A stretch of 64,000 nucleotides of DNA, taken from an uncultured Lachnospiraceae bacterium (GTDB taxonomy: Bacteria > Bacillota_A > Clostridia > Lachnospirales > Lachnospiraceae). The stretch's first letter is position 1. Each line of letters opens with the position of its first letter. The notes beneath the pieces are model-generated. The model was not told the DNA's origin. It saw only the letters and a list, made by a program, of their open reading frames with translations, and did not search any database. The translations under genes were made by a program, and so were the position numbers. Below, one piece after another: positions 1 to 64,000 of this stretch. Location of the stretch: assembly GCA_902801585.1 (NCBI GenBank), contig CADCIU010000004.1, positions 150,699-214,698 on the forward strand. Reading direction: 5' to 3'.

Positions 1-2367
1 AATAAGACGGAGAGGATCGACCTTGACAGCAATTTCAGGAGCCGGGCTGAGGTGCTTAACAGTGTCAATGACGTCTTCGGAAGGCTGATGCGAAGCGAGA
101 TCGGCGGCGTGGAATACAGCGATGAGGTATCACTCAAACAGGGCGCCTCTTATCCGCCCGTTCAGGATCCGGAATTATACAAAACAGAACTGCTCATAGT
201 GGACGGAGGGCCGGATCCTTTGGGAAGAGAACTTCCTGAAGAAGTGGAAGTGCTCAGTGCAAGGCAGAGAGAGGCGCTTGCGGTCGCGGGCCGTATCCGG
301 GAACTGGCGGGTACGCTGCCCGTCACTGCGCAGGACGGTACAATCCGCCCCTGCCGTTACGGTGATATGGTCGTCCTGCTTCGGAGCGGTACGAATTGGA
401 ACGAAGATTTTCGCGAGGTCTTTGAAAAAGAGGGTATTCCGTATTATATAGAGTCCAAGACCGGGTATTTTTCAGCCAAAGAGATACAGACGGTTCTGGA
501 GATGATCCGGGTGCTGGACAATCCCAGACAGGATATCCCGCTTTACGGTGTTCTTAAGAGCTGTTTCGGCGGATTTTCGGAGGAAGAGATCGCCTGCATC
601 AGAGTCGGGGCGCCGGAACGAAGCTCGGATCTGTATACCTGTCTGATCAGTGCAGCGGAAACGGAGATCTGTGAAGGCGCAGACAGCACCGGGCCGGCAG
701 CGCTGCGGGACAAGTGCAGACACTTTATACGGTTCGTGAACCAGTGGCGCGATCGGGTCGTCTATCTGCAGATCTACGAACTTCTCACTGCGCTGTTTGC
801 CGAGACCGGATACGAGGAGTGGTGCAGAGCGCTCCCCGGAGGTGAGCAGAGGATCGCAAACCTTCAGATGCTCATGGCGCAGGCGAGCGCATTTGACTCC
901 ATGGGACTTCAGGGTCTGTTCGACTTTGTGCGGTACATTGACCAGATCCACCACCGCGATGTTGACTACGGTGAAGCCAATATACTGGATGAAAATGCGG
1001 ATGTCGTGCGGATCATGAGCATTCACAAGAGCAAGGGGCTGGAATTTCCCGTGACCATCGTGGCGGGTTTGGCCAAAGAGCACAGTTACAGGTCCCACGA
1101 CACCAGGGGGACCTTCATCTGTGACAGCGACTGGGGCATCGGCATGGACTCATGGAATCCGGTGACCAGGACAAAATACAGCAATATCCGCAAGGATGCC
1201 ATTGCCGATAAGATGAAGCGCGACAGCCTGGGAGAAGAACTGCGCGTCCTCTATGTCGCCATGACAAGGGCGAAGGAAAAGCTGATTCTCACGGGGTATC
1301 TGCCGAATGCCGCCAAAAAATGCGATGAATGGGAAAAGAGTCTCCCTGTCTCAATGGAGCGGGATGAGAAAATACCTGTATCTCTCATTGCGCAGTCGCA
1401 GAGCTTTTTGGAACTGATCCTGTATGCTGTCCGCGCCGGAGACGGATCGGATCACATTGCGGTCAGAACACTGAACTGTGCGGATCTTGCAGTAAAAGAG
1501 ATGATCGCCCAGTCAGGCATGGCACTGAGAAAGCAGGAACTGGAGAGTATGTCCTTTTCAGATACTGAGCCGCTGCCGGACCCGGAGACCGAAGAGAATC
1601 TGAGGACGATCTATTCAAGAAGATATGCATCCTCGAACCTGAGCGGACTGTATACCAAGACGTCCGTGTCCGAACTCAAGAAAGCCTTTCTCGAAGAAGA
1701 AGCGGGTGAGGGCGCGCACGACATGTTCCCGGAAACCTTGCCGTCGCCGATCATTCCCTCTTTTGCCGCAGTCGAAAAGGCGGGCAGCGATCTGAGGGGT
1801 TCCGAAAGCGATACCGCGGAAGGCGCAGGCCGTTTGCCCTTCACCGGGACGCAGTACGGCACGGCCATGCACAGACTGCTGGAATTGTTTGATTACAAAC
1901 GTTTTAAGGACCCTGCACTGGTAACGCCGCAGGAGTTCGACAAATGGCGTGATGAGCTGTCGGCTTCCGGCAAGATCCCGCCCGAATATGCGCGGATGCC
2001 GGCTGCAGGTATCCTTCGCTTCCTGAAAAGCGCGCTTGCCGGACGCATGGCAAAAGCGGATGCGGAGGGCCGGCTCTTCAGGGAACAGCCTTTTGTGCTT
2101 GGGATCAGGGCGGACCTCATAAATCCCGCCTTTCCGGGGGAGGAGACGATGCTCGTGCAGGGGATCATAGACGCCTGTTTCCTGGATGGAGACGAGTTTG
2201 TGCTGGTGGACTACAAGACGGACCGCGTCAGTCATGCGCAGGAGCTCCGGGACAGGTACAGGGTACAGCTGGATCTGTACGCGAGGGCACTGCATCAGAT
2301 CACCGGAAAGGCCGTGCGCGAAAAGATCATCTATGCATTGTCGCTCCATGAAATGATCGTTTTATAG
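1..2367 (+). CDS. addA: AddA, helicase-nuclease subunit (5' partial)
   Basis: C-terminal part of AddA, the helicase/nuclease subunit of the AddAB (RexAB) complex that resects DNA double-strand ends for recombination. The frame is open from base 1, giving about 788 codons of a protein usually near 1,200 residues. Visible in order: the NFRS strand that opens the second helicase half (31-42), motif V (SIHKSKGLEF, near 1018-1047), motif VI (LYVAMTRAKEKL, near 1249-1284) and a C-terminal RecB-type nuclease with the VDYKTD active-site strand (near 2206-2223). Walker A/B motifs and any addB partner lie off the left edge. The next gene has its own promoter, so this is probably the end of an operon. 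Family assignment is firm; only the missing N-terminus limits it. Confidence 0.93.
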   Translation, partial: NKTERIDLDSNFRSRAEVLNSVNDVFGRLMRSEIGGVEYSDEVSLKQGASYPPVQDPELYKTELLIVDGGPDPLGRELPEEVEVLSARQREALAVAGRIRELAGTLPVTAQDGTIRPCRYGDMVVLLRSGTNWNEDFREVFEKEGIPYYIESKTGYFSAKEIQTVLEMIRVLDNPRQDIPLYGVLKSCFGGFSEEEIACIRVGAPERSSDLYTCLISAAETEICEGADSTGPAALRDKCRHFIRFVNQWRDRVVYLQIYELLTALFAETGYEEWCRALPGGEQRIANLQMLMAQASAFDSMGLQGLFDFVRYIDQIHHRDVDYGEANILDENADVVRIMSIHKSKGLEFPVTIVAGLAKEHSYRSHDTRGTFICDSDWGIGMDSWNPVTRTKYSNIRKDAIADKMKRDSLGEELRVLYVAMTRAKEKLILTGYLPNAAKKCDEWEKSLPVSMERDEKIPVSLIAQSQSFLELILYAVRAGDGSDHIAVRTLNCADLAVKEMIAQSGMALRKQELESMSFSDTEPLPDPETEENLRTIYSRRYASSNLSGLYTKTSVSELKKAFLEEEAGEGAHDMFPETLPSPIIPSFAAVEKAGSDLRGSESDTAEGAGRLPFTGTQYGTAMHRLLELFDYKRFKDPALVTPQEFDKWRDELSASGKIPPEYARMPAAGILRFLKSALAGRMAKADAEGRLFREQPFVLGIRADLINPAFPGEETMLVQGIIDACFLDGDEFVLVDYKTDRVSHAQELRDRYRVQLDLYARALHQITGKAVREKIIYALSLHEMIVL

Positions 2368-2434
2368 GCGGCACAGATGAATCATGCATTTTTTACTTTT
2401 TTTTCACTAATATGCGGACAAAAACCTTCTGTTT

Positions 2435-2466
2435 TTGTGGAAAATGAACATCTGCGATGATATAAT
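2435..2466 (+). promoter_or_regulatory. Extended -10 promoter for the acyl-CoA dehydrogenase
   Basis: A perfect TATAAT at 2461-2466 is preceded by TG at 2458-2459, forming an extended -10 (TGnTATAAT). The best -35-like hexamer, TTGTGG at 2435-2440, sits 20 bp away, longer than ideal, so the extended -10 probably does most of the work. The expected start, near 2473, leads straight into the hairpin at 2475-2504. Confidence 0.7.
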
Positions 2467-2474
2467 AATGATAA

Positions 2475-2504
2475 TTAGATGAAAAATGAACAGCGTTCAT
2501 CTAA
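2475..2504 (+). promoter_or_regulatory. 5' UTR stem-loop of acyl-CoA dehydrogenase mRNA
   Basis: Perfect 9-bp inverted repeat: TTAGATGAA (2475-2483) pairs with TTCATCTAA (2496-2504) around a 12-nt loop. It starts within a few bases of the predicted transcription start and has no T-run after it, so it is not a terminator. Inferred role: a 5'-end stabilising hairpin on an abundant mRNA. A shorter alternative hairpin (ATGAAC/GTTCAT) can form inside it. Confidence 0.5.
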
Positions 2505-2540
2505 AATGCTACTTGTAGCTCAATATCAAAGGAGGTTGCA

Positions 2541-3680
2541 ATGAACTTTTTTAACGACGAAATTCATCAGGATATGGTGAACATGTACCGTGACTTCGCA
2601 CAGGGAGTCTGCGCACCGATCGCAGCTGAGATCGATGAGGAAGAAAAATTCCCTTTTGAGACATTTAAGCAGGCTGCTGAGATGGGTCTCATGGGAATTC
2701 CTTTCCCGGAAGAGTACGGCGGAGCAGGCATGGACGAGCTGTCCTATGCACAGTGCATCGAGGAAGTTTCCAAAGTCTGTGCTTCCACAGGCGTTGGCAT
2801 TTCCGCTCATACATCCCTTTGCTGCTGGCCGATCTATAAGTTCGGTACAGAAGAGCAGAAGCAGAAATATCTTCCTTCCCTTCTTTCCGGTGAGAAGCTG
2901 GGCGCTTTCGGTCTGACCGAGCCCAATGCAGGTACAGATGCAGCAGGCCAGAAGACTGTTTTCGAGGATAAGGGCGACTACTATCTGGTCAACGGCTCCA
3001 AGATCTTCATCACGAATGCAGGCGTTGCAGATGTTTTTGTTATCTTCGGTATGACAGATAAGTCTCTCGGCAACAAGGGCATCACCGCTCTGATCATGGA
3101 AAAGGGCATGGAAGGCTTCAGCGTCGGTTCCCATGAGAAGAAGATGGGTATCCGCGGATCCAACACATGTGAGCTCGTATTCGAGAATGTCAAGGTTCCG
3201 AAGGAGAATCTGCTGGGCGAAGTCAACAAGGGATTCAGAATTGCTATGATGACCCTTGACGGCGGAAGAATCGGTATCGCTGCTCAGGCACTCGGAATTG
3301 CTGAGGGCGCTCTTGATGTCACTGTTGAGTATGTGAAGCAGAGAGTTCAGTTCGGCCGTCCGATCGCTAAGTTCCAGAACACGCAGTTCGAGCTTGCGAA
3401 GATGAAAGCGAACACCGAGGCAGCAAGACTTCTGGTCTATCAGGCAGCAAATGCTGTGGATCAGGGACTTCCTTACACACTCCTTGCTGCAGAGGCTAAG
3501 CTCGTAGCAGCAGCAAATGCTTCTGACGTTACCCGCAGATGCCTGCAGCTGTTCGGCGGCTACGGCTACACACGTGAGTATCCCATCGAGCGCATGATGA
3601 GAGATGCGAAGATCACTGAGATCTATGAGGGAACCAGTGAAGTCCAGATGATGGTCATCGGCGGCGCTATGCTTCGCTGA
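2541..3680 (+). CDS. Short-chain acyl-CoA dehydrogenase (butyryl-CoA dehydrogenase-like)
   Basis: FAD-dependent acyl-CoA dehydrogenase, 379 residues, the usual length. It interconverts a short-chain acyl-CoA and its 2-enoyl-CoA, passing electrons to an electron-transfer flavoprotein. Seen: the GLTEPNAGTDA signature, the FITNAG stretch, and the C-terminal YEGTSEVQ motif whose Glu (about E363) is the catalytic base position of the butyryl-CoA class. Start fixed by AAAGGAGG just upstream. In butyrate producers bcd normally travels with thl, crt, hbd and etfBA; none is present here, and the gene is a monocistron between its own promoter and a terminator. GCT/GCA-rich codon use and a strong leader suggest high expression. 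The substrate could also be a branched-chain acyl-CoA. Confidence 0.9.
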   Translation: MNFFNDEIHQDMVNMYRDFAQGVCAPIAAEIDEEEKFPFETFKQAAEMGLMGIPFPEEYGGAGMDELSYAQCIEEVSKVCASTGVGISAHTSLCCWPIYKFGTEEQKQKYLPSLLSGEKLGAFGLTEPNAGTDAAGQKTVFEDKGDYYLVNGSKIFITNAGVADVFVIFGMTDKSLGNKGITALIMEKGMEGFSVGSHEKKMGIRGSNTCELVFENVKVPKENLLGEVNKGFRIAMMTLDGGRIGIAAQALGIAEGALDVTVEYVKQRVQFGRPIAKFQNTQFELAKMKANTEAARLLVYQAANAVDQGLPYTLLAAEAKLVAAANASDVTRRCLQLFGGYGYTREYPIERMMRDAKITEIYEGTSEVQMMVIGGAMLR

Positions 3681-3725
3681 TCCGTCTGTCTGAATGACGT
3701 AAGAGATCATTGTAAACTGCAGGAG

Positions 3726-3756
3726 AGCCCGGCGCCGGAAAGCGCCGGGCTTTCTT
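3726..3756 (+). terminator. Rho-independent terminator after acyl-CoA dehydrogenase
   Basis: 10-bp GC-rich stem AGCCCGGCGC (3726-3735) / GCGCCGGGCT (3742-3751), 6-nt loop, followed by a T-rich run (TTCTTT). Confidence 0.9.
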
Positions 3757-3823
3757 TATCCGCTGCGGATCGGAACGCGGTTTTCATGAGAGAATACTCT
3801 GGAGAGAATGGGATGGTGCGGCC

Positions 3824-4627
3824 ATGAAACGCAGTCGTTCGGAATCTTTTTTTTATGCCGTAAAACCTTTTTTGATCTATATGATCCTGTTCACAGCGAT
3901 CCGTTCTGCGCTGGGCATGCTTGCGGAATCCGCACTTACTGCGGCACCGGACGATCTTGTGCTCCTGTATACGGAGTGGAAGGACGCCGTCGATCTTCTT
4001 ACCTTGAGTGTATCGGCGGTCTGTGCGGTGATCCCGGTGATCCGGGAGGGACGGAGGGATATTCTGATCTTTAGGCACAGGCAGGACCGGTCTTGGATTA
4101 CAGGGAGAAGAGACAGCAATATGCTGATCGCGCTTCTTATGATCGGTACGGTCTCCCTTTGTGCGCTGATCAATATCCTCATGATCGGCAGTACCGGATC
4201 CGAAATACCGATGAATCCCGCGTGTGTGCCGCTGGCCGCTGCCGTCTATGGTCTTTTGACTCCGTTTACCGAAGAAGTCGTCTGCAGAGGGGTCATGTGG
4301 TACCGTCTGCGCTGCGGATTTGCCTCTCTTTGGGCAGCCGTGATCTCATCGGCGCTGTTCGGCGCGTCGCATGGCAATTGGAGGCAGGGTATATACGGCT
4401 TTGTCATGGGAATGGTTTTTTCTTTGGCGTATGAGCTCACAAGGCAGTTTGAAGTGCCGTTCCTGCTTCACTGCACCTGCAATCTCCTGGTTCTGGCCGC
4501 CGTAACGTTCGGATGGACGGATGTCCTGAAAAGTCCGCAGTGGATCCTGTTTTTTGCCGCTGCAGCTGCGGTGTGCTTTGCTTATTGGGCCAAAAGACTG
4601 AAGGAGACGGATTTCAGGTTTTTGTAA
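3824..4627 (+). CDS. CPBP-family intramembrane metalloprotease (CAAX-like)
   Basis: Predicted integral membrane protein of 267 residues with several hydrophobic segments. It carries the CPBP/Abi signature: E150-E151-x-x-x-R155 (TEEVVCRG) and a downstream membrane His in FGASHGN (about H183), the residues thought to bind the catalytic metal. Family members are prenyl-protease-like enzymes, some acting in bacteriocin immunity or surface-protein maturation; the substrate here is unknown. It stands alone between two strong terminator/promoter pairs, so neighbours give no hint. The ribosome binding site before this ATG is weak (GGATGG). Confidence 0.85.
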   Translation: MKRSRSESFFYAVKPFLIYMILFTAIRSALGMLAESALTAAPDDLVLLYTEWKDAVDLLTLSVSAVCAVIPVIREGRRDILIFRHRQDRSWITGRRDSNMLIALLMIGTVSLCALINILMIGSTGSEIPMNPACVPLAAAVYGLLTPFTEEVVCRGVMWYRLRCGFASLWAAVISSALFGASHGNWRQGIYGFVMGMVFSLAYELTRQFEVPFLLHCTCNLLVLAAVTFGWTDVLKSPQWILFFAAAAAVCFAYWAKRLKETDFRFL

Positions 4628-4672
4628 ATAAAGATATGCCTGTAAACTTGAGGTGTGATTTACAAATTCGTC

Positions 4673-4701
4673 TTGCACAGCGATCATGGCCGTGATATAA
4701 T
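4673..4701 (+). promoter_or_regulatory. rpmE promoter
   Basis: TTGCAC (4673-4678), 17-bp spacer, TATAAT (4696-4701), with TG one base before the -10. Near-consensus sigma-A promoter; predicted start near 4708. Confidence 0.9.
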
Positions 4702-4708
4702 CATAAAG

Positions 4709-4790
4709 CTGTCTGTGTACAGACGGAAAATACTATCATTATCATCATACAGAGCACCGTTACTCCTGCGGCGTCATCGCCCGGGTGCTC
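4709..4790 (+). promoter_or_regulatory. Structured leader of rpmE (candidate L31 autoregulatory element)
   Basis: The roughly 100-nt leader has two paired elements: a 5'-terminal hairpin (GTCTG 4711-4715 / CAGAC 4720-4724) and a 7-bp long-range pair GAGCACC (4752-4758) / GGTGCTC (4784-4790) that ends just before the AAGGAGG site. Ribosomal-protein leaders bound by L31 are known in several phyla, including Firmicutes; whether this fits such a consensus was not tested. Structure seen, function inferred. Confidence 0.45.
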
Positions 4791-4808
4791 AGGTAAGGAG
4801 GAATTATC

Positions 4809-5012
4809 ATGAAAGCATCTATTCAGCCTAAGTATTATCAGGCTACCGTGACCTGCAACTGCGGCAACACATTCGTCACCGGATCCACAAAGCCTGAGAT
4901 CCACGTCGAAGTCTGCTCCAAGTGCCACTCTTTCTACACCGGCACACAGAAGACTGCTGCTGCTAAGGGACGTATCGATAAGTTCAACAAGAAATACGGC
5001 TACAGCAAGTAA
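4809..5012 (+). CDS. rpmE: 50S ribosomal protein L31, zinc-binding type
   Basis: 67-residue ribosomal protein bL31, part of the large subunit near the central protuberance and subunit bridge. All four zinc-ligand cysteines are present (C16, C18, C36, C39), so this is the zinc-containing form rather than the Cys-less paralog made under zinc starvation. Start set by AAGGAGGAATTATC before the ATG. Own near-consensus promoter, own structured leader, own terminator: a monocistronic unit whose level is probably set through the leader. Confidence 0.97.
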
Positions 5013-5031
5013 TAAAATGCGGTTAGAAGAA

Positions 5032-5067
5032 AGACAAGGCGGATCCGTTCTGCCTTGTTTTCTTTTT
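5032..5067 (+). terminator. Terminator after rpmE
   Basis: ACAAGGC (5034-5040) pairs with GCCTTGT (5052-5058), followed by TTTTCTTTTT. It lies in the gap before the DUF1385 gene and shows that the ATG at 5017 cannot be that gene's start. Confidence 0.85.
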
Positions 5068-5085
5068 GTAATCAGGAGGAATGAA

Positions 5086-6030
5086 TTGAGTGAAGAAGTA
5101 ATCAGATCAAAGCAGCAGTGCTCCGGCATAGGAGGGCAGGCGGTCTTAGAAGGCGTCATGATGAAGAACAAGGACGACTACGCCGTTGCCGTAAGGAAGG
5201 AAGACGGCACTATTGTGATCAAAAAGGAGAAGTACAAGGGGATCCTGTCCGATACACCCGTGCGCAGCATCCCGATCATTCGCGGCTTTTTTGTCCTGGT
5301 CGATTCCCTTGTGCTCGGACTCAGAGTCACAGATTATTCAGCGTCTATGTATGACCCCGAAGAGACCCCGGATCCCGAATCGCCCAAGGAGAAGCTGATC
5401 ACCGGCCTTGTCCTTGCAGGGTCCGCAGTGATCGCGGCAGCACTTTTTATCCTGCTCCCTTACGGCATTGCTTCTTTTTTGAGCACACGTCTTGACCATC
5501 CGGGCATGCTCGTATGGATCGAGGGCATTCTGCGTCTTACGATCTTTTTGATCTATATCCGCGCCATCACGGCGATGAAGGATATACGGAGACTGTATCA
5601 GTACCACGGTGCTGAGCACAAGTGTATCAACTGCCTGGAGAGCGGACTGCCTCTGAATGTGGAAAATGTCAGAAAGAGTACCAGGCTGCACAAGCGCTGC
5701 GGCAGCAGTTTTACGATGTTTGTCATGCTGGTCAGCATCATCATGTTCTTTTTTATCCGCACCGACAGCCATGTGATGCGGATCTTACTCAGGATCCTTT
5801 TGATTCCTGTGATTTCCGGGGTCTCCTACGAGATCATCCGGCTCGCCGGCACTTCGAACAACCCGGTGGTCAATCTCATTTCCAAACCGGGACTGTGGAT
5901 GCAGCTGATGACGACAGGGGAACCGGACGACGAGATGATCAAGGTCGGAATGGCATCTGTGGATGCGGTATTCGATTGGAAGAACTATCTTGTACAGGAA
6001 TTCGGATATACTGCCGAGAGTCTTGAGTAA
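5086..6030 (+). CDS. DUF1385 membrane protein (YqhQ-like)
   Basis: 314-residue multi-pass membrane protein of the DUF1385 family; function unknown. The N-terminal family signature GIGGQAVLEGVMMKN and the AVAVRK stretch are clear. Several hydrophobic segments follow, then a soluble motif YHGAEHKCINCLESG and a C-terminal membrane region. I choose the TTG at 5086 because AGGAGGA (5074-5080) is correctly spaced; the in-frame ATG at 5017 lies in the rpmE terminator. The gene is 18 bp upstream of prmC and continues into prfA, an order common in Lachnospiraceae, but no functional link to release factors is established. Confidence 0.88.
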   Translation: MSEEVIRSKQQCSGIGGQAVLEGVMMKNKDDYAVAVRKEDGTIVIKKEKYKGILSDTPVRSIPIIRGFFVLVDSLVLGLRVTDYSASMYDPEETPDPESPKEKLITGLVLAGSAVIAAALFILLPYGIASFLSTRLDHPGMLVWIEGILRLTIFLIYIRAITAMKDIRRLYQYHGAEHKCINCLESGLPLNVENVRKSTRLHKRCGSSFTMFVMLVSIIMFFFIRTDSHVMRILLRILLIPVISGVSYEIIRLAGTSNNPVVNLISKPGLWMQLMTTGEPDDEMIKVGMASVDAVFDWKNYLVQEFGYTAESLE

Positions 6031-6048
6031 CAAAAGCGGAGGGATCCG

Positions 6049-6933
6049 ATGGATTTGGAAAATCTTGTGGCGGATATGCCTTACAGGGCGCTGTATGAAG
6101 AGGGGACCCGGATCCTGATGGGTGATCCGGACGCTTTCAGGGAGGCTTCGCTCGATGCGAGGCTCCTTCTTGAATATGTCTGCGAAAGCGGTATCAATAC
6201 ACTGCTCATGGAGCCGGACCGGCCGGTTTCCGCAGAAGAGGCCGGGAAGTACAAAGAACTCATCATGCGCAGGAAAAACAGAGAACCCCTTGCCTATATT
6301 GTCGGAAACACAGACTTTATGGGTCTGACTTTTGAAGTGAACCGCGACGTGCTGATTCCCGAACAGGATACGGAAAATCTTGTCGAGGAGATCATGAAGG
6401 ATGTCTGCAGCGGAGACAGGATCCTTGATCTTTGTACCGGGAGCGGCTGTATTCTTCTGAGTCTTTTGCACTACTCCCGGGATACGAGCGGAATCGGAAC
6501 GGATCTGTCACCGAAAGCGCTGCGAACTGCCGAGAGGAACGCGCAGAAGCTGGGCCTTTCCGGGAGAGCCGAGTGGAGGCAGGGAGATCTCTTCGACGCA
6601 TTGGGACCGCAGCTGCCGTTTGACGTGATCGTCTCCAATCCCCCCTATATCCGGTCGGATGTCATCCGGGAGCTTGCCCCCGAGGTGAAGGATCATGAAC
6701 CTCTCATGGCACTGGACGGCGGGGAAGACGGACTCTCGTTCTACAAAAAGATCGTGCCGGGAGCAGTTTCCCGTCTTGTGACGGGCGGCATTCTGTATCT
6801 GGAGATCGGCTACGATCAGGGAAAAGCAGTAGCTGACCTCATGAAAGAAGCCGGATACTACGACGTACGGGTCATTAAAGATTACGGCGGGAACGACCGC
6901 ATTGTCAGGGGGATCCGGAGCGTTCATCAGTAA
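6049..6933 (+). CDS. prmC: PrmC, release-factor glutamine methyltransferase
   Basis: 294-residue SAM-dependent methyltransferase that N5-methylates the Gln of the GGQ loop in RF1 and RF2. An N-terminal helical substrate-binding domain is followed by the Rossmann domain with motif [10 protein letters not shown] (about 126-134) and the diagnostic NPPY (about N197-Y200) that binds the substrate amide. Length is normal. It lies directly upstream of prfA, whose product is its substrate; the RF1 start is only 16 bp beyond the prmC stop, so the two are probably co-translated. Confidence 0.96.
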
Positions 6934-6949
6934 TAATACGGAGATGTAT

Positions 6950-8029
6950 ATGTTTGACAAGCTTGACAGCGTGATGCTGCATTATGAAGATATCCAGCGG
7001 GAATTGGCAAGTCCCGACATTGCCTCGAATCAGTCGAGGTTCAGGAAACTGATGAAAGAACAGAGCGACCTCGCTCCCATTGTCGAGGCATACGGTGCCT
7101 ACAGAGACTGCCGCCGCTCGGCAGAGGAATCCCTGCAGATGCTGGAAGAGGAGAGCGATGAGGAGATGAGGGAGCTCGCCAAAGAAGAACTCGCCATCTC
7201 AAAGAAGAGGGAAGAGGAACTGGAAGAAAAGATCCGCATCCTTCTGATCCCCAAGGATCCCAACGATGATAAGAACGTCATTGTGGAGATCCGTGCCGGT
7301 GCAGGCGGCGATGAAGCCGCGCTGTTCGCGGCCGAGATCTATAGAATGTATGTTCACTATGCGGAGGGGCGCGGCTGGCGGTCGGAGCTTCTGGAGTATG
7401 AGGAGATCGGGATCGGCGGCATGAAGTCCGTCAGCTTTATGATCAAGGGGCAGGGCGCATACTCCCGCATGAAATATGAGAGCGGAGTGCACAGAGTGCA
7501 GCGCGTTCCCGCCACAGAATCAGGCGGAAGGATCCATACCTCGACGGTCACTGTAGCGGTGATGCCCGAGGCCGATGAGGACATCGTCATTGACATTCCG
7601 GAGAAAGATGTCCGGATCGATGTCATGCGCGCTTCCGGCAACGGCGGACAGTGCGTCAACACCACAGACTCTGCCGTGAGACTGACGCATTATCCCACCG
7701 GAATCGTGATCTACAGCCAGACGGAGAAATCCCAGCTGCAGAATAAAGCAAAAGCCTGGGCGCTTCTGCGCTCCAAGCTCTATGATCTCGAGATGCAGAA
7801 AAGGCATGACGAGGAGGCGGACCTGCGCAGAAGCCAGATCGGTACAGGCGACCGCTCGGAAAAGATCCGCACTTACAACTTCCCGCAGGGACGTGTGACA
7901 GACCACAGGATCAAGCTCACTCTTTACAGGATCGACTCGATCTTAAACGGCGACCTGGACGAGATCCTGGACAGTCTGACAGCGGCCGACCAGGCTGCGA
8001 AACTGCTCAAAATGAACGAGTCGCTTTGA
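6950..8029 (+). CDS. prfA: Peptide chain release factor 1
   Basis: RF1, 359 residues; recognises UAA/UAG in the ribosomal A site and triggers peptide release. Codon-recognition tripeptide P187-A-T and catalytic GGQ (232-234) are present at the expected positions. I start at ATG 6950 (MFDKLDSV...), 6 bp after CGGAG; another in-frame ATG lies at 6944, and longer versions would run into prmC. The residue after GGQ is Cys (GGQCVN) where most bacteria have His. Last gene of the DUF1385-prmC-prfA run. Confidence 0.96.
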
Positions 8030-8037
8030 GCGACAAA

Positions 8038-8105
8038 TTGTCAATCTCTCATCAAATAGTGGTATAATGCTTACAGGTCCGTGTTCACGATAATTTGTCG
8101 GACCT
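8038..8105 (+). promoter_or_regulatory. Promoter and leader hairpin for ppx-ppk
   Basis: TATAAT at 8063-8068 with an upstream TG (extended -10) and TTGTCA at 8038-8043 (19-bp spacer, long). The leader then holds AGGTCCG (8075-8081) pairing with CGGACCT (8099-8105). A second inverted repeat, CGACAAATT (8031-8039) / AATTTGTCG (8092-8100), flanks the promoter. Neither stem is followed by a T-run. Confidence 0.6.
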
Positions 8106-8151
8106 TAAGGCAAATCAATCATCAGTATGGCAATTGTGAGGGTGATGAACC

Positions 8152-9723
8152 ATGGCAGTGCATCTATTCGGCGCGATCGATGTGGGCAGTTATATGTGCG
8201 AGATGAAGATCTTCGAACTGTCCAAAAAGAACGGGATCAGGCAGATCGATAACATTCGTCACATGATCGATATCGGGACGGATACATATCACACGGGAAA
8301 GATCTCCAGAGTCCATCTTGCAGAGCTCAAAAGGATCCTTTCCGAGGCGGCTGCGATCATGAAGAACTACGGCATAGAGTCCTATATGGCTTACGGGACC
8401 AGTGCTTTCAGGGAAATGAAGAATGCTTCTGTCGTTCTCTCTCAGCTGGAGCAGGAGACGGGGATCCGGATCGAGATCCTTGAGAATACCGAACAGCGCT
8501 TTATGGATTACAAATCACTGGCGTCGACGGGCAATGTTTTCAACCGTATTTTGGAACAGTCCACAGCCATCGTCGACATCGGAGGAGGAAGCGTCCAGAT
8601 CTCCCTCTTTGAGAAAGATAAGCTGAGTGCGACGCAGAATCTGCGCGCCGGTGTCCTCAGGATCCATGAACAGCTGATGAGAGTCGGCGCCAGGTCTGTA
8701 CAAAATGAATCCCTCATCGAAGAGATCGTAAATACGCAGCTGAACGTCTTTAAGAAGCTCTATCTCAAGGACAGGGATATCGGCCAGATCGTCGTCATCG
8801 ATGACTATCTCTCCGATGCGACCAGAAATGCGAGCCATTTCGCGCAGGCCGGCCGCATGATCCCCGGTCCCATGGGACAGGCCGAGTTCATCGATCAGGC
8901 ATCGCTGAGCGCCTTTATTGACGGACTCAGGGAGCGCAGCCCCATGGAGCTCTCCTCAAAGCTCGGTATATCGGATGACAAAATACCGCTTCTTCAGATT
9001 TCCTCTATTATTACAAAATGTATCGCAAAGACCATGAAAGCCGATCTGATCTGGATCCCCGGCGTGACGCTCTGTGACGGAATCGTCTACGATTATGCCG
9101 TGAGCAGGCGGTATATCAAACCGGCGCATGATTTTGACGAAGATATCCTCACATGCGCACTTCAGACTTCCAAGCGCTACAAGGGGAGCGAGGAGCGGGC
9201 AAAGACACTGGAGCTGATCGCTCTGCAGATTTTTGACTGCATCAAAAGGATCCACGGAATGGGAAGCCGGGAACGGCTTCTGCTGAGACTGTGCGCAATT
9301 CTGCATGACTGTGGCAAATATATCAGCATGCAGAACCTTTCCGACTGCTCTTACAATATCATCATGTCCACAGAGATCATAGGACTGACCGGTAGAGAGC
9401 GGGAGATCGTCGCCAATGTAGTCCGGTTCAATCACAGCCCCTTCGAATACTATGAGGAGCGCAGGCCGAACACGAGGCTCTCAGCCAAAGATTATATGAT
9501 CGTCACAAAGCTTACGGCGATCCTGAGGCTGGCCAATGGACTTGACCGATCTCACAAAAAGAAGTTTACGGATGTACGTATTAGGTGCAGAGGGAAACAG
9601 CTTCAGATCATTGTCAGTACCAAGAAGGATATCACTTTGGAGAAAGGCCTGTTTGCGAATCGTGCGGATTTCTTCGAAGAAGTATTCAGTGTGAGGCCGC
9701 TGATCAGACAGAAAGAGTTTTAG
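8152..9723 (+). CDS. ppx: Exopolyphosphatase (Ppx/GppA family) with C-terminal HD domain
   Basis: 523 residues. The N-terminal actin-fold Ppx/GppA phosphatase shows the phosphate-1 region GAIDVGSYMCEM, YGTSAFR and the phosphate-2 loop VDIGGGSVQISLF. The C-terminal third has an HD-type motif (ILHDCGKYI), as in long Ppx proteins. It hydrolyses terminal phosphates of polyphosphate, or pppGpp in GppA-like members; sequence alone does not separate these. Immediately upstream of polyphosphate kinase (54 bp), so the pair makes and degrades polyphosphate and probably shares the promoter at 8038. Confidence 0.9.
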   Translation: MAVHLFGAIDVGSYMCEMKIFELSKKNGIRQIDNIRHMIDIGTDTYHTGKISRVHLAELKRILSEAAAIMKNYGIESYMAYGTSAFREMKNASVVLSQLEQETGIRIEILENTEQRFMDYKSLASTGNVFNRILEQSTAIVDIGGGSVQISLFEKDKLSATQNLRAGVLRIHEQLMRVGARSVQNESLIEEIVNTQLNVFKKLYLKDRDIGQIVVIDDYLSDATRNASHFAQAGRMIPGPMGQAEFIDQASLSAFIDGLRERSPMELSSKLGISDDKIPLLQISSIITKCIAKTMKADLIWIPGVTLCDGIVYDYAVSRRYIKPAHDFDEDILTCALQTSKRYKGSEERAKTLELIALQIFDCIKRIHGMGSRERLLLRLCAILHDCGKYISMQNLSDCSYNIIMSTEIIGLTGREREIVANVVRFNHSPFEYYEERRPNTRLSAKDYMIVTKLTAILRLANGLDRSHKKKFTDVRIRCRGKQLQIIVSTKKDITLEKGLFANRADFFEEVFSVRPLIRQKEF

Positions 9724-9761
9724 GTCAGGGATTCGAGGTCAGGGATTCGAGGTCAGGGATT
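9723..9761 (+). repeat. Tandem 14-bp repeat between ppx and ppk
   Basis: Unit GGTCAGGGATTCGA, two exact copies (9723-9736, 9737-9750) and a third partial copy (9751-9761). It begins in the ppx stop codon and ends just before the ppk ribosome binding site. Confidence 0.95.
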
Positions 9762-9777
9762 TAAATAAGGAGAGGAT

Positions 9778-11976
9778 ATGGCAGCAGAGATTATAAATTT
9801 CAGGAACCCGCAGTATTACATCAACCGGGAACTGAGCTGGATCGAATTTGACAGGCGTTGCCTGAGTGAAGCGAGAAACAAAGAGAATCCTCTTTTTGAG
9901 CGCCTCAAGTTCCTGAGCATCACCGCATCCAACCTGGATGAGTTCTTCATGGTGAGAGTTGCTTCCCTGCAGGATATGGTGCAGGCAGGCTATAAGAAAA
10001 AGGATATTGCCGGAATGACCGCTCAGGAACAGCTCACCGCGGTCCTTGCAGCTACGCATACATTCATGCAGCAGCAGTACTGGACGCTCAACAGGCAGAT
10101 CATCCCTTCACTGGAGGAGCAGGGGCTCTTCATGATCAGGGATCTGGATACTCTGAGCAAAACAGAGACCCGCTTTTTGGAGGACTATTTCAGCAGCGAT
10201 GTCTTTCCGGTCCTGACGCCCATGGCTGTAGACAGTTCAAGACCGTTTCCGCTCATCCGCAACAAGAGTCTCAATATCGGTGCGCTCCTCACAAGAAAGG
10301 AGAGCAGTACGCCGGGCATCCTGAATCCCTCCAAGAAGAAAAAGTCATCAAAAGCCGGAAAAGAGAAGATGGAGTTCGCTACAGTGCAGGTTCCCGGCGT
10401 CCTACCGAGGATCCTCTTTCTTCCCAGAAAAGAAGGTGAACCGAGAAGACTGGTTCTCCTTGAGGATCTGATCCGCAAATATCTGCCCAAACTGTTCGTC
10501 AATTATGAGGTCAAGTGCACCTGCCCTTACAGGATCATGAGAAGCGCAGATCTCGATATTGCGGAAGATGAAGCCGAAGATCTTCTGGAAGAGATCAAGA
10601 AACAGCTCAAAAAGAGACAGAGAGGCGATGCCATCCGCCTGGAGGTGGAGAAGGGGATCGATGAGCAGCTGCTGAAGCTCCTGATGAGTGAGCTCTCTCT
10701 CGAAAAGGACTTTGTCTATGAGATCGACGGCCCTATTGACCTCACGTATCTTATGAAAGCGTACGGTATCGAAGGATTTGATGAACTAAGGGAACACCGC
10801 TATGCGAAACCGCAGCTGATCCCTGCTCTTTTACCGGATTGTGATATTTTCGAGCAGATCCGCAAGGGCGATATATTCATGCATCACCCGTATCAGACGT
10901 TTGACCCTGTAGTGAAATTTGTGTCTGCAGCTGCCGCTGACCCGGATGTCCTGGCCATTAAACAGACACTTTACCGTGTGAGCGGCAATTCACCGATCGT
11001 CGCGGCACTGGCGCAGGCCGCCGAAAACGGCAAGCAGGTGACGGTCCTCGTGGAACTCAAGGCGCGGTTTGACGAGGAAAACAACATTGTCTGGGCAAAA
11101 GCGCTTGAAAAAGCAGGGTGTCATGTGATCTACGGACTCCAGAATCTCAAGACCCACAGCAAGATCACGCTCGTGGTCAGAAAAGAAGAGGACGGGATCC
11201 GCCGGTATGTCCATCTGGGGACAGGAAACTACAATGATTCCACAGCAAAGCTTTACACCGACGTGGGACTCATGACCTGCAGCGACCCGATCGGCGCTGA
11301 CGCGACGGCTGTTTTTAATATGCTGTCCGGCTATTCCGAGCCCCGCTTCTGGAATAAGCTCAGCCTCGCACCGCTCTGGCTCAAAGACAGGTTCCTGTAC
11401 CTGATCGGCAGAGAGCAGCAGCATGCGCAGAACGGGGAGACAGCTCATATCATTGCCAAGATGAACTCCCTCTGTGATCCGGATATCATCGAGGCACTGT
11501 ACAAAGCGAGTGCGGCCGGTGTTGAGATCGAACTGATCGTGAGAGGTATATGCTGCCTGCGGACGGGGATCCCGGGTGTGAGCGAGAACATCACGGTCCG
11601 CTCCATCGTCGGCAATTTCCTTGAACACAGCAGGATCTACTATTTCGAGAACGGCGGAACGCCCGAGATCTTCGCAGCGAGCGCTGACTGGATGCCGAGG
11701 AACCTGGACCGCCGTGTAGAGATCATGTTCCCTTTGGAAGACAGTTCGATCAAAGACAAAGCGCTCCATATTCTGAATGTGGAACTGGAGGATACCGTCA
11801 AAGCACACATCATGCGCTCAGACGGCACCTACGACCGCGTCGACAGAAGAGGGAAAGAGCTGGTCAATTCCCAGCTGATCTTCTGCGGGGAGGCGGTCCG
11901 TGAGGCGCAGGCAGTGCTTGTCGGCAGGGATAACCGCATATTTATCCCCAAAGAGCCGGTCAAGACCGAAGACTGA
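9778..11976 (+). CDS. ppk1: Polyphosphate kinase 1
   Basis: 732-residue PPK1, which reversibly polymerises the ATP gamma-phosphate into long-chain polyphosphate. The N-terminal domain begins YINRELSWIEFD; the two catalytic-core histidines are at about H460 (KTHSKITL, the phosphorylated His) and H617 (LEHSRIYYF), 157 residues apart as in the E. coli enzyme. HLGTGNYND and NLDRRVEIMFP core motifs are also visible. Residues 180-200 hold a Lys/Ser-rich insert. Start preceded by AAGGAGAGG. Follows ppx in the same unit. Confidence 0.97.
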   Translation: MAAEIINFRNPQYYINRELSWIEFDRRCLSEARNKENPLFERLKFLSITASNLDEFFMVRVASLQDMVQAGYKKKDIAGMTAQEQLTAVLAATHTFMQQQYWTLNRQIIPSLEEQGLFMIRDLDTLSKTETRFLEDYFSSDVFPVLTPMAVDSSRPFPLIRNKSLNIGALLTRKESSTPGILNPSKKKKSSKAGKEKMEFATVQVPGVLPRILFLPRKEGEPRRLVLLEDLIRKYLPKLFVNYEVKCTCPYRIMRSADLDIAEDEAEDLLEEIKKQLKKRQRGDAIRLEVEKGIDEQLLKLLMSELSLEKDFVYEIDGPIDLTYLMKAYGIEGFDELREHRYAKPQLIPALLPDCDIFEQIRKGDIFMHHPYQTFDPVVKFVSAAAADPDVLAIKQTLYRVSGNSPIVAALAQAAENGKQVTVLVELKARFDEENNIVWAKALEKAGCHVIYGLQNLKTHSKITLVVRKEEDGIRRYVHLGTGNYNDSTAKLYTDVGLMTCSDPIGADATAVFNMLSGYSEPRFWNKLSLAPLWLKDRFLYLIGREQQHAQNGETAHIIAKMNSLCDPDIIEALYKASAAGVEIELIVRGICCLRTGIPGVSENITVRSIVGNFLEHSRIYYFENGGTPEIFAASADWMPRNLDRRVEIMFPLEDSSIKDKALHILNVELEDTVKAHIMRSDGTYDRVDRRGKELVNSQLIFCGEAVREAQAVLVGRDNRIFIPKEPVKTED

Positions 11977-11993
11977 CGGCAAGAGGGGATCCG

Positions 11994-12053
11994 GAGCCTG
12001 TTTGTTCGGAATCTGTTTATTCAGGATCGGTTTATTCAGAACCTGTTTATTTA
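11994..12053 (+). repeat. Imperfect 15-bp tandem repeat, four units
   Basis: Four adjacent 15-bp units (11994-12008, 12009-12023, 12024-12038, 12039-12053), rough consensus GAATCTGTTTATTCA. Lies in the 231-bp gap between ppk and the lactonase-like gene. The rest of the gap holds a GC-rich imperfect stem (near 12158-12188) but no convincing promoter. Confidence 0.85.
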
Positions 12054-12207
12054 AACAGTATCGACAATTATTCAGTTTTTGGTTCTTATTTCATGCTCTT
12101 TATGGTATTCTGAATTATATATGGGCACCATTTAAACCACGCACGGCAAAGTGCTGTACCGGACCCGGCGCCGAGGACCGGCCCGGTAAAAAGGAAGGGG
12201 CGCAGTT

Positions 12208-13344
12208 ATGACACAGGAATCTCAGATCAAAAATTCACCTGCCAGACGCAAGACAGGATATGAGTATGAACAGGGTGCTAAGTTCGTCGCCTATGTATCC
12301 TCATATACAAGAGGCAAGGGGAAAAAGTACGGAATTCGTATTTATGATGTCGATATGGAGAACGGTTATCTGACACAGAAGAAACAGATCGAGATATCCA
12401 ATTCTTCTTATGTGACGATCTCTCACAATCGCAGATTTCTTTATTCCATCACGGATTTCGGGATTGAAGCTTATAAGATCATTCAGGGCGGAGATCTTCT
12501 GCCGCTGGGTCTTTCATCGATCAATGGCATGAGAGGGTCGTATCTGTCGACGGATTATGAAGATGAATTTCTCTTCGTTTCCGGCTACCACGACGGGAAG
12601 ATCACGGTTCTTCGCCTCAATGAAGACGGATCAGTGGGCGATATTTGTGACGAGCTGTTCCTGAAAGGACTGGGCAGCATCGCAGAACGCAATTTCCGTC
12701 CGCATGTCCAGTGTGTGAAGATGACCAGGGACAACCATTTCCTGCTGGCTGCCGATCTGGGTATGGATCACGTCAACGTGTACTCCATCAACAGAAAGAG
12801 CGGCCACATCAAGCAGTGTGCTATCCTGCACTCGGAACTGGAGTCTGCGCCTAGGCATCTCAAATTCTCTAAGGACGGACACTTCCTCTACGTCGTTCAT
12901 GAACTCAAGAATATCATTGATGTCTATTTCTACCACGAAGTGGACGGCGCTCCGGACTTCGAGAAGATCCAGACGGTATCGACGCTCAATGACTATCACG
13001 CTTCCGGCTCTGCCGCCAGTGCGCTGAACTTCTCTTCGGATTTCAAATATCTGATCAGTTCCAATGCAGGCGACAACTCTGTGGTGATCTTCAGCATTGA
13101 TCCCGACAACGGTTATCTCACGAAGATCCTGTGCCTGCCGATCAGCGGGGAGTACCCCAAAGACGCGGCGCTGTTTCCCGACAACCGCCACCTGGTATCG
13201 CTCAACCATGAGTCCAACACGATGACGTTCTTTAACGTTGACCTCAAGAAGGGACTTTTGGTCATGCACGGCAAGGAGATCAGCGTCGACAAACCCAACT
13301 GCATTATTTTCCACAAACTGACCGACAGCCAGCTTGAACAGTAA
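12208..13344 (+). CDS. Lactonase-family seven-bladed beta-propeller protein
   Basis: 378 residues matching the lactonase/6-phosphogluconolactonase-like propeller family (YbhE type). Repeated blade strands end in patterns such as ISHNRRFLYSI, MTRDNHFLLAADLG, FSKDGHFLYVVHEL and FSSDFKYLISSNAG. Founding members hydrolyse 6-phosphogluconolactone in the pentose phosphate pathway, but many homologs are unassigned, so the substrate is uncertain. No signal peptide, so probably cytoplasmic. Good AAGGAAGGGG site before the ATG. Ends about 40 bp before tgt. Confidence 0.82.
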   Translation: MTQESQIKNSPARRKTGYEYEQGAKFVAYVSSYTRGKGKKYGIRIYDVDMENGYLTQKKQIEISNSSYVTISHNRRFLYSITDFGIEAYKIIQGGDLLPLGLSSINGMRGSYLSTDYEDEFLFVSGYHDGKITVLRLNEDGSVGDICDELFLKGLGSIAERNFRPHVQCVKMTRDNHFLLAADLGMDHVNVYSINRKSGHIKQCAILHSELESAPRHLKFSKDGHFLYVVHELKNIIDVYFYHEVDGAPDFEKIQTVSTLNDYHASGSAASALNFSSDFKYLISSNAGDNSVVIFSIDPDNGYLTKILCLPISGEYPKDAALFPDNRHLVSLNHESNTMTFFNVDLKKGLLVMHGKEISVDKPNCIIFHKLTDSQLEQ

Positions 13345-13385
13345 CAGGTTATTTGAAAGATTCAGGTTTCATAGACAAAGATAAA

Positions 13386-14534
13386 ATGGCAAAGATGAAA
13401 TACGAGGTATTAAGGCAGGAGGGTCTCGCTAAGAGGGCACGGTTTACGACCGTGCACGGAACGGTCGAGACCCCTGTTTTTATGAATGTGGCGACAGCGG
13501 CGGCCATTAAAGGAGGTCTTTCCGCTGACGACCTCAGGAGCATCGATACGCAGGTGGCGCTCTGCAACACATATCACCTGCATGTAAGGCCCGGAGATGA
13601 GACGGTATTCAAACTGGGCGGTCTTCACTCGTTCATGCGGTGGGACCGCCCTATTTTGACGGACTCCGGCGGATTTCAAGTATTTTCGCTGGCTGATCTG
13701 AGGAAGATCAAGGAAGAGGGCGTCACTTTTCACTCACATATAGACGGTGCCAGGATCTTCATGGGACCCGAGGAGAGCATGCGGATCCAGTCTCATCTGG
13801 CTTCTACGATCGCAATGGCTTTTGACGAATGTCCTCCCAGCCATGCGCAGAGAGAGTACGTCGAGCAATCCGTGGCCCGCACGACCCGCTGGCTGGACCG
13901 GTGCAAAAAAGAGATGAAGCGTCTGAACAGTCTCGATGAGACGATCAACAAGGATCAGCTGCTGTTCGGCATCAATCAGGGAGCCGTTTATCCGGATATC
14001 CGCATCGACCATGCGCAGCAGATCGCCGAGATGGATCTGGACGGGTATGCGGTGGGAGGCCTGGCAGTCGGTGAGACTCATGCGGAGATGTATGAGATCC
14101 TCGATGCAGTTGTTCCCCATCTTCCGGCGGACAAGCCCACTTACCTTATGGGGGTCGGCACACCGCAGAACATCCTCGAAGGAGTGGACAGAGGGATCGA
14201 TTTCTTCGACTGTGTCTATCCCAGCCGCAACGGAAGACACGGCAATCTTTATACGAACAAGGGGACGGTGAGGATCAATAATGCAAAATATGCCCTGGAT
14301 CCCAGGCCGATCGAGGAGGGCTGCGGCTGTCCCGTATGCAGAGCCGGCTATTCGAGAGGCTATATCCGTCATCTGGTAAAAGCGCAGGAGACACTGGGGC
14401 TTCGCATGTGCGTCATGCATAATCTCTATTTTTACAATCATCTCATGACACAGATCAGGGAAGCGCTGGACCGGGGGACATTCGCCGCTTTTAAGAAGCG
14501 GATGCTGGACGACCTCGAGGGCGATGGCGGCTGA
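13386..14534 (+). CDS. tgt: tRNA-guanine(34) transglycosylase
   Basis: Exchanges G34 for a queuine precursor in tRNAs with GUN anticodons. Seen: ILTDSGGFQVFSL with the substrate-binding Asp, FFDCVYPSRNGRHG with the nucleophilic Asp, and the zinc site CGCPVC...H (CVMHN). About 382 residues from this start. Start is uncertain: ATG 13386, ATG 13395 (MKYEVL, most like homologs) and TTG 13353 are all in frame, and none has a strong ribosome binding site. yajC follows, a frequent tgt partner, but with its own promoter. Confidence 0.95.
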   Translation: MAKMKYEVLRQEGLAKRARFTTVHGTVETPVFMNVATAAAIKGGLSADDLRSIDTQVALCNTYHLHVRPGDETVFKLGGLHSFMRWDRPILTDSGGFQVFSLADLRKIKEEGVTFHSHIDGARIFMGPEESMRIQSHLASTIAMAFDECPPSHAQREYVEQSVARTTRWLDRCKKEMKRLNSLDETINKDQLLFGINQGAVYPDIRIDHAQQIAEMDLDGYAVGGLAVGETHAEMYEILDAVVPHLPADKPTYLMGVGTPQNILEGVDRGIDFFDCVYPSRNGRHGNLYTNKGTVRINNAKYALDPRPIEEGCGCPVCRAGYSRGYIRHLVKAQETLGLRMCVMHNLYFYNHLMTQIREALDRGTFAAFKKRMLDDLEGDGG

Positions 14535-14551
14535 ATTATTAAAATATAGGA

Positions 14552-14581
14552 TTGAAAAACACAATGAGGTTGTTGTATGAT
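14552..14581 (+). promoter_or_regulatory. yajC promoter
   Basis: TTGAAA (14552-14557), 18-bp spacer, TATGAT (14576-14581). The leader to the yajC ATG is about 45 nt and contains GGAGG. Confidence 0.65.
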
Positions 14582-14632
14582 ATGTTTTAACTGATTTAAA
14601 GCCGCCTGAGAGCGGGATTGGAGGTTTTCTTT

Positions 14633-14956
14633 ATGAATGGATTCATGTTGACTGCTGCGGGAACACCTATATTCACAATTCTTTATATGGCTGTGATTAT
14701 TGGTTTCTTCTATTTCTTCCTGATCAGACCTCAGAGAAAGGAACAGAAAGAGAAACAGAATATGATCAACAGCCTTGAAGTAGGCGACAGCGTTCTCACG
14801 ACAGCAGGATTCTACGGTGTAGTGATCGATATGACGGAAGATACGGTCATTGTTGAATTCGGCAACAACAAGAACTGCCGTATTCCGATGCAGAAAGCGG
14901 CAATTGTTCAGATCGAGAAGCCTGAGGACGCCCTTGAAGCAGCGGATGACAAATAA
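14633..14956 (+). CDS. yajC: Preprotein translocase subunit YajC
   Basis: 107-residue accessory subunit of the Sec translocon. One N-terminal membrane segment (about residues 11-31) ends in LIRPQRKEQKEK, the family hallmark, followed by the small SH3-like domain GDSVLTTAGFYGVV...VIVEFGNN. I start at ATG 14633, 8 bp after GGAGG (14620-14624); the in-frame TTG at 14618 overlaps that site. SecD/SecF, often next, are absent here because a strong terminator follows. Confidence 0.95.
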   Translation: MNGFMLTAAGTPIFTILYMAVIIGFFYFFLIRPQRKEQKEKQNMINSLEVGDSVLTTAGFYGVVIDMTEDTVIVEFGNNKNCRIPMQKAAIVQIEKPEDALEAADDK

Positions 14957-14970
14957 TAGATGCTAAATCT

Positions 14971-15003
14971 GAAGGCATGTGCGGGGCACATGCCTTCTCT
15001 TTG
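14971..15003 (+). terminator. Terminator after yajC
   Basis: Perfect 12-bp stem GAAGGCATGTGC (14971-14982) / GCACATGCCTTC (14986-14997) with a GGG loop, then TCTTT. Confidence 0.9.
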
Positions 15004-15098
15004 ATATATCCGATAAGATCAATAACATTCAAATTTCTCATCTTAAAGATTAATTCTATTCATCATTAAAACTGGTCATTCACGGGAGGTTAGCGCAT

Positions 15099-16193
15099 AT
15101 GAACAAAAAGATCGCAGTGATCGCCGGTGACGGAATAGGTCCTGAAATCGTAGAACAGGCCGTCAAGGTCCTTGACAGAGTCTGTGTGAAATACGGACAT
15201 CATTTTACTTACACGAATGTGCTGATGGGGGGCTGCTCCATCGATGCCTGCGGCGTGCCGCTGACAGACGAGACAATTGATATCTGTAAAAACAGTGACG
15301 CCGTCCTGATGGGATCCATCGGAGGAGACGCAGCTACTTCTCCCTGGTACAAGCTTCCACCGGAACTTCGCCCTGAGGCAGGGCTTTTGAAGCTTCGCAA
15401 ATCGCTGAATCTTTACTGCAATTTGAGGCCCGCTTATCTGTTCAGGGAATTGGCGGACTCCTGCCCTCTGGCTGCCAAAGAGGGCGGCAGGAATTTCGAT
15501 CTGGTGATCTGCAGGGAACTGACGGGCGGCCTGTATTTTGGCGACCGTTATACCAAAGAAGTGGACGGTGTCACGACTGCAGTGGACACGGCTGTATATA
15601 ATGAGAATGAGATCCGCCGCATTGCGGTCAAGGCCTTCGAGATCGCCATGAAGCGCGGCAAAAGAGTGACCAGTGTGGACAAGGCCAACGTCCTGGATAC
15701 TTCCAGGCTCTGGAGAAAGGTCGTCGCTGAGACGGCCAAGGATTATCCGGAGGTCGAGCTCTCCAATATGCTCGTGGACAATTGCGCCATGCAGCTGGTC
15801 AAGGATCCCGAGCAGTTCGATGTGATCGTGACAGGCAATATGTTCGGAGACATTCTCTCAGATGAAGCCAGTATGATCACAGGATCGATCGGGATGCTCT
15901 CATCCGCATCCCTGAGTGACGGAAGTTTCGGACTGTATGAGCCCAGCCACGGCAGCGCGCCCGATATCGCCGGCCTCGGCATTGCCAATCCTATTGCGAC
16001 GATCCTGTCGGCGGCGATGATGCTCCGTTACAGCTTCGGACTTTTGGAGGAAGCGGACGCAGTGGAAGCTGCAGTCAGGCAGACGCTGGCGGACGGTTAC
16101 CGCAGCAGGGACCTGATGCCGCGCGAAGGTGCAGAGGGGCTTACGAGCCAGAACTGCGCAGAGCTCGGAGACAGGATCTGTGAGCGGATCTGA
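15099..16193 (+). CDS. leuB: 3-isopropylmalate dehydrogenase
   Basis: 364-residue NAD-dependent decarboxylating dehydrogenase, third committed step of leucine synthesis (3-isopropylmalate to 2-oxoisocaproate). Opens with [14 protein letters not shown]; contains the substrate-binding [10 protein letters not shown] and the metal/NAD region [12 protein letters not shown] and [24 protein letters not shown] precedes the ATG. leuA, leuC and leuD are not nearby; the gene sits ahead of ilvD-ilvB. The roughly 95-bp gap upstream shows no T-box-like antiterminator. Confidence 0.96.
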
Positions 16194-16254
16194 CAGACTG
16201 TGAGGCTGCAGCAGCACAGGATACATATACTATTCAGATACAAGATCAGAATGA

Positions 16255-16316
16255 ATCGATAAATATATCGATCAAATTGATCGATTAATATATCAATCAA
16301 ATAAATCGATTGAAAG
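16255..16316 (+). repeat. AT-rich 12/13-bp quasi-tandem repeat before ilvD
   Basis: Five adjacent units of 12, 13, 12, 13 and 12 bp, four starting ATCGAT (16255, 16267, 16280, 16305) and one ATCAAT (16292). The centre forms a palindrome, ATCGATCAA (16267-16275) / TTGATCGAT (16277-16285), around one base. Lies 24 bp before the ilvD start, so it could act as a spacer or a protein-binding array. Confidence 0.85.
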
Positions 16317-16339
16317 ATTTATCAGAAAGGATAACGCAA

Positions 16340-18016
16340 ATGAAAAGTGACAGCGTAAAAAAAGGTGTTTCACAGGCCCCCCACAGAAGTCTCTTCAACG
16401 CGCTCGGATATACCGAGGAGGAGAGAAGACGTCCGATGATCGGTATCGTGAGTTCTTACAACGAGATCGTTCCGGGTCATATGAACCTTGACAAAATCAC
16501 GGAGGCGGTAAAGCTCGGTGTCGCTATGGCAGGCGGAATGCCCGTTGTTTTCCCGGCGATCGCAGTGTGCGACGGTATCGCAATGGGACATATCGGAATG
16601 AAATACTCACTGGTCACCAGAGACCTGATCGCGGATTCCACAGAGTGCATGGCCAAAGCACACGGCTTTGACGGACTCGTCATGATCCCCAACTGCGACA
16701 AGAACGTGCCCGGCCTTCTGATGGCCGCTGCCCGTGTCAATATTCCCACGATCTTCGTGTCCGGCGGTCCCATGCTGGCAGGCCACATCGACGGCCGCAA
16801 GAGAAGTCTCTCATCCATGTTCGAGGCGGTCGGATCGGTAGCAGCCGGAAAGATGACGATGGAAAAGCTCGCCGAGTATGAAGAGAAAGTATGTCCCACC
16901 TGCGGTTCCTGCTCCGGTATGTATACGGCGAATTCCATGAACTGCCTGACAGAGGCCATCGGTATGGGCCTTGAGGGCAACGGGACGATCCCTGCTGTCT
17001 ACAGCGCAAGGATCCGTCTTGCCAAACATGCAGGCATGAAGATCATGGAGCTGGTGGAGAAGAACATAAGACCCAGAGACATCATGACTGAGAAGGCCTT
17101 CATGAACGCCATGACAATGGATATGGCACTGGGCTGCTCCACAAATACAATGCTTCACCTTCCCGCCATTGCGCATGAGGCAGGCGTGGAACTGAATATG
17201 GAAATTGCCAACCAGGTTTCGGACAGAACACCCAATCTGTGCCACCTGGCACCTGCAGGCCCCACATATATGGAAGATCTCAACGAAGCGGGCGGCATCT
17301 ACGCCGTCATGAATGAGCTGGCCAAGAAGGACCTTTTGGATCTCGACGTCATGACAGTCTCCGGAAAGACGATGCGCGAGAACATCAAGGGATGCGTGAA
17401 CACCGACCCGACCGTCATCCGGCCCATTGAGGATCCTTATATGCCAAACGGCGGCATCGCAGTTCTGAAGGGAAATATTGCGCCCGACACAGGAATCGTC
17501 AAGAGAAGTGCCGTGCTTCCGGAAATGATGAAGCATGAAGGTCCCGCAAGAGTCTTCGACTGCGAGGAAGATGCGATCGCAGCGATCACCGGCGGAAAGA
17601 TCGTTCCCGGCGATATCGTTGTCATTCGCTATGAAGGTCCTAAGGGAGGCCCCGGTATGAGAGAGATGCTCAATCCCACTTCCGCGATCGCCGGTATGGG
17701 ATTGGATTCCTCGGTAGCCCTGATCACTGACGGACGTTTCTCCGGCGCATCCCGCGGTGCATCCATCGGCCACGTATCTCCCGAGGCAGCTGTTGGCGGC
17801 CCCATTGCCCTGATTCAGGAAGGCGATATCATTTCCATCGATATCAATGCCAACAAACTTGATGTCAAAGTCTCCGATGAAGAGCTGGCACGCAGAAAAG
17901 CGGAATGGAAGCCCCGCCAGCCCAAAGTGACGGACGGATATCTCAGAAGATACGCAGCGCTCGTCACCAGCGGAAACAGAGGAGCGATCCTTGAGCTTCC
18001 CGGAGATATGCAGTAA
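16340..18016 (+). CDS. ilvD: Dihydroxy-acid dehydratase
   Basis: 558-residue iron-sulfur dehydratase that makes 2-oxoisovalerate and 2-oxo-3-methylvalerate for valine, isoleucine and leucine. Cluster and active-site motifs: CDKNVPGL and [18 protein letters not shown]; the C-terminal domain has [20 protein letters not shown] start at ATG 16340 after AAAGG; a TTG at 16310 overlaps the repeat. ilvB follows after 51 bp with its own strong ribosome binding site, so the two probably form one transcript. Confidence 0.97.
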
Positions 18017-18067
18017 CAGTACTGAGTGTTCAGCGCATCTGCGCTGATCGGAACGGAGGAAACGAGT

Positions 18068-19762
18068 ATGAAAATGACAGGTGCTGAGATCGTCGTCGCG
18101 TGCCTTATAGAACAGGGCGTCGACACGGTCTTCGGATATCCGGGAGGAGCGATCCTCAATGTCTATGACGCTCTTTATAAACACAGAGACCAGATCACCC
18201 ATTATCTGTCTTCCCATGAGCAGGGTGCTTCGCACATGGCGGACGGATATGCAAGAGCGACCGGCAAAGTCGGTGTGTGCCTTGCAACGAGCGGCCCCGG
18301 TGCTACCAATCTGGTCACAGGCATAGCGACGGCATATATGGACAGCGTCCCGCTGGTCGCCATCACATGCAATGTTACCCTTCCCCTTCTGGGCAAGGAT
18401 TCATTCCAGGAGGTGGATATCGCGGGTATTTCCATGCCGATCACGAAGCACGGATATATTGTCAAGAAGGTCGATGATCTCGCGAATACGATCCGCAAGG
18501 CTTTCCGCATCGCCTCCACCGGCAGGCCGGGACCGGTTCTTGTGGACATACCCAAGGATGTGACCGGTGCTGTCACGGAGTTTTCTCCCATCGTCCCTAC
18601 CAAGAGACTCAGAGGAGACGGAAGAAGATACAGTGATTCTGACATTGACCGCGTGATCGAGATGATCAAGGTCTCAAAGCGCCCTTATCTCTATGTGGGA
18701 GGCGGCGCAGTGATCTCAGGCGCGGGAGAGGAGCTGAAAAAGTTTGTCGAACTCATCGATGCTCCGGTATGTGATACGCTGATGGGCAAGGGTGCATTTG
18801 ACGGACACGATCCGCATTACACCGGCATGATCGGCATGCACGGCACCAAGACATCCAATCTGGGCGTCAGCAAGTGCGACCTCCTGATCGCGATGGGAGC
18901 CCGTTTCACGGACCGAGTCATCGGAAATCCCAAACAGTTCGCGACCGGCGCCAAGATCGTACACATAGATATCGATCCCGCAGAGATCAACAAGAACATC
19001 AAGGTGGATGACTCCATCATCGGAAACCTCAAAGATGTGCTTCATGACTTCAACCAGAGGCTGGAGCCGCAGTATCATGATGCATGGATGCAGCAGATCC
19101 GGGAGATGAAGGCCAAATATCCGCTGTTCTATGATCACTCGAAACTTACCTGCCCTATGGTGATCGAAAAGCTCGATAAGCTCACGAAAGGCGACGCCAT
19201 CATCGTGACGGACGTCGGCCAGCACCAGATGTGGGCTGCCCAGTATTACACATTTAAGAAACCGCGCACGCTCCTGACATCCGGCGGCCTGGGCACAATG
19301 GGATACGGACTGGGTGCCGCGATCGGCGCCAAAGTTGCCTTCCCCAAGCGCCAGGTCATCAATATTGCAGGCGACGGCTGCTTCAGAATGAATATGAATG
19401 AGCTTGCCACCGCCAGCCGCTATAACATACCGATCATTGAAATTGTGATTGACAACAGGGTGCTCGGAATGGTAAGACAGTGGCAGACTTTGTATTACGG
19501 CGAGCGCTACAGCGCGACCGTGATCGAGGACAAAGTGGATTACTGCAAAGTCGCGGAAGGTCTCGGATGTATGGCGATCCGCGTGACAGATCCTTCCGAG
19601 GTTGAGCCCGCGCTCAAAAAAGCACTCGGTGCAGGTGTTCCCGTACTCATTGACGTTGTGATCAATGAAGACGACAAAGTTTTTCCGATGGTATCGCCCG
19701 GCGCACCGATCGAGAAAGCGTTCGATGCTAAGGATCTGCGTGCCATGAAGGAAAACGAGTAA
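18068..19762 (+). CDS. ilvB: Acetolactate synthase, large (catalytic) subunit
   Basis: 564-residue thiamine-diphosphate enzyme that makes 2-acetolactate or 2-aceto-2-hydroxybutyrate. Seen: FGYPGGAILNVYD, the ThDP-activating Glu in SSHEQGASHMADGYARATG, and the C-terminal ThDP/metal motif starting GDGCFRMN and ending at N about 25 residues later. Start at ATG 18068 after GGAGGA. No small regulatory subunit (ilvN/ilvH, ACT domain) and no ilvC follows, so either they are elsewhere or the large subunit works alone. A short hairpin (GTCCTG/CAGGAC, 19777-19794) lies after the stop but lacks a T-tract. Confidence 0.96.
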   Translation: MKMTGAEIVVACLIEQGVDTVFGYPGGAILNVYDALYKHRDQITHYLSSHEQGASHMADGYARATGKVGVCLATSGPGATNLVTGIATAYMDSVPLVAITCNVTLPLLGKDSFQEVDIAGISMPITKHGYIVKKVDDLANTIRKAFRIASTGRPGPVLVDIPKDVTGAVTEFSPIVPTKRLRGDGRRYSDSDIDRVIEMIKVSKRPYLYVGGGAVISGAGEELKKFVELIDAPVCDTLMGKGAFDGHDPHYTGMIGMHGTKTSNLGVSKCDLLIAMGARFTDRVIGNPKQFATGAKIVHIDIDPAEINKNIKVDDSIIGNLKDVLHDFNQRLEPQYHDAWMQQIREMKAKYPLFYDHSKLTCPMVIEKLDKLTKGDAIIVTDVGQHQMWAAQYYTFKKPRTLLTSGGLGTMGYGLGAAIGAKVAFPKRQVINIAGDGCFRMNMNELATASRYNIPIIEIVIDNRVLGMVRQWQTLYYGERYSATVIEDKVDYCKVAEGLGCMAIRVTDPSEVEPALKKALGAGVPVLIDVVINEDDKVFPMVSPGAPIEKAFDAKDLRAMKENE

Positions 19763-19838
19763 GGACACTGCCCGAGGTCCTGCCTGATCAGGACAAAATT
19801 GATTGAAACATAAGTCAGAGCAAGGAGGAAAGAATTTA

Positions 19839-20927
19839 ATGGCCAGAGTGTACAACTTTTCAGCCGGCCCCGCTGTACTGCCGGTAGAAGTTCTTAAGGA
19901 AGCACAGGAAGAAATGCTGGATTACCGCGGATGCGGCATGTCCGTCATGGAAATGAGCCATCGCGGCAAGATTTTTGACGGCATCATCAAGGAAGCCGAG
20001 AAAGATCTCCGGGAGCTCATGAACATCCCGGACAATTACAAAGTCCTGTTCCTGCAGGGCGGCGCGCACCAGCAGTTCGCTGCGGTCCCTATGAACATGA
20101 CGAAGAACGGAAAGGCCGCATATATAATCACCGGTCAGTGGTCCAAGAGGGCGTTTCAGGAGGCATCCAGATATACGGATGCTGTTGCAGTGGCCTCTTC
20201 TCAAGACAAGACATTCAGCTATATTCCCGATTGCAGTGACCTCGATATTCCCGAAGATGCGGATTACGTCTACATCTGCGAGAACAATACGATTTACGGC
20301 ACCAAGTTCTGGGAGCTCCCCAACACCAAGGGGCATGAGCTTGTGTCGGACGTCTCTTCCTGCTTTCTGTCCGAGCCCGTGGATGTGACCAAATACGGCG
20401 TGATCTACGGCGGCGTACAGAAAAATATCGGGCCTGCCGGTGTCGTCATCATGATCATCCGCGAAGATCTGATCACGGACGATGTTCTGGAGTGCACACC
20501 CACGATGCTCAAGTGGAAGACACAGGCAGATGCCGATTCTCTCTATAACACGCCTCCCGCATACGGTATCTATATCTGCGGCAAAGTATTCAAATGGATC
20601 AAGGCGCAGGGCGGACTGGAGGCTATGAAGGAGCGCAACGAGAAAAAGGCGGCGCTGTTATACGATTACCTCGACAACAACACCTTCTTTAAGGGAACAG
20701 TCGAGAAAAAAGACCGCTCCATCATGAATGTGCCTTTCGTGATCGGCGATAAGGAACTTGAAGCACAGTTCGTCAAAGAAGCTGAGGCAAACGGACTTGT
20801 GAGTCTCAAGGGGCACCGCTCGGTCGGAGGCATGAGAGCCAGCATTTACAATGCGATGCCTTACGAAGGCGTGGAAGCCCTCGTGGCGTTTATGAAAAAA
20901 TTTGAAAAGGAACACACGGAGAAATAA
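19839..20927 (+). CDS. serC: Phosphoserine aminotransferase
   Basis: 362-residue class V PLP aminotransferase that converts 3-phosphohydroxypyruvate to phosphoserine. N-terminus VYNFSAGPAVLP and the PLP lysine in YGGVQKNIGPAGV are diagnostic. Start at ATG 19839, after CAAGGAGGAAAG; an upstream in-frame ATG at 19803 contains that site. The stop is 2 bp from the serA start, so expression is tightly coupled. Confidence 0.97.
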   Translation: MARVYNFSAGPAVLPVEVLKEAQEEMLDYRGCGMSVMEMSHRGKIFDGIIKEAEKDLRELMNIPDNYKVLFLQGGAHQQFAAVPMNMTKNGKAAYIITGQWSKRAFQEASRYTDAVAVASSQDKTFSYIPDCSDLDIPEDADYVYICENNTIYGTKFWELPNTKGHELVSDVSSCFLSEPVDVTKYGVIYGGVQKNIGPAGVVIMIIREDLITDDVLECTPTMLKWKTQADADSLYNTPPAYGIYICGKVFKWIKAQGGLEAMKERNEKKAALLYDYLDNNTFFKGTVEKKDRSIMNVPFVIGDKELEAQFVKEAEANGLVSLKGHRSVGGMRASIYNAMPYEGVEALVAFMKKFEKEHTEK

Positions 20928-20929
20928 TC

Positions 20930-22096
20930 ATGACTTATAAATTTGCATGCCTGAACAGCATTTCCCCAATCGGACTCAAGAATTTCACGAACAAATATGA
21001 GCAGGTCAGCGACCTGTCTGAAGCGAACGGCATTCTGGTCAGAAGCGCTTCCCTGCACGATATGGAATTTCCCGAGTCTCTCTATGCGATTGCAAGAGCC
21101 GGTGCGGGCGTCAACAATATTCCCCTGCAGAGATGTGCGGAAAAGGGTATAGTTGTCTTCAACACACCCGGTGCCAATGCCAACGGCGTCAAAGAGCTCG
21201 TATTTGCGGGAATGCTTCTGGCTGCCAGAGATATCGTCGGCGGTGTGGACTGGGTCCGCGCCAACTGCGGGAATAAGGATATTTCCAAAATTGCCGAAAA
21301 AGAGAAAAAGAAATATGCCGGTACGGAGCTGCAGGGCAAGAAGCTCGGCATCATCGGACTGGGCGCCATCGGCGTGATCGTTGCCAACGCGGCGGTCAGT
21401 CTCGGCATGGACGTTTACGGCTATGACCCCTATGTTTCCGTCGATTCGGCATGGCACCTGAGCCGTAAGATCACACACGTTCTCAACGTGGACGATATCT
21501 ATAAGAATTGCGATTTTATCACGATCCATGTGCCGCTTCTGGATTCCACAAGACATATGATCGACAAAGAAGCCGTATCCAAAATGAAGAAGGGAGTCAT
21601 CCTGATCAATATGGCCAGAGACCAGCTCTTCGACGAGGAGGCGGTCGTCGCCGCGATCGAATCCGGAAGAGTGCGCTGCTATGTATCTGATTTCCCCAAT
21701 TCTACAGTAGCAGGAAAGAAGGGCTGCATTACGACGCCCCATTTGGGCGCTTCCACGGAAGAATCAGAGATCAACTGTGCCAAGATGGCAGTGGATGAGC
21801 TGAAAGACTATCTGGAAAACGGTAATATCAGAAACAGCGTCAATTATCCCAGCTGCGACATGGGCGTGTGCATGACGGGCGGACGTGTCGGAATCTTCCA
21901 CAAGAACCAGCCCAGCATGATCACCCAGTTCACGCAGATCCTGGGGGCATCCGATGTCAATATCGCGGGAATGTCGAATAAGTCCAAGAAAGAAGTGGCT
22001 TACACACTGATTGATTTTGACAGTCCGGCAGACAAGGAACTGGTCAAAAAACTGGCTGCCGTCAAGGACGTCTACAGAGTCAGAGTGATCAAATAA
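20930..22096 (+). CDS. serA: D-3-phosphoglycerate dehydrogenase with ACT domain
   Basis: 388-residue NAD-dependent dehydrogenase that opens the serine pathway. NAD site GIIGLGAIGVIVAN; catalytic Arg region NMARDQLFDEEAV; catalytic His in TTPHLGAS. The last 70 or so residues form an ACT domain (MITQFTQILGASDVNIAGM), the usual site of serine feedback. Family length (about 390) marks the short type without an intervening domain. Between serC and a DUF1015 gene; phosphoserine phosphatase (serB) is not in the window. Confidence 0.97.
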   Translation: MTYKFACLNSISPIGLKNFTNKYEQVSDLSEANGILVRSASLHDMEFPESLYAIARAGAGVNNIPLQRCAEKGIVVFNTPGANANGVKELVFAGMLLAARDIVGGVDWVRANCGNKDISKIAEKEKKKYAGTELQGKKLGIIGLGAIGVIVANAAVSLGMDVYGYDPYVSVDSAWHLSRKITHVLNVDDIYKNCDFITIHVPLLDSTRHMIDKEAVSKMKKGVILINMARDQLFDEEAVVAAIESGRVRCYVSDFPNSTVAGKKGCITTPHLGASTEESEINCAKMAVDELKDYLENGNIRNSVNYPSCDMGVCMTGGRVGIFHKNQPSMITQFTQILGASDVNIAGMSNKSKKEVAYTLIDFDSPADKELVKKLAAVKDVYRVRVIK

Positions 22097-22114
22097 CTAC
22101 AAGGAGTTTACTCA

Positions 22115-23356
22115 ATGGCAGAAATCAGGGCTTTTGCAGCATACAGACCGGCCAAAGGTCTGGAAGACCAAATAGCGGCATTGCCATACGATGTCTACAG
22201 CAGAGAAGAAGCAAAGCGGGTTGTATCTCTAAACCCGCTTTCTTTTCTTGCGATCGACAGAGCAGAGACACAGTTCCCGGATTCGGTCGGCACATATGAT
22301 GACTGTGTCTACGAAAAAGCAAAGGAGATGCTCTGCAACGCGATCGAGACGGGCAGATTCGTTCAGGACAATGTGCCTTGTTATTATCTGTATGAGCAGA
22401 CAATGAACGGAAGGGCGCAGACGGGCATCGTGGCATGTGCGTCGATCGACGACTATCTGAGCGGTGTGATCAAGAAACACGAGAATACCCGCGTCGACAA
22501 GGAGATCGACCGGATCCGCCATGTGGACACATGCAATGCGCAGACCGGCCCCATCTTTTTGTGCTACCGGAATATAGCGGTCATCGATTCACTGACTAAG
22601 AGGAAAAAAGAGGAACCGGCGGAGTGTGATTTCATCTCTGACGGCGGGATCCGAAACCGTGTGTGGGTGATCTCGGACCGGGAGGATGTGCGCACGATCC
22701 ACGACGCTTTTAAGGAGACGGACAGGATCTATATCGCAGACGGTCATCACAGATGCGCCTCCGCAGTCAACGTCGGACTCAAAAGGCGCGAGGAAGATCC
22801 GGGATTTACCGGAGAAGAGGAGTTCAACTATTTTCTCTCTGTGCTTTTTCCGCAGGATCAGCTGATGGTCATGGACTACAACAGAGCAGTGAAGGATCTG
22901 TGCGGACGCACGCCGGCGCAGTTTTTGGAACTGCTCCGAGACGAATTTGAGGTCACATGCGAGGGGAAAGAACCTGTCCGCCCGCAGCATAAGGGAGAAT
23001 TCGGGCTGTATTTGTGTGACGGATGCTGGTACAGACTGAATCTGAAGGAACAGCTAAGTGAGACGGATCCCGTCAAAAAACTGGACGTCTCTGTCCTTCA
23101 GAACAAGGTACTGGGTCCGATCCTGAAGATCAAGGATCCCAAGGAAGATCCCAGGATCGCTTTTATAGGGGGGATCAGAGGCCTTAAGGAACTGGAAAGA
23201 AGAGTGGACGGCGGCACAGAGATGGCAGCTTTTTCAATGTACCCCACATCTATGGACGAGCTGTTCGAAGTTGCAGATGCGGGAAAGCTCATGCCCCCCA
23301 AATCCACCTGGTTTGAACCCAAATTGCTGAGCGGACTGTTCATTCACAGACTGTGA
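22115..23356 (+). CDS. DUF1015-family protein (COG4198)
   Basis: 413-residue uncharacterised protein of the DUF1015 family. Signature stretches: IRAFAAYRP near the N-terminus, LPYDVYSREEA, and ADGHHRCASAVN near residues 208-219. The DGHHR...A box resembles the GxHRxxA motif of the ParB/sulfiredoxin superfamily, to which free-serine kinases (SerK/SbnI) belong; that is inference. It lies 18 bp after serA with a good AAGGAG site, so it is probably in the serine operon, an arrangement frequent in this group. Promoterless gap until the tRNA promoter. Confidence 0.85.
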   Translation: MAEIRAFAAYRPAKGLEDQIAALPYDVYSREEAKRVVSLNPLSFLAIDRAETQFPDSVGTYDDCVYEKAKEMLCNAIETGRFVQDNVPCYYLYEQTMNGRAQTGIVACASIDDYLSGVIKKHENTRVDKEIDRIRHVDTCNAQTGPIFLCYRNIAVIDSLTKRKKEEPAECDFISDGGIRNRVWVISDREDVRTIHDAFKETDRIYIADGHHRCASAVNVGLKRREEDPGFTGEEEFNYFLSVLFPQDQLMVMDYNRAVKDLCGRTPAQFLELLRDEFEVTCEGKEPVRPQHKGEFGLYLCDGCWYRLNLKEQLSETDPVKKLDVSVLQNKVLGPILKIKDPKEDPRIAFIGGIRGLKELERRVDGGTEMAAFSMYPTSMDELFEVADAGKLMPPKSTWFEPKLLSGLFIHRL

Positions 23357-23411
23357 TCTGCAGTGCAGCTTTAGTGAAACCGAACCAAACCGAACAATTA
23401 TTAAAAATCAC

Positions 23412-23440
23412 TTGCATTCGACGCCCAAAGTCTATATAAT
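23412..23440 (+). promoter_or_regulatory. Promoter of tRNA-Thr
   Basis: TTGCAT (23412-23417), 17-bp spacer, TATAAT (23435-23440); predicted start about 30 bp before the tRNA. Confidence 0.9.
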
Positions 23441-23477
23441 ACATAAGACGCTTAAATCGCCGCTGTCAGCGGCGCAT

Positions 23478-23550
23478 GCTGGAATAGCGCAGTCGGTAGC
23501 GCAACTGATTCGTAATCAGTAGGTCGAGGGTTCGAGTCCCTTTTCCAGCT
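23478..23550 (+). tRNA. tRNA-Thr (anticodon CGT)
   Basis: 73-nt cloverleaf: acceptor GCTGGAA/TTCCAGC, D stem GCGC/GCGC, anticodon stem ACTGA/TCAGT with loop TTCGTAA (anticodon CGT, reads ACG), T stem GAGGG/CCCTT with TTCGAGT loop. The 3' CCA is not encoded. Own promoter upstream and terminator downstream. Confidence 0.97.
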
Positions 23551-23561
23551 TACAGTCTGAG

Positions 23562-23597
23562 AGCGCGGGGACCTGGTTCGGTTTTCCGCGCTTTTTG
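23562..23597 (+). terminator. Terminator after tRNA-Thr
   Basis: AGCGCGG (23562-23568) pairs with CCGCGCT (23586-23592) across a 17-nt loop, then TTTTT. Confidence 0.8.
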
Positions 23598-23689
23598 TAT
23601 TATTTGCTTTATTTTGCACTATTTTGTCTTGAGGATCTGTGTTTTGCGATCCGGTAAACTGATGTTTGAGAGCTAAAGGAGGATAAGTT

Positions 23690-25093
23690 ATGGCACAGCT
23701 CTGGGGCGGCCGTTTTACCAAACAGACCGATGAGGCCGTGAAGGCATTCAACGATTCGATCAGCTTTGACAAGAGGCTGTACAGGGAGGATATAGAAGGC
23801 AGTATTGCTCACGCGGGCATGCTCGGCGCGCAGGGGATCATCACTGCTGACGAAGCAGACCTGATCATTCGGGAACTGAAGAAGATCCTCTCGGATGTTG
23901 AGAGCGGCGCGCTCAGGATCACCGATGAATATGAAGATATCCACAGCTTTGTGGAGGCAAATCTGATCGACCGCATCGGAGATGCGGGCAAGAAGCTCCA
24001 TACGGGCAGGAGCCGCAATGACCAGGTCGCACTGGACATGAAACTATATACCCGCCGCAAGACACGTGAGATCAGGCATCTTGTGTCCTCGCTTCTCACT
24101 ACACTTCTTGATCTCATGGAGAAGCACACGGATACGTATATGCCCGGCTTTACCCATCTGCAGAAAGCGCAGCCTACATCGCTGGCTCATCATCTGGGCG
24201 CATATTTCGAGATGTTCAAGAGAGACGCGGGACGCTTGGATGACTGCCTTGCGAGAATGAATTACTGCCCACTCGGATCCGGTGCACTTGCCGGAACAAC
24301 TTACCCTCTGGACCGCAGCAGAACTGCGGCAGAGCTGGGTTTTGACGGGCCCACGCTCAACAGTATGGATTCCGTCTCCGACAGGGATTATCTGATCGAG
24401 CTCATGGCGGATCTGTCGATGATCATGATGCATCTGAGCCGTTTCAGTGAGGAGCTGATCACTTGGAATTCCAACGAGTATCGCTTTGTGGAGATGGATG
24501 ATGCCTTCTCGACCGGAAGCAGTATCATGCCGCAGAAGAAGAATCCCGATATCTGCGAGCTGGTGCGCGGCAAGACCGGAAGAGTTTACGGTGATCTCAT
24601 GTCTCTTTTGACGACCATGAAGGGTCTTCCGCTCGCTTACAACAAAGATATGCAGGAAGATAAGGAGCCGGCATTCGATGCGATCGACACGGCAGAAGCC
24701 TGCTTGTCACTGTTTGACGGAATGCTTGGGACACTCACTTTCAGGAGCGAAGTCATGCGGCTGAGTGCCGTCAGAGGTTTTACAAATGCTACGGACGCAG
24801 CCGATTATCTGGTCGGGAAGGGTGTCCCCTTCCGCGATGCGCACGGGATCATAGGAAGACTTGTCCTGTATTGTATTGATGAAGGCAAGAGCATTGAGGA
24901 CCTGACGCTGCAGCAGCTGCGCGGGTTCAGCCCTGCTTTTGACGAGGACATTTATGATGCCGTCTCCCTGCGGACCTGCGTGGAGAAGAGGCTGACGCTG
25001 GGAGCACCCGGATCTGAGATGATGAAGAGTGTCATTGATAAGGAAAAGGAATGGCTCACGCAGTGGGTTAGCCGCATAGATCATGAAAGCTGA
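23690..25093 (+). CDS. argH: Argininosuccinate lyase
   Basis: 467-residue fumarase/aspartase-superfamily lyase that splits argininosuccinate into arginine and fumarate. Starts LWGGRFTKQTDEAV; the mobile catalytic loop GSSIMPQKKNPD and the HTGRSRNDQVA stretch are both intact. Strong AAAGGAGG before the ATG. argG, the usual partner, is not adjacent, so arginine synthesis is split around the chromosome. Confidence 0.97.
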   Translation: MAQLWGGRFTKQTDEAVKAFNDSISFDKRLYREDIEGSIAHAGMLGAQGIITADEADLIIRELKKILSDVESGALRITDEYEDIHSFVEANLIDRIGDAGKKLHTGRSRNDQVALDMKLYTRRKTREIRHLVSSLLTTLLDLMEKHTDTYMPGFTHLQKAQPTSLAHHLGAYFEMFKRDAGRLDDCLARMNYCPLGSGALAGTTYPLDRSRTAAELGFDGPTLNSMDSVSDRDYLIELMADLSMIMMHLSRFSEELITWNSNEYRFVEMDDAFSTGSSIMPQKKNPDICELVRGKTGRVYGDLMSLLTTMKGLPLAYNKDMQEDKEPAFDAIDTAEACLSLFDGMLGTLTFRSEVMRLSAVRGFTNATDAADYLVGKGVPFRDAHGIIGRLVLYCIDEGKSIEDLTLQQLRGFSPAFDEDIYDAVSLRTCVEKRLTLGAPGSEMMKSVIDKEKEWLTQWVSRIDHES

Positions 25094-25172
25094 TCGGACT
25101 GACCGGAATACAATATTTCCGCACACCGTGTGCTGAATCAATATTTTATCAGTTGTTATGGAGGAAATGAAA

Positions 25173-26258
25173 ATGAACAAGAAACTTCGTGTCGGTATAC
25201 TGGGCGGAACCGGAATGGTGGGCCAGAGATTCATTGCTCTGTTGGAAGATCATCCCTGGTTTGAAGTGACAACGATCGCAGCCAGCCCCCGCAGTGCAGG
25301 TAAAACGTATGAGGAATGCGTTGCGGGCAGATGGAAAATGGATACACCGATCCCGGAAGCAGTCAGAAAGATCGTCGTTAAGAATGTACAGGATGTCGAA
25401 GATGTGGCTTCTGAGGTCGATTTCTGCTTCAGTGCCGTGGACATGAAGAAAGAGGAGATCCGCGAGATCGAGGAGAAATATGCCCGTACAGAGACGCCTG
25501 TCGTATCGAACAACAGCGCGCACCGCTGGACACCCGATGTCCCTATGGTCATTCCGGAGATCAATCCGGAGCACACGGCAGTGATCGAGTTCCAGAAAAA
25601 GAGACTGGGAACGACCCGCGGATTTATTGCCGTCAAACCCAACTGCTCGATCCAGAGCTATACACCCGCACTTGCTGCCTGGAAAGAATTTGAGCCCTAT
25701 CAGGCGGTCGTCTCCACATACCAGGCGATCTCCGGCGCCGGCAAGACCTTTAAAGACTGGCCGGAAATGAACGGCAATATCATTCCCTACATCGGCGGCG
25801 AGGAAGAAAAGAGCGAGAAAGAACCGCTGCGCATTTTCGGACACATTGAGAACGGTGTGATCGTACCGGGCGACAGCATCACGATCACAAGCCAGTGCAT
25901 CCGTGTGCCTGTCCTGTACGGCCACACGGCAACGGCATTTGTCAACTTCAGGAAAAAGCCTGCCAAAGAGGACTTGATCAAGGCGCTGAGAGAATTCAGC
26001 GGCGTGCCGCAGAGAGAGAATCTTCCCAGCGCGCCCAAGCAGTTCATTCAGTATCTCGAGGAAGACAATCGTCCTCAGGTGGCACTGGATGTCAATTATG
26101 AGAGAGGTATGGGCGTATCCATCGGCCGCCTCAGAGAAGATACGCTGTTCGATTACAAGTTTGTGGGCTTGTCCCACAACACGATCCGCGGCGCGGCCGG
26201 CGGCGGTGTCCTCTGTGCGGAGCTTCTCGTCGCGCAGGGATATATCAGGAACAAATGA
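25173..26258 (+). CDS. asd: Aspartate-semialdehyde dehydrogenase (archaeal/fungal-type)
   Basis: 361-residue NADP-dependent enzyme that reduces aspartyl phosphate to the semialdehyde for lysine, threonine and methionine synthesis. GILGGTGMVGQRF is the NADP loop; the catalytic Cys is in KPNCSIQSY; the catalytic His region is GLSHNTIRGAAGG. The spacing and sequence around PNCS and the C-terminus match the archaeal/fungal subclass, also common in Clostridia. Start at ATG 25173, 8 bp after GGAGGAA; ATGs at 25158 and 25167 overlap the site. topB follows after 19 bp. Confidence 0.95.
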   Translation: MNKKLRVGILGGTGMVGQRFIALLEDHPWFEVTTIAASPRSAGKTYEECVAGRWKMDTPIPEAVRKIVVKNVQDVEDVASEVDFCFSAVDMKKEEIREIEEKYARTETPVVSNNSAHRWTPDVPMVIPEINPEHTAVIEFQKKRLGTTRGFIAVKPNCSIQSYTPALAAWKEFEPYQAVVSTYQAISGAGKTFKDWPEMNGNIIPYIGGEEEKSEKEPLRIFGHIENGVIVPGDSITITSQCIRVPVLYGHTATAFVNFRKKPAKEDLIKALREFSGVPQRENLPSAPKQFIQYLEEDNRPQVALDVNYERGMGVSIGRLREDTLFDYKFVGLSHNTIRGAAGGGVLCAELLVAQGYIRNK

Positions 26259-26277
26259 TCTGCACAAGAGAGTGTGA

Positions 26278-28392
26278 ATGAGTAAAAGAGTCTTTATCGC
26301 AGAAAAGCCGAGTGTCGCGAGAGAATTTGCCGGTTCTCTTGACCTTCGCTTTACATCAAGAGACGGATATATGGAAGCGGAAAACACAATTGTGACCTGG
26401 TGTGTAGGACATCTGGTCACAATGTGCTATCCTGACGCTTATGATCCGAAATACAAAAAATGGTCCCTTTCTACGATCCCCTTTATCCCCGATGTGTACA
26501 AATATCAGGTCATAGACGGCGTGAAGAAGCAGTTTGGGATCGTGAAAAAAATACTGACAGACAAGGATGTCGACACGATCTATGTCTGCACAGACTCCGG
26601 AAGAGAAGGGGAATACATCTACCGCCTTGTTGCGCAGGAAGCCGGCGTCACCGGCAAAAGACAGCTCAGGGTCTGGATCGATTCGCAGACAAAAGAGGAG
26701 ATACTCAGAGGGATACGCGAAGCCAAGGATATATCGGAATATGATCATCTTGGTGCTGCGGCGTATCTCCGTGCCAAAGAAGACTATCTGATGGGAATCA
26801 ACTTCTCCCGTGCGCTGACCCTCAAATACAGCGATGAGATCAGCAGGATGATGGGAACAAACCACAGCGTGATCGCCGTCGGGCGGGTCATGACCTGTGT
26901 CCTCGGCATGGTCGTCACGAGAGAGCGTGAGATCCGGGACTTTGTCAAAACACCGTTTTACCGTATTGTCGGGAGCTTTCGCCCTCTTAATGCCGATACG
27001 GACGACACTTTTTGGGCGGAGTGGCATGCGGTGGAAGGCAGCCGCTATTACGGTACACCGGCTCTCTATAAAGAAAACGGATTCAAAGACCGCAAAGATG
27101 CTCAGGCTCTGATCGAATACCTGAAAGAGGCATCAGCTTCGGGGGACTGCACGCTCGTTTCCGTTACCCGCAAGAAAGAGAAGAAAAACCCGCCGCTTCT
27201 CTACAATCTGGCAGAACTCCAGAACGACTGCTCGAGATTTTTCAAGATCAGTCCGGACCAGACACTGAAGGCGGCGCAGGAGTTGTACGAGAAAAAGCTC
27301 ACGACCTATCCCAGAACCGATGCGAGAGTACTCTCCACAGCGGTTGCCAAAGAGATCGGCAAGAACCTGAAAGGGCTCTCCGCTATGCCGATGTACAGGC
27401 CGTACCTGGTAAAGATCCTTGAGAGCGGCTCTTATAAAAAAATTGGCAATACGCGATATACCAATGACAAAGCGATCACGGATCACTACGCGATCATTCC
27501 GACCGGACAGGGACTGAATGCACTGCCTTCCGTTTCGGAGACCACCGCGAAAGTCTATGAGCTTATCTGCAGAAGATTTCTGGCCGTCTTTTATCCGCCG
27601 GCGATCTTTGATAAAATATCCCTTGAGATCAGGCTGGGAACCGAGATGTTCACCGCTTCTTTCAAGACATGTGTCCAAAAGGGATACCTCGAAGTAATGG
27701 AATACTCTTTCCGGACCGGAAAAGGGAACGAAGAGACCCGGGAGCAGGAAGAAAAGAAAGGCGCGGAAGAGGAAGGGGTTCAGAACGCCGGGATGCCGGC
27801 TTATATCCCTGCACTCAAAAAGGGCGATCCGATGCAGTGCAGAGATCTTGAGATCAGGGAAGGGGAGACGAAACCTCCCAAACGCTACAATTCGGGAAGC
27901 ATGATCCTTGCTATGGAAAATGCGGGACAGCTGATTGAAGAGGAAGAACTCAGAGAACAGATCCGGGGAAGCGGGATCGGTACGAGCGCGACCAGAGCAG
28001 AGATCCTGAAAAAACTCTTCGGCAATCAATATCTGAAGCTGAATTCAAAGACGCAGATCATAACGCCGACGCTCCTTGGTGAGATGATCTACGACACGGT
28101 ATACTGCTCGATCCGCTCGCTTCTGAATCCCAAACTGACTGCCAGCTGGGAACTCGGACTCACAAGAGTGGCGGAAGGAACCGTCACGGAGGCGGAATAC
28201 CTGGAAAAGCTCAACGGATTTGTGACGAGAAATACCGATCATGTCAAGAACAGCAGTTACGGCGGCGCGCTTCGAGGCATGTTCGAACGGGACAGGCAGT
28301 TCTACAAAACGCCTGTAAAAAATACATCGTCAAGATACCGGAAAAGAAACTCTGATAACAAACACAAAGAAAAAGCGGGAAAGAAAGAGTAA
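26278..28392 (+). CDS. topB: DNA topoisomerase III (type IA)
   Basis: 704-residue type IA topoisomerase. The Toprim domain at the N-terminus has FIAEKPSVARE and CTDSGREGEYIYR; the active-site Tyr is in KKLTTYPRTDARVLS. The protein ends without zinc fingers, in a Lys/Arg-rich tail. A Glu-rich, low-complexity insert (EETREQEEKKGAEEEG) interrupts the core near residues 482-498. It decatenates single-stranded and recombination intermediates. Similarity to plasmid-borne topB is common, but here it is flanked by housekeeping genes. Confidence 0.93.
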   Translation: MSKRVFIAEKPSVAREFAGSLDLRFTSRDGYMEAENTIVTWCVGHLVTMCYPDAYDPKYKKWSLSTIPFIPDVYKYQVIDGVKKQFGIVKKILTDKDVDTIYVCTDSGREGEYIYRLVAQEAGVTGKRQLRVWIDSQTKEEILRGIREAKDISEYDHLGAAAYLRAKEDYLMGINFSRALTLKYSDEISRMMGTNHSVIAVGRVMTCVLGMVVTREREIRDFVKTPFYRIVGSFRPLNADTDDTFWAEWHAVEGSRYYGTPALYKENGFKDRKDAQALIEYLKEASASGDCTLVSVTRKKEKKNPPLLYNLAELQNDCSRFFKISPDQTLKAAQELYEKKLTTYPRTDARVLSTAVAKEIGKNLKGLSAMPMYRPYLVKILESGSYKKIGNTRYTNDKAITDHYAIIPTGQGLNALPSVSETTAKVYELICRRFLAVFYPPAIFDKISLEIRLGTEMFTASFKTCVQKGYLEVMEYSFRTGKGNEETREQEEKKGAEEEGVQNAGMPAYIPALKKGDPMQCRDLEIREGETKPPKRYNSGSMILAMENAGQLIEEEELREQIRGSGIGTSATRAEILKKLFGNQYLKLNSKTQIITPTLLGEMIYDTVYCSIRSLLNPKLTASWELGLTRVAEGTVTEAEYLEKLNGFVTRNTDHVKNSSYGGALRGMFERDRQFYKTPVKNTSSRYRKRNSDNKHKEKAGKKE

Positions 28393-28401
28393 GGAGGAAT
28401 T

Positions 28402-29073
28402 ATGAATCTTAAAGATTTTACGATCGACAATCTGCTCGATCTTAACGAGACGATCGCGAAAGAACTGTTCGACGGCAGGACGTATCCATGGGAAGTTCTG
28501 GGAGATATCTCCGATTTCATCATCGCTCTGGGCAATAAGCTCCCCGAGGACCGGTTTGAAAAGAGAGGAGAGAATATCTGGGTCGCAAAGAGTGCGAAGG
28601 TATTTGACAGCGCATATATCAGCGGACCCTGCATTATCGATGAGGAAGCAACTGTCAGGCAGTGCGCGTTTATCCGCGGCAGCGCCATCGTCGGAAGAGG
28701 CGCGACAGTAGGCAATTCCACTGAGCTCAAGAACGTGGTGCTGTTCAACAAGGTAGAGGTTCCTCATTACAACTATGTGGGCGACAGTGTTCTCGGATTC
28801 CACGCTCATATGGGGGCCGGCTCCATCACATCCAACGTGAAGGCGGACAGAAAGAACGTTGTCATCCACTGCGGAAGCGAGAACATGGAGACGGGCAGAT
28901 ACAAAGTCGGCGCCATGCTGGGCGATTGGGCCGATATCGGCTGCAACAGTGTCCTCAATCCCGGAACCGTGATCGGAAGACACACGAATCTGTATCCTCT
29001 TTCCATGGTCAGAGGATGCGTGCCGTCCAACCATATCTATAAGGACAAAGACCATATTGTAGAAAAAAACTGA
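28402..29073 (+). CDS. Left-handed beta-helix (hexapeptide) acyltransferase-like protein
   Basis: 223 residues. After an N-terminal helical region (ELFDGRTYPWEVLGDIS) come hexapeptide repeats typical of a left-handed parallel beta-helix: AKSAKVFDSAYISGPCIIDEEATVRQ and onward (28580-29020), with a PHYNYVGDSVLG loop. Homologs are often labelled UDP-GlcNAc pyrophosphorylase, but only the acetyltransferase-like helix is present; no nucleotidyltransferase domain is seen. Substrate unknown. GTAAGGAGG before the ATG. Its stop codon is inside the first unit of a tandem repeat. Confidence 0.8.
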   Translation: MNLKDFTIDNLLDLNETIAKELFDGRTYPWEVLGDISDFIIALGNKLPEDRFEKRGENIWVAKSAKVFDSAYISGPCIIDEEATVRQCAFIRGSAIVGRGATVGNSTELKNVVLFNKVEVPHYNYVGDSVLGFHAHMGAGSITSNVKADRKNVVIHCGSENMETGRYKVGAMLGDWADIGCNSVLNPGTVIGRHTNLYPLSMVRGCVPSNHIYKDKDHIVEKN

Positions 29074-29108
29074 TTCCGAAAAAACTGATTCCGAAAAAAC
29101 TGATTCCG
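29064..29108 (+). repeat. 15-bp tandem repeat x3 at the end of the hexapeptide gene
   Basis: Three exact copies of AAAAAACTGATTCCG (29064-29078, 29079-29093, 29094-29108). The first copy contains the stop codon of the upstream gene, so duplication began at the gene end and ran outward. Confidence 0.97.
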
Positions 29109-29127
29109 AAAAAGACCGAACAGTAAA

Positions 29128-29157
29128 CTGCAATAAAAGAGTCTGCAATAAAAGAGT
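29128..29157 (+). repeat. 15-bp tandem repeat x2 before purine nucleoside phosphorylase
   Basis: Two exact copies of CTGCAATAAAAGAGT (29128-29142, 29143-29157), only 20 bp after the preceding array but unrelated in sequence, and just ahead of the next gene's ribosome binding site. Confidence 0.97.
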
Positions 29158-29172
29158 TCTTCGGAGAAGAGC

Positions 29173-29997
29173 ATGAATACTAAGATCAGAAACTGCTTAA
29201 ACTATATAAGGGAGATCACCGATTTCACCCCGAAAGTCGCGCTGGTCCTTGGATCAGGGCTTGGGGGCTATTCAAGGGAACTTGCATCCATAGAATGCGT
29301 CATTCCTTATCAGGATCTGCCGGGATTTCCGGTATCGACGGTACCCGGACACGCCGGTAAGCTGATCATGGGCCACATCCACGGCGTTCCGGTCGTCTGT
29401 CTCGACGGCAGAGTCCATTTCTACGAGGGATACCAAACGGAACAGGTCGTAATGCCGATCCGCATCGTAAGAGCGATGGGCGCAGAGATCATCCTTTTGT
29501 CCAATGCGGCCGGCGGTCTGAATATCAACTATTCTCCGGGGTCCATCGTGATGATCAGAGATCACATTTCGCTGTTCGTCAGAAATCCGCTGATCGGTCC
29601 AAACGACCCCGACCAAGGGGAGAGATTTCCGGATATGACGGAAGTATATGATCCGGAGCTGAGAAAACTGATCCACGCAGTTGCCAGAAAAGAGGATATC
29701 TATATTGAAAGCGGCGTCTACTGCCAGGTCACCGGTCCCTCCTATGAGACGCCTGCGGAGATCAATTTACTCCACATTCTCGGTGTTGATCTGGTAGGTA
29801 TGAGCACCGTTATGGAAGCGATCGCTGCAAAACATATCGGTATGCGCGTCTGCGCCCTATCCCTGGTGACCAACATGGCCGCAGGAATGCAGACGAGACC
29901 GCTGAGCCACGAGGAAGTGAAGGAGGAAGGCGTTCGATCGGCTTCCAGATTCGCAAAACTGGTGACTGCTGCGATCAAAGAGATGAAGGATATATAA
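29173..29997 (+). CDS. punA: Purine nucleoside phosphorylase (trimeric, PNP-I type)
   Basis: 274 residues. Cleaves (deoxy)inosine and (deoxy)guanosine with phosphate to base and (deoxy)ribose-1-phosphate. Phosphate loop LVLGSGLGGY at the N-terminus, VPGHAGK, base-site region GPSYETPAEI, and VGMSTVMEAIAAKH are the trimeric-class signatures. Stop codon directly abuts the ATG of the next gene, so the two are co-translated. Confidence 0.95.
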   Translation: MNTKIRNCLNYIREITDFTPKVALVLGSGLGGYSRELASIECVIPYQDLPGFPVSTVPGHAGKLIMGHIHGVPVVCLDGRVHFYEGYQTEQVVMPIRIVRAMGAEIILLSNAAGGLNINYSPGSIVMIRDHISLFVRNPLIGPNDPDQGERFPDMTEVYDPELRKLIHAVARKEDIYIESGVYCQVTGPSYETPAEINLLHILGVDLVGMSTVMEAIAAKHIGMRVCALSLVTNMAAGMQTRPLSHEEVKEEGVRSASRFAKLVTAAIKEMKDI

Positions 29998-31677
29998 ATG
30001 GCTGCCTATTTAACAACGCTGGGCCTGATCGCCCTCTTTCTTTTGATCTCGGCACTCATCGGGATCAGGGACAGAAGACGTCAGGATGCCGGGGAGCGCC
30101 GGGCGCTTGCCGAAGCATTCGGCAAACCCGGAGCCAAGGAATACCCGGACGGGAGATTCCATGAGCTCCCGCGGTATTTGGAGAGACACCGCAGAGAATA
30201 TGTCGTCGATGACATCACATGGAATGATCTTGATATGGATCTCTTGTTCCGAAGCATGGACACGACCTCGAGCAGCGCAGGGGAGGAGTATCTTTACTGG
30301 CTTCTCAGAACGCCGGTGACGGGGGACCTGCCCCGCTGCAGTGAAGAAGGGATGCACTGGTGGAAAGAGCATGATCAGGAGCGGATCGACGTACAGAGGA
30401 TTCTGCAGCGCCTGGGCAGAAGCGGAAAGTATTCGCTTTATGAATACCTGGATCTGATGAACGAACTGCCGGACAGAAAAGCCATGCAGGATCTGGCCGC
30501 GGTCATAATGCCGGTGATCGCTCTTATTGTCATGGCCTTCAATCCTCCGGCCGGCGTAATATGCCTGCTTTTTGTCCTTGCCCTGAATATTGTCTCGTAT
30601 TTTCGTGTCAAAAGACAGATCGATCCCTATCTTTTCACGTTCCGTTATGTACTCAGGCTTTTAGACTGCGTGAGTCTGCTCGCAGCAGTACCGTTTCCCC
30701 ATTATGAGACTGAAAAAGAGTCGATGCAGAGCGCGGCACGCTCTTTTAAGCGATTCGCAAGGGGAAGCGGGATCCTGCTCAGAGGAAACGGAGGAAACGC
30801 CTCAGGCAATCCCATCGACTTGATCCTTGATTACATGTGCATCTTATTCCACATCGATCTGATCAAATTCGGACTGATGCTGAAGGAACTGAGGGGAAAA
30901 GAGGAGGAAGTTGACCGGATGATCACGGCGATCGGCTCGATCGATGCACAGATCAGTATCGCTTCCTGGCGAGAGAGTCTCCCTGTATACTGCGAGCCGG
31001 TCCTGACAGGAACTTCTTTCGAAGCGGAAGGACTTATCCATCCGCTCTTAAATGATCCTGTTCCCAATGATATGAAGACGGAGAGACCTGTACTTCTGAC
31101 AGGATCCAATGCTTCAGGAAAGTCGACTTTCCTGAAGGCGGCGGCACTCGCGGCACTTCTGTCACAGTCTGTACATACTGCGCCGGCGCGGCTCTATAAG
31201 AACACCTGCTGCAGGATCTATACCTCCATGGCGCTGCGCGATGATATCCGGACCGGGGAGAGCTATTTCATCGTCGAGATCCGCTCTCTGAAGCGGATCC
31301 TGGAGGCCGCTTCCGATGATTCTGGCATACAGGTCCTGTGCTGTGTGGACGAAGTCCTTCGGGGCACCAATACGATCGAGAGGATCAGCGCTTCCGCGCA
31401 GATCCTGCTTCAGCTGTCTTCACTGCCGATCCAGGTCTTTGCGGCCACACACGATATCGAATTGACGGGACTCCTGAAGGAAATCTATGAAAATTATCAT
31501 TTTTCAGAGACGATCACAGGCGACGATGTGACCTTCTCCTATCAACTGCAGGAGGGGCCCGCTGACACGCGCAACGCGATCCGGCTCCTCAGAACACTCG
31601 GATACGACGACGCGATCGCTGACCAGGCGGAAGAACGGGCAGTGCGTTTTACTAAGACCGGACACTGGGAGTTATAA
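29998..31677 (+). CDS. Membrane-associated MutS-like ATPase
   Basis: 559 residues. The C-terminal third is a MutS-type ABC ATPase: Walker [18 protein letters not shown] (near 31099-31149), Walker [17 protein letters not shown] (near 31342-31389) and a switch His in AATHDIELT. The N-terminus has a hydrophobic segment (about residues 4-21), and a longer hydrophobic region lies near residues 166-202. It has no MutS mismatch-recognition domain, so it is not the repair MutS at 41171. This subfamily is widespread in Firmicutes and uncharacterised. It lies between nucleoside phosphorylase and rnhA. Confidence 0.82.
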
Positions 31678-31678
31678 G

Positions 31679-32140
31679 ATGAAAAAAGTAACGATCTATT
31701 CCGACGGAGCGGCGAGGGGAAACCCGGACGGTCCGGGCGGATACGGCGCGATCCTTCAGTACACGGATGCGTCGGGACAGCTTCACGAAAAGGAACTGTC
31801 GGAAGGATTTAAAAAGACGACGAATAACAGGATGGAGCTGCTCGGTGTGATCACCGCCATGGAGTGTCTCCGTTTTCCCTGCGAGGTGGATGTATATTCG
31901 GACTCCAAATACGTCGTAAGTGCCTTCAATGAGAACTGGATCGGGAGCTGGCTGAAGAACGGATGGAAGACGGCGTCCAAACAGCCTGTCAAGAACAGAG
32001 AGCTCTGGGAACGTCTTCTTGCGGCCATGGAACCTCACACCGTACATTTTCACTGGGTAAAAGGCCATGCCGGTCATCCCGAGAACGAGAGATGCGATGT
32101 GCTTGCCACAACTGCGGCCGATGCGGCCGGAAAGGCATGA
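31679..32140 (+). CDS. rnhA: Ribonuclease HI
   Basis: 153-residue RNase H that degrades RNA in RNA:DNA hybrids. Catalytic acids: D in [16 protein letters not shown] motif near the N-terminus, E in [12 protein letters not shown] in VYSDSKYV, and the late D in HPENERCD; the HWVKGHAGH loop is intact. No hybrid-binding N-terminal domain. Starts 1 bp after the upstream stop, and its own stop overlaps the dut start (ATGA at 32137-32140). Confidence 0.96.
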
Positions 32141-32631
32141 GGCTGCGAAACAAAATGGGAAATATACAGGAAATGCAGAATATGTCCGGCGGTGTCAAGG
32201 TCAGATTCAGGCGCGTGAGCGATCTGGCCCATATTCCCACAAGAGGCAGTGAAAAGGCGGCAGGATATGACCTGTATGCAGCGATCGATGCGCCTGTCGG
32301 GATCCCGCCGCATCAGACGGTCCAAATTGACACGGGACTTCAGTTCGAGATACCGGACGGCTATTTTGCCGCGATCTATGCAAGAAGCGGAATCGCAGCC
32401 ATGGAAGGACTTCGCCCTGCCAACTGCACGGGCGTATGCGACTCCGACTACAGGGGCAATTATATCGTCGCACTTCACAATGACAGTGAGACGACACGTA
32501 TTGTCAGCCCCGGAGAGAGGATCGCGCAGATGGTTGTCATGCCTTATTTGTCGGTATGTTTTGAGGAGAGTGGTACTCTTTCGGAAACCGAGAGGGGAGC
32601 AGGGGGGTTCGGAAGTACCGGAAAGACCTGA
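32137..32631 (+). CDS. dut: dUTP diphosphatase
   Basis: 164-residue trimeric dUTPase, hydrolyses dUTP to dUMP. Five motifs are visible: [33 protein letters not shown]; and the C-terminal [11 protein letters not shown] lid. I choose ATG 32137 because of its ATGA overlap with rnhA; in-frame ATGs at 32155 and 32173 are alternatives, and homologs often start near the VKVRF stretch. With the neighbouring RNase H it limits uracil and RNA in DNA. Confidence 0.93.
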
Positions 32632-32717
32632 GCGGTGCATCCGCATAACTTCACCAGCATTTACGGGATCACCTGCATGATCCCTGTCAAACGAATCATA
32701 TTACGGGAGGAAACATC

Positions 32718-34166
32718 ATGAAAATCAGAACAAGATATGCCCCTAGTCCCACGGGACGCATGCATGTAGGAAATCTGCGTACGGCGCTCTATGCCTATCT
32801 GATCGCCAAACATGAAGACGGCGATTTCATTCTCCGCATTGAAGATACAGACCAGGGCCGCTATGTGGAGGGCGCTGTCGAGATCATCAAGAGGACTATG
32901 GAAGAGACCGGTCTGATCGAGGATGAAGGCCCTGAGAAAGACGGCGGAGTCGGCCCCTATGTGCAGAGCGAGCGCATGCGCGCCGGAATCTACGGCAAAT
33001 ATGCGCAGGAACTCATCGATAAGGGCAAGGCGTATCGCTGCTTCTGTACACCCGAGAGACTTTCCACGCTGACTACTGTCGTCGACGGCAAGGAGATCAG
33101 TGTCTATGACAAGCACTGCCTGCATCTGTCCGAAGAGGAGATCGAGCGCAATCTCGCGGAAGGAAAGCCTTACGTCATCCGGCAGAACAATCCGACGGAG
33201 GGAACTACGACTTTCCACGACGAACTCTACGGCGATGTCACGGTCGACAACAAAGAGCTTGACGATATGATCCTGATCAAATCCGACGGCTATCCCACTT
33301 ATAATTTCGCCAATGTGGTGGATGACCACCTGATGGGCATCACGCATGTCGTGAGAGGAAACGAGTATATCTCTTCGTCTCCCAAGTACAACCGTCTCTA
33401 CGAGGCGTTCGGATGGGAGGTCCCCAAGTATATTCACTGCCCTCTGATCACGGATGAAGACCACCACAAGCTCAGCAAGAGGAGCGGACATTCTTCGTAC
33501 GAAGATCTGATCGAGCAGGGATTTTTGCCGGAAGCAGTCGTCAATTTCATAGCGCTTCTGGGATGGTCCCCCGACAGTGACCGGGAGATCTTCAGCCTCG
33601 ATGATCTTGTAAAGATCTTCGACTACCACAGGATCAACAAGTCTCCTTCCGTATTTGATTATCAGAAGCTTCGCTGGATGAACGGCGAGTATCTCAAGGC
33701 AATGGATTCGGAAAAATTCTATGGCATGGCGGAGCCTTACCTGAAGGCAGCCATAAGGAAGGATCTCGATCTCAGAAAGATCGCCGAAATGGTCCGCACA
33801 AGGATCGAGGTATTTCCGGATATAGCGGATATGGTGGACTTCTTCGAGTCACTTCCGGACTATGATCCGTCCCTGTTTACGCACAAAAAGATGAAGACCA
33901 ATGCCGAGTCTTCTCTGGCGGTGCTCAAAGATCTTCTGCCGATCCTCGAGGCGCAGGAAGACTTCTCCAATGAAGCTTTGTTTGCAGTGATCAAAGCTTA
34001 CATTCAGGATAAGGGCTTTAAGAACGGTTATGTGCTCTGGCCTGTCCGCATTGCCGTATCCGGCAGACAGACAACGCCTGCGGGCGCCACGGAGATCATG
34101 GAGATCCTCGGCAAGGAAGAATCCATCGCAAGAATCCGCGAAGCGGTCCGTAAACTGGAAGCCTGA
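32718..34166 (+). CDS. gltX: Glutamyl-tRNA synthetase
   Basis: 482-residue class I synthetase. The HIGH equivalent is in [19 protein letters not shown]; the KMSKS equivalent is [10 protein letters not shown]-terminal anticodon-binding helices follow. No T-box-type leader is present; upstream there is only a 7-bp hairpin (GGGATCA 32665-32671 / TGATCCC 32678-32684) before GGGAGG. Whether it also charges tRNA-Gln (needing GatCAB) cannot be told from the sequence. The helicase gene starts 4 bp after its stop. Confidence 0.96.
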
Positions 34167-34170
34167 TCTT

Positions 34171-35961
34171 ATGACTGCAAATCTGGATTCCTCCCAAAGG
34201 GAGGCTGTATGCTGCGGCACCGGGCCCTGCGAGATCATCGCAGGGCCGGGAAGCGGCAAAACGCTGGTCCTGACAGAGCGCATCCGCTATCTGATCGAAC
34301 ACTGCAATATCAATCCTTCCGAGATCCTCGTACTTACTTTCAGCCGGGCGGCAGCCCTGGAAATGAAAGAGAGATTCATCAGGGGATCCGACAAACCCTA
34401 TCAAGACGTTCGTTTCGGCACTTTTCATTCTGTCTTTTTTCATATCCTGAAAGAGAGCTCCGGCAAGAATTACACGATATTGGGAAGCAGCACCAGGGAC
34501 AGGATCCTGAATCAGCTTCTCCGAAACTACTATCCCGATGAAAGGCAGCGCCCTTTGGTCGAAGAATTGGATAAAGCGCTCCATTCCCTGACCGGATCGG
34601 AAAAAGGCATTGTCTTTCTGCGAGACATCCGCAGGGACTATTTTTCATTCTTAAGAGAAAATGCATACATGGATTTTGACGGTATGATCCGGGAATGCAG
34701 GCGGCTTCTGATCGAAAATGAGGAAGTAAGAAGGTACTGGCAGGAACAATTCCGTGCGATCCTTGTGGATGAATTCCAGGACATCAATATCGAACAGTAC
34801 GAAGTCTTAAAGCTCCTCACCTCCGGGCGGGGACTGTTTGTCGTGGGGGACGACGACCAGAGCATTTACGGGTTTCGCGGGAGTTCACCGGCTGTCATGC
34901 AGAAATTCATGGATGATTTCAGATCTGCCCAAAGGATCCGCCTGAAGTACAATTACCGCTGCAGCGGCCGCATATGCAGAGCGTCCTCACTGATGATCCG
35001 CGAAAACCGCATGCGGATCGCAAAGAAATCCGAAGCGGCGGGAAAGACCGGGGAGAAAGTAATACTGCGCGGCTTTCGGGAAGAAAAAGAGGAACTTCTC
35101 TATCTTTTGAACGCCATCAAAAAGCTGTCATTATCCGAGCAGTGCAGAGCGGCAGTCATTGTCCGAACAAATCTGCATGCGGCCAAAATACAGAAATATC
35201 TGAGCGCAGGAGGCGTGCAATGTGCCGGAAATGCGTCTCCCTCCTCTGATATTATGGATACTGTTCTTCGGGACCTTGAACAATATCAGCTTCTCTCCGT
35301 GCAGATCCGGGGCGGACTTCTCTCCAGGGAGTCGCTGTACAGAGTGATGAACCGGCCCGAACGGTACATTCTGCGCTCAGCGGTCGGGAAGGAGAAGGTC
35401 ACCCCTGAAAGCCTTTTGGACTACGCCGTCAGGCACAAGGGACCGGCCGGCGAGATCCGGGAGTTCCTGCACGATCTGTCCGTGCTCTCCGGTCTTGAGC
35501 CGGAGGGATTTGTCCGCTATCTCTTCAGCGCCGTCGGCTATGCGGATTGGGCCCGTCAGCATTTGGGAGCGTGCGAGGCGGTCGGGATCGTTCTTGACCG
35601 GATCCTGGATAAGAGCAGGGGCGCGAAAGATCTCGATCATCTGATCCGCTCCCTGCGCGGGCAGGATTTTGGGACAGGTGTCAAAAAAGAAAGCGGCGTC
35701 AGGATCATCACAATGCACGTTTGCAAAGGGCTTGAATTTGATCATGTCTATCTGCCTGCATTGAACGAAGGGATCATTCCGGGGAGGAGATGCCGCACCG
35801 AAGAGGATATAGAAGAGGAGAGAAGGCTGCTCTATGTCGCCATGACGCGCGCGAAGGATCATCTGGAAATGCTCTATGTGACGGGGACGAAAGAAAACCC
35901 GAGGCCGCCGTCCCGTTTCTTGTCTGTTTATGGCATCAGAAGCTTTGTATACTCTTCGTGA
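34171..35961 (+). CDS. UvrD/PcrA-like ATP-dependent DNA helicase
   Basis: 596-residue superfamily 1A helicase, shorter than PcrA/UvrD (about 720-750). Motifs in order: Q motif LDSSQREAV, Walker A AGPGSGKT, LTFSRAAALEM (Ia), Walker B VDEFQDIN, GDDDQSIYGFRG (III), MHVCKGLEFDHVYLP (V) and LLYVAMTRAKDHLEM (VI). The gap between motifs III and V is compact, suggesting a reduced 2B subdomain. The start at ATG 34171 follows gltX closely without a strong site, implying coupling. It is a paralog of, not a replacement for, pcrA. Confidence 0.88.
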   Translation: MTANLDSSQREAVCCGTGPCEIIAGPGSGKTLVLTERIRYLIEHCNINPSEILVLTFSRAAALEMKERFIRGSDKPYQDVRFGTFHSVFFHILKESSGKNYTILGSSTRDRILNQLLRNYYPDERQRPLVEELDKALHSLTGSEKGIVFLRDIRRDYFSFLRENAYMDFDGMIRECRRLLIENEEVRRYWQEQFRAILVDEFQDINIEQYEVLKLLTSGRGLFVVGDDDQSIYGFRGSSPAVMQKFMDDFRSAQRIRLKYNYRCSGRICRASSLMIRENRMRIAKKSEAAGKTGEKVILRGFREEKEELLYLLNAIKKLSLSEQCRAAVIVRTNLHAAKIQKYLSAGGVQCAGNASPSSDIMDTVLRDLEQYQLLSVQIRGGLLSRESLYRVMNRPERYILRSAVGKEKVTPESLLDYAVRHKGPAGEIREFLHDLSVLSGLEPEGFVRYLFSAVGYADWARQHLGACEAVGIVLDRILDKSRGAKDLDHLIRSLRGQDFGTGVKKESGVRIITMHVCKGLEFDHVYLPALNEGIIPGRRCRTEEDIEEERRLLYVAMTRAKDHLEMLYVTGTKENPRPPSRFLSVYGIRSFVYSS

Positions 35962-36084
35962 TTGTGATAAAATAAATAGATATTTGTTTATACGGATAAA
36001 TCATAGACCGATCACTAAGTCCAAGGAAAACGCATTGATCATGAAGCGGTCATGAATAAAGATTGTGCGTTAGGAGGCAGACAA

Positions 36085-38316
36085 TTGGAACAGATCAACG
36101 AACGGATTTTTAAACAGATTTCTGAACAGGCATCGGAACAGATTTTCACTGTAAAACCTGCAAATTTATCCAATCCCGGAGTTTGTGTCACAGAAGATGG
36201 TTTTATGATCTCCACGGTATTTCGCGGCGCGGCATCCTGCGGTATGGTCCTGTATCATGTCTTTGACGGCCGCAGGATCACGATCCCTTTTACGGATGCG
36301 TATCGCTACGGAAGCCTTTATTGTGTCCGTGTATCTGTCTCAGATCCCGGAAGCTGGGATCCGAAGGAATGGGGGTATCTTTTGTATAACGAAGATACAT
36401 CGTTTATCGATCCCTGCACGAGAAGCCTGATCACGATCCGGTCCGGTGAGGATACGATCGAAGTCGGCGGTTTTTTCTATAAAACAGATCAAAAGCTCCC
36501 AGCATTCAGGAAGGTCGGATTAAGACCCGGCCCTGAGGAGTTTATTTACAGTCTGCACATTCGAGGCTTCACGATGACGGACAAGGGGATCGAGAGTGTT
36601 CCGGGAACGTTTTCGGCAGCAGCCGAGAAAGCAGCTTATCTGACTTCCTTAGGTGTGACGGCAGTCGAATTGATGCCCGTCTATGAACTTCAGCCTGTCA
36701 CCAGGTCCCAAACCGGTCCCCGCACGATGGAGGACGCGCTGGCGCTTTATCCCGTCAATCACAACGGGCGTCCCATCAGGGATCTCTCTGTAAAGAAAGT
36801 TAATTACTGGGGTTACGGAAGAGGATTTTATTATGCGCCGCGCGCATCTTACAGCACGCCGGGGTATGAGGGCGGTCCGCAGAAGGAGTTCGCGGATATG
36901 GTGGAGAAGTTCCACAATGCGGGAATTTCTGTCTATATGCAGCTGGATTTTCCCTCTTCGGTGACTTCCCAGGCCCAGTCGCAGATCGCGCGCTTTTATG
37001 TCACTCACTATAATATCGACGGTTTCCGGCTCATGGGCGCAGCATCCGATATACGGGCGCTCACCTGCGATCCGCTGCTTTCCGATATACGGCTTTTCCA
37101 TACGGCCTTTGACTTCGATGCGATCCGGGCTATGGATGCCGACAATCCCGAAGCCGGGGCGGTCTCCACGGAGAATCTCTTTAACTGCAGCCAGCTGTTT
37201 TCCGATCTGATCCGGCGTTTTGTAAAGAGCGATGATTATGTGATGAAGGAGTTCCTCTATGAATTCCTGAAGGTTCCCGCCGGACACGGAAATGTGCACT
37301 ATATATGCGGCAGCGACGGCTTTACTCTTCGCGATCTCGTGTCCTACAACAACAAACACAATGAGATGAACGGAGAAGGGGGAAACGACGGGATCAGGGA
37401 CAACTTCAGCTGGAACTGCGGCGAGGAAGGCGATTCCGAAGCAGAGGATGTTTTGCAGCTCAGGCGCAGCCAGATCCGGAATATGCTCACGCTCTTATTC
37501 CTGTCACAGGGAACACTGCTCATGAATGCGGGCGATGAAGCATTCAACACCCAGTTCGGAAATAATAACCCTTATTGTCAGGACAATGAGACGGGATGGG
37601 TGTTGTGGGACAACGGTGAGACCGGAGAGCGCATTCGCGATTATATCAAAAAGATCATTCGATTCAGAAAGGAACACCCGGTCTTTTGCCGGACAATGCC
37701 TTTTAAGAATACGGACTATCTCAGCTGCGGTTACCCGGATCTCTCTCTGCACGGCGCGGAAGCATGGAAACCGGACCTGAGCCATTTCAGCCATTCCATC
37801 GGTATCTGTCTGTGCGAGAATTATGTGCGCGGATCCGAAAAGACGGAGCTGGTCTATGTTGCTGTGAACATGCACTGGGAAAAACAGGAGCTGGGCCTTC
37901 CCAAACTTGCGCCGGGAAGACGCTGGAATCTTGTGATCGACACGGCACAGGAGGAATCCTTTATGGATACCGAGTGCATTCCCGATGACCAGCATGTCAT
38001 CGAAGTGGAACCCAGGTCGATCAGGATCCTGTGCGCCGTGACTTCAAACAAACCGATCCGGAACAAAAAAGATACTGCCAAAAAAGCAGTGATCAAAGAA
38101 ACCGCGATCAAAAAAACTGAGATTATAAATACTGAGATTAAAGAAACCGCTGTAAAAGCTGTAAAAGAGGCGGTCCAAAAAGCCGTAAAAGAAGTAAAAG
38201 AAGCGATAGAAACCGCTGAAGAAACTGTGAAGGCGACTGTGATGAAGGAAACCGCAGACGGTTCAAAGGACGCAGATGAGGCAGGTGCGGAGGAAGGAAC
38301 ACATGAAAAAGCCTAA
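36085..38316 (+). CDS. GlgX/isoamylase-like protein lacking GH13 catalytic residues, with Lys/Ala/Glu tail
   Basis: 743 residues, closest in pattern to glycogen-debranching GH13 proteins: an N-terminal CBM48-like part, then a barrel with VNYWGYGRGFYYAPRASYS and the GlgX hallmark FTLRDLVSYNNKHNEMNGE...NFSWNCGEEG. But region I reads LDFPSS (no Asn-His near 290-291), region II GFRLMGA (Met317 at the nucleophile Asp), region III LFHTAFD (Thr340 at the acid/base Glu) and region IV GSDGFTL (Ser410 for His; Asp411 kept). It is therefore probably not a hydrolase. About 90 C-terminal residues (653-743) are Lys/Ala/Glu-rich, predicted helical. Start taken as TTG 36085 (GGAGG at 36073-36077); ATG 36052 is an alternative. 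Confidence 0.8.
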   Translation: MEQINERIFKQISEQASEQIFTVKPANLSNPGVCVTEDGFMISTVFRGAASCGMVLYHVFDGRRITIPFTDAYRYGSLYCVRVSVSDPGSWDPKEWGYLLYNEDTSFIDPCTRSLITIRSGEDTIEVGGFFYKTDQKLPAFRKVGLRPGPEEFIYSLHIRGFTMTDKGIESVPGTFSAAAEKAAYLTSLGVTAVELMPVYELQPVTRSQTGPRTMEDALALYPVNHNGRPIRDLSVKKVNYWGYGRGFYYAPRASYSTPGYEGGPQKEFADMVEKFHNAGISVYMQLDFPSSVTSQAQSQIARFYVTHYNIDGFRLMGAASDIRALTCDPLLSDIRLFHTAFDFDAIRAMDADNPEAGAVSTENLFNCSQLFSDLIRRFVKSDDYVMKEFLYEFLKVPAGHGNVHYICGSDGFTLRDLVSYNNKHNEMNGEGGNDGIRDNFSWNCGEEGDSEAEDVLQLRRSQIRNMLTLLFLSQGTLLMNAGDEAFNTQFGNNNPYCQDNETGWVLWDNGETGERIRDYIKKIIRFRKEHPVFCRTMPFKNTDYLSCGYPDLSLHGAEAWKPDLSHFSHSIGICLCENYVRGSEKTELVYVAVNMHWEKQELGLPKLAPGRRWNLVIDTAQEESFMDTECIPDDQHVIEVEPRSIRILCAVTSNKPIRNKKDTAKKAVIKETAIKKTEIINTEIKETAVKAVKEAVQKAVKEVKEAIETAEETVKATVMKETADGSKDADEAGAEEGTHEKA

Positions 38317-38872
38317 GACACCGGTGACACGGGAAAAATTCATGGGTCATCTCAAAACGGTCTGCCGTCATCGCTATCTGGTCATGAAAGGGTGCTTTCG
38401 CGTCGGCCTTTACAGGCAGGGTCTGCTTCACGACCTGTCCAAATTTGCGCCGACGGAATTCATGGTGGGTGCCAGATACTGGCAGGGCAATCGATCGCCC
38501 AATAACGCAGAGCGCGAGGAGAAGGGATACAGCGCGTCGTGGCTTCATCACAAGGGCAGGAACCGTCATCATTTCGAGTACTGGGTCGACTACAATCTGC
38601 GAGGCGAGGCGGGGAGCGGGCCGGTCATTCCGGTCAAGATGCCGGGACGCTATGTGATCGAGATGCTCATGGACCGCATTGCCGCGAGTAAGGTATATGC
38701 CGGCGACAAATACGATGACGCTTATGCGCTCAGATATTTCGAACAGGGCACCAAAGTGATCGAATTCATGCATCCTGAGACAGCGGCGCTGCTGCACATG
38801 CTTTTGCGCATGCTCGCCGAAGAAGGGGAGGACAAGACATTTGCCTATGTGCGCAGACATCTGCACAAATAA
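38303..38872 (+). CDS. DUF5662-family protein
   Basis: 189-residue soluble protein of an uncharacterised family (DUF5662). It is rich in His and has a distinctive order: RHRYLVMKG, then GLLHDLSKFAP, then WLHHKGRNRHHFEYWVD, then MLMDRIAASK. The LLHDLSKF box plus downstream HH and D resembles an HD-type metal phosphohydrolase, which is inference. Start at ATG 38303 after GGAGGAAGG; it overlaps the 3' end of the GlgX-like gene by 14 bp, and its own end overlaps the next gene by 32 bp, so all three are translationally coupled. Confidence 0.8.
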   Translation: MKKPKTPVTREKFMGHLKTVCRHRYLVMKGCFRVGLYRQGLLHDLSKFAPTEFMVGARYWQGNRSPNNAEREEKGYSASWLHHKGRNRHHFEYWVDYNLRGEAGSGPVIPVKMPGRYVIEMLMDRIAASKVYAGDKYDDAYALRYFEQGTKVIEFMHPETAALLHMLLRMLAEEGEDKTFAYVRRHLHK

Positions 38873-39620
38873 AGAACGGGACGCGCGTTTTCGGCGGGCT
38901 TTGGACAGCATCGTCCGCCCCGGAGAGCGGGAGCGCCATGGCATCGGCATGCAGAAGGAAAAGACTCTGCATGCCGTTCTTAAGGCATACGAAGATCCCG
39001 AAGAGGATCACCACGAGATTCCGATCGAGAACTTTATCGCCGATATATACTGTCGTGAAACGGAGTCCATCACAGAGATACAGACCGCCAATTTCGGCTG
39101 TCTGCGCGATAAACTGGGCGCTTTTCTTCCGCTCTATCACGTGACGGTCGTCTATCCGATCCCGGCTTCCAAGTGGATCACTTGGATCGATCCCGAGACG
39201 GGAGAGCTGGGAAAGCGGAACAGGTCCCCCAAAAAAGGGAGCTTTTACAATGCCTTCAAGGAACTCTACAAGATCTCTTCCTACCTGGATCACCCGAATC
39301 TCACAGTGAAGCTGATCCTTCTGGATATTGAGGAATACCGTCTGCAGGACGGATGGGGAAGAGAGGGCAAGAGAGGCTCCCACCGCTACGACCGCATACC
39401 CACGAGGATCGTGTCGGAGACGCTGCTGACGGAGCCCAGAGATTATCTGCAGTTCGTCCCGTACGATCTTGAGGAGCCCTTTACCGCGAAGGATCTGGCC
39501 AAAAGCTGCGGCTTTCCGAGAGAGAGTTTCTCCACGGAGGCGCTCATATTAAGAAAGATGGGCGTTATTGAGCAGACGGGCAGAAAAGGCCGCGCATACC
39601 TTTACAGGGCAGTACAGTGA
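38841..39620 (+). CDS. Uncharacterised protein with D...ExQ nuclease-like pattern and winged-helix-like C-terminus
   Basis: 259 residues, not recognised with confidence. The middle has FIADIYCRE followed 9-12 residues later by ITEIQTANF, then LYHVTVVYPIP and RSPKKG: a D...E-x-Q arrangement in alternating strands like a PD-(D/E)xK nuclease core with Gln for Lys. The last 60 residues (FTAKDLAKSCGFPRESF...LRKMGVIEQTGRKG) look like a winged helix. TTG 38841 is preferred: GGGGAGG lies 9 bp upstream, ATG 38847 is too far. Overlaps DUF5662 by 32 bp and is followed by the miaB/mutSL run. Nuclease function is a hypothesis. Confidence 0.6.
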   Translation: MPMCADICTNKERDARFRRALDSIVRPGERERHGIGMQKEKTLHAVLKAYEDPEEDHHEIPIENFIADIYCRETESITEIQTANFGCLRDKLGAFLPLYHVTVVYPIPASKWITWIDPETGELGKRNRSPKKGSFYNAFKELYKISSYLDHPNLTVKLILLDIEEYRLQDGWGREGKRGSHRYDRIPTRIVSETLLTEPRDYLQFVPYDLEEPFTAKDLAKSCGFPRESFSTEALILRKMGVIEQTGRKGRAYLYRAVQ

Positions 39621-39637
39621 GCGGCAGCCCCGACCGG

Positions 39638-39721
39638 ATGAAAACAATAATCAAGAACAGGATGAAAAAGGCCGAGCTCAATTTGCGGCGCTTTGATATA
39701 AAGAACATGAGGAAACGGTAA
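39638..39721 (+). CDS. Possible small basic peptide, TAATG-coupled to miaB
   Basis: 27-codon frame starting ATGAAAACAATAATC and ending CGGTAA, whose stop overlaps the miaB ATG as TAATG. The peptide has about eleven Lys/Arg and few acidic residues. No good ribosome binding site precedes the first ATG; an internal ATG at 39662 has a weak one. It may be only a translational-coupling leader or chance. Confidence 0.25.
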
Positions 39722-41170
39722 TGTACAACGATAAAAAACTGGAAGAAGAGATCGCGGCGATCGATCTGGCCGGCCCGGAACCGGGAGACGAACACAGCCG
39801 CGAATTATACTATATTGGCAGACTCAGGAATCTGATCGCCGAAAAGTCTGCCGCTGCGGGCAGGAAGCTGACGGCCTGCACGGTGACTTTCGGATGCCAG
39901 ATGAATGCAAGGGATTCCGAGAAGCTCACCGGGATCCTGATCCAATCCGGCTTTGAGCCGACCGAGTCGGAAAAGGCGGATTTTGTGATCTTCAACACCT
40001 GCACTGTCAGAGATAATACATCTGGGCAGGATCAGCCATCTCAAAAAACGGAACCCGCTGATGAAGGTCGCGGTATGCGGCTGCATGATGCAGGAGAGCT
40101 CCAATGTGGAAAAGATCAAAAAGAGCTACCCCTTTGTTGACCTGATCTTCGGAACACACAATATCTACTGTTTTGCCCAGTACCTGTATGAACTCTACAG
40201 CACCGGGAAAAGGGTCATTCAGATTTGGGACCGGTCCGACAGGATCGTGGAGGATCTGCCCCTTGAGCGCAAATATGCTTACAAGTCCGGCGTCAATATC
40301 ATGTTCGGCTGCGACAATTTCTGCAGCTACTGCATCGTTCCCTATGTCCGCGGCAGAGAGAGGAGCAGGGATCCGCGCGAGATCATAAGGGAGGTCGAGA
40401 GACTGGCCGCAGACGGCGTGACAGAGGTCATGCTGCTTGGACAAAATGTCAACTCCTATGGCAAAGGACTCGGGAACCCGATCAGTTTTCCGCAGCTTCT
40501 CGAAGAAGTGTGCAAAGTGGACGGGATCAGGCGGGTCCGCTTTATGACTCCGCATCCCAAAGATCTCTCCGACGATCTCATAAGAGTGATCCGGGATAAT
40601 CCGAAAGCCGCCAGACATGTTCACCTGCCTCTCCAGAGCGGCTCCGACAGGATCCTGAAGAAGATGAACCGCCACTACACGAAGGAGCAGTTCATAGACC
40701 TCGCTCTCAGGATCCGAAGGGAGATCCCCGACGTTTCGATCACGACGGATATCATCGTGGGGTTCCCCGGCGAGACGGCGCAGGATGTCGATGACACGCT
40801 GGACGTCATCGAGAGAGTCGGTTTTGACAATGCCTATACATTTATCTACTCCCCCAGAAGAGGGACGCCTGCGGCTTCCATGGAAGGACAGGTGACTCAG
40901 AGTGATGTCAAGGAAGGCTTCGACCGGGTACTTGCCGCTGTGCAGAGGAATGCACGGATGAGATCCGCTGCTCTCACAGGGCGGGTGATGGAAGGCCTCG
41001 TAGAGGAAGTAAATGCACAGAAGGAAGGGTATGTGACCTGCCGTCTGTCCTGCAATATGATCGTCCATGTGCCGGGTGACGCCTCCATGATCGGGCAGTA
41101 TGTGCCGGTCCTTCTTGAGGAGTGCCGCGGGTTTTACTATTTTGGCCGCATCTTAGACGAAAGGAACTGA
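39721..41170 (+). pseudogene. miaB: miaB, tRNA-2-methylthio-N6-dimethylallyladenosine synthase, frameshifted
   Basis: Radical-SAM methylthiotransferase that converts i6A37 to ms2i6A37 in tRNA. The 5' part (39721-40017) encodes the UPF0004 domain through [13 protein letters not shown] and FNTCTVRDN. From 40019 the native sequence continues in another frame ([19 protein letters not shown], radical-SAM CDNFCSYC, then TRAM). Left in its original frame, the first part hits a stop near 40140. Homologs have about seven residues (A-N-x-x-V-Y-G) between RDN and HLG; here only one base remains, fitting a 20-nt deletion. All six cluster cysteines survive, but in two frames. A real lesion or an assembly error cannot be told apart here. 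Confidence 0.9.
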
Positions 41171-43861
41171 ATGGGTATCAAGCTGGAAGAACAGGACTTA
41201 TCCAAGTTAAGTCCCATGATGCAGCATTATCTGCAGACAAAAAAAGAGTATCCGGGCTGCATCCTCTTTTACCGTCTCGGCGATTTCTACGAGATGTTCT
41301 TTGAAGACGCCGAGATCGTTTCAAGGGAATTGGAGCTCACCCTGACCGGAAAGAGCTGCGGACTTCCCGAGAGGGCGCCCATGTGCGGCGTCCCCTATCA
41401 TGCGGTCGACAGTTATCTGACAAGACTTGTGGAGAAGGGCTACAAAGCTGCGATCTGCGAGCAGGTCGAGGATCCGCGCACGGCCAAGGGAATGGTCAGG
41501 CGGGAAGTGATCCGTATTGTCACGCCCGGTACCAACCTCGATATGGATTCCATCGAAGAGGGAAAGAACAATTTCATCTTCTGCATCCTCTACGGGAAAC
41601 AGGGGAGGTGCGGGATCGCCGCAGCCGATGTCACCACGGGCGAGTTCTATATGACGGAGACGGAAGGCGACAGAAAAGTATATGACGAGATCATCCGCTA
41701 TTCACCCTCCGAGATCATCTGCAATGACAATTTCATGCTCTCAGGGCTGGACCTTTCAGATCTGAAGGACAGGATCGGCATTGTCATCAACCCGTTGGAT
41801 TCCCACTATTTTGACGAGGCCGCGGCAGCGCGGGTGATCATGCAGCACTTTCGAGTGTCGAGCCTGATCGCGCTCGGCATGGAGGACAAGCGGGCCGGCA
41901 GCACGGCAGCGGGCGCGCTTCTCACTTATCTGTACGAAACACAGAAGAACTCTCTGTCCAATATCACCGGGATCAGTGTCTATACCTCCGGCAAATACAT
42001 GCTGCTCGACAGTTCCACGAGGAGAAATCTCGAGCTCACCGAGACTATGCGCGAAAAGAAGAAGCGCGGTTCCCTTCTGTGGGTGCTGGACAGGACAGGT
42101 ACGGCCATGGGGGCCAGAAAGCTGCACCAGATGATCGAACAGCCGCTGGTAGACCGGGCAATGATCGAACGGCGCCTGGATGCGGTGGACAAGCTGTGTC
42201 AAAACACAGTGGACCGCGACGAGATCCGCGAATACCTGCAGCCGGTTTATGACCTGGAGAGACTCATGACTAGGGTCAGCTACGGCACCGCGAATCCGCG
42301 GGATATGATCGCCCTGATGAGTTCTCTCAAAATGTTCGCACCCATTCGGCAGGTCCTCAGGGACCTGGAGGGAGACCTTCTCACGCAGCTGTGTGACGAC
42401 ATGGATGATTTTGAGGATCTGGTGGATCTCCTTGAGAGGTCGATCGTTGACGAGCCCCCGCTCCAGGTGAAAGAGGGAGGGATCATCCGCACCGGGTTCG
42501 ACGCCGATATAGACAGGCTGCGTCAGGCCAAGACACAGGGAAAACAGTGGCTTATGGATCTTGAGGCGCAGGACCAGCTAAGGACAGGCATCAAGAATCT
42601 CAGGATCAAGTACAACAAAGTGTTCGGCTATTATTTCGAAGTCACCAATTCCTTTAAGAATATGGTGCCCGCCGATTATCAGAGAAAGCAGACGCTGGTC
42701 GGCTCCGAGCGATATACATCCGACAAGCTCAAATCTCTCGAGGATACGATCCTCAACGCAGAGGACAAGCTCAATACGCTCGAATATGATCAGTTCTGCG
42801 CGATCCGCGATACCGTCAGCGCCCAGATCTCTAAGATCCAGAAAGCGGCCAGAGCGCTGGCCCTTTTGGACGTGTTCTGCTCCCTCTCCGTGGCCGCGGA
42901 GAGAGGCCGCTATGTCCGCCCTCAGATCAACGAAAAGGGCGTCATCCGGATCAAAGAGGGACGTCATCCGGTGGTCGAGAAGATGCTGCAGGGAGATTTT
43001 ATCTCCAACGACACCGTTCTCGACGGCAAAAAGAATGCGATCGCCATCATCACAGGCCCCAATATGGCCGGCAAGTCCACATATATGCGGCAGGTGGCCC
43101 TGATCTGCCTGATGGCACAGATCGGCAGCTTTGTCCCGGCTTCGTCTGCGGATCTGTGCGTCGTGGATAGGATCTTTACCAGGGTCGGTGCCTCGGATGA
43201 TCTGGGCAGCGGGCAGAGCACTTTCATGGTGGAGATGAACGAAGTCGCCAATATCCTCAGAAATGCGACGCCGGATTCTCTCCTGATCCTCGATGAGATC
43301 GGCAGGGGAACATCCACCTACGACGGACTCTCCATCGCCTGGTCGGTCATCGAGCACATCAGCAATAAGAAGTTTCTGGGGGCCAAGACCCTCTTTGCCA
43401 CTCACTACCACGAGCTCACGGAGCTGGAGGGCAAAATAGACAACGTGAGCAATTACTGCGTGGCCGTCAGGGAGAAAGGTGACGATATCGTCTTTCTCAG
43501 AAAGATCATCAAGGGCGGAGCGGACCGCAGCTACGGTATTCAGGTGGCCAAACTTGCCGGTCTGCCGGATATCGTCATCGACAGGGCCAAGGAGCTCCTG
43601 CAGCAGCTGACGGACAGCGATATCACGGAAAAGATCCAGAAGATCGAGACAAAAGCGGGGCAGGGAAGCGGAAAAGCGCAGAAAGTCAAGCATTACGATG
43701 ACGTCGATCTGGGGCAGATGTCCCTGTTTGAGACAGTCAGTGACGAAGATGTCCTGAAAGAACTCAGTGAGATCGATATCTCCAATCTGACGCCTCTGGA
43801 CGCCCTCAACACATTGTACAGGCTCCAGACGGAACTGAAGAACCGCTGGGACGGTTCATAA
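41171..43861 (+). CDS. mutS: DNA mismatch repair protein MutS
   Basis: 896-residue MutS. The mismatch-reading Phe-x-Glu is in RLGDFYEMFFEDAE near residue 40; connector, lever and clamp domains follow; the ATPase has Walker A GPNMAGKSTYM, the signature DLGSGQSTFMVEM and Walker B LLILDEIGRGTSTYDG. The ATG follows the miaB stop directly, with the ribosome binding site (AAAGGA) inside the miaB end, so translation is probably coupled to the broken gene's 3' part. Forms the repair pair with mutL. Confidence 0.98.
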   Translation: MGIKLEEQDLSKLSPMMQHYLQTKKEYPGCILFYRLGDFYEMFFEDAEIVSRELELTLTGKSCGLPERAPMCGVPYHAVDSYLTRLVEKGYKAAICEQVEDPRTAKGMVRREVIRIVTPGTNLDMDSIEEGKNNFIFCILYGKQGRCGIAAADVTTGEFYMTETEGDRKVYDEIIRYSPSEIICNDNFMLSGLDLSDLKDRIGIVINPLDSHYFDEAAAARVIMQHFRVSSLIALGMEDKRAGSTAAGALLTYLYETQKNSLSNITGISVYTSGKYMLLDSSTRRNLELTETMREKKKRGSLLWVLDRTGTAMGARKLHQMIEQPLVDRAMIERRLDAVDKLCQNTVDRDEIREYLQPVYDLERLMTRVSYGTANPRDMIALMSSLKMFAPIRQVLRDLEGDLLTQLCDDMDDFEDLVDLLERSIVDEPPLQVKEGGIIRTGFDADIDRLRQAKTQGKQWLMDLEAQDQLRTGIKNLRIKYNKVFGYYFEVTNSFKNMVPADYQRKQTLVGSERYTSDKLKSLEDTILNAEDKLNTLEYDQFCAIRDTVSAQISKIQKAARALALLDVFCSLSVAAERGRYVRPQINEKGVIRIKEGRHPVVEKMLQGDFISNDTVLDGKKNAIAIITGPNMAGKSTYMRQVALICLMAQIGSFVPASSADLCVVDRIFTRVGASDDLGSGQSTFMVEMNEVANILRNATPDSLLILDEIGRGTSTYDGLSIAWSVIEHISNKKFLGAKTLFATHYHELTELEGKIDNVSNYCVAVREKGDDIVFLRKIIKGGADRSYGIQVAKLAGLPDIVIDRAKELLQQLTDSDITEKIQKIETKAGQGSGKAQKVKHYDDVDLGQMSLFETVSDEDVLKELSEIDISNLTPLDALNTLYRLQTELKNRWDGS

Positions 43862-43875
43862 GGGAACAGAAAATT

Positions 43876-45918
43876 ATGGCGGAAATACACTTACTCAGTG
43901 AAGAAACGATCAACAAAATAGCGGCCGGGGAGGTCGTGGAGAGACCCGTCAATGTCGTCAAAGAGCTGGTGGAGAATGCCATCGATGCCGGCGCGACCGC
44001 GATCACCTGCGAGATCCGCGAAGGCGGCAAGAAGATGATCCGCGTCACCGACAACGGGTGCGGCATAGAGAAGAACCAGATCACAAAGGCCTTCGAACGC
44101 CATGCGACCAGCAAGATCCGCGATGACAGCGATCTCACAAGACTTGTAAGCCTGGGATTTCGCGGGGAGGCGCTCTCGAGCATTGCTGCGGTCTCCCAAA
44201 TCGAGATGATCACGAAGACAAGGGATTCCTTGACCGGGATCAGAGCGACGAACCAGCTCTTAAAAGGGTTTTCAGAGGACTCGCCGGTACGGCTGGATCT
44301 CGAGGAGATCGGTGCTCCCGACGGCACCAGTGTCGTCGTGCGAAATCTGTTCTATAATGTGCCGGTCCGCTCCCGCTTCCTCAAGCAGCCGCAGACAGAG
44401 GCCGGATATATCACGGATCTCATCGAGCGGCAGGCGCTCTCTCACCCCCTGATCTCTTTTCATTACAGAGCGGACGGCAGGGAGAAACTGCATACCACCG
44501 GAAACGGCGACTTGAAAGAGCTTCTGTACAGGATTTACGGCCGCGAGATCGTAAACAAGGTGCTGCCCGTTAAGGTCACAAAGGGAGCTTACAGTCTTGA
44601 AGGCTTCATCGGCAGACCCGATATCAGCAGGTCTACCAGAAATTTCGAGATCTTTTTCGTGAACGGAAGAATGCTCAAAAGCAATACGCTCTCCAAGGCC
44701 CTTGAAGCCGGTTACCGGACCGACCTCATGCAGCACCGCTTTCCGTTTGCCGTTCTCCATCTGACGGTCCCGCCTGTGGAAGCGGATGTAAACGTACACC
44801 CCGCCAAAATGGAGGTCCGTTTCTCGGAGGCCGAATCCATTTACCGCTTTATCGACGAGAGTGTCCATGAAGTCCTTCACAGCGCAGAACTCATACCTTC
44901 TGAGGTCCTTGAGACAGTAAAGGAGGAGAGGAGCCGCAAAAGACAGGAGAAAGAAGCGGCACAGAAGGCGCTTGCAGATGCGCCGCATCTCGAGCCCTTT
45001 GAGCGCGAGCGGATGACGAACAGAACCTCCGCAGCGGAGGGCCGTGTAGGGCGTTTGAGCGAGTCCTATGCGCTATACGGAAATGATGAACGAAAGACGG
45101 CGCCGGTCCCCGCCGGCCCTTCCGGCACTGCCCGCGTCGAACTGGAGGATTTTATCTTCGAGGACAGGCGGCTGGGTCAGACGACAGATCAGACAGTGTA
45201 TGAGACGGTGGATGAGACGACGGGGGAGATCATTCCCGCGGCGAGCGGTTCCTTCGTACAGCAGAGCCTGTTTGAGAACACCGACTTTACGAAGGAAGAA
45301 GAGCCCAGGATCCTTCTTAAAGATAACCGCCCGCGCTTCAGGATCATCGGCCAGGTCTTCGAGACATACTGGCTGATCCAGTATGAGAGTAAGCTCCTTG
45401 TGATCGATCAGCACGCCGCCCATGAGAAGGTCAATTATGAGCGCCTGATGCGGCGCCTTTCCGCAAACGACCCCGCCTCATCGGGATCCCAGCTTCTTGC
45501 GCCCGCGTCTGTGGTCACGCTGACCGGACGGGAGGAGGGAGCGTATCAGACCCACAGTGAAGTCTTTGCCTCCATGGGCTACGAGATCGAGCCGATGGGC
45601 GGCAGCAGCTATGCGATCCGCGCTGTGCCCATGGAGCTCTACGGAAATGATGCCGCGCAGCTCTTTAAAGAGACACTGGAGGAGATGATCGAGGAGAAGA
45701 TGACGGGCACGCCGCAGGCGATCTTGTCCAAGATCGCTTCCATGTCCTGCAAAGCTGCCGTCAAGGGCAATTCCCTCCTCTCCTTCGAGGAGGCGCAGGC
45801 GCTGATCGATGAACTCTTAAAGCTCGACAATCCCTATCATTGTCCGCACGGAAGACCTACGATGATCGTCTTTTCTCAAGCGGACATGGACAAAAAATTC
45901 AAGCGGATCGTCAGCTGA
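43876..45918 (+). CDS. mutL: DNA mismatch repair protein MutL (endonuclease type)
   Basis: 680 residues. N-terminal GHKL ATPase: NKIAAGEVVERPVNVVKELVENA-region (E and N for ATP/Mg), DNGCGI, and GFRGEALSSI. A variable linker (about 340-480) precedes the dimerisation/endonuclease domain with DQHAAHEKVNYE, SCKAAVKGN and CPHGRPT, the metal-site motifs of nicking MutL proteins in organisms without MutH. Follows mutS by 14 bp with AAGGGA. The cut is presumably directed by the beta clamp. Confidence 0.97.
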   Translation: MAEIHLLSEETINKIAAGEVVERPVNVVKELVENAIDAGATAITCEIREGGKKMIRVTDNGCGIEKNQITKAFERHATSKIRDDSDLTRLVSLGFRGEALSSIAAVSQIEMITKTRDSLTGIRATNQLLKGFSEDSPVRLDLEEIGAPDGTSVVVRNLFYNVPVRSRFLKQPQTEAGYITDLIERQALSHPLISFHYRADGREKLHTTGNGDLKELLYRIYGREIVNKVLPVKVTKGAYSLEGFIGRPDISRSTRNFEIFFVNGRMLKSNTLSKALEAGYRTDLMQHRFPFAVLHLTVPPVEADVNVHPAKMEVRFSEAESIYRFIDESVHEVLHSAELIPSEVLETVKEERSRKRQEKEAAQKALADAPHLEPFERERMTNRTSAAEGRVGRLSESYALYGNDERKTAPVPAGPSGTARVELEDFIFEDRRLGQTTDQTVYETVDETTGEIIPAASGSFVQQSLFENTDFTKEEEPRILLKDNRPRFRIIGQVFETYWLIQYESKLLVIDQHAAHEKVNYERLMRRLSANDPASSGSQLLAPASVVTLTGREEGAYQTHSEVFASMGYEIEPMGGSSYAIRAVPMELYGNDAAQLFKETLEEMIEEKMTGTPQAILSKIASMSCKAAVKGNSLLSFEEAQALIDELLKLDNPYHCPHGRPTMIVFSQADMDKKFKRIVS

Positions 45919-45984
45919 CCGCCTGCAGTATAAAGAAATGCATATGATCAAAAATGTGATATTCAGCATACGAAAGGAACGACT

Positions 45985-46944
45985 ATGGCCGGAGGAGGCA
46001 ATCCCAATAAAAAACCGCTGATCATCATCGCGGGTCCCACAGCCGCCGGTAAGAGCGACGCCGCCGTCGAGCTTTCCCTGCGGATGAACGGCTCCGTGAT
46101 CTCCGCAGATTCTATGCAGGTCTACAGGGGCATGGACATCGGGAGTGCCAAGATCACGCGCGAAGAAATGCGCGGTGTCCCCCATTACCTGATCGACTGC
46201 GCGGACCCGGACGAAAACTGGAACGTGGTCCGCTTTCAAAAGGAGGCCGCGGAAGCAGCGGAAACGATATTTTCACAGGGCAGGATCCCGATCATATGCG
46301 GAGGCACCGGCTTTTATATCCAGGCGCTTCTCTATAATATCGATTTTACACAGATGGATGAGAACACGCCTCTTAGAAAGGAGCTCGCTGATCTTGCAAG
46401 GGAACAGGGACCTGAAGCGCTCCACGCGCTTCTCATGAAGGCAGATCCGGATTCCGCGGCACAGATCCATCCCAACAATGTAAAGAGGGTCATCCGGGCG
46501 ATCGAATTCGCCCATGAGAGCGGCCATTCCATTTCCGCGCACAATCTGGAGCAGCATGCAAGAGAATCGGCTTACCGGTCTGTCTATTTTGTGCTGACCA
46601 TGGACCGGGCTAAGCTCTACGAACGCATCAACCTGCGGGTCGACCGGATGATGGAACGCGGTCTGTTCGATGAAGTGAAGAGACTGAGGGATGCCGGCAT
46701 AAAGCGGGAGAGCACAGCCATGCAGGGGATCGGCTACAAGCAGATCTACGGCTGCCTGGAGGGCGAGTACGACCTTGACGAAGCAGTGCGGCTCATCAAG
46801 AGAGACACGCGCCGCTTTGCCAAAAGACAGCTGACCTGGTTCCGCCGCGAAAAGGACGTGATCTGGGTGGATACAGATATGTTTGAGACAAAGGAAGCGC
46901 TGTGGGAACATCTGCATCGGACGGCGCAGGAGATCATCTTTTAA
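45985..46944 (+). CDS. miaA: tRNA dimethylallyltransferase
   Basis: 319 residues. Adds the isopentenyl group to A37 of tRNAs reading UNN codons, giving i6A37, the substrate of MiaB. P-loop GPTAAGKSDAAVEL at the N-terminus, DSMQVYRGMDIGSAK, GGTGFYIQAL, and the QRR-region equivalent FAKRQLTWFR. Intact, in contrast to miaB upstream, so tRNA here may stop at i6A. AAAGGA site before the ATG. Confidence 0.97.
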   Translation: MAGGGNPNKKPLIIIAGPTAAGKSDAAVELSLRMNGSVISADSMQVYRGMDIGSAKITREEMRGVPHYLIDCADPDENWNVVRFQKEAAEAAETIFSQGRIPIICGGTGFYIQALLYNIDFTQMDENTPLRKELADLAREQGPEALHALLMKADPDSAAQIHPNNVKRVIRAIEFAHESGHSISAHNLEQHARESAYRSVYFVLTMDRAKLYERINLRVDRMMERGLFDEVKRLRDAGIKRESTAMQGIGYKQIYGCLEGEYDLDEAVRLIKRDTRRFAKRQLTWFRREKDVIWVDTDMFETKEALWEHLHRTAQEIIF

Positions 46945-46949
46945 ATAAT

Positions 46950-46977
46950 AAATAAAACACATTAAATAAAACACATT
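46950..46977 (+). repeat. 14-bp tandem repeat x2 after miaA
   Basis: AAATAAAACACATT at 46950-46963 and 46964-46977, starting 6 bp past the miaA stop; a partial, diverged AAATAA precedes it. Confidence 0.9.
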
Positions 46978-47013
46978 ACAGCAATCACACAGAAGTAAGG
47001 AGAAATACTAATT

Positions 47014-48294
47014 ATGCAATCTGTTTACCGTCAGTTCGGCATCACCGAGGAGGTGCTCCGCTATGCCGGGCCTGTTCTGGACCGGCTCGCGCCAAGATTC
47101 AGGGAGATCGATGAGACGGCGGAATACAATCAGCTCAGGATCATCAAAGCCATGCAGGACGCCCATATAGGCGAAGCCAATCTGAAGGGCACGACCGGAT
47201 ACGGTTACGACGACATAGGCCGGGACGGGCTGGAAAAGGTCTATGCCTCTTATTTTCACACGGAGGACGCACTGGTCAGACCGCAGATCACTTGCGGCAC
47301 CCATGCGCTGGCCCTGGCGCTCATGAGCAATCTGCGCCCGGGAGAGAACCTTTTGTCAGCTGCGGGCGCACCTTATGACACGCTGCAGGAAGTGATCGGG
47401 ATCCGCCCCTCCAGGGGATCCCTTGCGGAATACGGCATCGGATACAGGCAGGTGGACCTTCTGCCCGGCAGCACATTTGACTTTGACGGGATCCGTCAGG
47501 CGCTTAAGGACGAGAAGATCCGGCTTGTGACGATCCAGCGCTCCAAGGGATATCAGGACCGCAAGACACTGAGCGTCAAACAGATCGGTGAGGCCGTCTC
47601 GATGATCAAATCGGTGAGACCTGATGTCATCTGCATGGTGGACAACTGCTACGGAGAGTTCGTGGAGCGCATCGAACCCAGCGACGTCGGAGCTGATATG
47701 ATCGTAGGCTCCCTGATCAAGAATCCGGGCGGCGGACTGGCGCCGATCGGCGGTTATATTGCCGGAACAAAGGACTGTGTGGAAAATGCCGCTGTCAGGC
47801 TCACATCTCCGGGGCTCGGCAAAGAGGTGGGCGCCACACTGGAAGTGCTTCCCTCATTTTATCAGGGATTCTTCATGGGGCCCGTTGTCACCGCTTCCGC
47901 GCTTAAGGGCGCGGTCCTGGCTGCCTCTCTCTATGAGCCCCTCGGGTTTAAGGTACTTCCGGACAGCACGGAGAGTCGACACGACATCATACAGGCCATC
48001 ACCTTCGGAACACCGGAGGGCGTGATCGCTTTCTGCCAGGGGATCCAGGCCGCTTCTCCCGTAGACAGTTTCGTATCGGCCGAGCCTTCCGATATGCCCG
48101 GATATGACAGCCAGGTCATCATGGCAGCAGGTGCATTCGTGTCCGGCTCATCGATCGAACTGAGTGCAGACGGACCCATCAAGCCGCCCTACAATGTCTA
48201 TTTCCAGGGAGGACTGACCTGGCCCCATGCCAAGCTCGGGATCCTCAAAACTGTGCAGAACCTGCTGGACAGAGGTCTCATAGTACTGCCCTGA
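47014..48294 (+). CDS. ynbB: Methionine gamma-lyase-family PLP enzyme (YnbB / aluminium-resistance type)
   Basis: 426-residue fold-type I PLP enzyme of the Met_gamma_lyase family known from B. subtilis YnbB and once called aluminium-resistance protein. PLP lysine in VGSLIKNPGGGLAPIGGY; PLP-phosphate region TCGTHALALAL; VDNCYGEFVE is the Asp motif. Reaction in vivo is not settled; a Cys/Met-type C-S lyase is only inferred. Its place after miaA is conserved in Firmicutes. AAGGAG precedes the ATG. Confidence 0.88.
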   Translation: MQSVYRQFGITEEVLRYAGPVLDRLAPRFREIDETAEYNQLRIIKAMQDAHIGEANLKGTTGYGYDDIGRDGLEKVYASYFHTEDALVRPQITCGTHALALALMSNLRPGENLLSAAGAPYDTLQEVIGIRPSRGSLAEYGIGYRQVDLLPGSTFDFDGIRQALKDEKIRLVTIQRSKGYQDRKTLSVKQIGEAVSMIKSVRPDVICMVDNCYGEFVERIEPSDVGADMIVGSLIKNPGGGLAPIGGYIAGTKDCVENAAVRLTSPGLGKEVGATLEVLPSFYQGFFMGPVVTASALKGAVLAASLYEPLGFKVLPDSTESRHDIIQAITFGTPEGVIAFCQGIQAASPVDSFVSAEPSDMPGYDSQVIMAAGAFVSGSSIELSADGPIKPPYNVYFQGGLTWPHAKLGILKTVQNLLDRGLIVLP

Positions 48295-48354
48295 TGTTAT
48301 TTTGCAGATCAGCTGATCACTTTTTAAGTCCCGGAGAGGCTTTGAGGAGGTCAG

Positions 48355-49056
48355 ATGACAAATGATTTACGCGAACTGCCTTACGAGCGTTTTCTCAAGT
48401 CCGGTCCCGGAAGTCTGACAAATGCCGAGCTTCTGGGCGTGATCCTGAGAACCGGAACAAAGGGGATCTCTGCAGTGGAGACGGGAAGAAGAGTCCTTCA
48501 GATCCACGACCCGCAAGGGCAGTCGCTCTCTATGCTTCCGAAACTGACGATGGAGGAACTCAGGGCTATTCCCGGGATTGGGGAAGTAAAAGCCGTTAAA
48601 CTCCTTTGCCTGTCGGAGATCACGCGCAGGATCGTTCGGGAGAAAGTCCACAGGGCACCTGTGCTCAACACCCCTGCGCTGATCGCGGATCTGTATATGG
48701 AGGACATGAGGCATCTGGAGACAGAGAGGATCGTCGTACTCCATTTGGATGCCAAGATGGCTTTTCTCGGAGAGGATGTCCTCTCGACCGGCTCGGTGAA
48801 CACTGCCCCCATAAGTGCAAGAGAAGTTTTTATGAAGGCACTCGAACACAAAGCCGTCCAGATCGTCCTGATTCACAATCATCCCAGCGGTGACCCTTCA
48901 CCGAGCCGCGATGATGTTCTTGTGACGGATGAGATCGTAAGAGCGGGAGATCTTCTGGGGATCCGACTTGCCGATCATATCATCATCGGAGATCTTTGTT
49001 ACTACAGTTTTAAAGAAATGGGATCATTTAGTAATGAACAAACAGTTTTTCAGTGA
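48355..49056 (+). CDS. radC: RadC/JAMM-domain protein
   Basis: 233 residues, normal length. N-terminal helix-hairpin-helix-like part (IPGIGEVKAVKLL), then the JAMM metalloprotease-like fold with H174-N-H176-P-S-G and the downstream SRDD acid. Historically called a DNA repair protein, but its function is unproven. GAGGAGG before the start. Its last 23 bp overlap the PBP2 gene; in relatives mreB normally follows instead. Confidence 0.93.
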   Translation: MTNDLRELPYERFLKSGPGSLTNAELLGVILRTGTKGISAVETGRRVLQIHDPQGQSLSMLPKLTMEELRAIPGIGEVKAVKLLCLSEITRRIVREKVHRAPVLNTPALIADLYMEDMRHLETERIVVLHLDAKMAFLGEDVLSTGSVNTAPISAREVFMKALEHKAVQIVLIHNHPSGDPSPSRDDVLVTDEIVRAGDLLGIRLADHIIIGDLCYYSFKEMGSFSNEQTVFQ

Positions 49057-51838
49057 CCGCCCCCGGCTTCTCACATGGATATCCGTGTTATTCGCGCTGA
49101 TCCTTGCGGCACGTCTTTTTTCTTTACAGATCATACACGGAGAGGACTACAGCCAGTCCTTCGAAGAGAGTGTGACAAGAAAGATCCGGATTCCCGCGCA
49201 AAGGGGCAGGATTTTGGACCGCAACGGCACAGTCCTTGCAGAATCCGTGCCTGTTCGGGACATAACGATCGTTGACAAGACCGGGAACAGCAGGGAAGAG
49301 AATGCACGGCTCAATACGATCATACAGAATACGCTGGAGATCCTGAGCCGGAACGATGAAGAGCCGGAAAATGATTTCGGCATATTCTGGAACGGCACAG
49401 AGTACGAATTCAGCACGTCGGACAACACTTCCCATCTGCGCTTTCTGGCAGATGTCTACGGTTATCCGGATCCGGCCACTCTGTCCGATGAGGAAAAAGA
49501 AAGCAGTGCGGAAGATGTCGTCCTGATGCTGGCGAACCGGTACAGGATCGACCCGGATATGACGACGTACAAAAGCAGCATCATGCTTCTAGATACGGTC
49601 ATAGTCCGTTATCATCTTGCGCTGAACGCGTTTCAGAAATATGTGCCGACGGTGATCGCCCGGAATGTCAGCAGCCAGACGGTCAGCGAGATCGAAGCCG
49701 ATCCGGAACTGGAAGGCGTCAAGGCATCTTACAACTATAAGCGTGTCTATTACAACAGCGTTTATCTCTCTGATGTTACGGGGTACATCAGCCAGATCAG
49801 TGCGAACGAGCTGCAGGAACATGAAGATCTCTACGATGCCGGCGATATGATCGGCAAAGTCGGGATCGAAGCCTCCATGGAAGAGACACTGATGGGCCGA
49901 AGCGGATACCGGGAGATCAGCGTCGACAATCTGGGAAGAGAGCAGTCGGAGATCTCATCGGGAAGTCCTGAAGCGGGAAATGACGTCTATCTGACCATCG
50001 ACAGCGATCTGCAGAGCGCCGCTTACCGCATTTTGGAGAAGAATATCACCGATATCATTCTCTCCAAAATGACTGATGGGGTGTCTTCGTTCGAGATCAC
50101 AGAGGACACGGACGGCTCCGACATCCTGATCCCTGCTGCCGACGTCTACGCGTCCATACTCAGCTATGTCATCGATCGCGACCACTTTTATTCCGATGAC
50201 GCCTCGGAGGCGGAAAAGCAGATGCTGGATATTTTCCAGGTCTATCTGGATAACGTCAAAATGACGCTCGAGTCGGAACTGGAGAGCGTGCGAACGCCCT
50301 TTGACCGGTCGACGCAGGAATACAGGGACTATTCCACCTATATTGTTCGCGCACTGTATGACCAGGGCGTCCTCGATACGGATGAGATCGACACGGATGA
50401 CGATGTATATAGGGCATGGACGGTGTCCGGAACGAACTCGATGGGAGAGTTTCTCTATCACGCGGCGGCTTCGGGATGGATCGATACCGAAGTCATCGGT
50501 ACGGATTCTGAGGATTCCGATGAGATCTTCTCGGCCCTGACGCAGTACATTCTGGATGAGCCGTGTGAAGACTACAGTTTCGGCAGTCTTGTCTGCAAAT
50601 ATATGATGGAGTCCGGCGCAGCCAACGGTGATCTGGTCTGCCTGATCCTCTTCGATCAGGGGATCTTCGATTCAAATGATTCACTGAGGGAGTCCATAGA
50701 GAGAGGAGAATACCGGGCATCGTATCAATATGTCCGTTCTCTGATCCAAAGGGGGAGCCTTACGCCCGGTGAGCTTCACCTGTATCCATATAGCGGTTCT
50801 GTAGTGATCACGGATCCCCATAACGGTTCTGTTCTTGCTATGGTGAGTTACCCCGGCTACGACTGCAACCGAATTACGGACAGCGAATACATGACGCAGG
50901 TAGTCAGAAATGCCTCTAAGCCTATGCTCAACCATGCTACGCAGCAGAGAACAGCGCCGGGATCGACCTTCAAGATGGTCACCGCCGCAGCCGGGATCGG
51001 TGAAGGCGTGATCACCGTCAACGAGACGCTGCCCTGCTACGGAGAATTTGACAAGATCGATCCTTCTCCCGCATGCTGGATCGCACCGGGAAGCCACGGC
51101 AGCCTCAATCTTGAGGGCGCGATCGCCAATTCCTGCAACATGTTCTTCTATGAAACAGGCTATCGCCTCGGAGAGACGGGCGGGTCCTTCGACAATGAGA
51201 CCGGCATCGATCTTTTGGCATCTTATGCGGAAAAGTATGGTCTGGACAGAAAATCCGGTGTCGAGGTCGAGGAGGCCGATCCTTCCGTTGCTACAAGAGA
51301 CGTTGTCCGCGCGGCCATCGGCCAGTCCAACAACGGATATACGACCGCTGCGCTGGCACGATATATATCTGCCGTCGCTTCGGAGGGGGACCTGTATGAT
51401 CTGACGCTCCTTGACCGCGCTGAAGACGGCAGCGGGGCTGTTGTGGAAAAGTTCGGCTCAAAGCCGCTTGATCCGATCGAGATGAGCGATGAATACTGGA
51501 GCAGCATCGAGAGAGGCATGCGCAGGGTATGCGCGTCAAAATCCAGCTTCTCTTCACTGCACAGGTATGATGATGACGGAAGCTATGTGCGCATAGAGGC
51601 CGCCGGCAAAACAGGAACGGCCCAGCAGGCATTCAACACACCCAACCACGCGCTCTTTCTCGGCTATGCGCCGGCGGATGATCCGGAGATCGCCATAGCG
51701 GTCCGCGTTCCCAACGGCTACAGCTCCGACTACGCGGCGCGCATTTCGGCACAGATCATGCAGTACTATTTTGACCCGGACACTTTAGAGGATATTCTGG
51801 GCGAAACGGATATTCCCAACTATGAGAACGGTGACTGA
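49034..51838 (+). CDS. Penicillin-binding protein 2 (class B transpeptidase)
   Basis: 934-residue elongasome transpeptidase that crosslinks septal/side-wall peptidoglycan outside the membrane. One N-terminal membrane anchor (about residues 14-34), a PBP-dimer domain, then the penicillin-binding domain with S644-x-x-K647 (GSTFKM), S700-C-N702 and K859-T-G. Compared with PBP2 of about 600-700 residues it has an acidic insert of some 200 residues (about 350-580, rich in Asp/Glu/Ser) between the two domains. Start at ATG 49034, inside the radC end, with only a weak ribosome binding site. Followed 3 bp later by rodA. Confidence 0.92.
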   Translation: MNKQFFSDRPRLLTWISVLFALILAARLFSLQIIHGEDYSQSFEESVTRKIRIPAQRGRILDRNGTVLAESVPVRDITIVDKTGNSREENARLNTIIQNTLEILSRNDEEPENDFGIFWNGTEYEFSTSDNTSHLRFLADVYGYPDPATLSDEEKESSAEDVVLMLANRYRIDPDMTTYKSSIMLLDTVIVRYHLALNAFQKYVPTVIARNVSSQTVSEIEADPELEGVKASYNYKRVYYNSVYLSDVTGYISQISANELQEHEDLYDAGDMIGKVGIEASMEETLMGRSGYREISVDNLGREQSEISSGSPEAGNDVYLTIDSDLQSAAYRILEKNITDIILSKMTDGVSSFEITEDTDGSDILIPAADVYASILSYVIDRDHFYSDDASEAEKQMLDIFQVYLDNVKMTLESELESVRTPFDRSTQEYRDYSTYIVRALYDQGVLDTDEIDTDDDVYRAWTVSGTNSMGEFLYHAAASGWIDTEVIGTDSEDSDEIFSALTQYILDEPCEDYSFGSLVCKYMMESGAANGDLVCLILFDQGIFDSNDSLRESIERGEYRASYQYVRSLIQRGSLTPGELHLYPYSGSVVITDPHNGSVLAMVSYPGYDCNRITDSEYMTQVVRNASKPMLNHATQQRTAPGSTFKMVTAAAGIGEGVITVNETLPCYGEFDKIDPSPACWIAPGSHGSLNLEGAIANSCNMFFYETGYRLGETGGSFDNETGIDLLASYAEKYGLDRKSGVEVEEADPSVATRDVVRAAIGQSNNGYTTAALARYISAVASEGDLYDLTLLDRAEDGSGAVVEKFGSKPLDPIEMSDEYWSSIERGMRRVCASKSSFSSLHRYDDDGSYVRIEAAGKTGTAQQAFNTPNHALFLGYAPADDPEIAIAVRVPNGYSSDYAARISAQIMQYYFDPDTLEDILGETDIPNYENGD

Positions 51839-51841
51839 TCC

Positions 51842-53026
51842 ATGAAAACTAAGACCACACATTCATTATCGAATATGCTTACCCGCACGATGCGAAAACT
51901 CGGAAAGATGGATCCGGTGCTGTACGGCGCTGTGATCCTGCTCAATCTGATGGGGCTCGTCTCGATCATCAGCATCACGGACGTGCTCGGAAATGACCGC
52001 ATCCTGATCCGGCAGGCGGCAGGGAGCGCAGTCGGGATCATTCTCATGACCGTGCTCAGTACAGTCAATTACAGAAAGATCACATGCTATTACAAAGCAT
52101 TGTATCTGATCGTCATTATTTCTCTTGCCGCGGTCTTTATCTTCGGCAGTTCCGGCGGCGGCGCCAAGCGATGGATCAGTCTGGGAGGGATCACATTCCA
52201 GCCGTCTGAACTGGCAAAAATACTGTTGATTTTATTTTATTCTGAGTTCATAATTAATTATGTGGGTAAACTTTCCCGCATTAAACTTTATGCCCTGAGT
52301 GCACTGCTGATCCTGCCTCCTTTTATAATGATCCTCAAGGAGCCGGATCTGTCGACCAGTATCATGGTGCTGGTTATTTTCTGCGTGATCATTTTTATTT
52401 CCGGCCTGGACTGGAAGATCATTGCAGGAGTAGCGGCGGCCGCCGTACCGGCTTTCATGATCCTGATGTTTGCTGCACTCAGCGGAGAATTCGGATTTTT
52501 GGGCGAATACCAAAGGCAGCGCATATTGGCTTGGCTGCATCCGGAGGATTATGCAGCCACTACGGCGTATCAGACTATGAATTCCATGACAGCCATAGGT
52601 TCCGGAAGGCTGATCGGGAAGGGGATCACTGCAGGCGCATCGGGAACGGTGCTGGGGACAGGATTCATTTCCGAGTCGCAGACCGACTTTATCTTCGCAG
52701 TGATCGGAGAGCAGTTCGGTTTTCTCGGATGCTGCATCATGCTGGTCCTGATCACGATCGTGACAGCGCGATGCTTTAAGGCGGCTTCTGAGAGCAGGGA
52801 TCCCGCTGACCGGATCGTTGCATCCGGCATGGCCGGCTGGATCGGCTTTCAGAGTTATTTGAATATCGGTGTTACGACAGGGCTTCTTCCCAACACCGGG
52901 ATTCCGCTCCCGTTCGTCAGTTACGGCCTCACGAGCCTGATCTGTCTGTATGCGGGTCTGGGACTGGTTCAGAATATTTGTATCAAGAATAAAAGCACAC
53001 AGACAACTCGAAGATCTAACACATAA
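51842..53026 (+). CDS. rodA: RodA-type SEDS peptidoglycan glycosyltransferase
   Basis: 394-residue polytopic membrane protein of the RodA/FtsW/SpoVE family, polymerises lipid II for side-wall growth. Family motifs GGGAKRWISLGGITFQPSELAK, the catalytic region ISESQTDFIFAVIGEQFG and the C-terminal PFVSYGLTSLI are intact. It pairs with the PBP2 upstream as polymerase plus transpeptidase. RodA rather than FtsW because of the PBP2 partner; sequence alone gives less separation. Confidence 0.93.
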   Translation: MKTKTTHSLSNMLTRTMRKLGKMDPVLYGAVILLNLMGLVSIISITDVLGNDRILIRQAAGSAVGIILMTVLSTVNYRKITCYYKALYLIVIISLAAVFIFGSSGGGAKRWISLGGITFQPSELAKILLILFYSEFIINYVGKLSRIKLYALSALLILPPFIMILKEPDLSTSIMVLVIFCVIIFISGLDWKIIAGVAAAAVPAFMILMFAALSGEFGFLGEYQRQRILAWLHPEDYAATTAYQTMNSMTAIGSGRLIGKGITAGASGTVLGTGFISESQTDFIFAVIGEQFGFLGCCIMLVLITIVTARCFKAASESRDPADRIVASGMAGWIGFQSYLNIGVTTGLLPNTGIPLPFVSYGLTSLICLYAGLGLVQNICIKNKSTQTTRRSNT

Positions 53027-53038
53027 ACGGAGAAAGCA

Positions 53039-53434
53039 ATGAGGATCGCATTAATCGCACACGACGCCAAGAAGAAACTGATGCAGAATTTCTGTATAGC
53101 CTATCGCGGCATCCTGAGCCGCCATCAGCTCTACGCCACAAGTACGACAGGCAGGCTGATCGAGGAAGTTACGAACCTGAATATCCACAAGCATCTGGCA
53201 GGCCATTTGGGAGGGATGCAGCAGATTGGCGCGCAGATCGAGCAGAACGAGATCGACCTGCTGATCTTTTTGCGCGATCCGCTTACGCCCAAGAGGCATG
53301 AGCCCGACGTCAACAACGTTGTCAAGCTGTGCGATATGCACAATATCCCTATGGCAACCAATCTGGCTACCGCGGAGCTTTTAATCAAATCACTTGACAG
53401 AGGAGATCTTGAGTGGCGTGAGATGTATAAATAA
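53039..53434 (+). CDS. mgsA: Methylglyoxal synthase
   Basis: 131 residues. Converts dihydroxyacetone phosphate to methylglyoxal and phosphate, a bypass of lower glycolysis when phosphate is scarce. Catalytic Asp and phosphate site in IALIAHDAKKKLM, TSTTGRLIEE, LGGMQQIGA and FLRDPLTPKRHEPDV. Its position after rodA is a conserved Lachnospiraceae arrangement with no known functional reason. Confidence 0.97.
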   Translation: MRIALIAHDAKKKLMQNFCIAYRGILSRHQLYATSTTGRLIEEVTNLNIHKHLAGHLGGMQQIGAQIEQNEIDLLIFLRDPLTPKRHEPDVNNVVKLCDMHNIPMATNLATAELLIKSLDRGDLEWREMYK

Positions 53435-53438
53435 GCGT

Positions 53439-54461
53439 ATGAATAAGCATGAAAAAAAGTTTATGAGACTTCATAGAATTCTAAAAAGAACTGCGGCCGG
53501 AATTCTTTCCGGCTGTATGATATTTTTGGCGGGATGCGGAAGAAGCGTCCCATATGATTACCAGACGATGCGCAGTGCGGATTCTGTCTGCGGAGAAGCG
53601 GTCAATCCGATGGTCGTATCCCAGACCAATTCCGTTCGCGAGAGACCTTTTGCCTATACACTGTGCCTTCCCGCAGATGTGGGCGACGCGTCGAAACTCG
53701 AAGGAAACCTGGAGCATGCCGGTCTTTTCGACCTCAAGAAAAAGAATACGATCTACGGTTCGGGGCTCACGGAGAGGATCTATCCTGCCAGTACGACCAA
53801 GCTGATGACAGCGCTGGTGGCACTCAAGTACGGCACTCCCGATCAGAGGATCACGATCTCGGAGAATGCAGCATATCCCGGAGACGACGCACAGAGACTT
53901 GGACTGGATCCGGGCGATTCCATGACGCTTGAGCAGGCCATCAATTATCTGCTTGTCTTTTCGGCAAACGATATTGCGATCGCGATCGCGGAAAATGTCG
54001 GAGGAAGCTACGATAAGTTCGTAGAGCTCATGAACAAGGAAGCTGTAAATCTGGGCGCCACAGGCACCCATTTTACCAATCCGCACGGCCTGCACAATGA
54101 CGATCACTATACGACACCGTATGACCTGTATCTGATCCTCAATGCCGCGGCGTCCAACAAGACGATCCGTGAGATCCTCCCCAAATCAAGTTATAACACG
54201 ACCTTCACCGGGGAAGACGGAGACTCCAAGAGCATTGCCGTCAATGCGACCGATGCCTATCTGACCGGCGATGTAGAGGCACCGGAAGGCATTACGGTCA
54301 TCGGCGGCAAGACCGGAACGACCGATCCGGCCGGGCACTGCCTGATCATCATGAGCACCAACAGCAAAGGAAATAACTATATTTCCGTGGTCATGAAGGC
54401 GGAAACTACGGAAGAGCTCTATACCAGCATGAACAGCCTGCTGGCCGAAATACCGAATTAG
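53439..54461 (+). CDS. D-alanyl-D-alanine carboxypeptidase, lipoprotein form
   Basis: 340-residue S11-family serine carboxypeptidase (PBP5/DacF class) that trims the terminal D-Ala. All three motifs: S118-T-T-K121 (PASTTKLM), S175-A-N177 (FSANDIAIAIAE), K291-T-G293 (GGKTGTTDPAG). The N-terminus is basic then hydrophobic and ends FLAGC, a lipobox with Cys33, so it is probably lipid-anchored; there is no C-terminal amphipathic anchor. Start uncertain: ATG 53439 lacks a strong site, and TTG/GTG codons lie upstream near a GAGGAG inside mgsA. Last gene of the wall run; a good promoter follows. Confidence 0.9.
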   Translation: MNKHEKKFMRLHRILKRTAAGILSGCMIFLAGCGRSVPYDYQTMRSADSVCGEAVNPMVVSQTNSVRERPFAYTLCLPADVGDASKLEGNLEHAGLFDLKKKNTIYGSGLTERIYPASTTKLMTALVALKYGTPDQRITISENAAYPGDDAQRLGLDPGDSMTLEQAINYLLVFSANDIAIAIAENVGGSYDKFVELMNKEAVNLGATGTHFTNPHGLHNDDHYTTPYDLYLILNAAASNKTIREILPKSSYNTTFTGEDGDSKSIAVNATDAYLTGDVEAPEGITVIGGKTGTTDPAGHCLIIMSTNSKGNNYISVVMKAETTEELYTSMNSLLAEIPN

Positions 54462-54464
54462 CGG

Positions 54465-54493
54465 TTGTATTTTAAAAGTCAATCAACTATAAT
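54465..54493 (+). promoter_or_regulatory. Promoter of the small P-loop gene
   Basis: TTGTAT (54465-54470), 17-bp spacer, TATAAT (54488-54493); transcription start expected near 54500, right before the hairpin. Confidence 0.85.
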
Positions 54494-54502
54494 GAAACCA
54501 AC

Positions 54503-54534
54503 AATTCCCTGTTTTTTAAGGAAAACAGGGAATT
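54503..54534 (+). promoter_or_regulatory. Perfect 13-bp stem-loop in the 5' UTR
   Basis: AATTCCCTGTTTT (54503-54515) pairs with AAAACAGGGAATT (54522-54534), 6-nt loop TTAAGG. It occupies the 5' end of the mRNA and stops 16 bp before the GGAGGG site. No T-tract, so not a terminator; a stabilising or regulator-bound element. Confidence 0.6.
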
Positions 54535-54564
54535 CCCAACATTATATACAGGAGGGTAAGTCCA

Positions 54565-54984
54565 TTGGTTCAATTAATCATCGGCAATAAAGGGAAAGGA
54601 AAAACGAAGTACCTTCTGGAGAAAGTCAACTCCGAAGTGAAAGAGATTCTGGGCAATATCTGCTATTTGGATAAAAGCACGAAGCATATGTTTGATCTGA
54701 ACAACCGTGTGCGTCTGATCAACGTTTCTGATTTTATGATTGAGAACACGGACCAGTTCATCGGTTTTATCTGCGGAATCATTTCACAGGATCATGATCT
54801 TGAACAGATGTACTTTGACAGCTTCCTCAAGGTCGCCAAGCTGGAAGGCAAGGACATAACGGACACTATTAACCGGATCCGTAAGATCTCAGAGAAATTT
54901 GATGTCAACTTCTTCATCAGTATTTCCATAGATGAGGCGGATGTACCTGATGATCTGAAAGAGCTCATTGCGGTTGCACTCTGA
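54565..54984 (+). CDS. Small orphan P-loop protein
   Basis: 139 residues, TTG start with GGAGGG 8 bp upstream (54551-54556). A Walker A loop at the very N-terminus, LIIGNKGKGKTK, fits GxxGxGKT; a candidate Walker B strand is FFISISIDEAD near the end. No other domain is recognised; homologs are sometimes mislabelled PilT. Own promoter, leader hairpin and terminator make it a monocistron next to cell-wall genes. ATPase function is inferred from the P-loop only. Confidence 0.7.
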   Translation: MVQLIIGNKGKGKTKYLLEKVNSEVKEILGNICYLDKSTKHMFDLNNRVRLINVSDFMIENTDQFIGFICGIISQDHDLEQMYFDSFLKVAKLEGKDITDTINRIRKISEKFDVNFFISISIDEADVPDDLKELIAVAL

Positions 54985-55005
54985 TTCAGAAAGATTACAA
55001 AGGGG

Positions 55006-55040
55006 GCCTTGGGAATCGTCGTATTTCCAAGGCTCATTTC
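55006..55040 (+). terminator. Terminator after the P-loop gene
   Basis: GCCTTGGGAA (55006-55015) pairs with TTTCCAAGGC (55024-55033, one G-U), then TCATTTCATT; the T-tract is interrupted. Confidence 0.65.
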
Positions 55041-55137
55041 ATTATTCATATCAGGATCCGCTCATAAACTGTATAACCGTTCCGGTTTGTATTAGTTGGT
55101 TTTATTAATTGAATGATTATTATAGAGGTCTTGCAGC

Positions 55138-56517
55138 TTGCCGAACTATCAGAGATCACCACAAATATTGTCATATAGGCGGCCATTTCGTCTGAACGTA
55201 GGATTGATCATGTTCCTTGTCATTTTGTTCTACGTTCTGATCAGCCTGGTCAGTTATCTCACTTCCCACAAGACGGAAGTCTACGAAGTGCGTTCCGGAC
55301 GGCTCAGAGACAATCTGATCTATCAGGGCATCGTTCTGAGGCAGGAGACGGTAGTGAACAGTGATTATACAGGCACGATCAACTACTATAACAGAGAAGG
55401 AGAACGGATCCCTGTGGGAGGACTCGCCTTCTCAGTAGATGAGACGGGGAAGATCACGGATTATCTGGTCTCCGACGAGGAATCCTTCTTCTCGGAAGAG
55501 GATATGCAGCGCTTCAGAGATGAGGCGATCAGTTTTTCAAGAAAGTTTTCACCGAAGAGTTTTGCCAATGTGTATGATTTTCGCAGCGGCGCCGTCAGTT
55601 CCGCGCAGAAGATATCGAATCGCAAGGTCCTCGATGAGATCCCGGATCTGAGTGAAACATCGATCCACACATGCGATGCTGTTACGGCCGGGGAGATCGT
55701 CTATGCGGTGGACAACTGCGAGGACATCACTTTTGAGAATCTGACGGTTGATAATTTCGACAGAACGGGATACAAGAAGAACCAGCTCACGAACGGCAGC
55801 AAAGTTACTGCCGGTGATCCTGCTTACAAGATCGTGACGGATGAGAACTGGTCTGTGGCGATCCACGTGGCCACGCCGGAGGAGGCGCAGGCTCTGGTCG
55901 ATCAGGGCTATATTCAGGTCCGTTTCCTTGAAAACCAGCTGGTATCGTGGGCCAGTGTTTCCTCGAAAACGGATGAAGATGGCAACTGCTTCGTCAATCT
56001 GAAATTCAGCAATTCCATGTCATCTTTTATCACGGACCGCTATGTGGATGTTGAGTTGATCTCGTCCCAGAAAGCGGGGCTCAAGGTCCCCAACAGTTCC
56101 ATCACCAAAGGAAAGTTCTTCCTTGTGCCCAAGGAGTTCGTTTTTGAGGGCGCAGGCGGCCAGAGAGGCGTCCTTTTGGAGATCTACACAGAAAAGAACG
56201 AGAAGAGCGTCCAGTTCGTCCCTGCGGTTCCTTACAGCGAAAACGAGGACTGTTATTACCTCGATGACACGGTGCTCAGGGCGGGAGAGATCATCGACAG
56301 GCCTAATTCCTCTGAGCAGTTCACGATCGAGGCCCAGGATGAGCTGATCGGTGTCTACTATATCAACAAAGGATATCCGGACTTCAGACAGGTGGAGATC
56401 CTGCAGCAGAATGAGGAATATGCTATTGTCAAGCCCAATTCTCTGTATGGCCTTCAGGAATACGATTACATCGTCCTGTTCGCCGGATCCATACATATGA
56501 ACAGTTACTACAACTGA
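55138..56517 (+). CDS. HlyD-like membrane adaptor protein
   Basis: 459 residues. One N-terminal membrane span (about residues 21-42) anchors an extracytoplasmic part with a HlyD/biotinyl-lipoyl-like barrel-sandwich: a half near GIVLRQETVVNSDYTGTI and its mate near GDPAYKIVTDENWSVAIHV, then beta domains. Found in this position (before yggS-sepF) in many Lachnospiraceae; no transporter partner is adjacent, so it need not belong to an efflux pump. TTG start with GAGG 9 bp upstream. Function unknown, perhaps in envelope or division. Confidence 0.78.
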   Translation: MPNYQRSPQILSYRRPFRLNVGLIMFLVILFYVLISLVSYLTSHKTEVYEVRSGRLRDNLIYQGIVLRQETVVNSDYTGTINYYNREGERIPVGGLAFSVDETGKITDYLVSDEESFFSEEDMQRFRDEAISFSRKFSPKSFANVYDFRSGAVSSAQKISNRKVLDEIPDLSETSIHTCDAVTAGEIVYAVDNCEDITFENLTVDNFDRTGYKKNQLTNGSKVTAGDPAYKIVTDENWSVAIHVATPEEAQALVDQGYIQVRFLENQLVSWASVSSKTDEDGNCFVNLKFSNSMSSFITDRYVDVELISSQKAGLKVPNSSITKGKFFLVPKEFVFEGAGGQRGVLLEIYTEKNEKSVQFVPAVPYSENEDCYYLDDTVLRAGEIIDRPNSSEQFTIEAQDELIGVYYINKGYPDFRQVEILQQNEEYAIVKPNSLYGLQEYDYIVLFAGSIHMNSYYN

Positions 56518-56544
56518 ACTTAATTTGACGAAAGGGCAACAGGT

Positions 56545-57234
56545 TTGATTAGGCAAAATATTGATCAGATAGAAGAGAGGATCTGCCGCGCATGTGAGAG
56601 AGCAGGCAGGGACAGACATTTGGTAACGCTGATCTGCGTCACCAAGACAAAGCCTCTTGAAATGCTGAAAGAAGCATATGAATACGGGCAGAGAGATTTC
56701 GGAGAGAATAAGGTCCAGGAGATCTGCAGAAAAGCACCTGAGCTTCCTGAGGATATTCACTGGCACATGATCGGGCATCTGCAGCGAAACAAAGTGAAGC
56801 AGGTCATAGGCACGGCGGCAATGATCCACAGCGTAGACAGTCTCCGTCTTGCGCAGACGATCAGTGCGGAGGCTGTAAAAGCAGGGATCGTGATGCCTGT
56901 CCTGATCGAGGTCAACATGGCCGGTGAGGACAGCAAATACGGAATTTCCCCGGATGAAACGGAAACTCTGGTCAGACAGATCTCCGAATTGGAAGGGATC
57001 CGGGTGAAGGGACTCATGACGATCGCTCCCTACACGGAAGATGCTCAGACGAACAGGCCGTATTTTAAGGGCCTTAGGGAATTATCTGTTGACATAGGCC
57101 AAAAATGCATTGATAATGTTTCTATGAGTGTTCTGTCTATGGGGATGACCGGCGATTTTGAAGTCGCGATCGAAGAAGGCGCAACAATGATCCGCGTCGG
57201 AACGGGAATCTTCGGAGAGAGGATCTATACCTGA
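56545..57234 (+). CDS. yggS: YggS/PLPBP-family pyridoxal-phosphate-binding protein
   Basis: 229 residues, alanine-racemase-fold barrel without racemase partner domain. PLP lysine K34 in CVTKTKP; HWHMIGHLQRNKV, KGLMTIAP and SMGMTGDFEVAIEEG are family signatures. Homeostasis of PLP and amino/keto-acid pools rather than catalysis. TTG start, AAAGGG 8 bp upstream. Upstream of sepF as in most Gram-positive division clusters. Confidence 0.93.
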   Translation: MIRQNIDQIEERICRACERAGRDRHLVTLICVTKTKPLEMLKEAYEYGQRDFGENKVQEICRKAPELPEDIHWHMIGHLQRNKVKQVIGTAAMIHSVDSLRLAQTISAEAVKAGIVMPVLIEVNMAGEDSKYGISPDETETLVRQISELEGIRVKGLMTIAPYTEDAQTNRPYFKGLRELSVDIGQKCIDNVSMSVLSMGMTGDFEVAIEEGATMIRVGTGIFGERIYT

Positions 57235-57293
57235 ATCCGCTGTGCATATTGTGAGGAGACCAGGGAGAAAAAAATAAAGGAGTACAAGCTGAT

Positions 57294-57890
57294 ATGAGTG
57301 TTATGGATAAGCTGATCAACGCCATGAAATTCAATGACGATGATGAAGATTATGAGGATGAGGATTACGAGGACGAAGATTTTTACGGAGATGACAAGCC
57401 GGCAGAGAAAAATGAGAGACCTTCCCGTTCGACTCCTGCTATAGATGAAGATGAGGAAGAGGATATTCCTGCTCCTGCTCCGCGCCCCAGAAAGCGGTTC
57501 GGTTCGGCGGCACCGGACAGAAACGAGTCCAGAAGCGAATCCGGTTCTGTATCCAGACAGGTCAAGAAGCAGTATTCTGAGGCAGGTATGGAAGTATGCA
57601 TCATAAAGCCTACTTCTGTTAATGATGCGAGGGAAGTGACCGATACGCTGCTTTCCAACAGCACCGTTGTCCTCAATCTTGAAGGGCTCGATGTGGAGAT
57701 CGCACAGAGGATCATCGATTTCACATCCGGATCCTGCTATGCAGTGCACGGAAATGTAATGAAGATCTCTCACTATATCTTTGTGATCACACCTGCCAAT
57801 GTCGATGTATCCGGAGATATTTCCACGACAGCAGGACTTGCGCGTCAGGACACCGGATCACTGAGTATGCCGTATGGAGGCAGAAACTGA
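57294..57890 (+). CDS. sepF: SepF, FtsZ-anchoring division protein
   Basis: 198 residues. Membrane-tethers and bundles FtsZ at the division ring. N-terminal amphipathic helix (MSVMDKLINAMKF), an acidic linker with DDDEDYEDEDYEDED-type repeats (about 15-40), then the conserved core IIKPTSVNDAREVTDTL...VVLNLEGL...RIIDFTSG. AAAGGAG before the ATG. In relatives ylmH and divIVA follow; here a terminator does. Confidence 0.95.
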   Translation: MSVMDKLINAMKFNDDDEDYEDEDYEDEDFYGDDKPAEKNERPSRSTPAIDEDEEEDIPAPAPRPRKRFGSAAPDRNESRSESGSVSRQVKKQYSEAGMEVCIIKPTSVNDAREVTDTLLSNSTVVLNLEGLDVEIAQRIIDFTSGSCYAVHGNVMKISHYIFVITPANVDVSGDISTTAGLARQDTGSLSMPYGGRN

Positions 57891-57922
57891 TTCAGATTCG
57901 ATTCACTGAAAAGCATATGAAG

Positions 57923-57957
57923 AGCGCACCGAATAATTTTTTGGTGCGCTATATTTT
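57923..57957 (+). terminator. Terminator after sepF
   Basis: AGCGCACC (57923-57930) pairs with GGTGCGCT (57943-57950) around a 12-nt loop, then ATATTTTT. Confidence 0.85.
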
Positions 57958-57997
57958 TGGCCATTTAAGCATGAAGAGAATGTCGGCTGACCAAAAT

Positions 57998-58065
57998 AGT
58001 CAACAGAAACCAGTCAACAAATGGACGTAACGAAATTATTGACTATCCGGGTCAGTCAACAGAAA
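57998..58065 (+). promoter_or_regulatory. AGTCAA repeat cluster upstream of lspA (candidate operator)
   Basis: AGTCAACA recurs at 57998, 58012 and 58054 (the first and last extended as AGTCAACAGAAA), and TTGACT at 58039-58044 faces the last copy to form TTGACT-N9-AGTCAA. It lies between the sepF terminator and the lspA ribosome binding site. Could include the -35 of a weak promoter; no good -10 was found. Confidence 0.4.
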
Positions 58066-58091
58066 TACAGCTTTTGATCGGAGGAAAACAC

Positions 58092-58598
58092 ATGAAAACC
58101 CAAGGAAAACGCATCATCACGGCAGCTGCCGCATTTCTTGCACTGGTCTTGATCGATCAGATCACAAAACAAGCTGCTGTTCGGGCGCTTGAGGGGGGAA
58201 GACACATTGAACTGATCAGGGGCGTTCTTGAGTTCTACTATATTCAGAATCGCGGCGCCGCTTTCGGAATCTTTCAGGACGGAACCTTTATCCTGAGCAT
58301 TATTTCCGCTGTCTGCATGATCGCGCTCATCATTGCTTATTGCAAAGTACCGGGAAACAGCAAATTCCTTCCCCTGCGCGTTGTTCTGGTCTTTATTGCA
58401 GCCGGTGCTGCGGGCAACCTGATCGACAGAGTTTATCTGCATTACGTGCGGGATTTTATCTATTTCTCACTGATCGACTTCCCGGTCTTCAATGTGGCGG
58501 ATATTTATGTGACAGTTTCCGTTTTTGTCCTCGTCTTTCTGCTTATGTTCTACTACAAAGATGAGGACCTGAAGTTTGATCAGAAATCCGGTATCTGA
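58092..58598 (+). CDS. lspA: Lipoprotein signal peptidase (signal peptidase II)
   Basis: 168-residue polytopic aspartyl protease, cleaves prolipoproteins before the lipidated Cys (a likely substrate in this window is the carboxypeptidase at 53439). Catalytic Asp pair: D112 in AGNLIDRV and D137 in FNVADIYV; FYYIQNRGAAFGIF is the family stretch. Start ATG 58092 after CGGAGG; an upstream TTG would include that site. 12 bp ahead of the pseudouridine synthase, a conserved pair. Confidence 0.96.
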   Translation: MKTQGKRIITAAAAFLALVLIDQITKQAAVRALEGGRHIELIRGVLEFYYIQNRGAAFGIFQDGTFILSIISAVCMIALIIAYCKVPGNSKFLPLRVVLVFIAAGAAGNLIDRVYLHYVRDFIYFSLIDFPVFNVADIYVTVSVFVLVFLLMFYYKDEDLKFDQKSGI

Positions 58599-58610
58599 TG
58601 AGGAGAAAAC

Positions 58611-59552
58611 ATGGATACAGACAGCAGTTCTAAATTGTTTACTTTTACTGTTCCGGAGGAGGCTGAAGATGAGAGATTCGACGCAGTGCTCGCTACCTTA
58701 TGTGAGGGACATTCGCGAAGTTATCTCAAGGCACTCATTAAAGACGGAAACGCTCTTTTGGACGGCAAGGCGGTAAAGCCCAGCACAAAAGTACATGAGG
58801 ATCAGAAGATTGAATTGACTTTGCCTGAGCGCGTCATACCCGATATACTGCCGGAAAATATCCCTTTGGATATACTGTATGAGGACGACGATGTGCTCGT
58901 GGTCAACAAGCCCAAAGGTATGGTCGTACACCCGGCTCCCGGGCATTATTCGGGAACCCTGGTCAATGCCGTCATGTATCACTGCGGCGATTCTCTTTCC
59001 GGTATAAACGGTGTCCTGCGTCCTGGCATAGTGCACAGGATCGACAGAGATACGACAGGAAGCATCATCATCTGTAAGAACGATGCCGCGCATCGGAGCA
59101 TAGCTGCTCAGCTGCAGGAACACTCCATCGTGCGCCGCTATTTTGCCATCGTGTACGATAACATTGTTCAGGAAGAGCTGACCATTGACCGGCCGATCGG
59201 ACGCGACCCCAAGGACCGCAAGAAAATGGCTGTGCGGCCTGACGGCAAGACGGCAGTCACACATTGCAAAGTCCTAAGGAGATACGGCAATCTGACCTAT
59301 GTGGAATGCAGGCTGGAGACGGGCAGGACCCACCAGATCCGCGTGCATATGGCGTCGGTCCGTCATCCGCTTCTCGGTGATGAAGTATACGGCGGAAAGA
59401 GAGAATCACCTTATCATACACAGGGACAGTGCCTTCATGCGGGTATACTCGGCTTTATTCATCCGGTCACAGGTGAATACATCGAGACTGTGGCCCCGCT
59501 TCCCGAATATTTTAAAGATATTCTGAGCAAATTAGACAATAAAAGCAAATAA
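58611..59552 (+). CDS. rluD: RluA/RluD-family pseudouridine synthase
   Basis: 313 residues. N-terminal S4 RNA-binding domain (RFDAVLATLCEGHSRSYLKALI), then the catalytic domain with the Asp in HRIDRDTTG (D147) and RKKMAVR, RTHQIRVHMAS. Modifies uridines in 23S rRNA in RluD; which U is targeted here cannot be told, so the symbol is tentative. Follows lspA by 12 bp as in many Firmicutes. A weak AT-rich hairpin overlaps its stop (59548-59566). Confidence 0.88.
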   Translation: MDTDSSSKLFTFTVPEEAEDERFDAVLATLCEGHSRSYLKALIKDGNALLDGKAVKPSTKVHEDQKIELTLPERVIPDILPENIPLDILYEDDDVLVVNKPKGMVVHPAPGHYSGTLVNAVMYHCGDSLSGINGVLRPGIVHRIDRDTTGSIIICKNDAAHRSIAAQLQEHSIVRRYFAIVYDNIVQEELTIDRPIGRDPKDRKKMAVRPDGKTAVTHCKVLRRYGNLTYVECRLETGRTHQIRVHMASVRHPLLGDEVYGGKRESPYHTQGQCLHAGILGFIHPVTGEYIETVAPLPEYFKDILSKLDNKSK

Positions 59553-59573
59553 TCCTATAGATTATTATATAAT

Positions 59574-59602
59574 TTGAACATTTTTTGCTTCATGTGTATA
59601 AT
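59574..59602 (+). promoter_or_regulatory. Promoter of the cytidylate-kinase-like gene
   Basis: TTGAAC (59574-59579), 17-bp spacer, TATAAT (59597-59602). It leaves an 87-nt leader before the ATG, unusually long here, with no obvious conserved fold. Confidence 0.85.
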
Positions 59603-59696
59603 ATATTTACAGGCAGTGGCTGATCATACGGAGCGAGTATCTGCGCCTTTGGTTCTGCCGGCATATTTATCACTTTTTTGCTGATGGAGGTAACAA

Positions 59697-60341
59697 ATGA
59701 ATACAATCATCACGATCGGAAGACAATACGGTTCGGGAGGTAGAGAAGTAGGACAGAAACTGGCGGCACATTACGGCATAGGTTTCTACGATTCCGAGCT
59801 CTTGTCCAAGGTTGCCAAGGAGAGCGGATTCTGTCAGGAGATCGTACAGCAGCAGGACGAACGTCCGACCAGTTCTTTCCTCTATAACCTTGTTATGGAC
59901 ACTTATTCCTTCGGCTTCAGCAATTCGACTTTTACGGATATGCCTATCAGTCAGAAGGTATTCCTGGCGCAGTTCGATACGATCAAGAAGATCGCCAAGG
60001 AAGAGGGAGCCTGTGTCATCATCGGACGCTGTGCCGACTGTGCTCTGGCAGACTTCCCCAATGTCATCAACCTTTTCCTTCACGCGAGCGAAGAGTTCCG
60101 GATCGCCCGTGCCGCAAACTATCCGGATGTTCCGGACGAAGATAAGGCCAATCCCGACAAACTCAGGGAGTTCATACTTCGCAAGGACAAGCAGAGACAG
60201 AGCTATTACAACTATTATTCCATGAAGAAGTGGGGCCGTGCAGACACTTATAACATGTCGATCGATACCGGACTGCTCGGGATCGACGGAACAGTAAACC
60301 TTCTCACTCAGGTCATTACCGATTTTGAGAGCAAAGCTTAA
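59697..60341 (+). CDS. Cytidylate kinase-like P-loop protein
   Basis: 214 residues of the cytidylate-kinase-like family (Cytidylate_kin2), distinct from Cmk. P-loop TIGRQYGSGGREVGQKLA at the N-terminus; VIIGRCADCAL is the second conserved stretch; LHASEEFRIARA and KDKQRQSYYNYYS follow. Substrate undetermined; nucleoside monophosphate kinase activity is only suggested by fold. GATGGAGG before the ATG. First gene of a three-gene unit with a small acidic protein and DegV. Confidence 0.87.
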   Translation: MNTIITIGRQYGSGGREVGQKLAAHYGIGFYDSELLSKVAKESGFCQEIVQQQDERPTSSFLYNLVMDTYSFGFSNSTFTDMPISQKVFLAQFDTIKKIAKEEGACVIIGRCADCALADFPNVINLFLHASEEFRIARAANYPDVPDEDKANPDKLREFILRKDKQRQSYYNYYSMKKWGRADTYNMSIDTGLLGIDGTVNLLTQVITDFESKA

Positions 60342-60368
60342 TAGAAATTCAGTTTTACAGGAGTTAAC

Positions 60369-60578
60369 ATGAGTAAAAAAATGAAAGCCGCACTTGCGGG
60401 ACTTGCCTTTGTGGCAGGGTGTGAGATCGGCATCGCGATCGAACTTATGAAGATGATCCATAAATTCACGATCAGGGAGAAGGCGATCGAGGAGCCTATA
60501 CCGGACATCGACGAGATCGAAGCCGACAGCGAGGCAGAGATCGAAGCGGAAACCGAAGCCGAAGAGGAGGCCGAATGA
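60369..60578 (+). CDS. Small protein with membrane/lipobox-like N-terminus and acidic tail
   Basis: 69 residues, not recognised. N-terminus MSKKMKAALAGLAFVAGCEIG is a basic head, hydrophobic core and Cys18 in FVAGC, like a lipoprotein signal or a single membrane segment; the Glu right after Cys is unusual for lipoproteins. The C-terminal third is almost all Glu/Ala/Asp repeats. Its tail DNA supplies the GAGGAGG site for degV, so translation is coupled. Could be membrane-tethering adaptor; unknown. Confidence 0.55.
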   Translation: MSKKMKAALAGLAFVAGCEIGIAIELMKMIHKFTIREKAIEEPIPDIDEIEADSEAEIEAETEAEEEAE

Positions 60579-60579
60579 A

Positions 60580-61413
60580 ATGAAATGGAGAATTATAGCA
60601 GATTCCAGTTGTGACATATTTGACCTGGATCACAAACCGCAGAATCTCTATTTTTCCACCGTTCCGTTTGTGATCACTATAGACGACAAAGATTTTGTTG
60701 ATAATGAGGATCTGGATGTGAGTGAACTGGTCGCCGCCATGGCCTCAAGCAAGAAGAGCTTCACATCCTGTCCGTCCCCTGCGGAGTGGATCCGTGAATT
60801 CGGCGAGGAAGGCGATGTTTTCGCCGTCACCATCTCCGCCAATCTGTCGGGAAGCTACAACAGCGCCTGTACAGCCAAAGAAATGATCCTTGAAAATGAC
60901 CCGGACAGAAAGATCGAGATCCTGAATTCCAGAGGAACTGGACCGAGTCTGAACATGATCATTTACAAACTTCGGGAGTTGATCTCACGAGGGCTTACTT
61001 ATGAGGAAGTGAAGCAGGAGATCCACAAATACATGGAGGATCACAAGCTCATCTTTGCACTTTCTTCCTACCACAACCTGGTAAACAACGGCAGAATGCC
61101 CAAGATTGCAGGCATCGTTCTGGGACATCTGGGACTGTGGGGCGTCGGTATTGCCAGTGAAGAAGGGACGATCAAGATGAAAAAGATCGCCAAGGGCGGA
61201 AAGAGGACGCTGCAGGTGATCATGAGTGATCTGAAGGAAAGGGTCGCCGACAAGGGATGTGTCGTCATTTCCCACTGTGAAAATGATGAGTTTGCCGGGA
61301 ATCTCAAGAATGCCGTAGAAAAAGCATATACCGATATGGAAGTGCGCATTATGCGCACCAGAGGCCTCTGCAGCTATTACGCGGAGAGGGGCGGGATCAT
61401 CGTCGGATTCTGA
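60580..61413 (+). CDS. DegV-family fatty-acid-binding protein
   Basis: 277 residues. DegV/FakB family: cytoplasmic carriers that hold a fatty acid and, as FakB, present it to FakA kinase. N-terminal IIADSSCDI with the fatty-acid carboxylate contact, TSCPSPAEW, VTISANLSGSYNSA and SRGTGPSL are the family motifs. Which fatty acid is unknown, and no fakA is adjacent. Start ATG 60580, 9 bp after GAGGAGG inside the preceding small gene. Confidence 0.9.
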   Translation: MKWRIIADSSCDIFDLDHKPQNLYFSTVPFVITIDDKDFVDNEDLDVSELVAAMASSKKSFTSCPSPAEWIREFGEEGDVFAVTISANLSGSYNSACTAKEMILENDPDRKIEILNSRGTGPSLNMIIYKLRELISRGLTYEEVKQEIHKYMEDHKLIFALSSYHNLVNNGRMPKIAGIVLGHLGLWGVGIASEEGTIKMKKIAKGGKRTLQVIMSDLKERVADKGCVVISHCENDEFAGNLKNAVEKAYTDMEVRIMRTRGLCSYYAERGGIIVGF

Positions 61414-61433
61414 ATAATAAGTTAACGGTAAAT

Positions 61434-61480
61434 AAAAAGTGCTGCTTTCGGGGAGCTTTTCCCCGGGAGCAGCACTTTTT
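61434..61480. terminator. Bidirectional terminator between convergent genes
   Basis: 13-bp stem AAAAAGTGCTGCT (61434-61446) / AGCAGCACTTTTT (61468-61480) with an inner GGGG/CCCC. A-run on one side and T-run on the other, so it serves degV (+) and the hydrolase (-). Confidence 0.93.
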
Positions 61481-61498
61481 AATTGCATACAGCACATT

Positions 61499-62254
61499 TT
61501 ATATATCGAAAAATTCGATAATCGTGTGAGACGCGAAATCCATAGTCTTGGGATCCGAAAATCGGTGATCGGCGTTGGGCACCGGTACAAACTCGATCAC
61601 ATTCTGATCGCAAAATGCTTCCGAGTCTGCGAAAGGGATCACCTCATCTTTTCGCCCGTGAAGGATCAAAATATCGTCGGCGTAATCCATATAATCATAC
61701 CCGGTGATATCTGCAGCTTTCAGTTCATCCAAAAACGGCTTGCCGATCTTCACTTTTCGGTCAAATCCGACTAAAGCAGGCTTGCCTTTCATGATTTTGT
61801 CATGGTCGTCCTGGGACATAATGCGATTCGTGATCGACTCATACAACTTGATGGCCGGACATCGAAGTGCGATTTTTCGGAAGGGATTCCCGTGATCGTG
61901 GATATATTTCAGAAACAGATATCCGCCGAAACTCGTCGCATAAGCGTATATCTCATCCGTCCCAAAGTGTTCCTTTACATATTCTATGACGAGGCGAAGA
62001 TACAGATCACATTCGTCTAACATCAAATTCTTACGTGCATCATCGCCGTGGCAGGGCCAGTTGAATGTGATGACACCGACGTCCTTATGTTTGGAGATGA
62101 TTTTCGCCGCGAATTTCTCTGCGGCTTTGTTGTCTTTATTGCCACCGAAACCGTGGCCGAAGATCACGGCTTTAGTGACGGCGCTGACACTGCTGCAGTA
62201 CAGTTTACAGCGGACACTGAAACCGGAATTGTTAATATCAAATAATTTTTCCAT
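61499..62254 (-). CDS. Alpha/beta-hydrolase fold protein
   Basis: 251 residues, the only clear minus-strand gene. Serine hydrolase of the alpha/beta fold: oxyanion region FGHGFGGNKDN, nucleophile in YATSFGGYL (GxSxG-like with Ala at the first Gly), acid in LHGRKDEVIP, and His in NADHRF. Probably an esterase or peptidase-like hydrolase; substrate unknown. No signal peptide. Codon use resembles neighbours somewhat less (more AT-rich), and it is convergent with degV and divergent from eamA, so recent insertion is possible. Confidence 0.85.
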   Translation of the reverse strand: MEKLFDINNSGFSVRCKLYCSSVSAVTKAVIFGHGFGGNKDNKAAEKFAAKIISKHKDVGVITFNWPCHGDDARKNLMLDECDLYLRLVIEYVKEHFGTDEIYAYATSFGGYLFLKYIHDHGNPFRKIALRCPAIKLYESITNRIMSQDDHDKIMKGKPALVGFDRKVKIGKPFLDELKAADITGYDYMDYADDILILHGRKDEVIPFADSEAFCDQNVIEFVPVPNADHRFSDPKTMDFASHTIIEFFDI

Positions 62255-62344
62255 TTTCTAAGAATACCTCATATGTCGTATCTTGGCCTGTATATTTTAT
62301 CACACTTAAGTATAAATAGTGCAGAAAACTCCTTCTTTTGTCTA

Positions 62345-62373
62345 TTGCAAGAGTGCAGGTTTCGTTCTAAGAT
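62345..62373 (+). promoter_or_regulatory. Promoter of the EamA transporter gene
   Basis: TTGCAA (62345-62350), 17-bp spacer, TAAGAT (62368-62373), then AAGGAG before the ATG. The 149-bp divergent gap shows no clear minus-strand promoter. Confidence 0.6.
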
Positions 62374-62403
62374 AATCGGGATTTAGTTTAAGGAGTATGT
62401 AAT

Positions 62404-63399
62404 ATGAGACATAGTACGATGCAAAATACAGTTCAAAATACAATTCAAAATGCAGGGCAAACAGGCGGCGAAGGGAAGCAGGTCATTTGGGCCTGGTTTC
62501 CTGTGACCCTGATTACCGCAGTTTTCTGTTGCGTGTTGTGGGGGAGCGCCTCACCTGCGATCAAGATCGCCTACGAATTGTTCCGGATCGGACCGGATGA
62601 CACAGCGTCGAGGATCATGCTGGCAGGCGCAAGATTTATGATCGCAGGTGTCATGACTATCGTGTTCGGTTCTATTTTGGCAAAGAAGTTTCTTGTACCC
62701 AAGCGGGAGTCGTGGAAAAACGTCGCGATCCTGGCGATGGTCCAGACTGTGGGACAGTATTACTTCTTCTTCATGGCGCTGGCCAATACATCCGGGGTGC
62801 GAGGCTCGATCATCAACGCATCGGGCAACTTCATTGCCATTCTGTTTGCGGTCTATATTTTCCGGTTTGAGAAAATGACGCTGAAAAAGATGCTCGGCTG
62901 CCTGATCGGATTTGCCGGAATCCTCCTGATCATGGGAGGCGGACAGGCGCTTATGTCGGGCGGCAAAGTCACTCTGGCCGGCGAAGGTGCAATGCTGGCG
63001 GCTGATTTCTTCTACGCGGCTTCCGGCTGCCTGATCAAAATATTCTCGCGTGACGAGAACCCGGTGACCCTGAGCGGTTATCAGTTCTTATTGGGCGGAA
63101 TGGTGCTGTTCGTGATCGGGTCTCTCATGGGCGGAAGCCTGGTATTCTACAGCCCGCAGTGCGCGCTGAACCTGATCTACATGGGATTCATTTCGGCAGG
63201 TGCCTACACACTTTGGGGCGTGCTCCTCAAATATAATCCCGTGAGCCGGGTATCGATCCTGGGATTCATAAATCCGGTCATGGGTGTATTGCTGTCAGCG
63301 CTGTTCCTTGGAGAAGGACGGGAGGCGTTCTCGCTTAACGGTCTCCTGGCACTTCTTTTGGTGAGCGCAGGAATTATTATTGTAAACAAATCAAAGTGA
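62404..63399 (+). CDS. EamA/DMT-superfamily transporter
   Basis: 331 residues with about ten membrane segments in two EamA repeats (drug/metabolite transporter superfamily): the first begins at AVFCCVLWGSASPAIK, the second near MLAADFFYAASGCLIK and ends GFINPVMGVLLSALFLGE. Substrate unknown; family members export amino acids, nucleosides or other metabolites. The first 27 residues are Gln/Asn/Thr-rich, with three QN-containing in-frame repeats. AAGGAG before the ATG. Confidence 0.88.
   Translation: MRHSTMQNTVQNTIQNAGQTGGEGKQVIWAWFPVTLITAVFCCVLWGSASPAIKIAYELFRIGPDDTASRIMLAGARFMIAGVMTIVFGSILAKKFLVPKRESWKNVAILAMVQTVGQYYFFFMALANTSGVRGSIINASGNFIAILFAVYIFRFEKMTLKKMLGCLIGFAGILLIMGGGQALMSGGKVTLAGEGAMLAADFFYAASGCLIKIFSRDENPVTLSGYQFLLGGMVLFVIGSLMGGSLVFYSPQCALNLIYMGFISAGAYTLWGVLLKYNPVSRVSILGFINPVMGVLLSALFLGEGREAFSLNGLLALLLVSAGIIIVNKSK
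62422..62457 (+). repeat. 12-bp in-frame tandem repeat in the eamA start
   Basis: Three near-identical 12-bp units (62422-62433, 62434-62445, 62446-62457), CAAAATACAGTT-like, encoding QNTV/QNTI/QNAG at the N-terminus of the transporter, ahead of the first membrane segment. Confidence 0.85.
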
Positions 63400-63442
63400 T
63401 GATTGCGAGAGCTGCAACTAATGACGTGATACCCTTTCTCAT
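63377..63442 (-). CDS. Candidate 21-residue hydrophobic peptide
   Basis: Minus-strand frame of 21 codons plus stop, starting MRKGITSLVAALAII and ending LICLQ. An excellent AAAGGAG (63455-63449) lies 6 nt before the ATG, stronger than most sites in the window. The peptide has a basic head and a single hydrophobic segment and resembles either a type I toxin-like peptide or the leftover signal peptide of a decayed secreted protein. It overlaps the 3' end of eamA by 23 bp on the opposite strand. No clear promoter. Confidence 0.35.
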   Translation of the reverse strand: MRKGITSLVAALAIITLICLQ

Positions 63443-63683
63443 GTTTTTCTCCTTTCTACTCAAATTATCAATATCAAGTCATGTTCATTTCACTTTATGA
63501 TCTAATCATAATCGGATATATAACTAAGTGGTCGCTTCATAAGCGACACTTGGTGATGTTCCGTTTACATACAATATCGATTACACTACAAACTAATACA
63601 GGTTACTATGATCCGGAGCTTAGTAAAATGAGAACTCTGCATTTAAGTTCCACTAAAAGTTCCATTTTTGACATCAATCCCTG
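63443..63683. other. AT-rich gene-poor stretch between eamA and the insertion sequence
   Basis: Part of the only long gap (63400-63776). It holds a hairpin (AAGTG-G-TCGCTT 63526-63537 / AAGCGACACTT 63541-63551, one bulged G) and a direct repeat AAGTTCCA / AAGTTCCA near 63646-63668. A 67-codon frame at 63481-63684 looks non-coding (no ribosome binding site, no recognisable protein). The left end of the insertion sequence may lie somewhere in 63630-63700. Confidence 0.4.
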
Positions 63684-63710
63684 AAAAAGCCCTTAAATAT
63701 CAGCTTTTTT
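63684..63710. terminator. Hairpin with T-run upstream of the transposase (transcription block)
   Basis: AAAAAGC (63684-63690) pairs with GCTTTTT (63703-63709) over a 12-nt loop; T-rich on the + strand, A-rich on the other, so it can act in both directions. Placed where an insertion sequence would shield itself from read-in transcription. Confidence 0.55.
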
Positions 63711-63713
63711 CGC

Positions 63714-63767
63714 TTGTTTCTTCCTACAGGATGTGGTATATTTAGTGTAACGGTTACACTAAATATA
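63714..63767 (+). promoter_or_regulatory. Transposase promoter embedded in a perfect 31-bp palindrome
   Basis: TTGTTT (63714-63719), 17-bp spacer, TATATT (63737-63742). The palindrome TATATTTAGTGTAAC (63737-63751), one centre base, GTTACACTAAATATA (63753-63767) begins at the -10 and ends in the first base of the AGGAGG ribosome binding site. The expected start (near 63749) is in the middle of it. Confidence 0.8.
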
Positions 63768-63776
63768 GGAGGAGCT

Positions 63777-64000
63777 ATGTACCTCAATACCACAGTAAAA
63801 ATCCCTGAGATCAAGGGTAAGATCATCACCAAGAAAAAGGGCGGGACGACCTATATCCTGTATCAGTACGGCAGCGAATACAATCAGGACAAGCGCTACG
63901 CTGTCCCGCTGAGAACGATCGTCGGGAAGGTATCTGCAGATGACCCGACCCTTATGTTTCCGAACGATAAGTTCCTGGTCTATTTTCCGGATGCCGAGAT
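63777..64000 (+). CDS. Putative insertion-sequence transposase, N-terminal part (3' partial)
   Basis: First 74 codons of a gene cut by the window edge. It begins MYLNTTVKIPEIKGKI and continues with KGGTTYILYQYG, VPLRTIVGKVSADDPTLMFPN and YFPDAE. The layout (short beta-rich leader domain, 'IGK' stretch, 'P-N...YFP') resembles the N-terminus of DDE transposases of the IS4/IS1634-type groups in Clostridia; recognition is from pattern only. The catalytic DDE residues would lie beyond the edge. Start preceded by AGGAGGAG, rather close (about 4 nt). Confidence 0.6.
   Translation, partial: MYLNTTVKIPEIKGKIITKKKGGTTYILYQYGSEYNQDKRYAVPLRTIVGKVSADDPTLMFPNDKFLVYFPDAE

Follow-up and report, generated by a model that had tools for sequence, protein, structure and literature searches.

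A Lachnospiraceae GlgX/isoamylase paralogue with an apparently erased active site and a candidate role in alpha-glucan binding

Why would a bacterium keep a full-length protein of the GlgX/isoamylase type from which the catalytic residues have gone? The question is raised by a gene in a stretch of 64,000 nucleotides of an uncultured Lachnospiraceae bacterium (assembly GCA_902801585.1, contig CADCIU010000004.1, positions 150,699 to 214,698), which is referred to here as the window and in which all positions are given. An initial annotation, made from the sequence alone, had described a debranching-enzyme-like frame that is open over 743 residues at 36085-38316, and this is borne out by the reading of the open reading frames (Table 1). 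The longest possible frame starts at an in-frame ATG at 36052 and encodes 754 amino acids. The TTG at 36085 is preferred as the start because of its spacing from an AGGAGG sequence and because 743 amino acids is also the length of the two database proteins closest to the window protein (99% and 88% identity). Residues are nevertheless numbered in the 754-residue frame, that is, the number in the initial annotation plus 11, unless stated otherwise. The antisense of the frame 36085-38316 is broken by stops.

Table 1. Features of the GlgX-like gene and its conserved neighbours (positions in the window; residues in 754-residue numbering).
Feature	Position	Strand	Details
UvrD/PcrA-like helicase gene, upstream	34030..35961	+	Conserved neighbour; start of the reading frame maybe too early
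Shine-Dalgarno-like AGGAGG	36072..36077	+	7 bases 5' of the TTG start
GlgX/isoamylase paralogue, non-catalytic	36085..38316	+	TTG start, 743 codons, TAA stop
N-terminal beta domain at the CBM48 position, residues 32-155	36145..36516	+	AF2 model; aligned within whole GlgX/ISA chains
W253, equivalent to W222 (sugar contact) of Streptomyces venezuelae GlgX	36808..36810	+	W in 171/171 family rows
GH13 region I remnant VYMQLDFPSS	36931..36960	+	His replaced by S302; enzymes (e.g., L071) VILDVVFNHT
Region I-II loop, shortened to 18 residues	36961..37014	+	62-63 residues in enzymes
M328 at the nucleophile position	37033..37035	+	Alignments and ungapped motif
T351 at the acid/base Glu position	37102..37104	+	Alignment and motif
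S421 in place of His IV, followed by retained D422	37312..37317	+	Alignment
Outer-subsite segment, residues 423-519	37318..37608	+	Best conserved part; alignment columns
C-terminal beta domain	37741..38046	+	AF2 model; Pfam ISOA1-3_C match over residues 567-637
C-terminal tail, Lys/Glu/Ala-rich	38047..38313	+	Mostly one long helix predicted, at low confidence; sequence not conserved
DUF5662 (PF18907) gene	38303..38872	+	First 14 bases, with the ATG, overlap the 3' end of the GlgX-like gene; conserved pair

By sequence and structural similarity, the window protein has the full-length GlgX/isoamylase fold. It matches GlgX and ISA chains over their full length, with TreX/GlgX 2vnc as its top PDB match (E 5.3e-56), and the scaffold that the initial annotation had recognized is kept, including the long FTLRDLVSYNNKHNEMNGE box, which is found in the translated frame. 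The NCBIfam GlgX model TIGR02100 detects the protein at E 1.9e-77 with 260.9 bits and its equivalog cut-off of 640.9 bits is not reached. No CBM48 is matched by Pfam in the window protein, in which a beta domain is modelled at the corresponding position; CBM48 is named for GH13_11 proteins in the available part of one study (PMC12510319). Two parts of the chain are poorly defined in the AF2 model, namely the loop 437-454, which has low confidence, and residues 214-250 (36691-36801), much of which is modelled at low confidence; this stretch is longer in the family (7-55 residues, with a median of 36) than in the enzymes (15-17). Several close relatives also end in charged tails, of differing sequence. 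Other C-termini are found among the listed homologues: both O6-methylguanine-DNA methyltransferase domains are recognized by Pfam in five of 120 (P0095, P0106, P0108, P0111 and P0113), and the tail of L134 reads like this methyltransferase by eye.

The active site is another matter. Region II of the window protein is IDGFRLMGAA vs VDGFRFDLAS in the enzyme L071, region III is DIRLFHTAFDF vs NVKLIAEAWDA, and region IV is VHYICGSDGFTL vs INFITCHDGFTL. Alignment to the enzymes upholds what had been proposed from the window sequence alone, i.e., that the nucleophile Asp has become Met317 (M328) and the acid/base Glu Thr340 (T351), that both substrate His are replaced by Ser291 (S302) and Ser410 (S421), and that Asp411 (D422) is all that is left of the catalytic residues. 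The triad of GlgX enzymes (Asp nucleophile, Glu acid/base and Asp stabiliser) is in consequence represented by D422 only. The sequence shows a dismantled -1 subsite: besides the nucleophile and the acid/base Glu, both His are gone, and the loop that joins region I to region II is 44 residues shorter. The length of this loop separates the two groups completely, since it has 17-18 residues in 171/171 family rows and 62-63 in 44/44 enzymes.

These changes are not a peculiarity of one genome. A protein search returned 7670 relatives, the best 120 of which, down to 31% identity, were examined; none of these 120 listed homologues has the nucleophile Asp or His I, 13 still have the Glu, 12 have His IV and 57 have the third Asp. 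Species genomes were scanned as well, with 591 loci found, and the best 80 comprise 29 enzyme-like loci with GFRFDL, which come from several phyla, and 51 of the window's kind. By their titles, the latter belong to Lachnospiraceae or to genera of this family, or are of no stated family (Bacillota, Clostridia, uncultured bacterium, a Clostridium sp. and a Eubacterium sp.). Among the matches listed, the closest to the window protein in species-genome contigs has 44% identity. A single branch with an SH-aLRT of 100 parts paralogues from enzymes in a tree of 55 rows, taken as every second one of 108, which was built by a quick search without a mixture model, with the catalytic columns kept in and without plant sequences. 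For counting, 171 family rows (the window protein, the 51 loci and 119 proteins, after one 417-aa fragment had been dropped) were compared with 44 enzyme rows; the family rows are sequences and not independent events. Neither the nucleophile Asp nor the full triad occurs in any of them (0/171 each), the acid/base Glu occurs in 22/171 and His IV in 23/171. Position 328 is misaligned in the large alignment, in which the enzyme D falls in a gap column, and the nucleophile was counted by the ungapped motif and other alignments. Applied to the enzymes, the triad script finds the full triad in 42/44, the other two being L055, which is gapped in region IV, and L052, which reads NGFRFD, outside the pattern of the script.

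A second view of the family was obtained from an even sample of 80 genomes of the family to which G003 belongs (locus L003, Butyrivibrio sp., Lachnospiraceae), a genome picked as a carrier; a completeness of at least 95% was requested, the individual values not being printed, and hits were accepted at E 1e-40. The paralogue is present in 65/80 of these genomes, and its sequence was read for 63 of the 65 carriers, the other two (G003 and G025) being the genomes in which loci L003 and L029 had been found in the first set. Again, the full triad is absent (0/63). An Asp at the nucleophile position occurs once (1/63), in L186, which lacks the acid/base Glu. The loop from region I to region II has 17-18 residues in all 66 rows read from the sample (63 distinct genomes). 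The 171-row and 63-genome sets share two genomes. The family can be recognized by this loop length, the lack of the nucleophile Asp and the conserved motifs HNExNGE and GNNNxYCQDN, all of which are found in the window protein.

The initial annotation had concluded from the open frame that the protein is under selection as a non-enzyme. The selection is upheld; the open frame does not prove it, and conservation across the family is the better evidence. The comparison of dN/dS across relatives that had been suggested gives 0.10 for the pair L004/L039 (dS 1.85) and 0.18 for L024/L032 (dS 1.35), these being the two family pairs with measurable dS; two further family pairs are saturated, and the window protein is in neither measurable pair. 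With the triad absent from both sets and the loop short throughout, these values agree with a non-enzyme under selection. That the gene is a decaying pseudogene, open by chance, would account for the relaxed catalytic columns and for the faster divergence of the family (median pairwise identity 0.37, vs 0.52 in the enzymes), but is extremely improbable in view of the 743 open codons in the window, the identical length of the two closest homologues, the low dN/dS of the two pairs and the 62 columns that are conserved in both family and enzymes. Moreover, frames of 568-813 aa are found in 62 of the 63 distinct genomes, the 63rd, of 439 aa, lying on a contig of 4,017 bases. The pseudogene was rejected on the open frames across the family, the dN/dS and the shared columns.

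If not catalysis, what is being conserved? According to the available part of a study of S. venezuelae GlgX (PMC9530166), the -1 sugar is contacted by W222, Y224, H271, D342, E378, W380 and H449, and other sugars by R212, E470, N534 and Y536. R212 is not alignable to the family and was left out of the comparison. The equivalent of Y224 is Y in 135/171 family rows and F in 36/171, and E470, N534 and Y536 correspond to E442, N506 and Y508 of the window protein. At the E470 position, E is found in 169/171 family rows; the enzymes are split between E (18) and W (26), so that this residue is not universal among the 44 enzymes and the family is stricter than they are. The N534 equivalent is N in 170/171 rows, and that of Y536 is Y in 155/171 and W in 14/171. 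The same picture emerges from columns in which the 44 enzymes agree to at least 95% and the window protein has no gap, a column being counted as kept if at least 90% of the family rows agree. The family keeps 3/19 such columns in residues 32-155, 13/33 in 156-293, 6/55 in the catalytic core (294-422), 33/40 in the outer segment (423-519) and 6/8 in 520-665. The difference between outer segment and core is highly significant (Fisher p 8e-13) and recurs in a second alignment of 81 rows (34/42 vs 3/56 columns kept). Retention alone does not prove sugar binding, because most of the retained outer-subsite residues are conserved in the enzymes too, and their role may be structural. At only eight positions (G172, N251, K392, E442, D555, G560, S565 and W572) is conservation confined to the family, and these include no carboxylate pair at regions I-IV. 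This argues against an enzyme that still works with its catalytic residues relocated, maybe as the debrancher of species that have no other, an alternative that is very unlikely even though the acid/base position is still E and the His IV position still H in a minority of the family rows.

The distribution of the paralogue bears on its relation to active debranching enzymes. In the 80-genome sample, GlgX is found in 24/80 genomes (23 full proteins and one fragment, all with GFRFDL), type I pullulanase in 20/80 and GDE_C in 14/80. The paralogue accompanies GlgX in 23 of the 24 GlgX genomes, a mild association (Fisher p 0.031), and no GlgX is seen in 42/65 carriers. Many of the genomes are drafts, and some gene absences may therefore be assembly gaps. 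That the paralogue is a bacterial counterpart of plant ISA2, i.e., a non-catalytic subunit that must join an active GlgX in a heteromer and modulates the activity of that enzyme, is decidedly doubtful on these numbers. It is further opposed by an earlier set of 40 carriers, of which just 15 have a full-scoring GlgX, with a GlgX fragment in G038 and a C-terminal fragment of either kind in G015, and by the 28/65 carriers in which GlgX, type I pullulanase and GDE_C, the three families searched, are all missing. Since GlgX is so often absent, the paralogue is probably not an obligate GlgX partner in the way that ISA2 is of ISA1, and obligate partnership was rejected as a rule on the 42 carriers. 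The 28 carriers might be cited in favor of relocated catalytic residues, because GlgA is present in 79/80 genomes (and over the cut-off in 38/40 of the earlier set). However, 12/15 non-carriers lack the three debranching families as well, so that this lack is not special to carriers, and GlgA, being nearly universal in the sample, is useless as a test of association. In a control family, that of G117 (an Oscillibacter MAG with GlgX), paralogue-type hits of the C-terminal half are found in 0/61 genomes and GlgX in 5/61 at E 1e-40, a threshold at which weaker hits are missed. All 23 full GlgX of the sample (L111-L131 among those examined) possess the catalytic motifs, yet 10 of them score slightly too low for TIGR02100 (612.3-635.4 bits against 640.9), and the model thus under-calls real GlgX in Lachnospiraceae.

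If the family is indeed non-catalytic, the commonest isoamylase-type protein of the sampled Lachnospiraceae would be a non-enzyme, and homology-based surveys of glgX may be counting the paralogue. Two glgX homologues are mentioned for Blautia obeum in the available part of PMC10395257, one of which might be the paralogue. The question is also raised of how glycogen branches are opened in the 28/65 carriers that have none of the three debranching families searched.

The paralogue gene does not lie near glycogen genes. GlgA lies on the contig of the paralogue in 12/65 carriers, at the nearest 17.5 kb away, and no glycogen enzyme is found among the listed Pfam families of the neighbours (25 of 61 and 25 of 60). 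The paired neighbour of the paralogue is a different protein, DUF5662, the gene of which is adjacent downstream on the same strand in 35/56 genomes with both genes. Its invariant residues and weak fold matches resemble an HD-type metal phosphohydrolase, and it is possibly an HD-type hydrolase; DUF5662 is not named in the open-licence literature searched. A scaffold recruited together with its neighbours to a role that has nothing to do with glucans, e.g., nucleotide signalling or DNA repair, would be rather unlikely. A TraX-like gene is located between the GlgX-like gene and DUF5662 at L028, L029, L037, L044 and L047, and TraX is found in 10/80 downstream genes. Elsewhere in the window, at 29998-31677 and near topB, rnhA and a dUTPase gene, a protein of 559 aa is encoded in which Pfam recognizes only MutS domain V and which scores below the MutS1 and MutS2 cut-offs.

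On balance, the reading preferred here, and considered somewhat probable, is that the gene encodes a dedicated, non-catalytic Lachnospiraceae paralogue of GlgX/isoamylase, which would serve as an alpha-glucan-binding accessory acting apart from GlgX. The -1 subsite has been dismantled, and strong constraint has remained on the fold and on the outer-subsite segment. An alpha-glucan chain could still be held in the retained outer subsites and would not be cleaved. The glycogen- or alpha-glucan-binding scaffold that had been proposed from the window sequence would fit these retained residues. Such a protein may act in the cytoplasm as a glycogen-binding accessory, a scaffold or a sensor of branched glucan ends and, to judge from its distribution, would be independent of GlgX and no fixed subunit. 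More speculatively, its output might be relayed via the DUF5662 protein, whose gene overlaps. A bolder version, in which the dead GlgX binds glycogen ends and the state of the glycogen is relayed by an HD-like DUF5662 to a nucleotide signal, is quite unlikely; Lachnospiraceae would then possess a glucan-sensing module, and the pseudoenzyme, not GlgX, would be their core glycogen-associated isoamylase.

Among known proteins, GlgX/TreX (GH13_11) shares with the paralogue the full-length fold, the domain order and the segment 423-519, and differs from it in the nucleophile, the Glu and both His, which the paralogue lacks while keeping D422, and in the longer loop. Type I pullulanases, which we take to be subfamily GH13_14, possess their catalytic residues, and the score of the window protein is lower for them (77.5 bits). 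Non-catalytic isoamylases are already known as a kind from plants, and plant ISA2 is the nearest precedent. In every ISA2 examined, at least four of five conserved residues, including the nucleophile, are varied, according to the available part of PMC12510319. By the same measure of at least four in five, the paralogue resembles ISA2 in having four changed, although the assignment of its residues to the five of ISA2 is our own reading. The extra N-terminal beta-sandwich of ISA2 would find no room in the paralogue, in which about 31 helical or disordered residues precede the first strand of the AF2 model. Unlike plant ISA2 with its ISA1 partner, the paralogue is frequently found in genomes in which GlgX is missing, and a partner is not the rule of the family. 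A bacterial non-catalytic GlgX is not described in the open-licence literature searched, subscription journals being mostly outside it; 'one inactive isoform' is marked in an archaeal table in the available part of a review (PMC11046441). If the preferred reading is true, plant ISA2 would have a bacterial parallel in the paralogue, one that, unlike ISA2, often occurs without GlgX alongside, and the function of a dead debranching enzyme would through it become directly testable.
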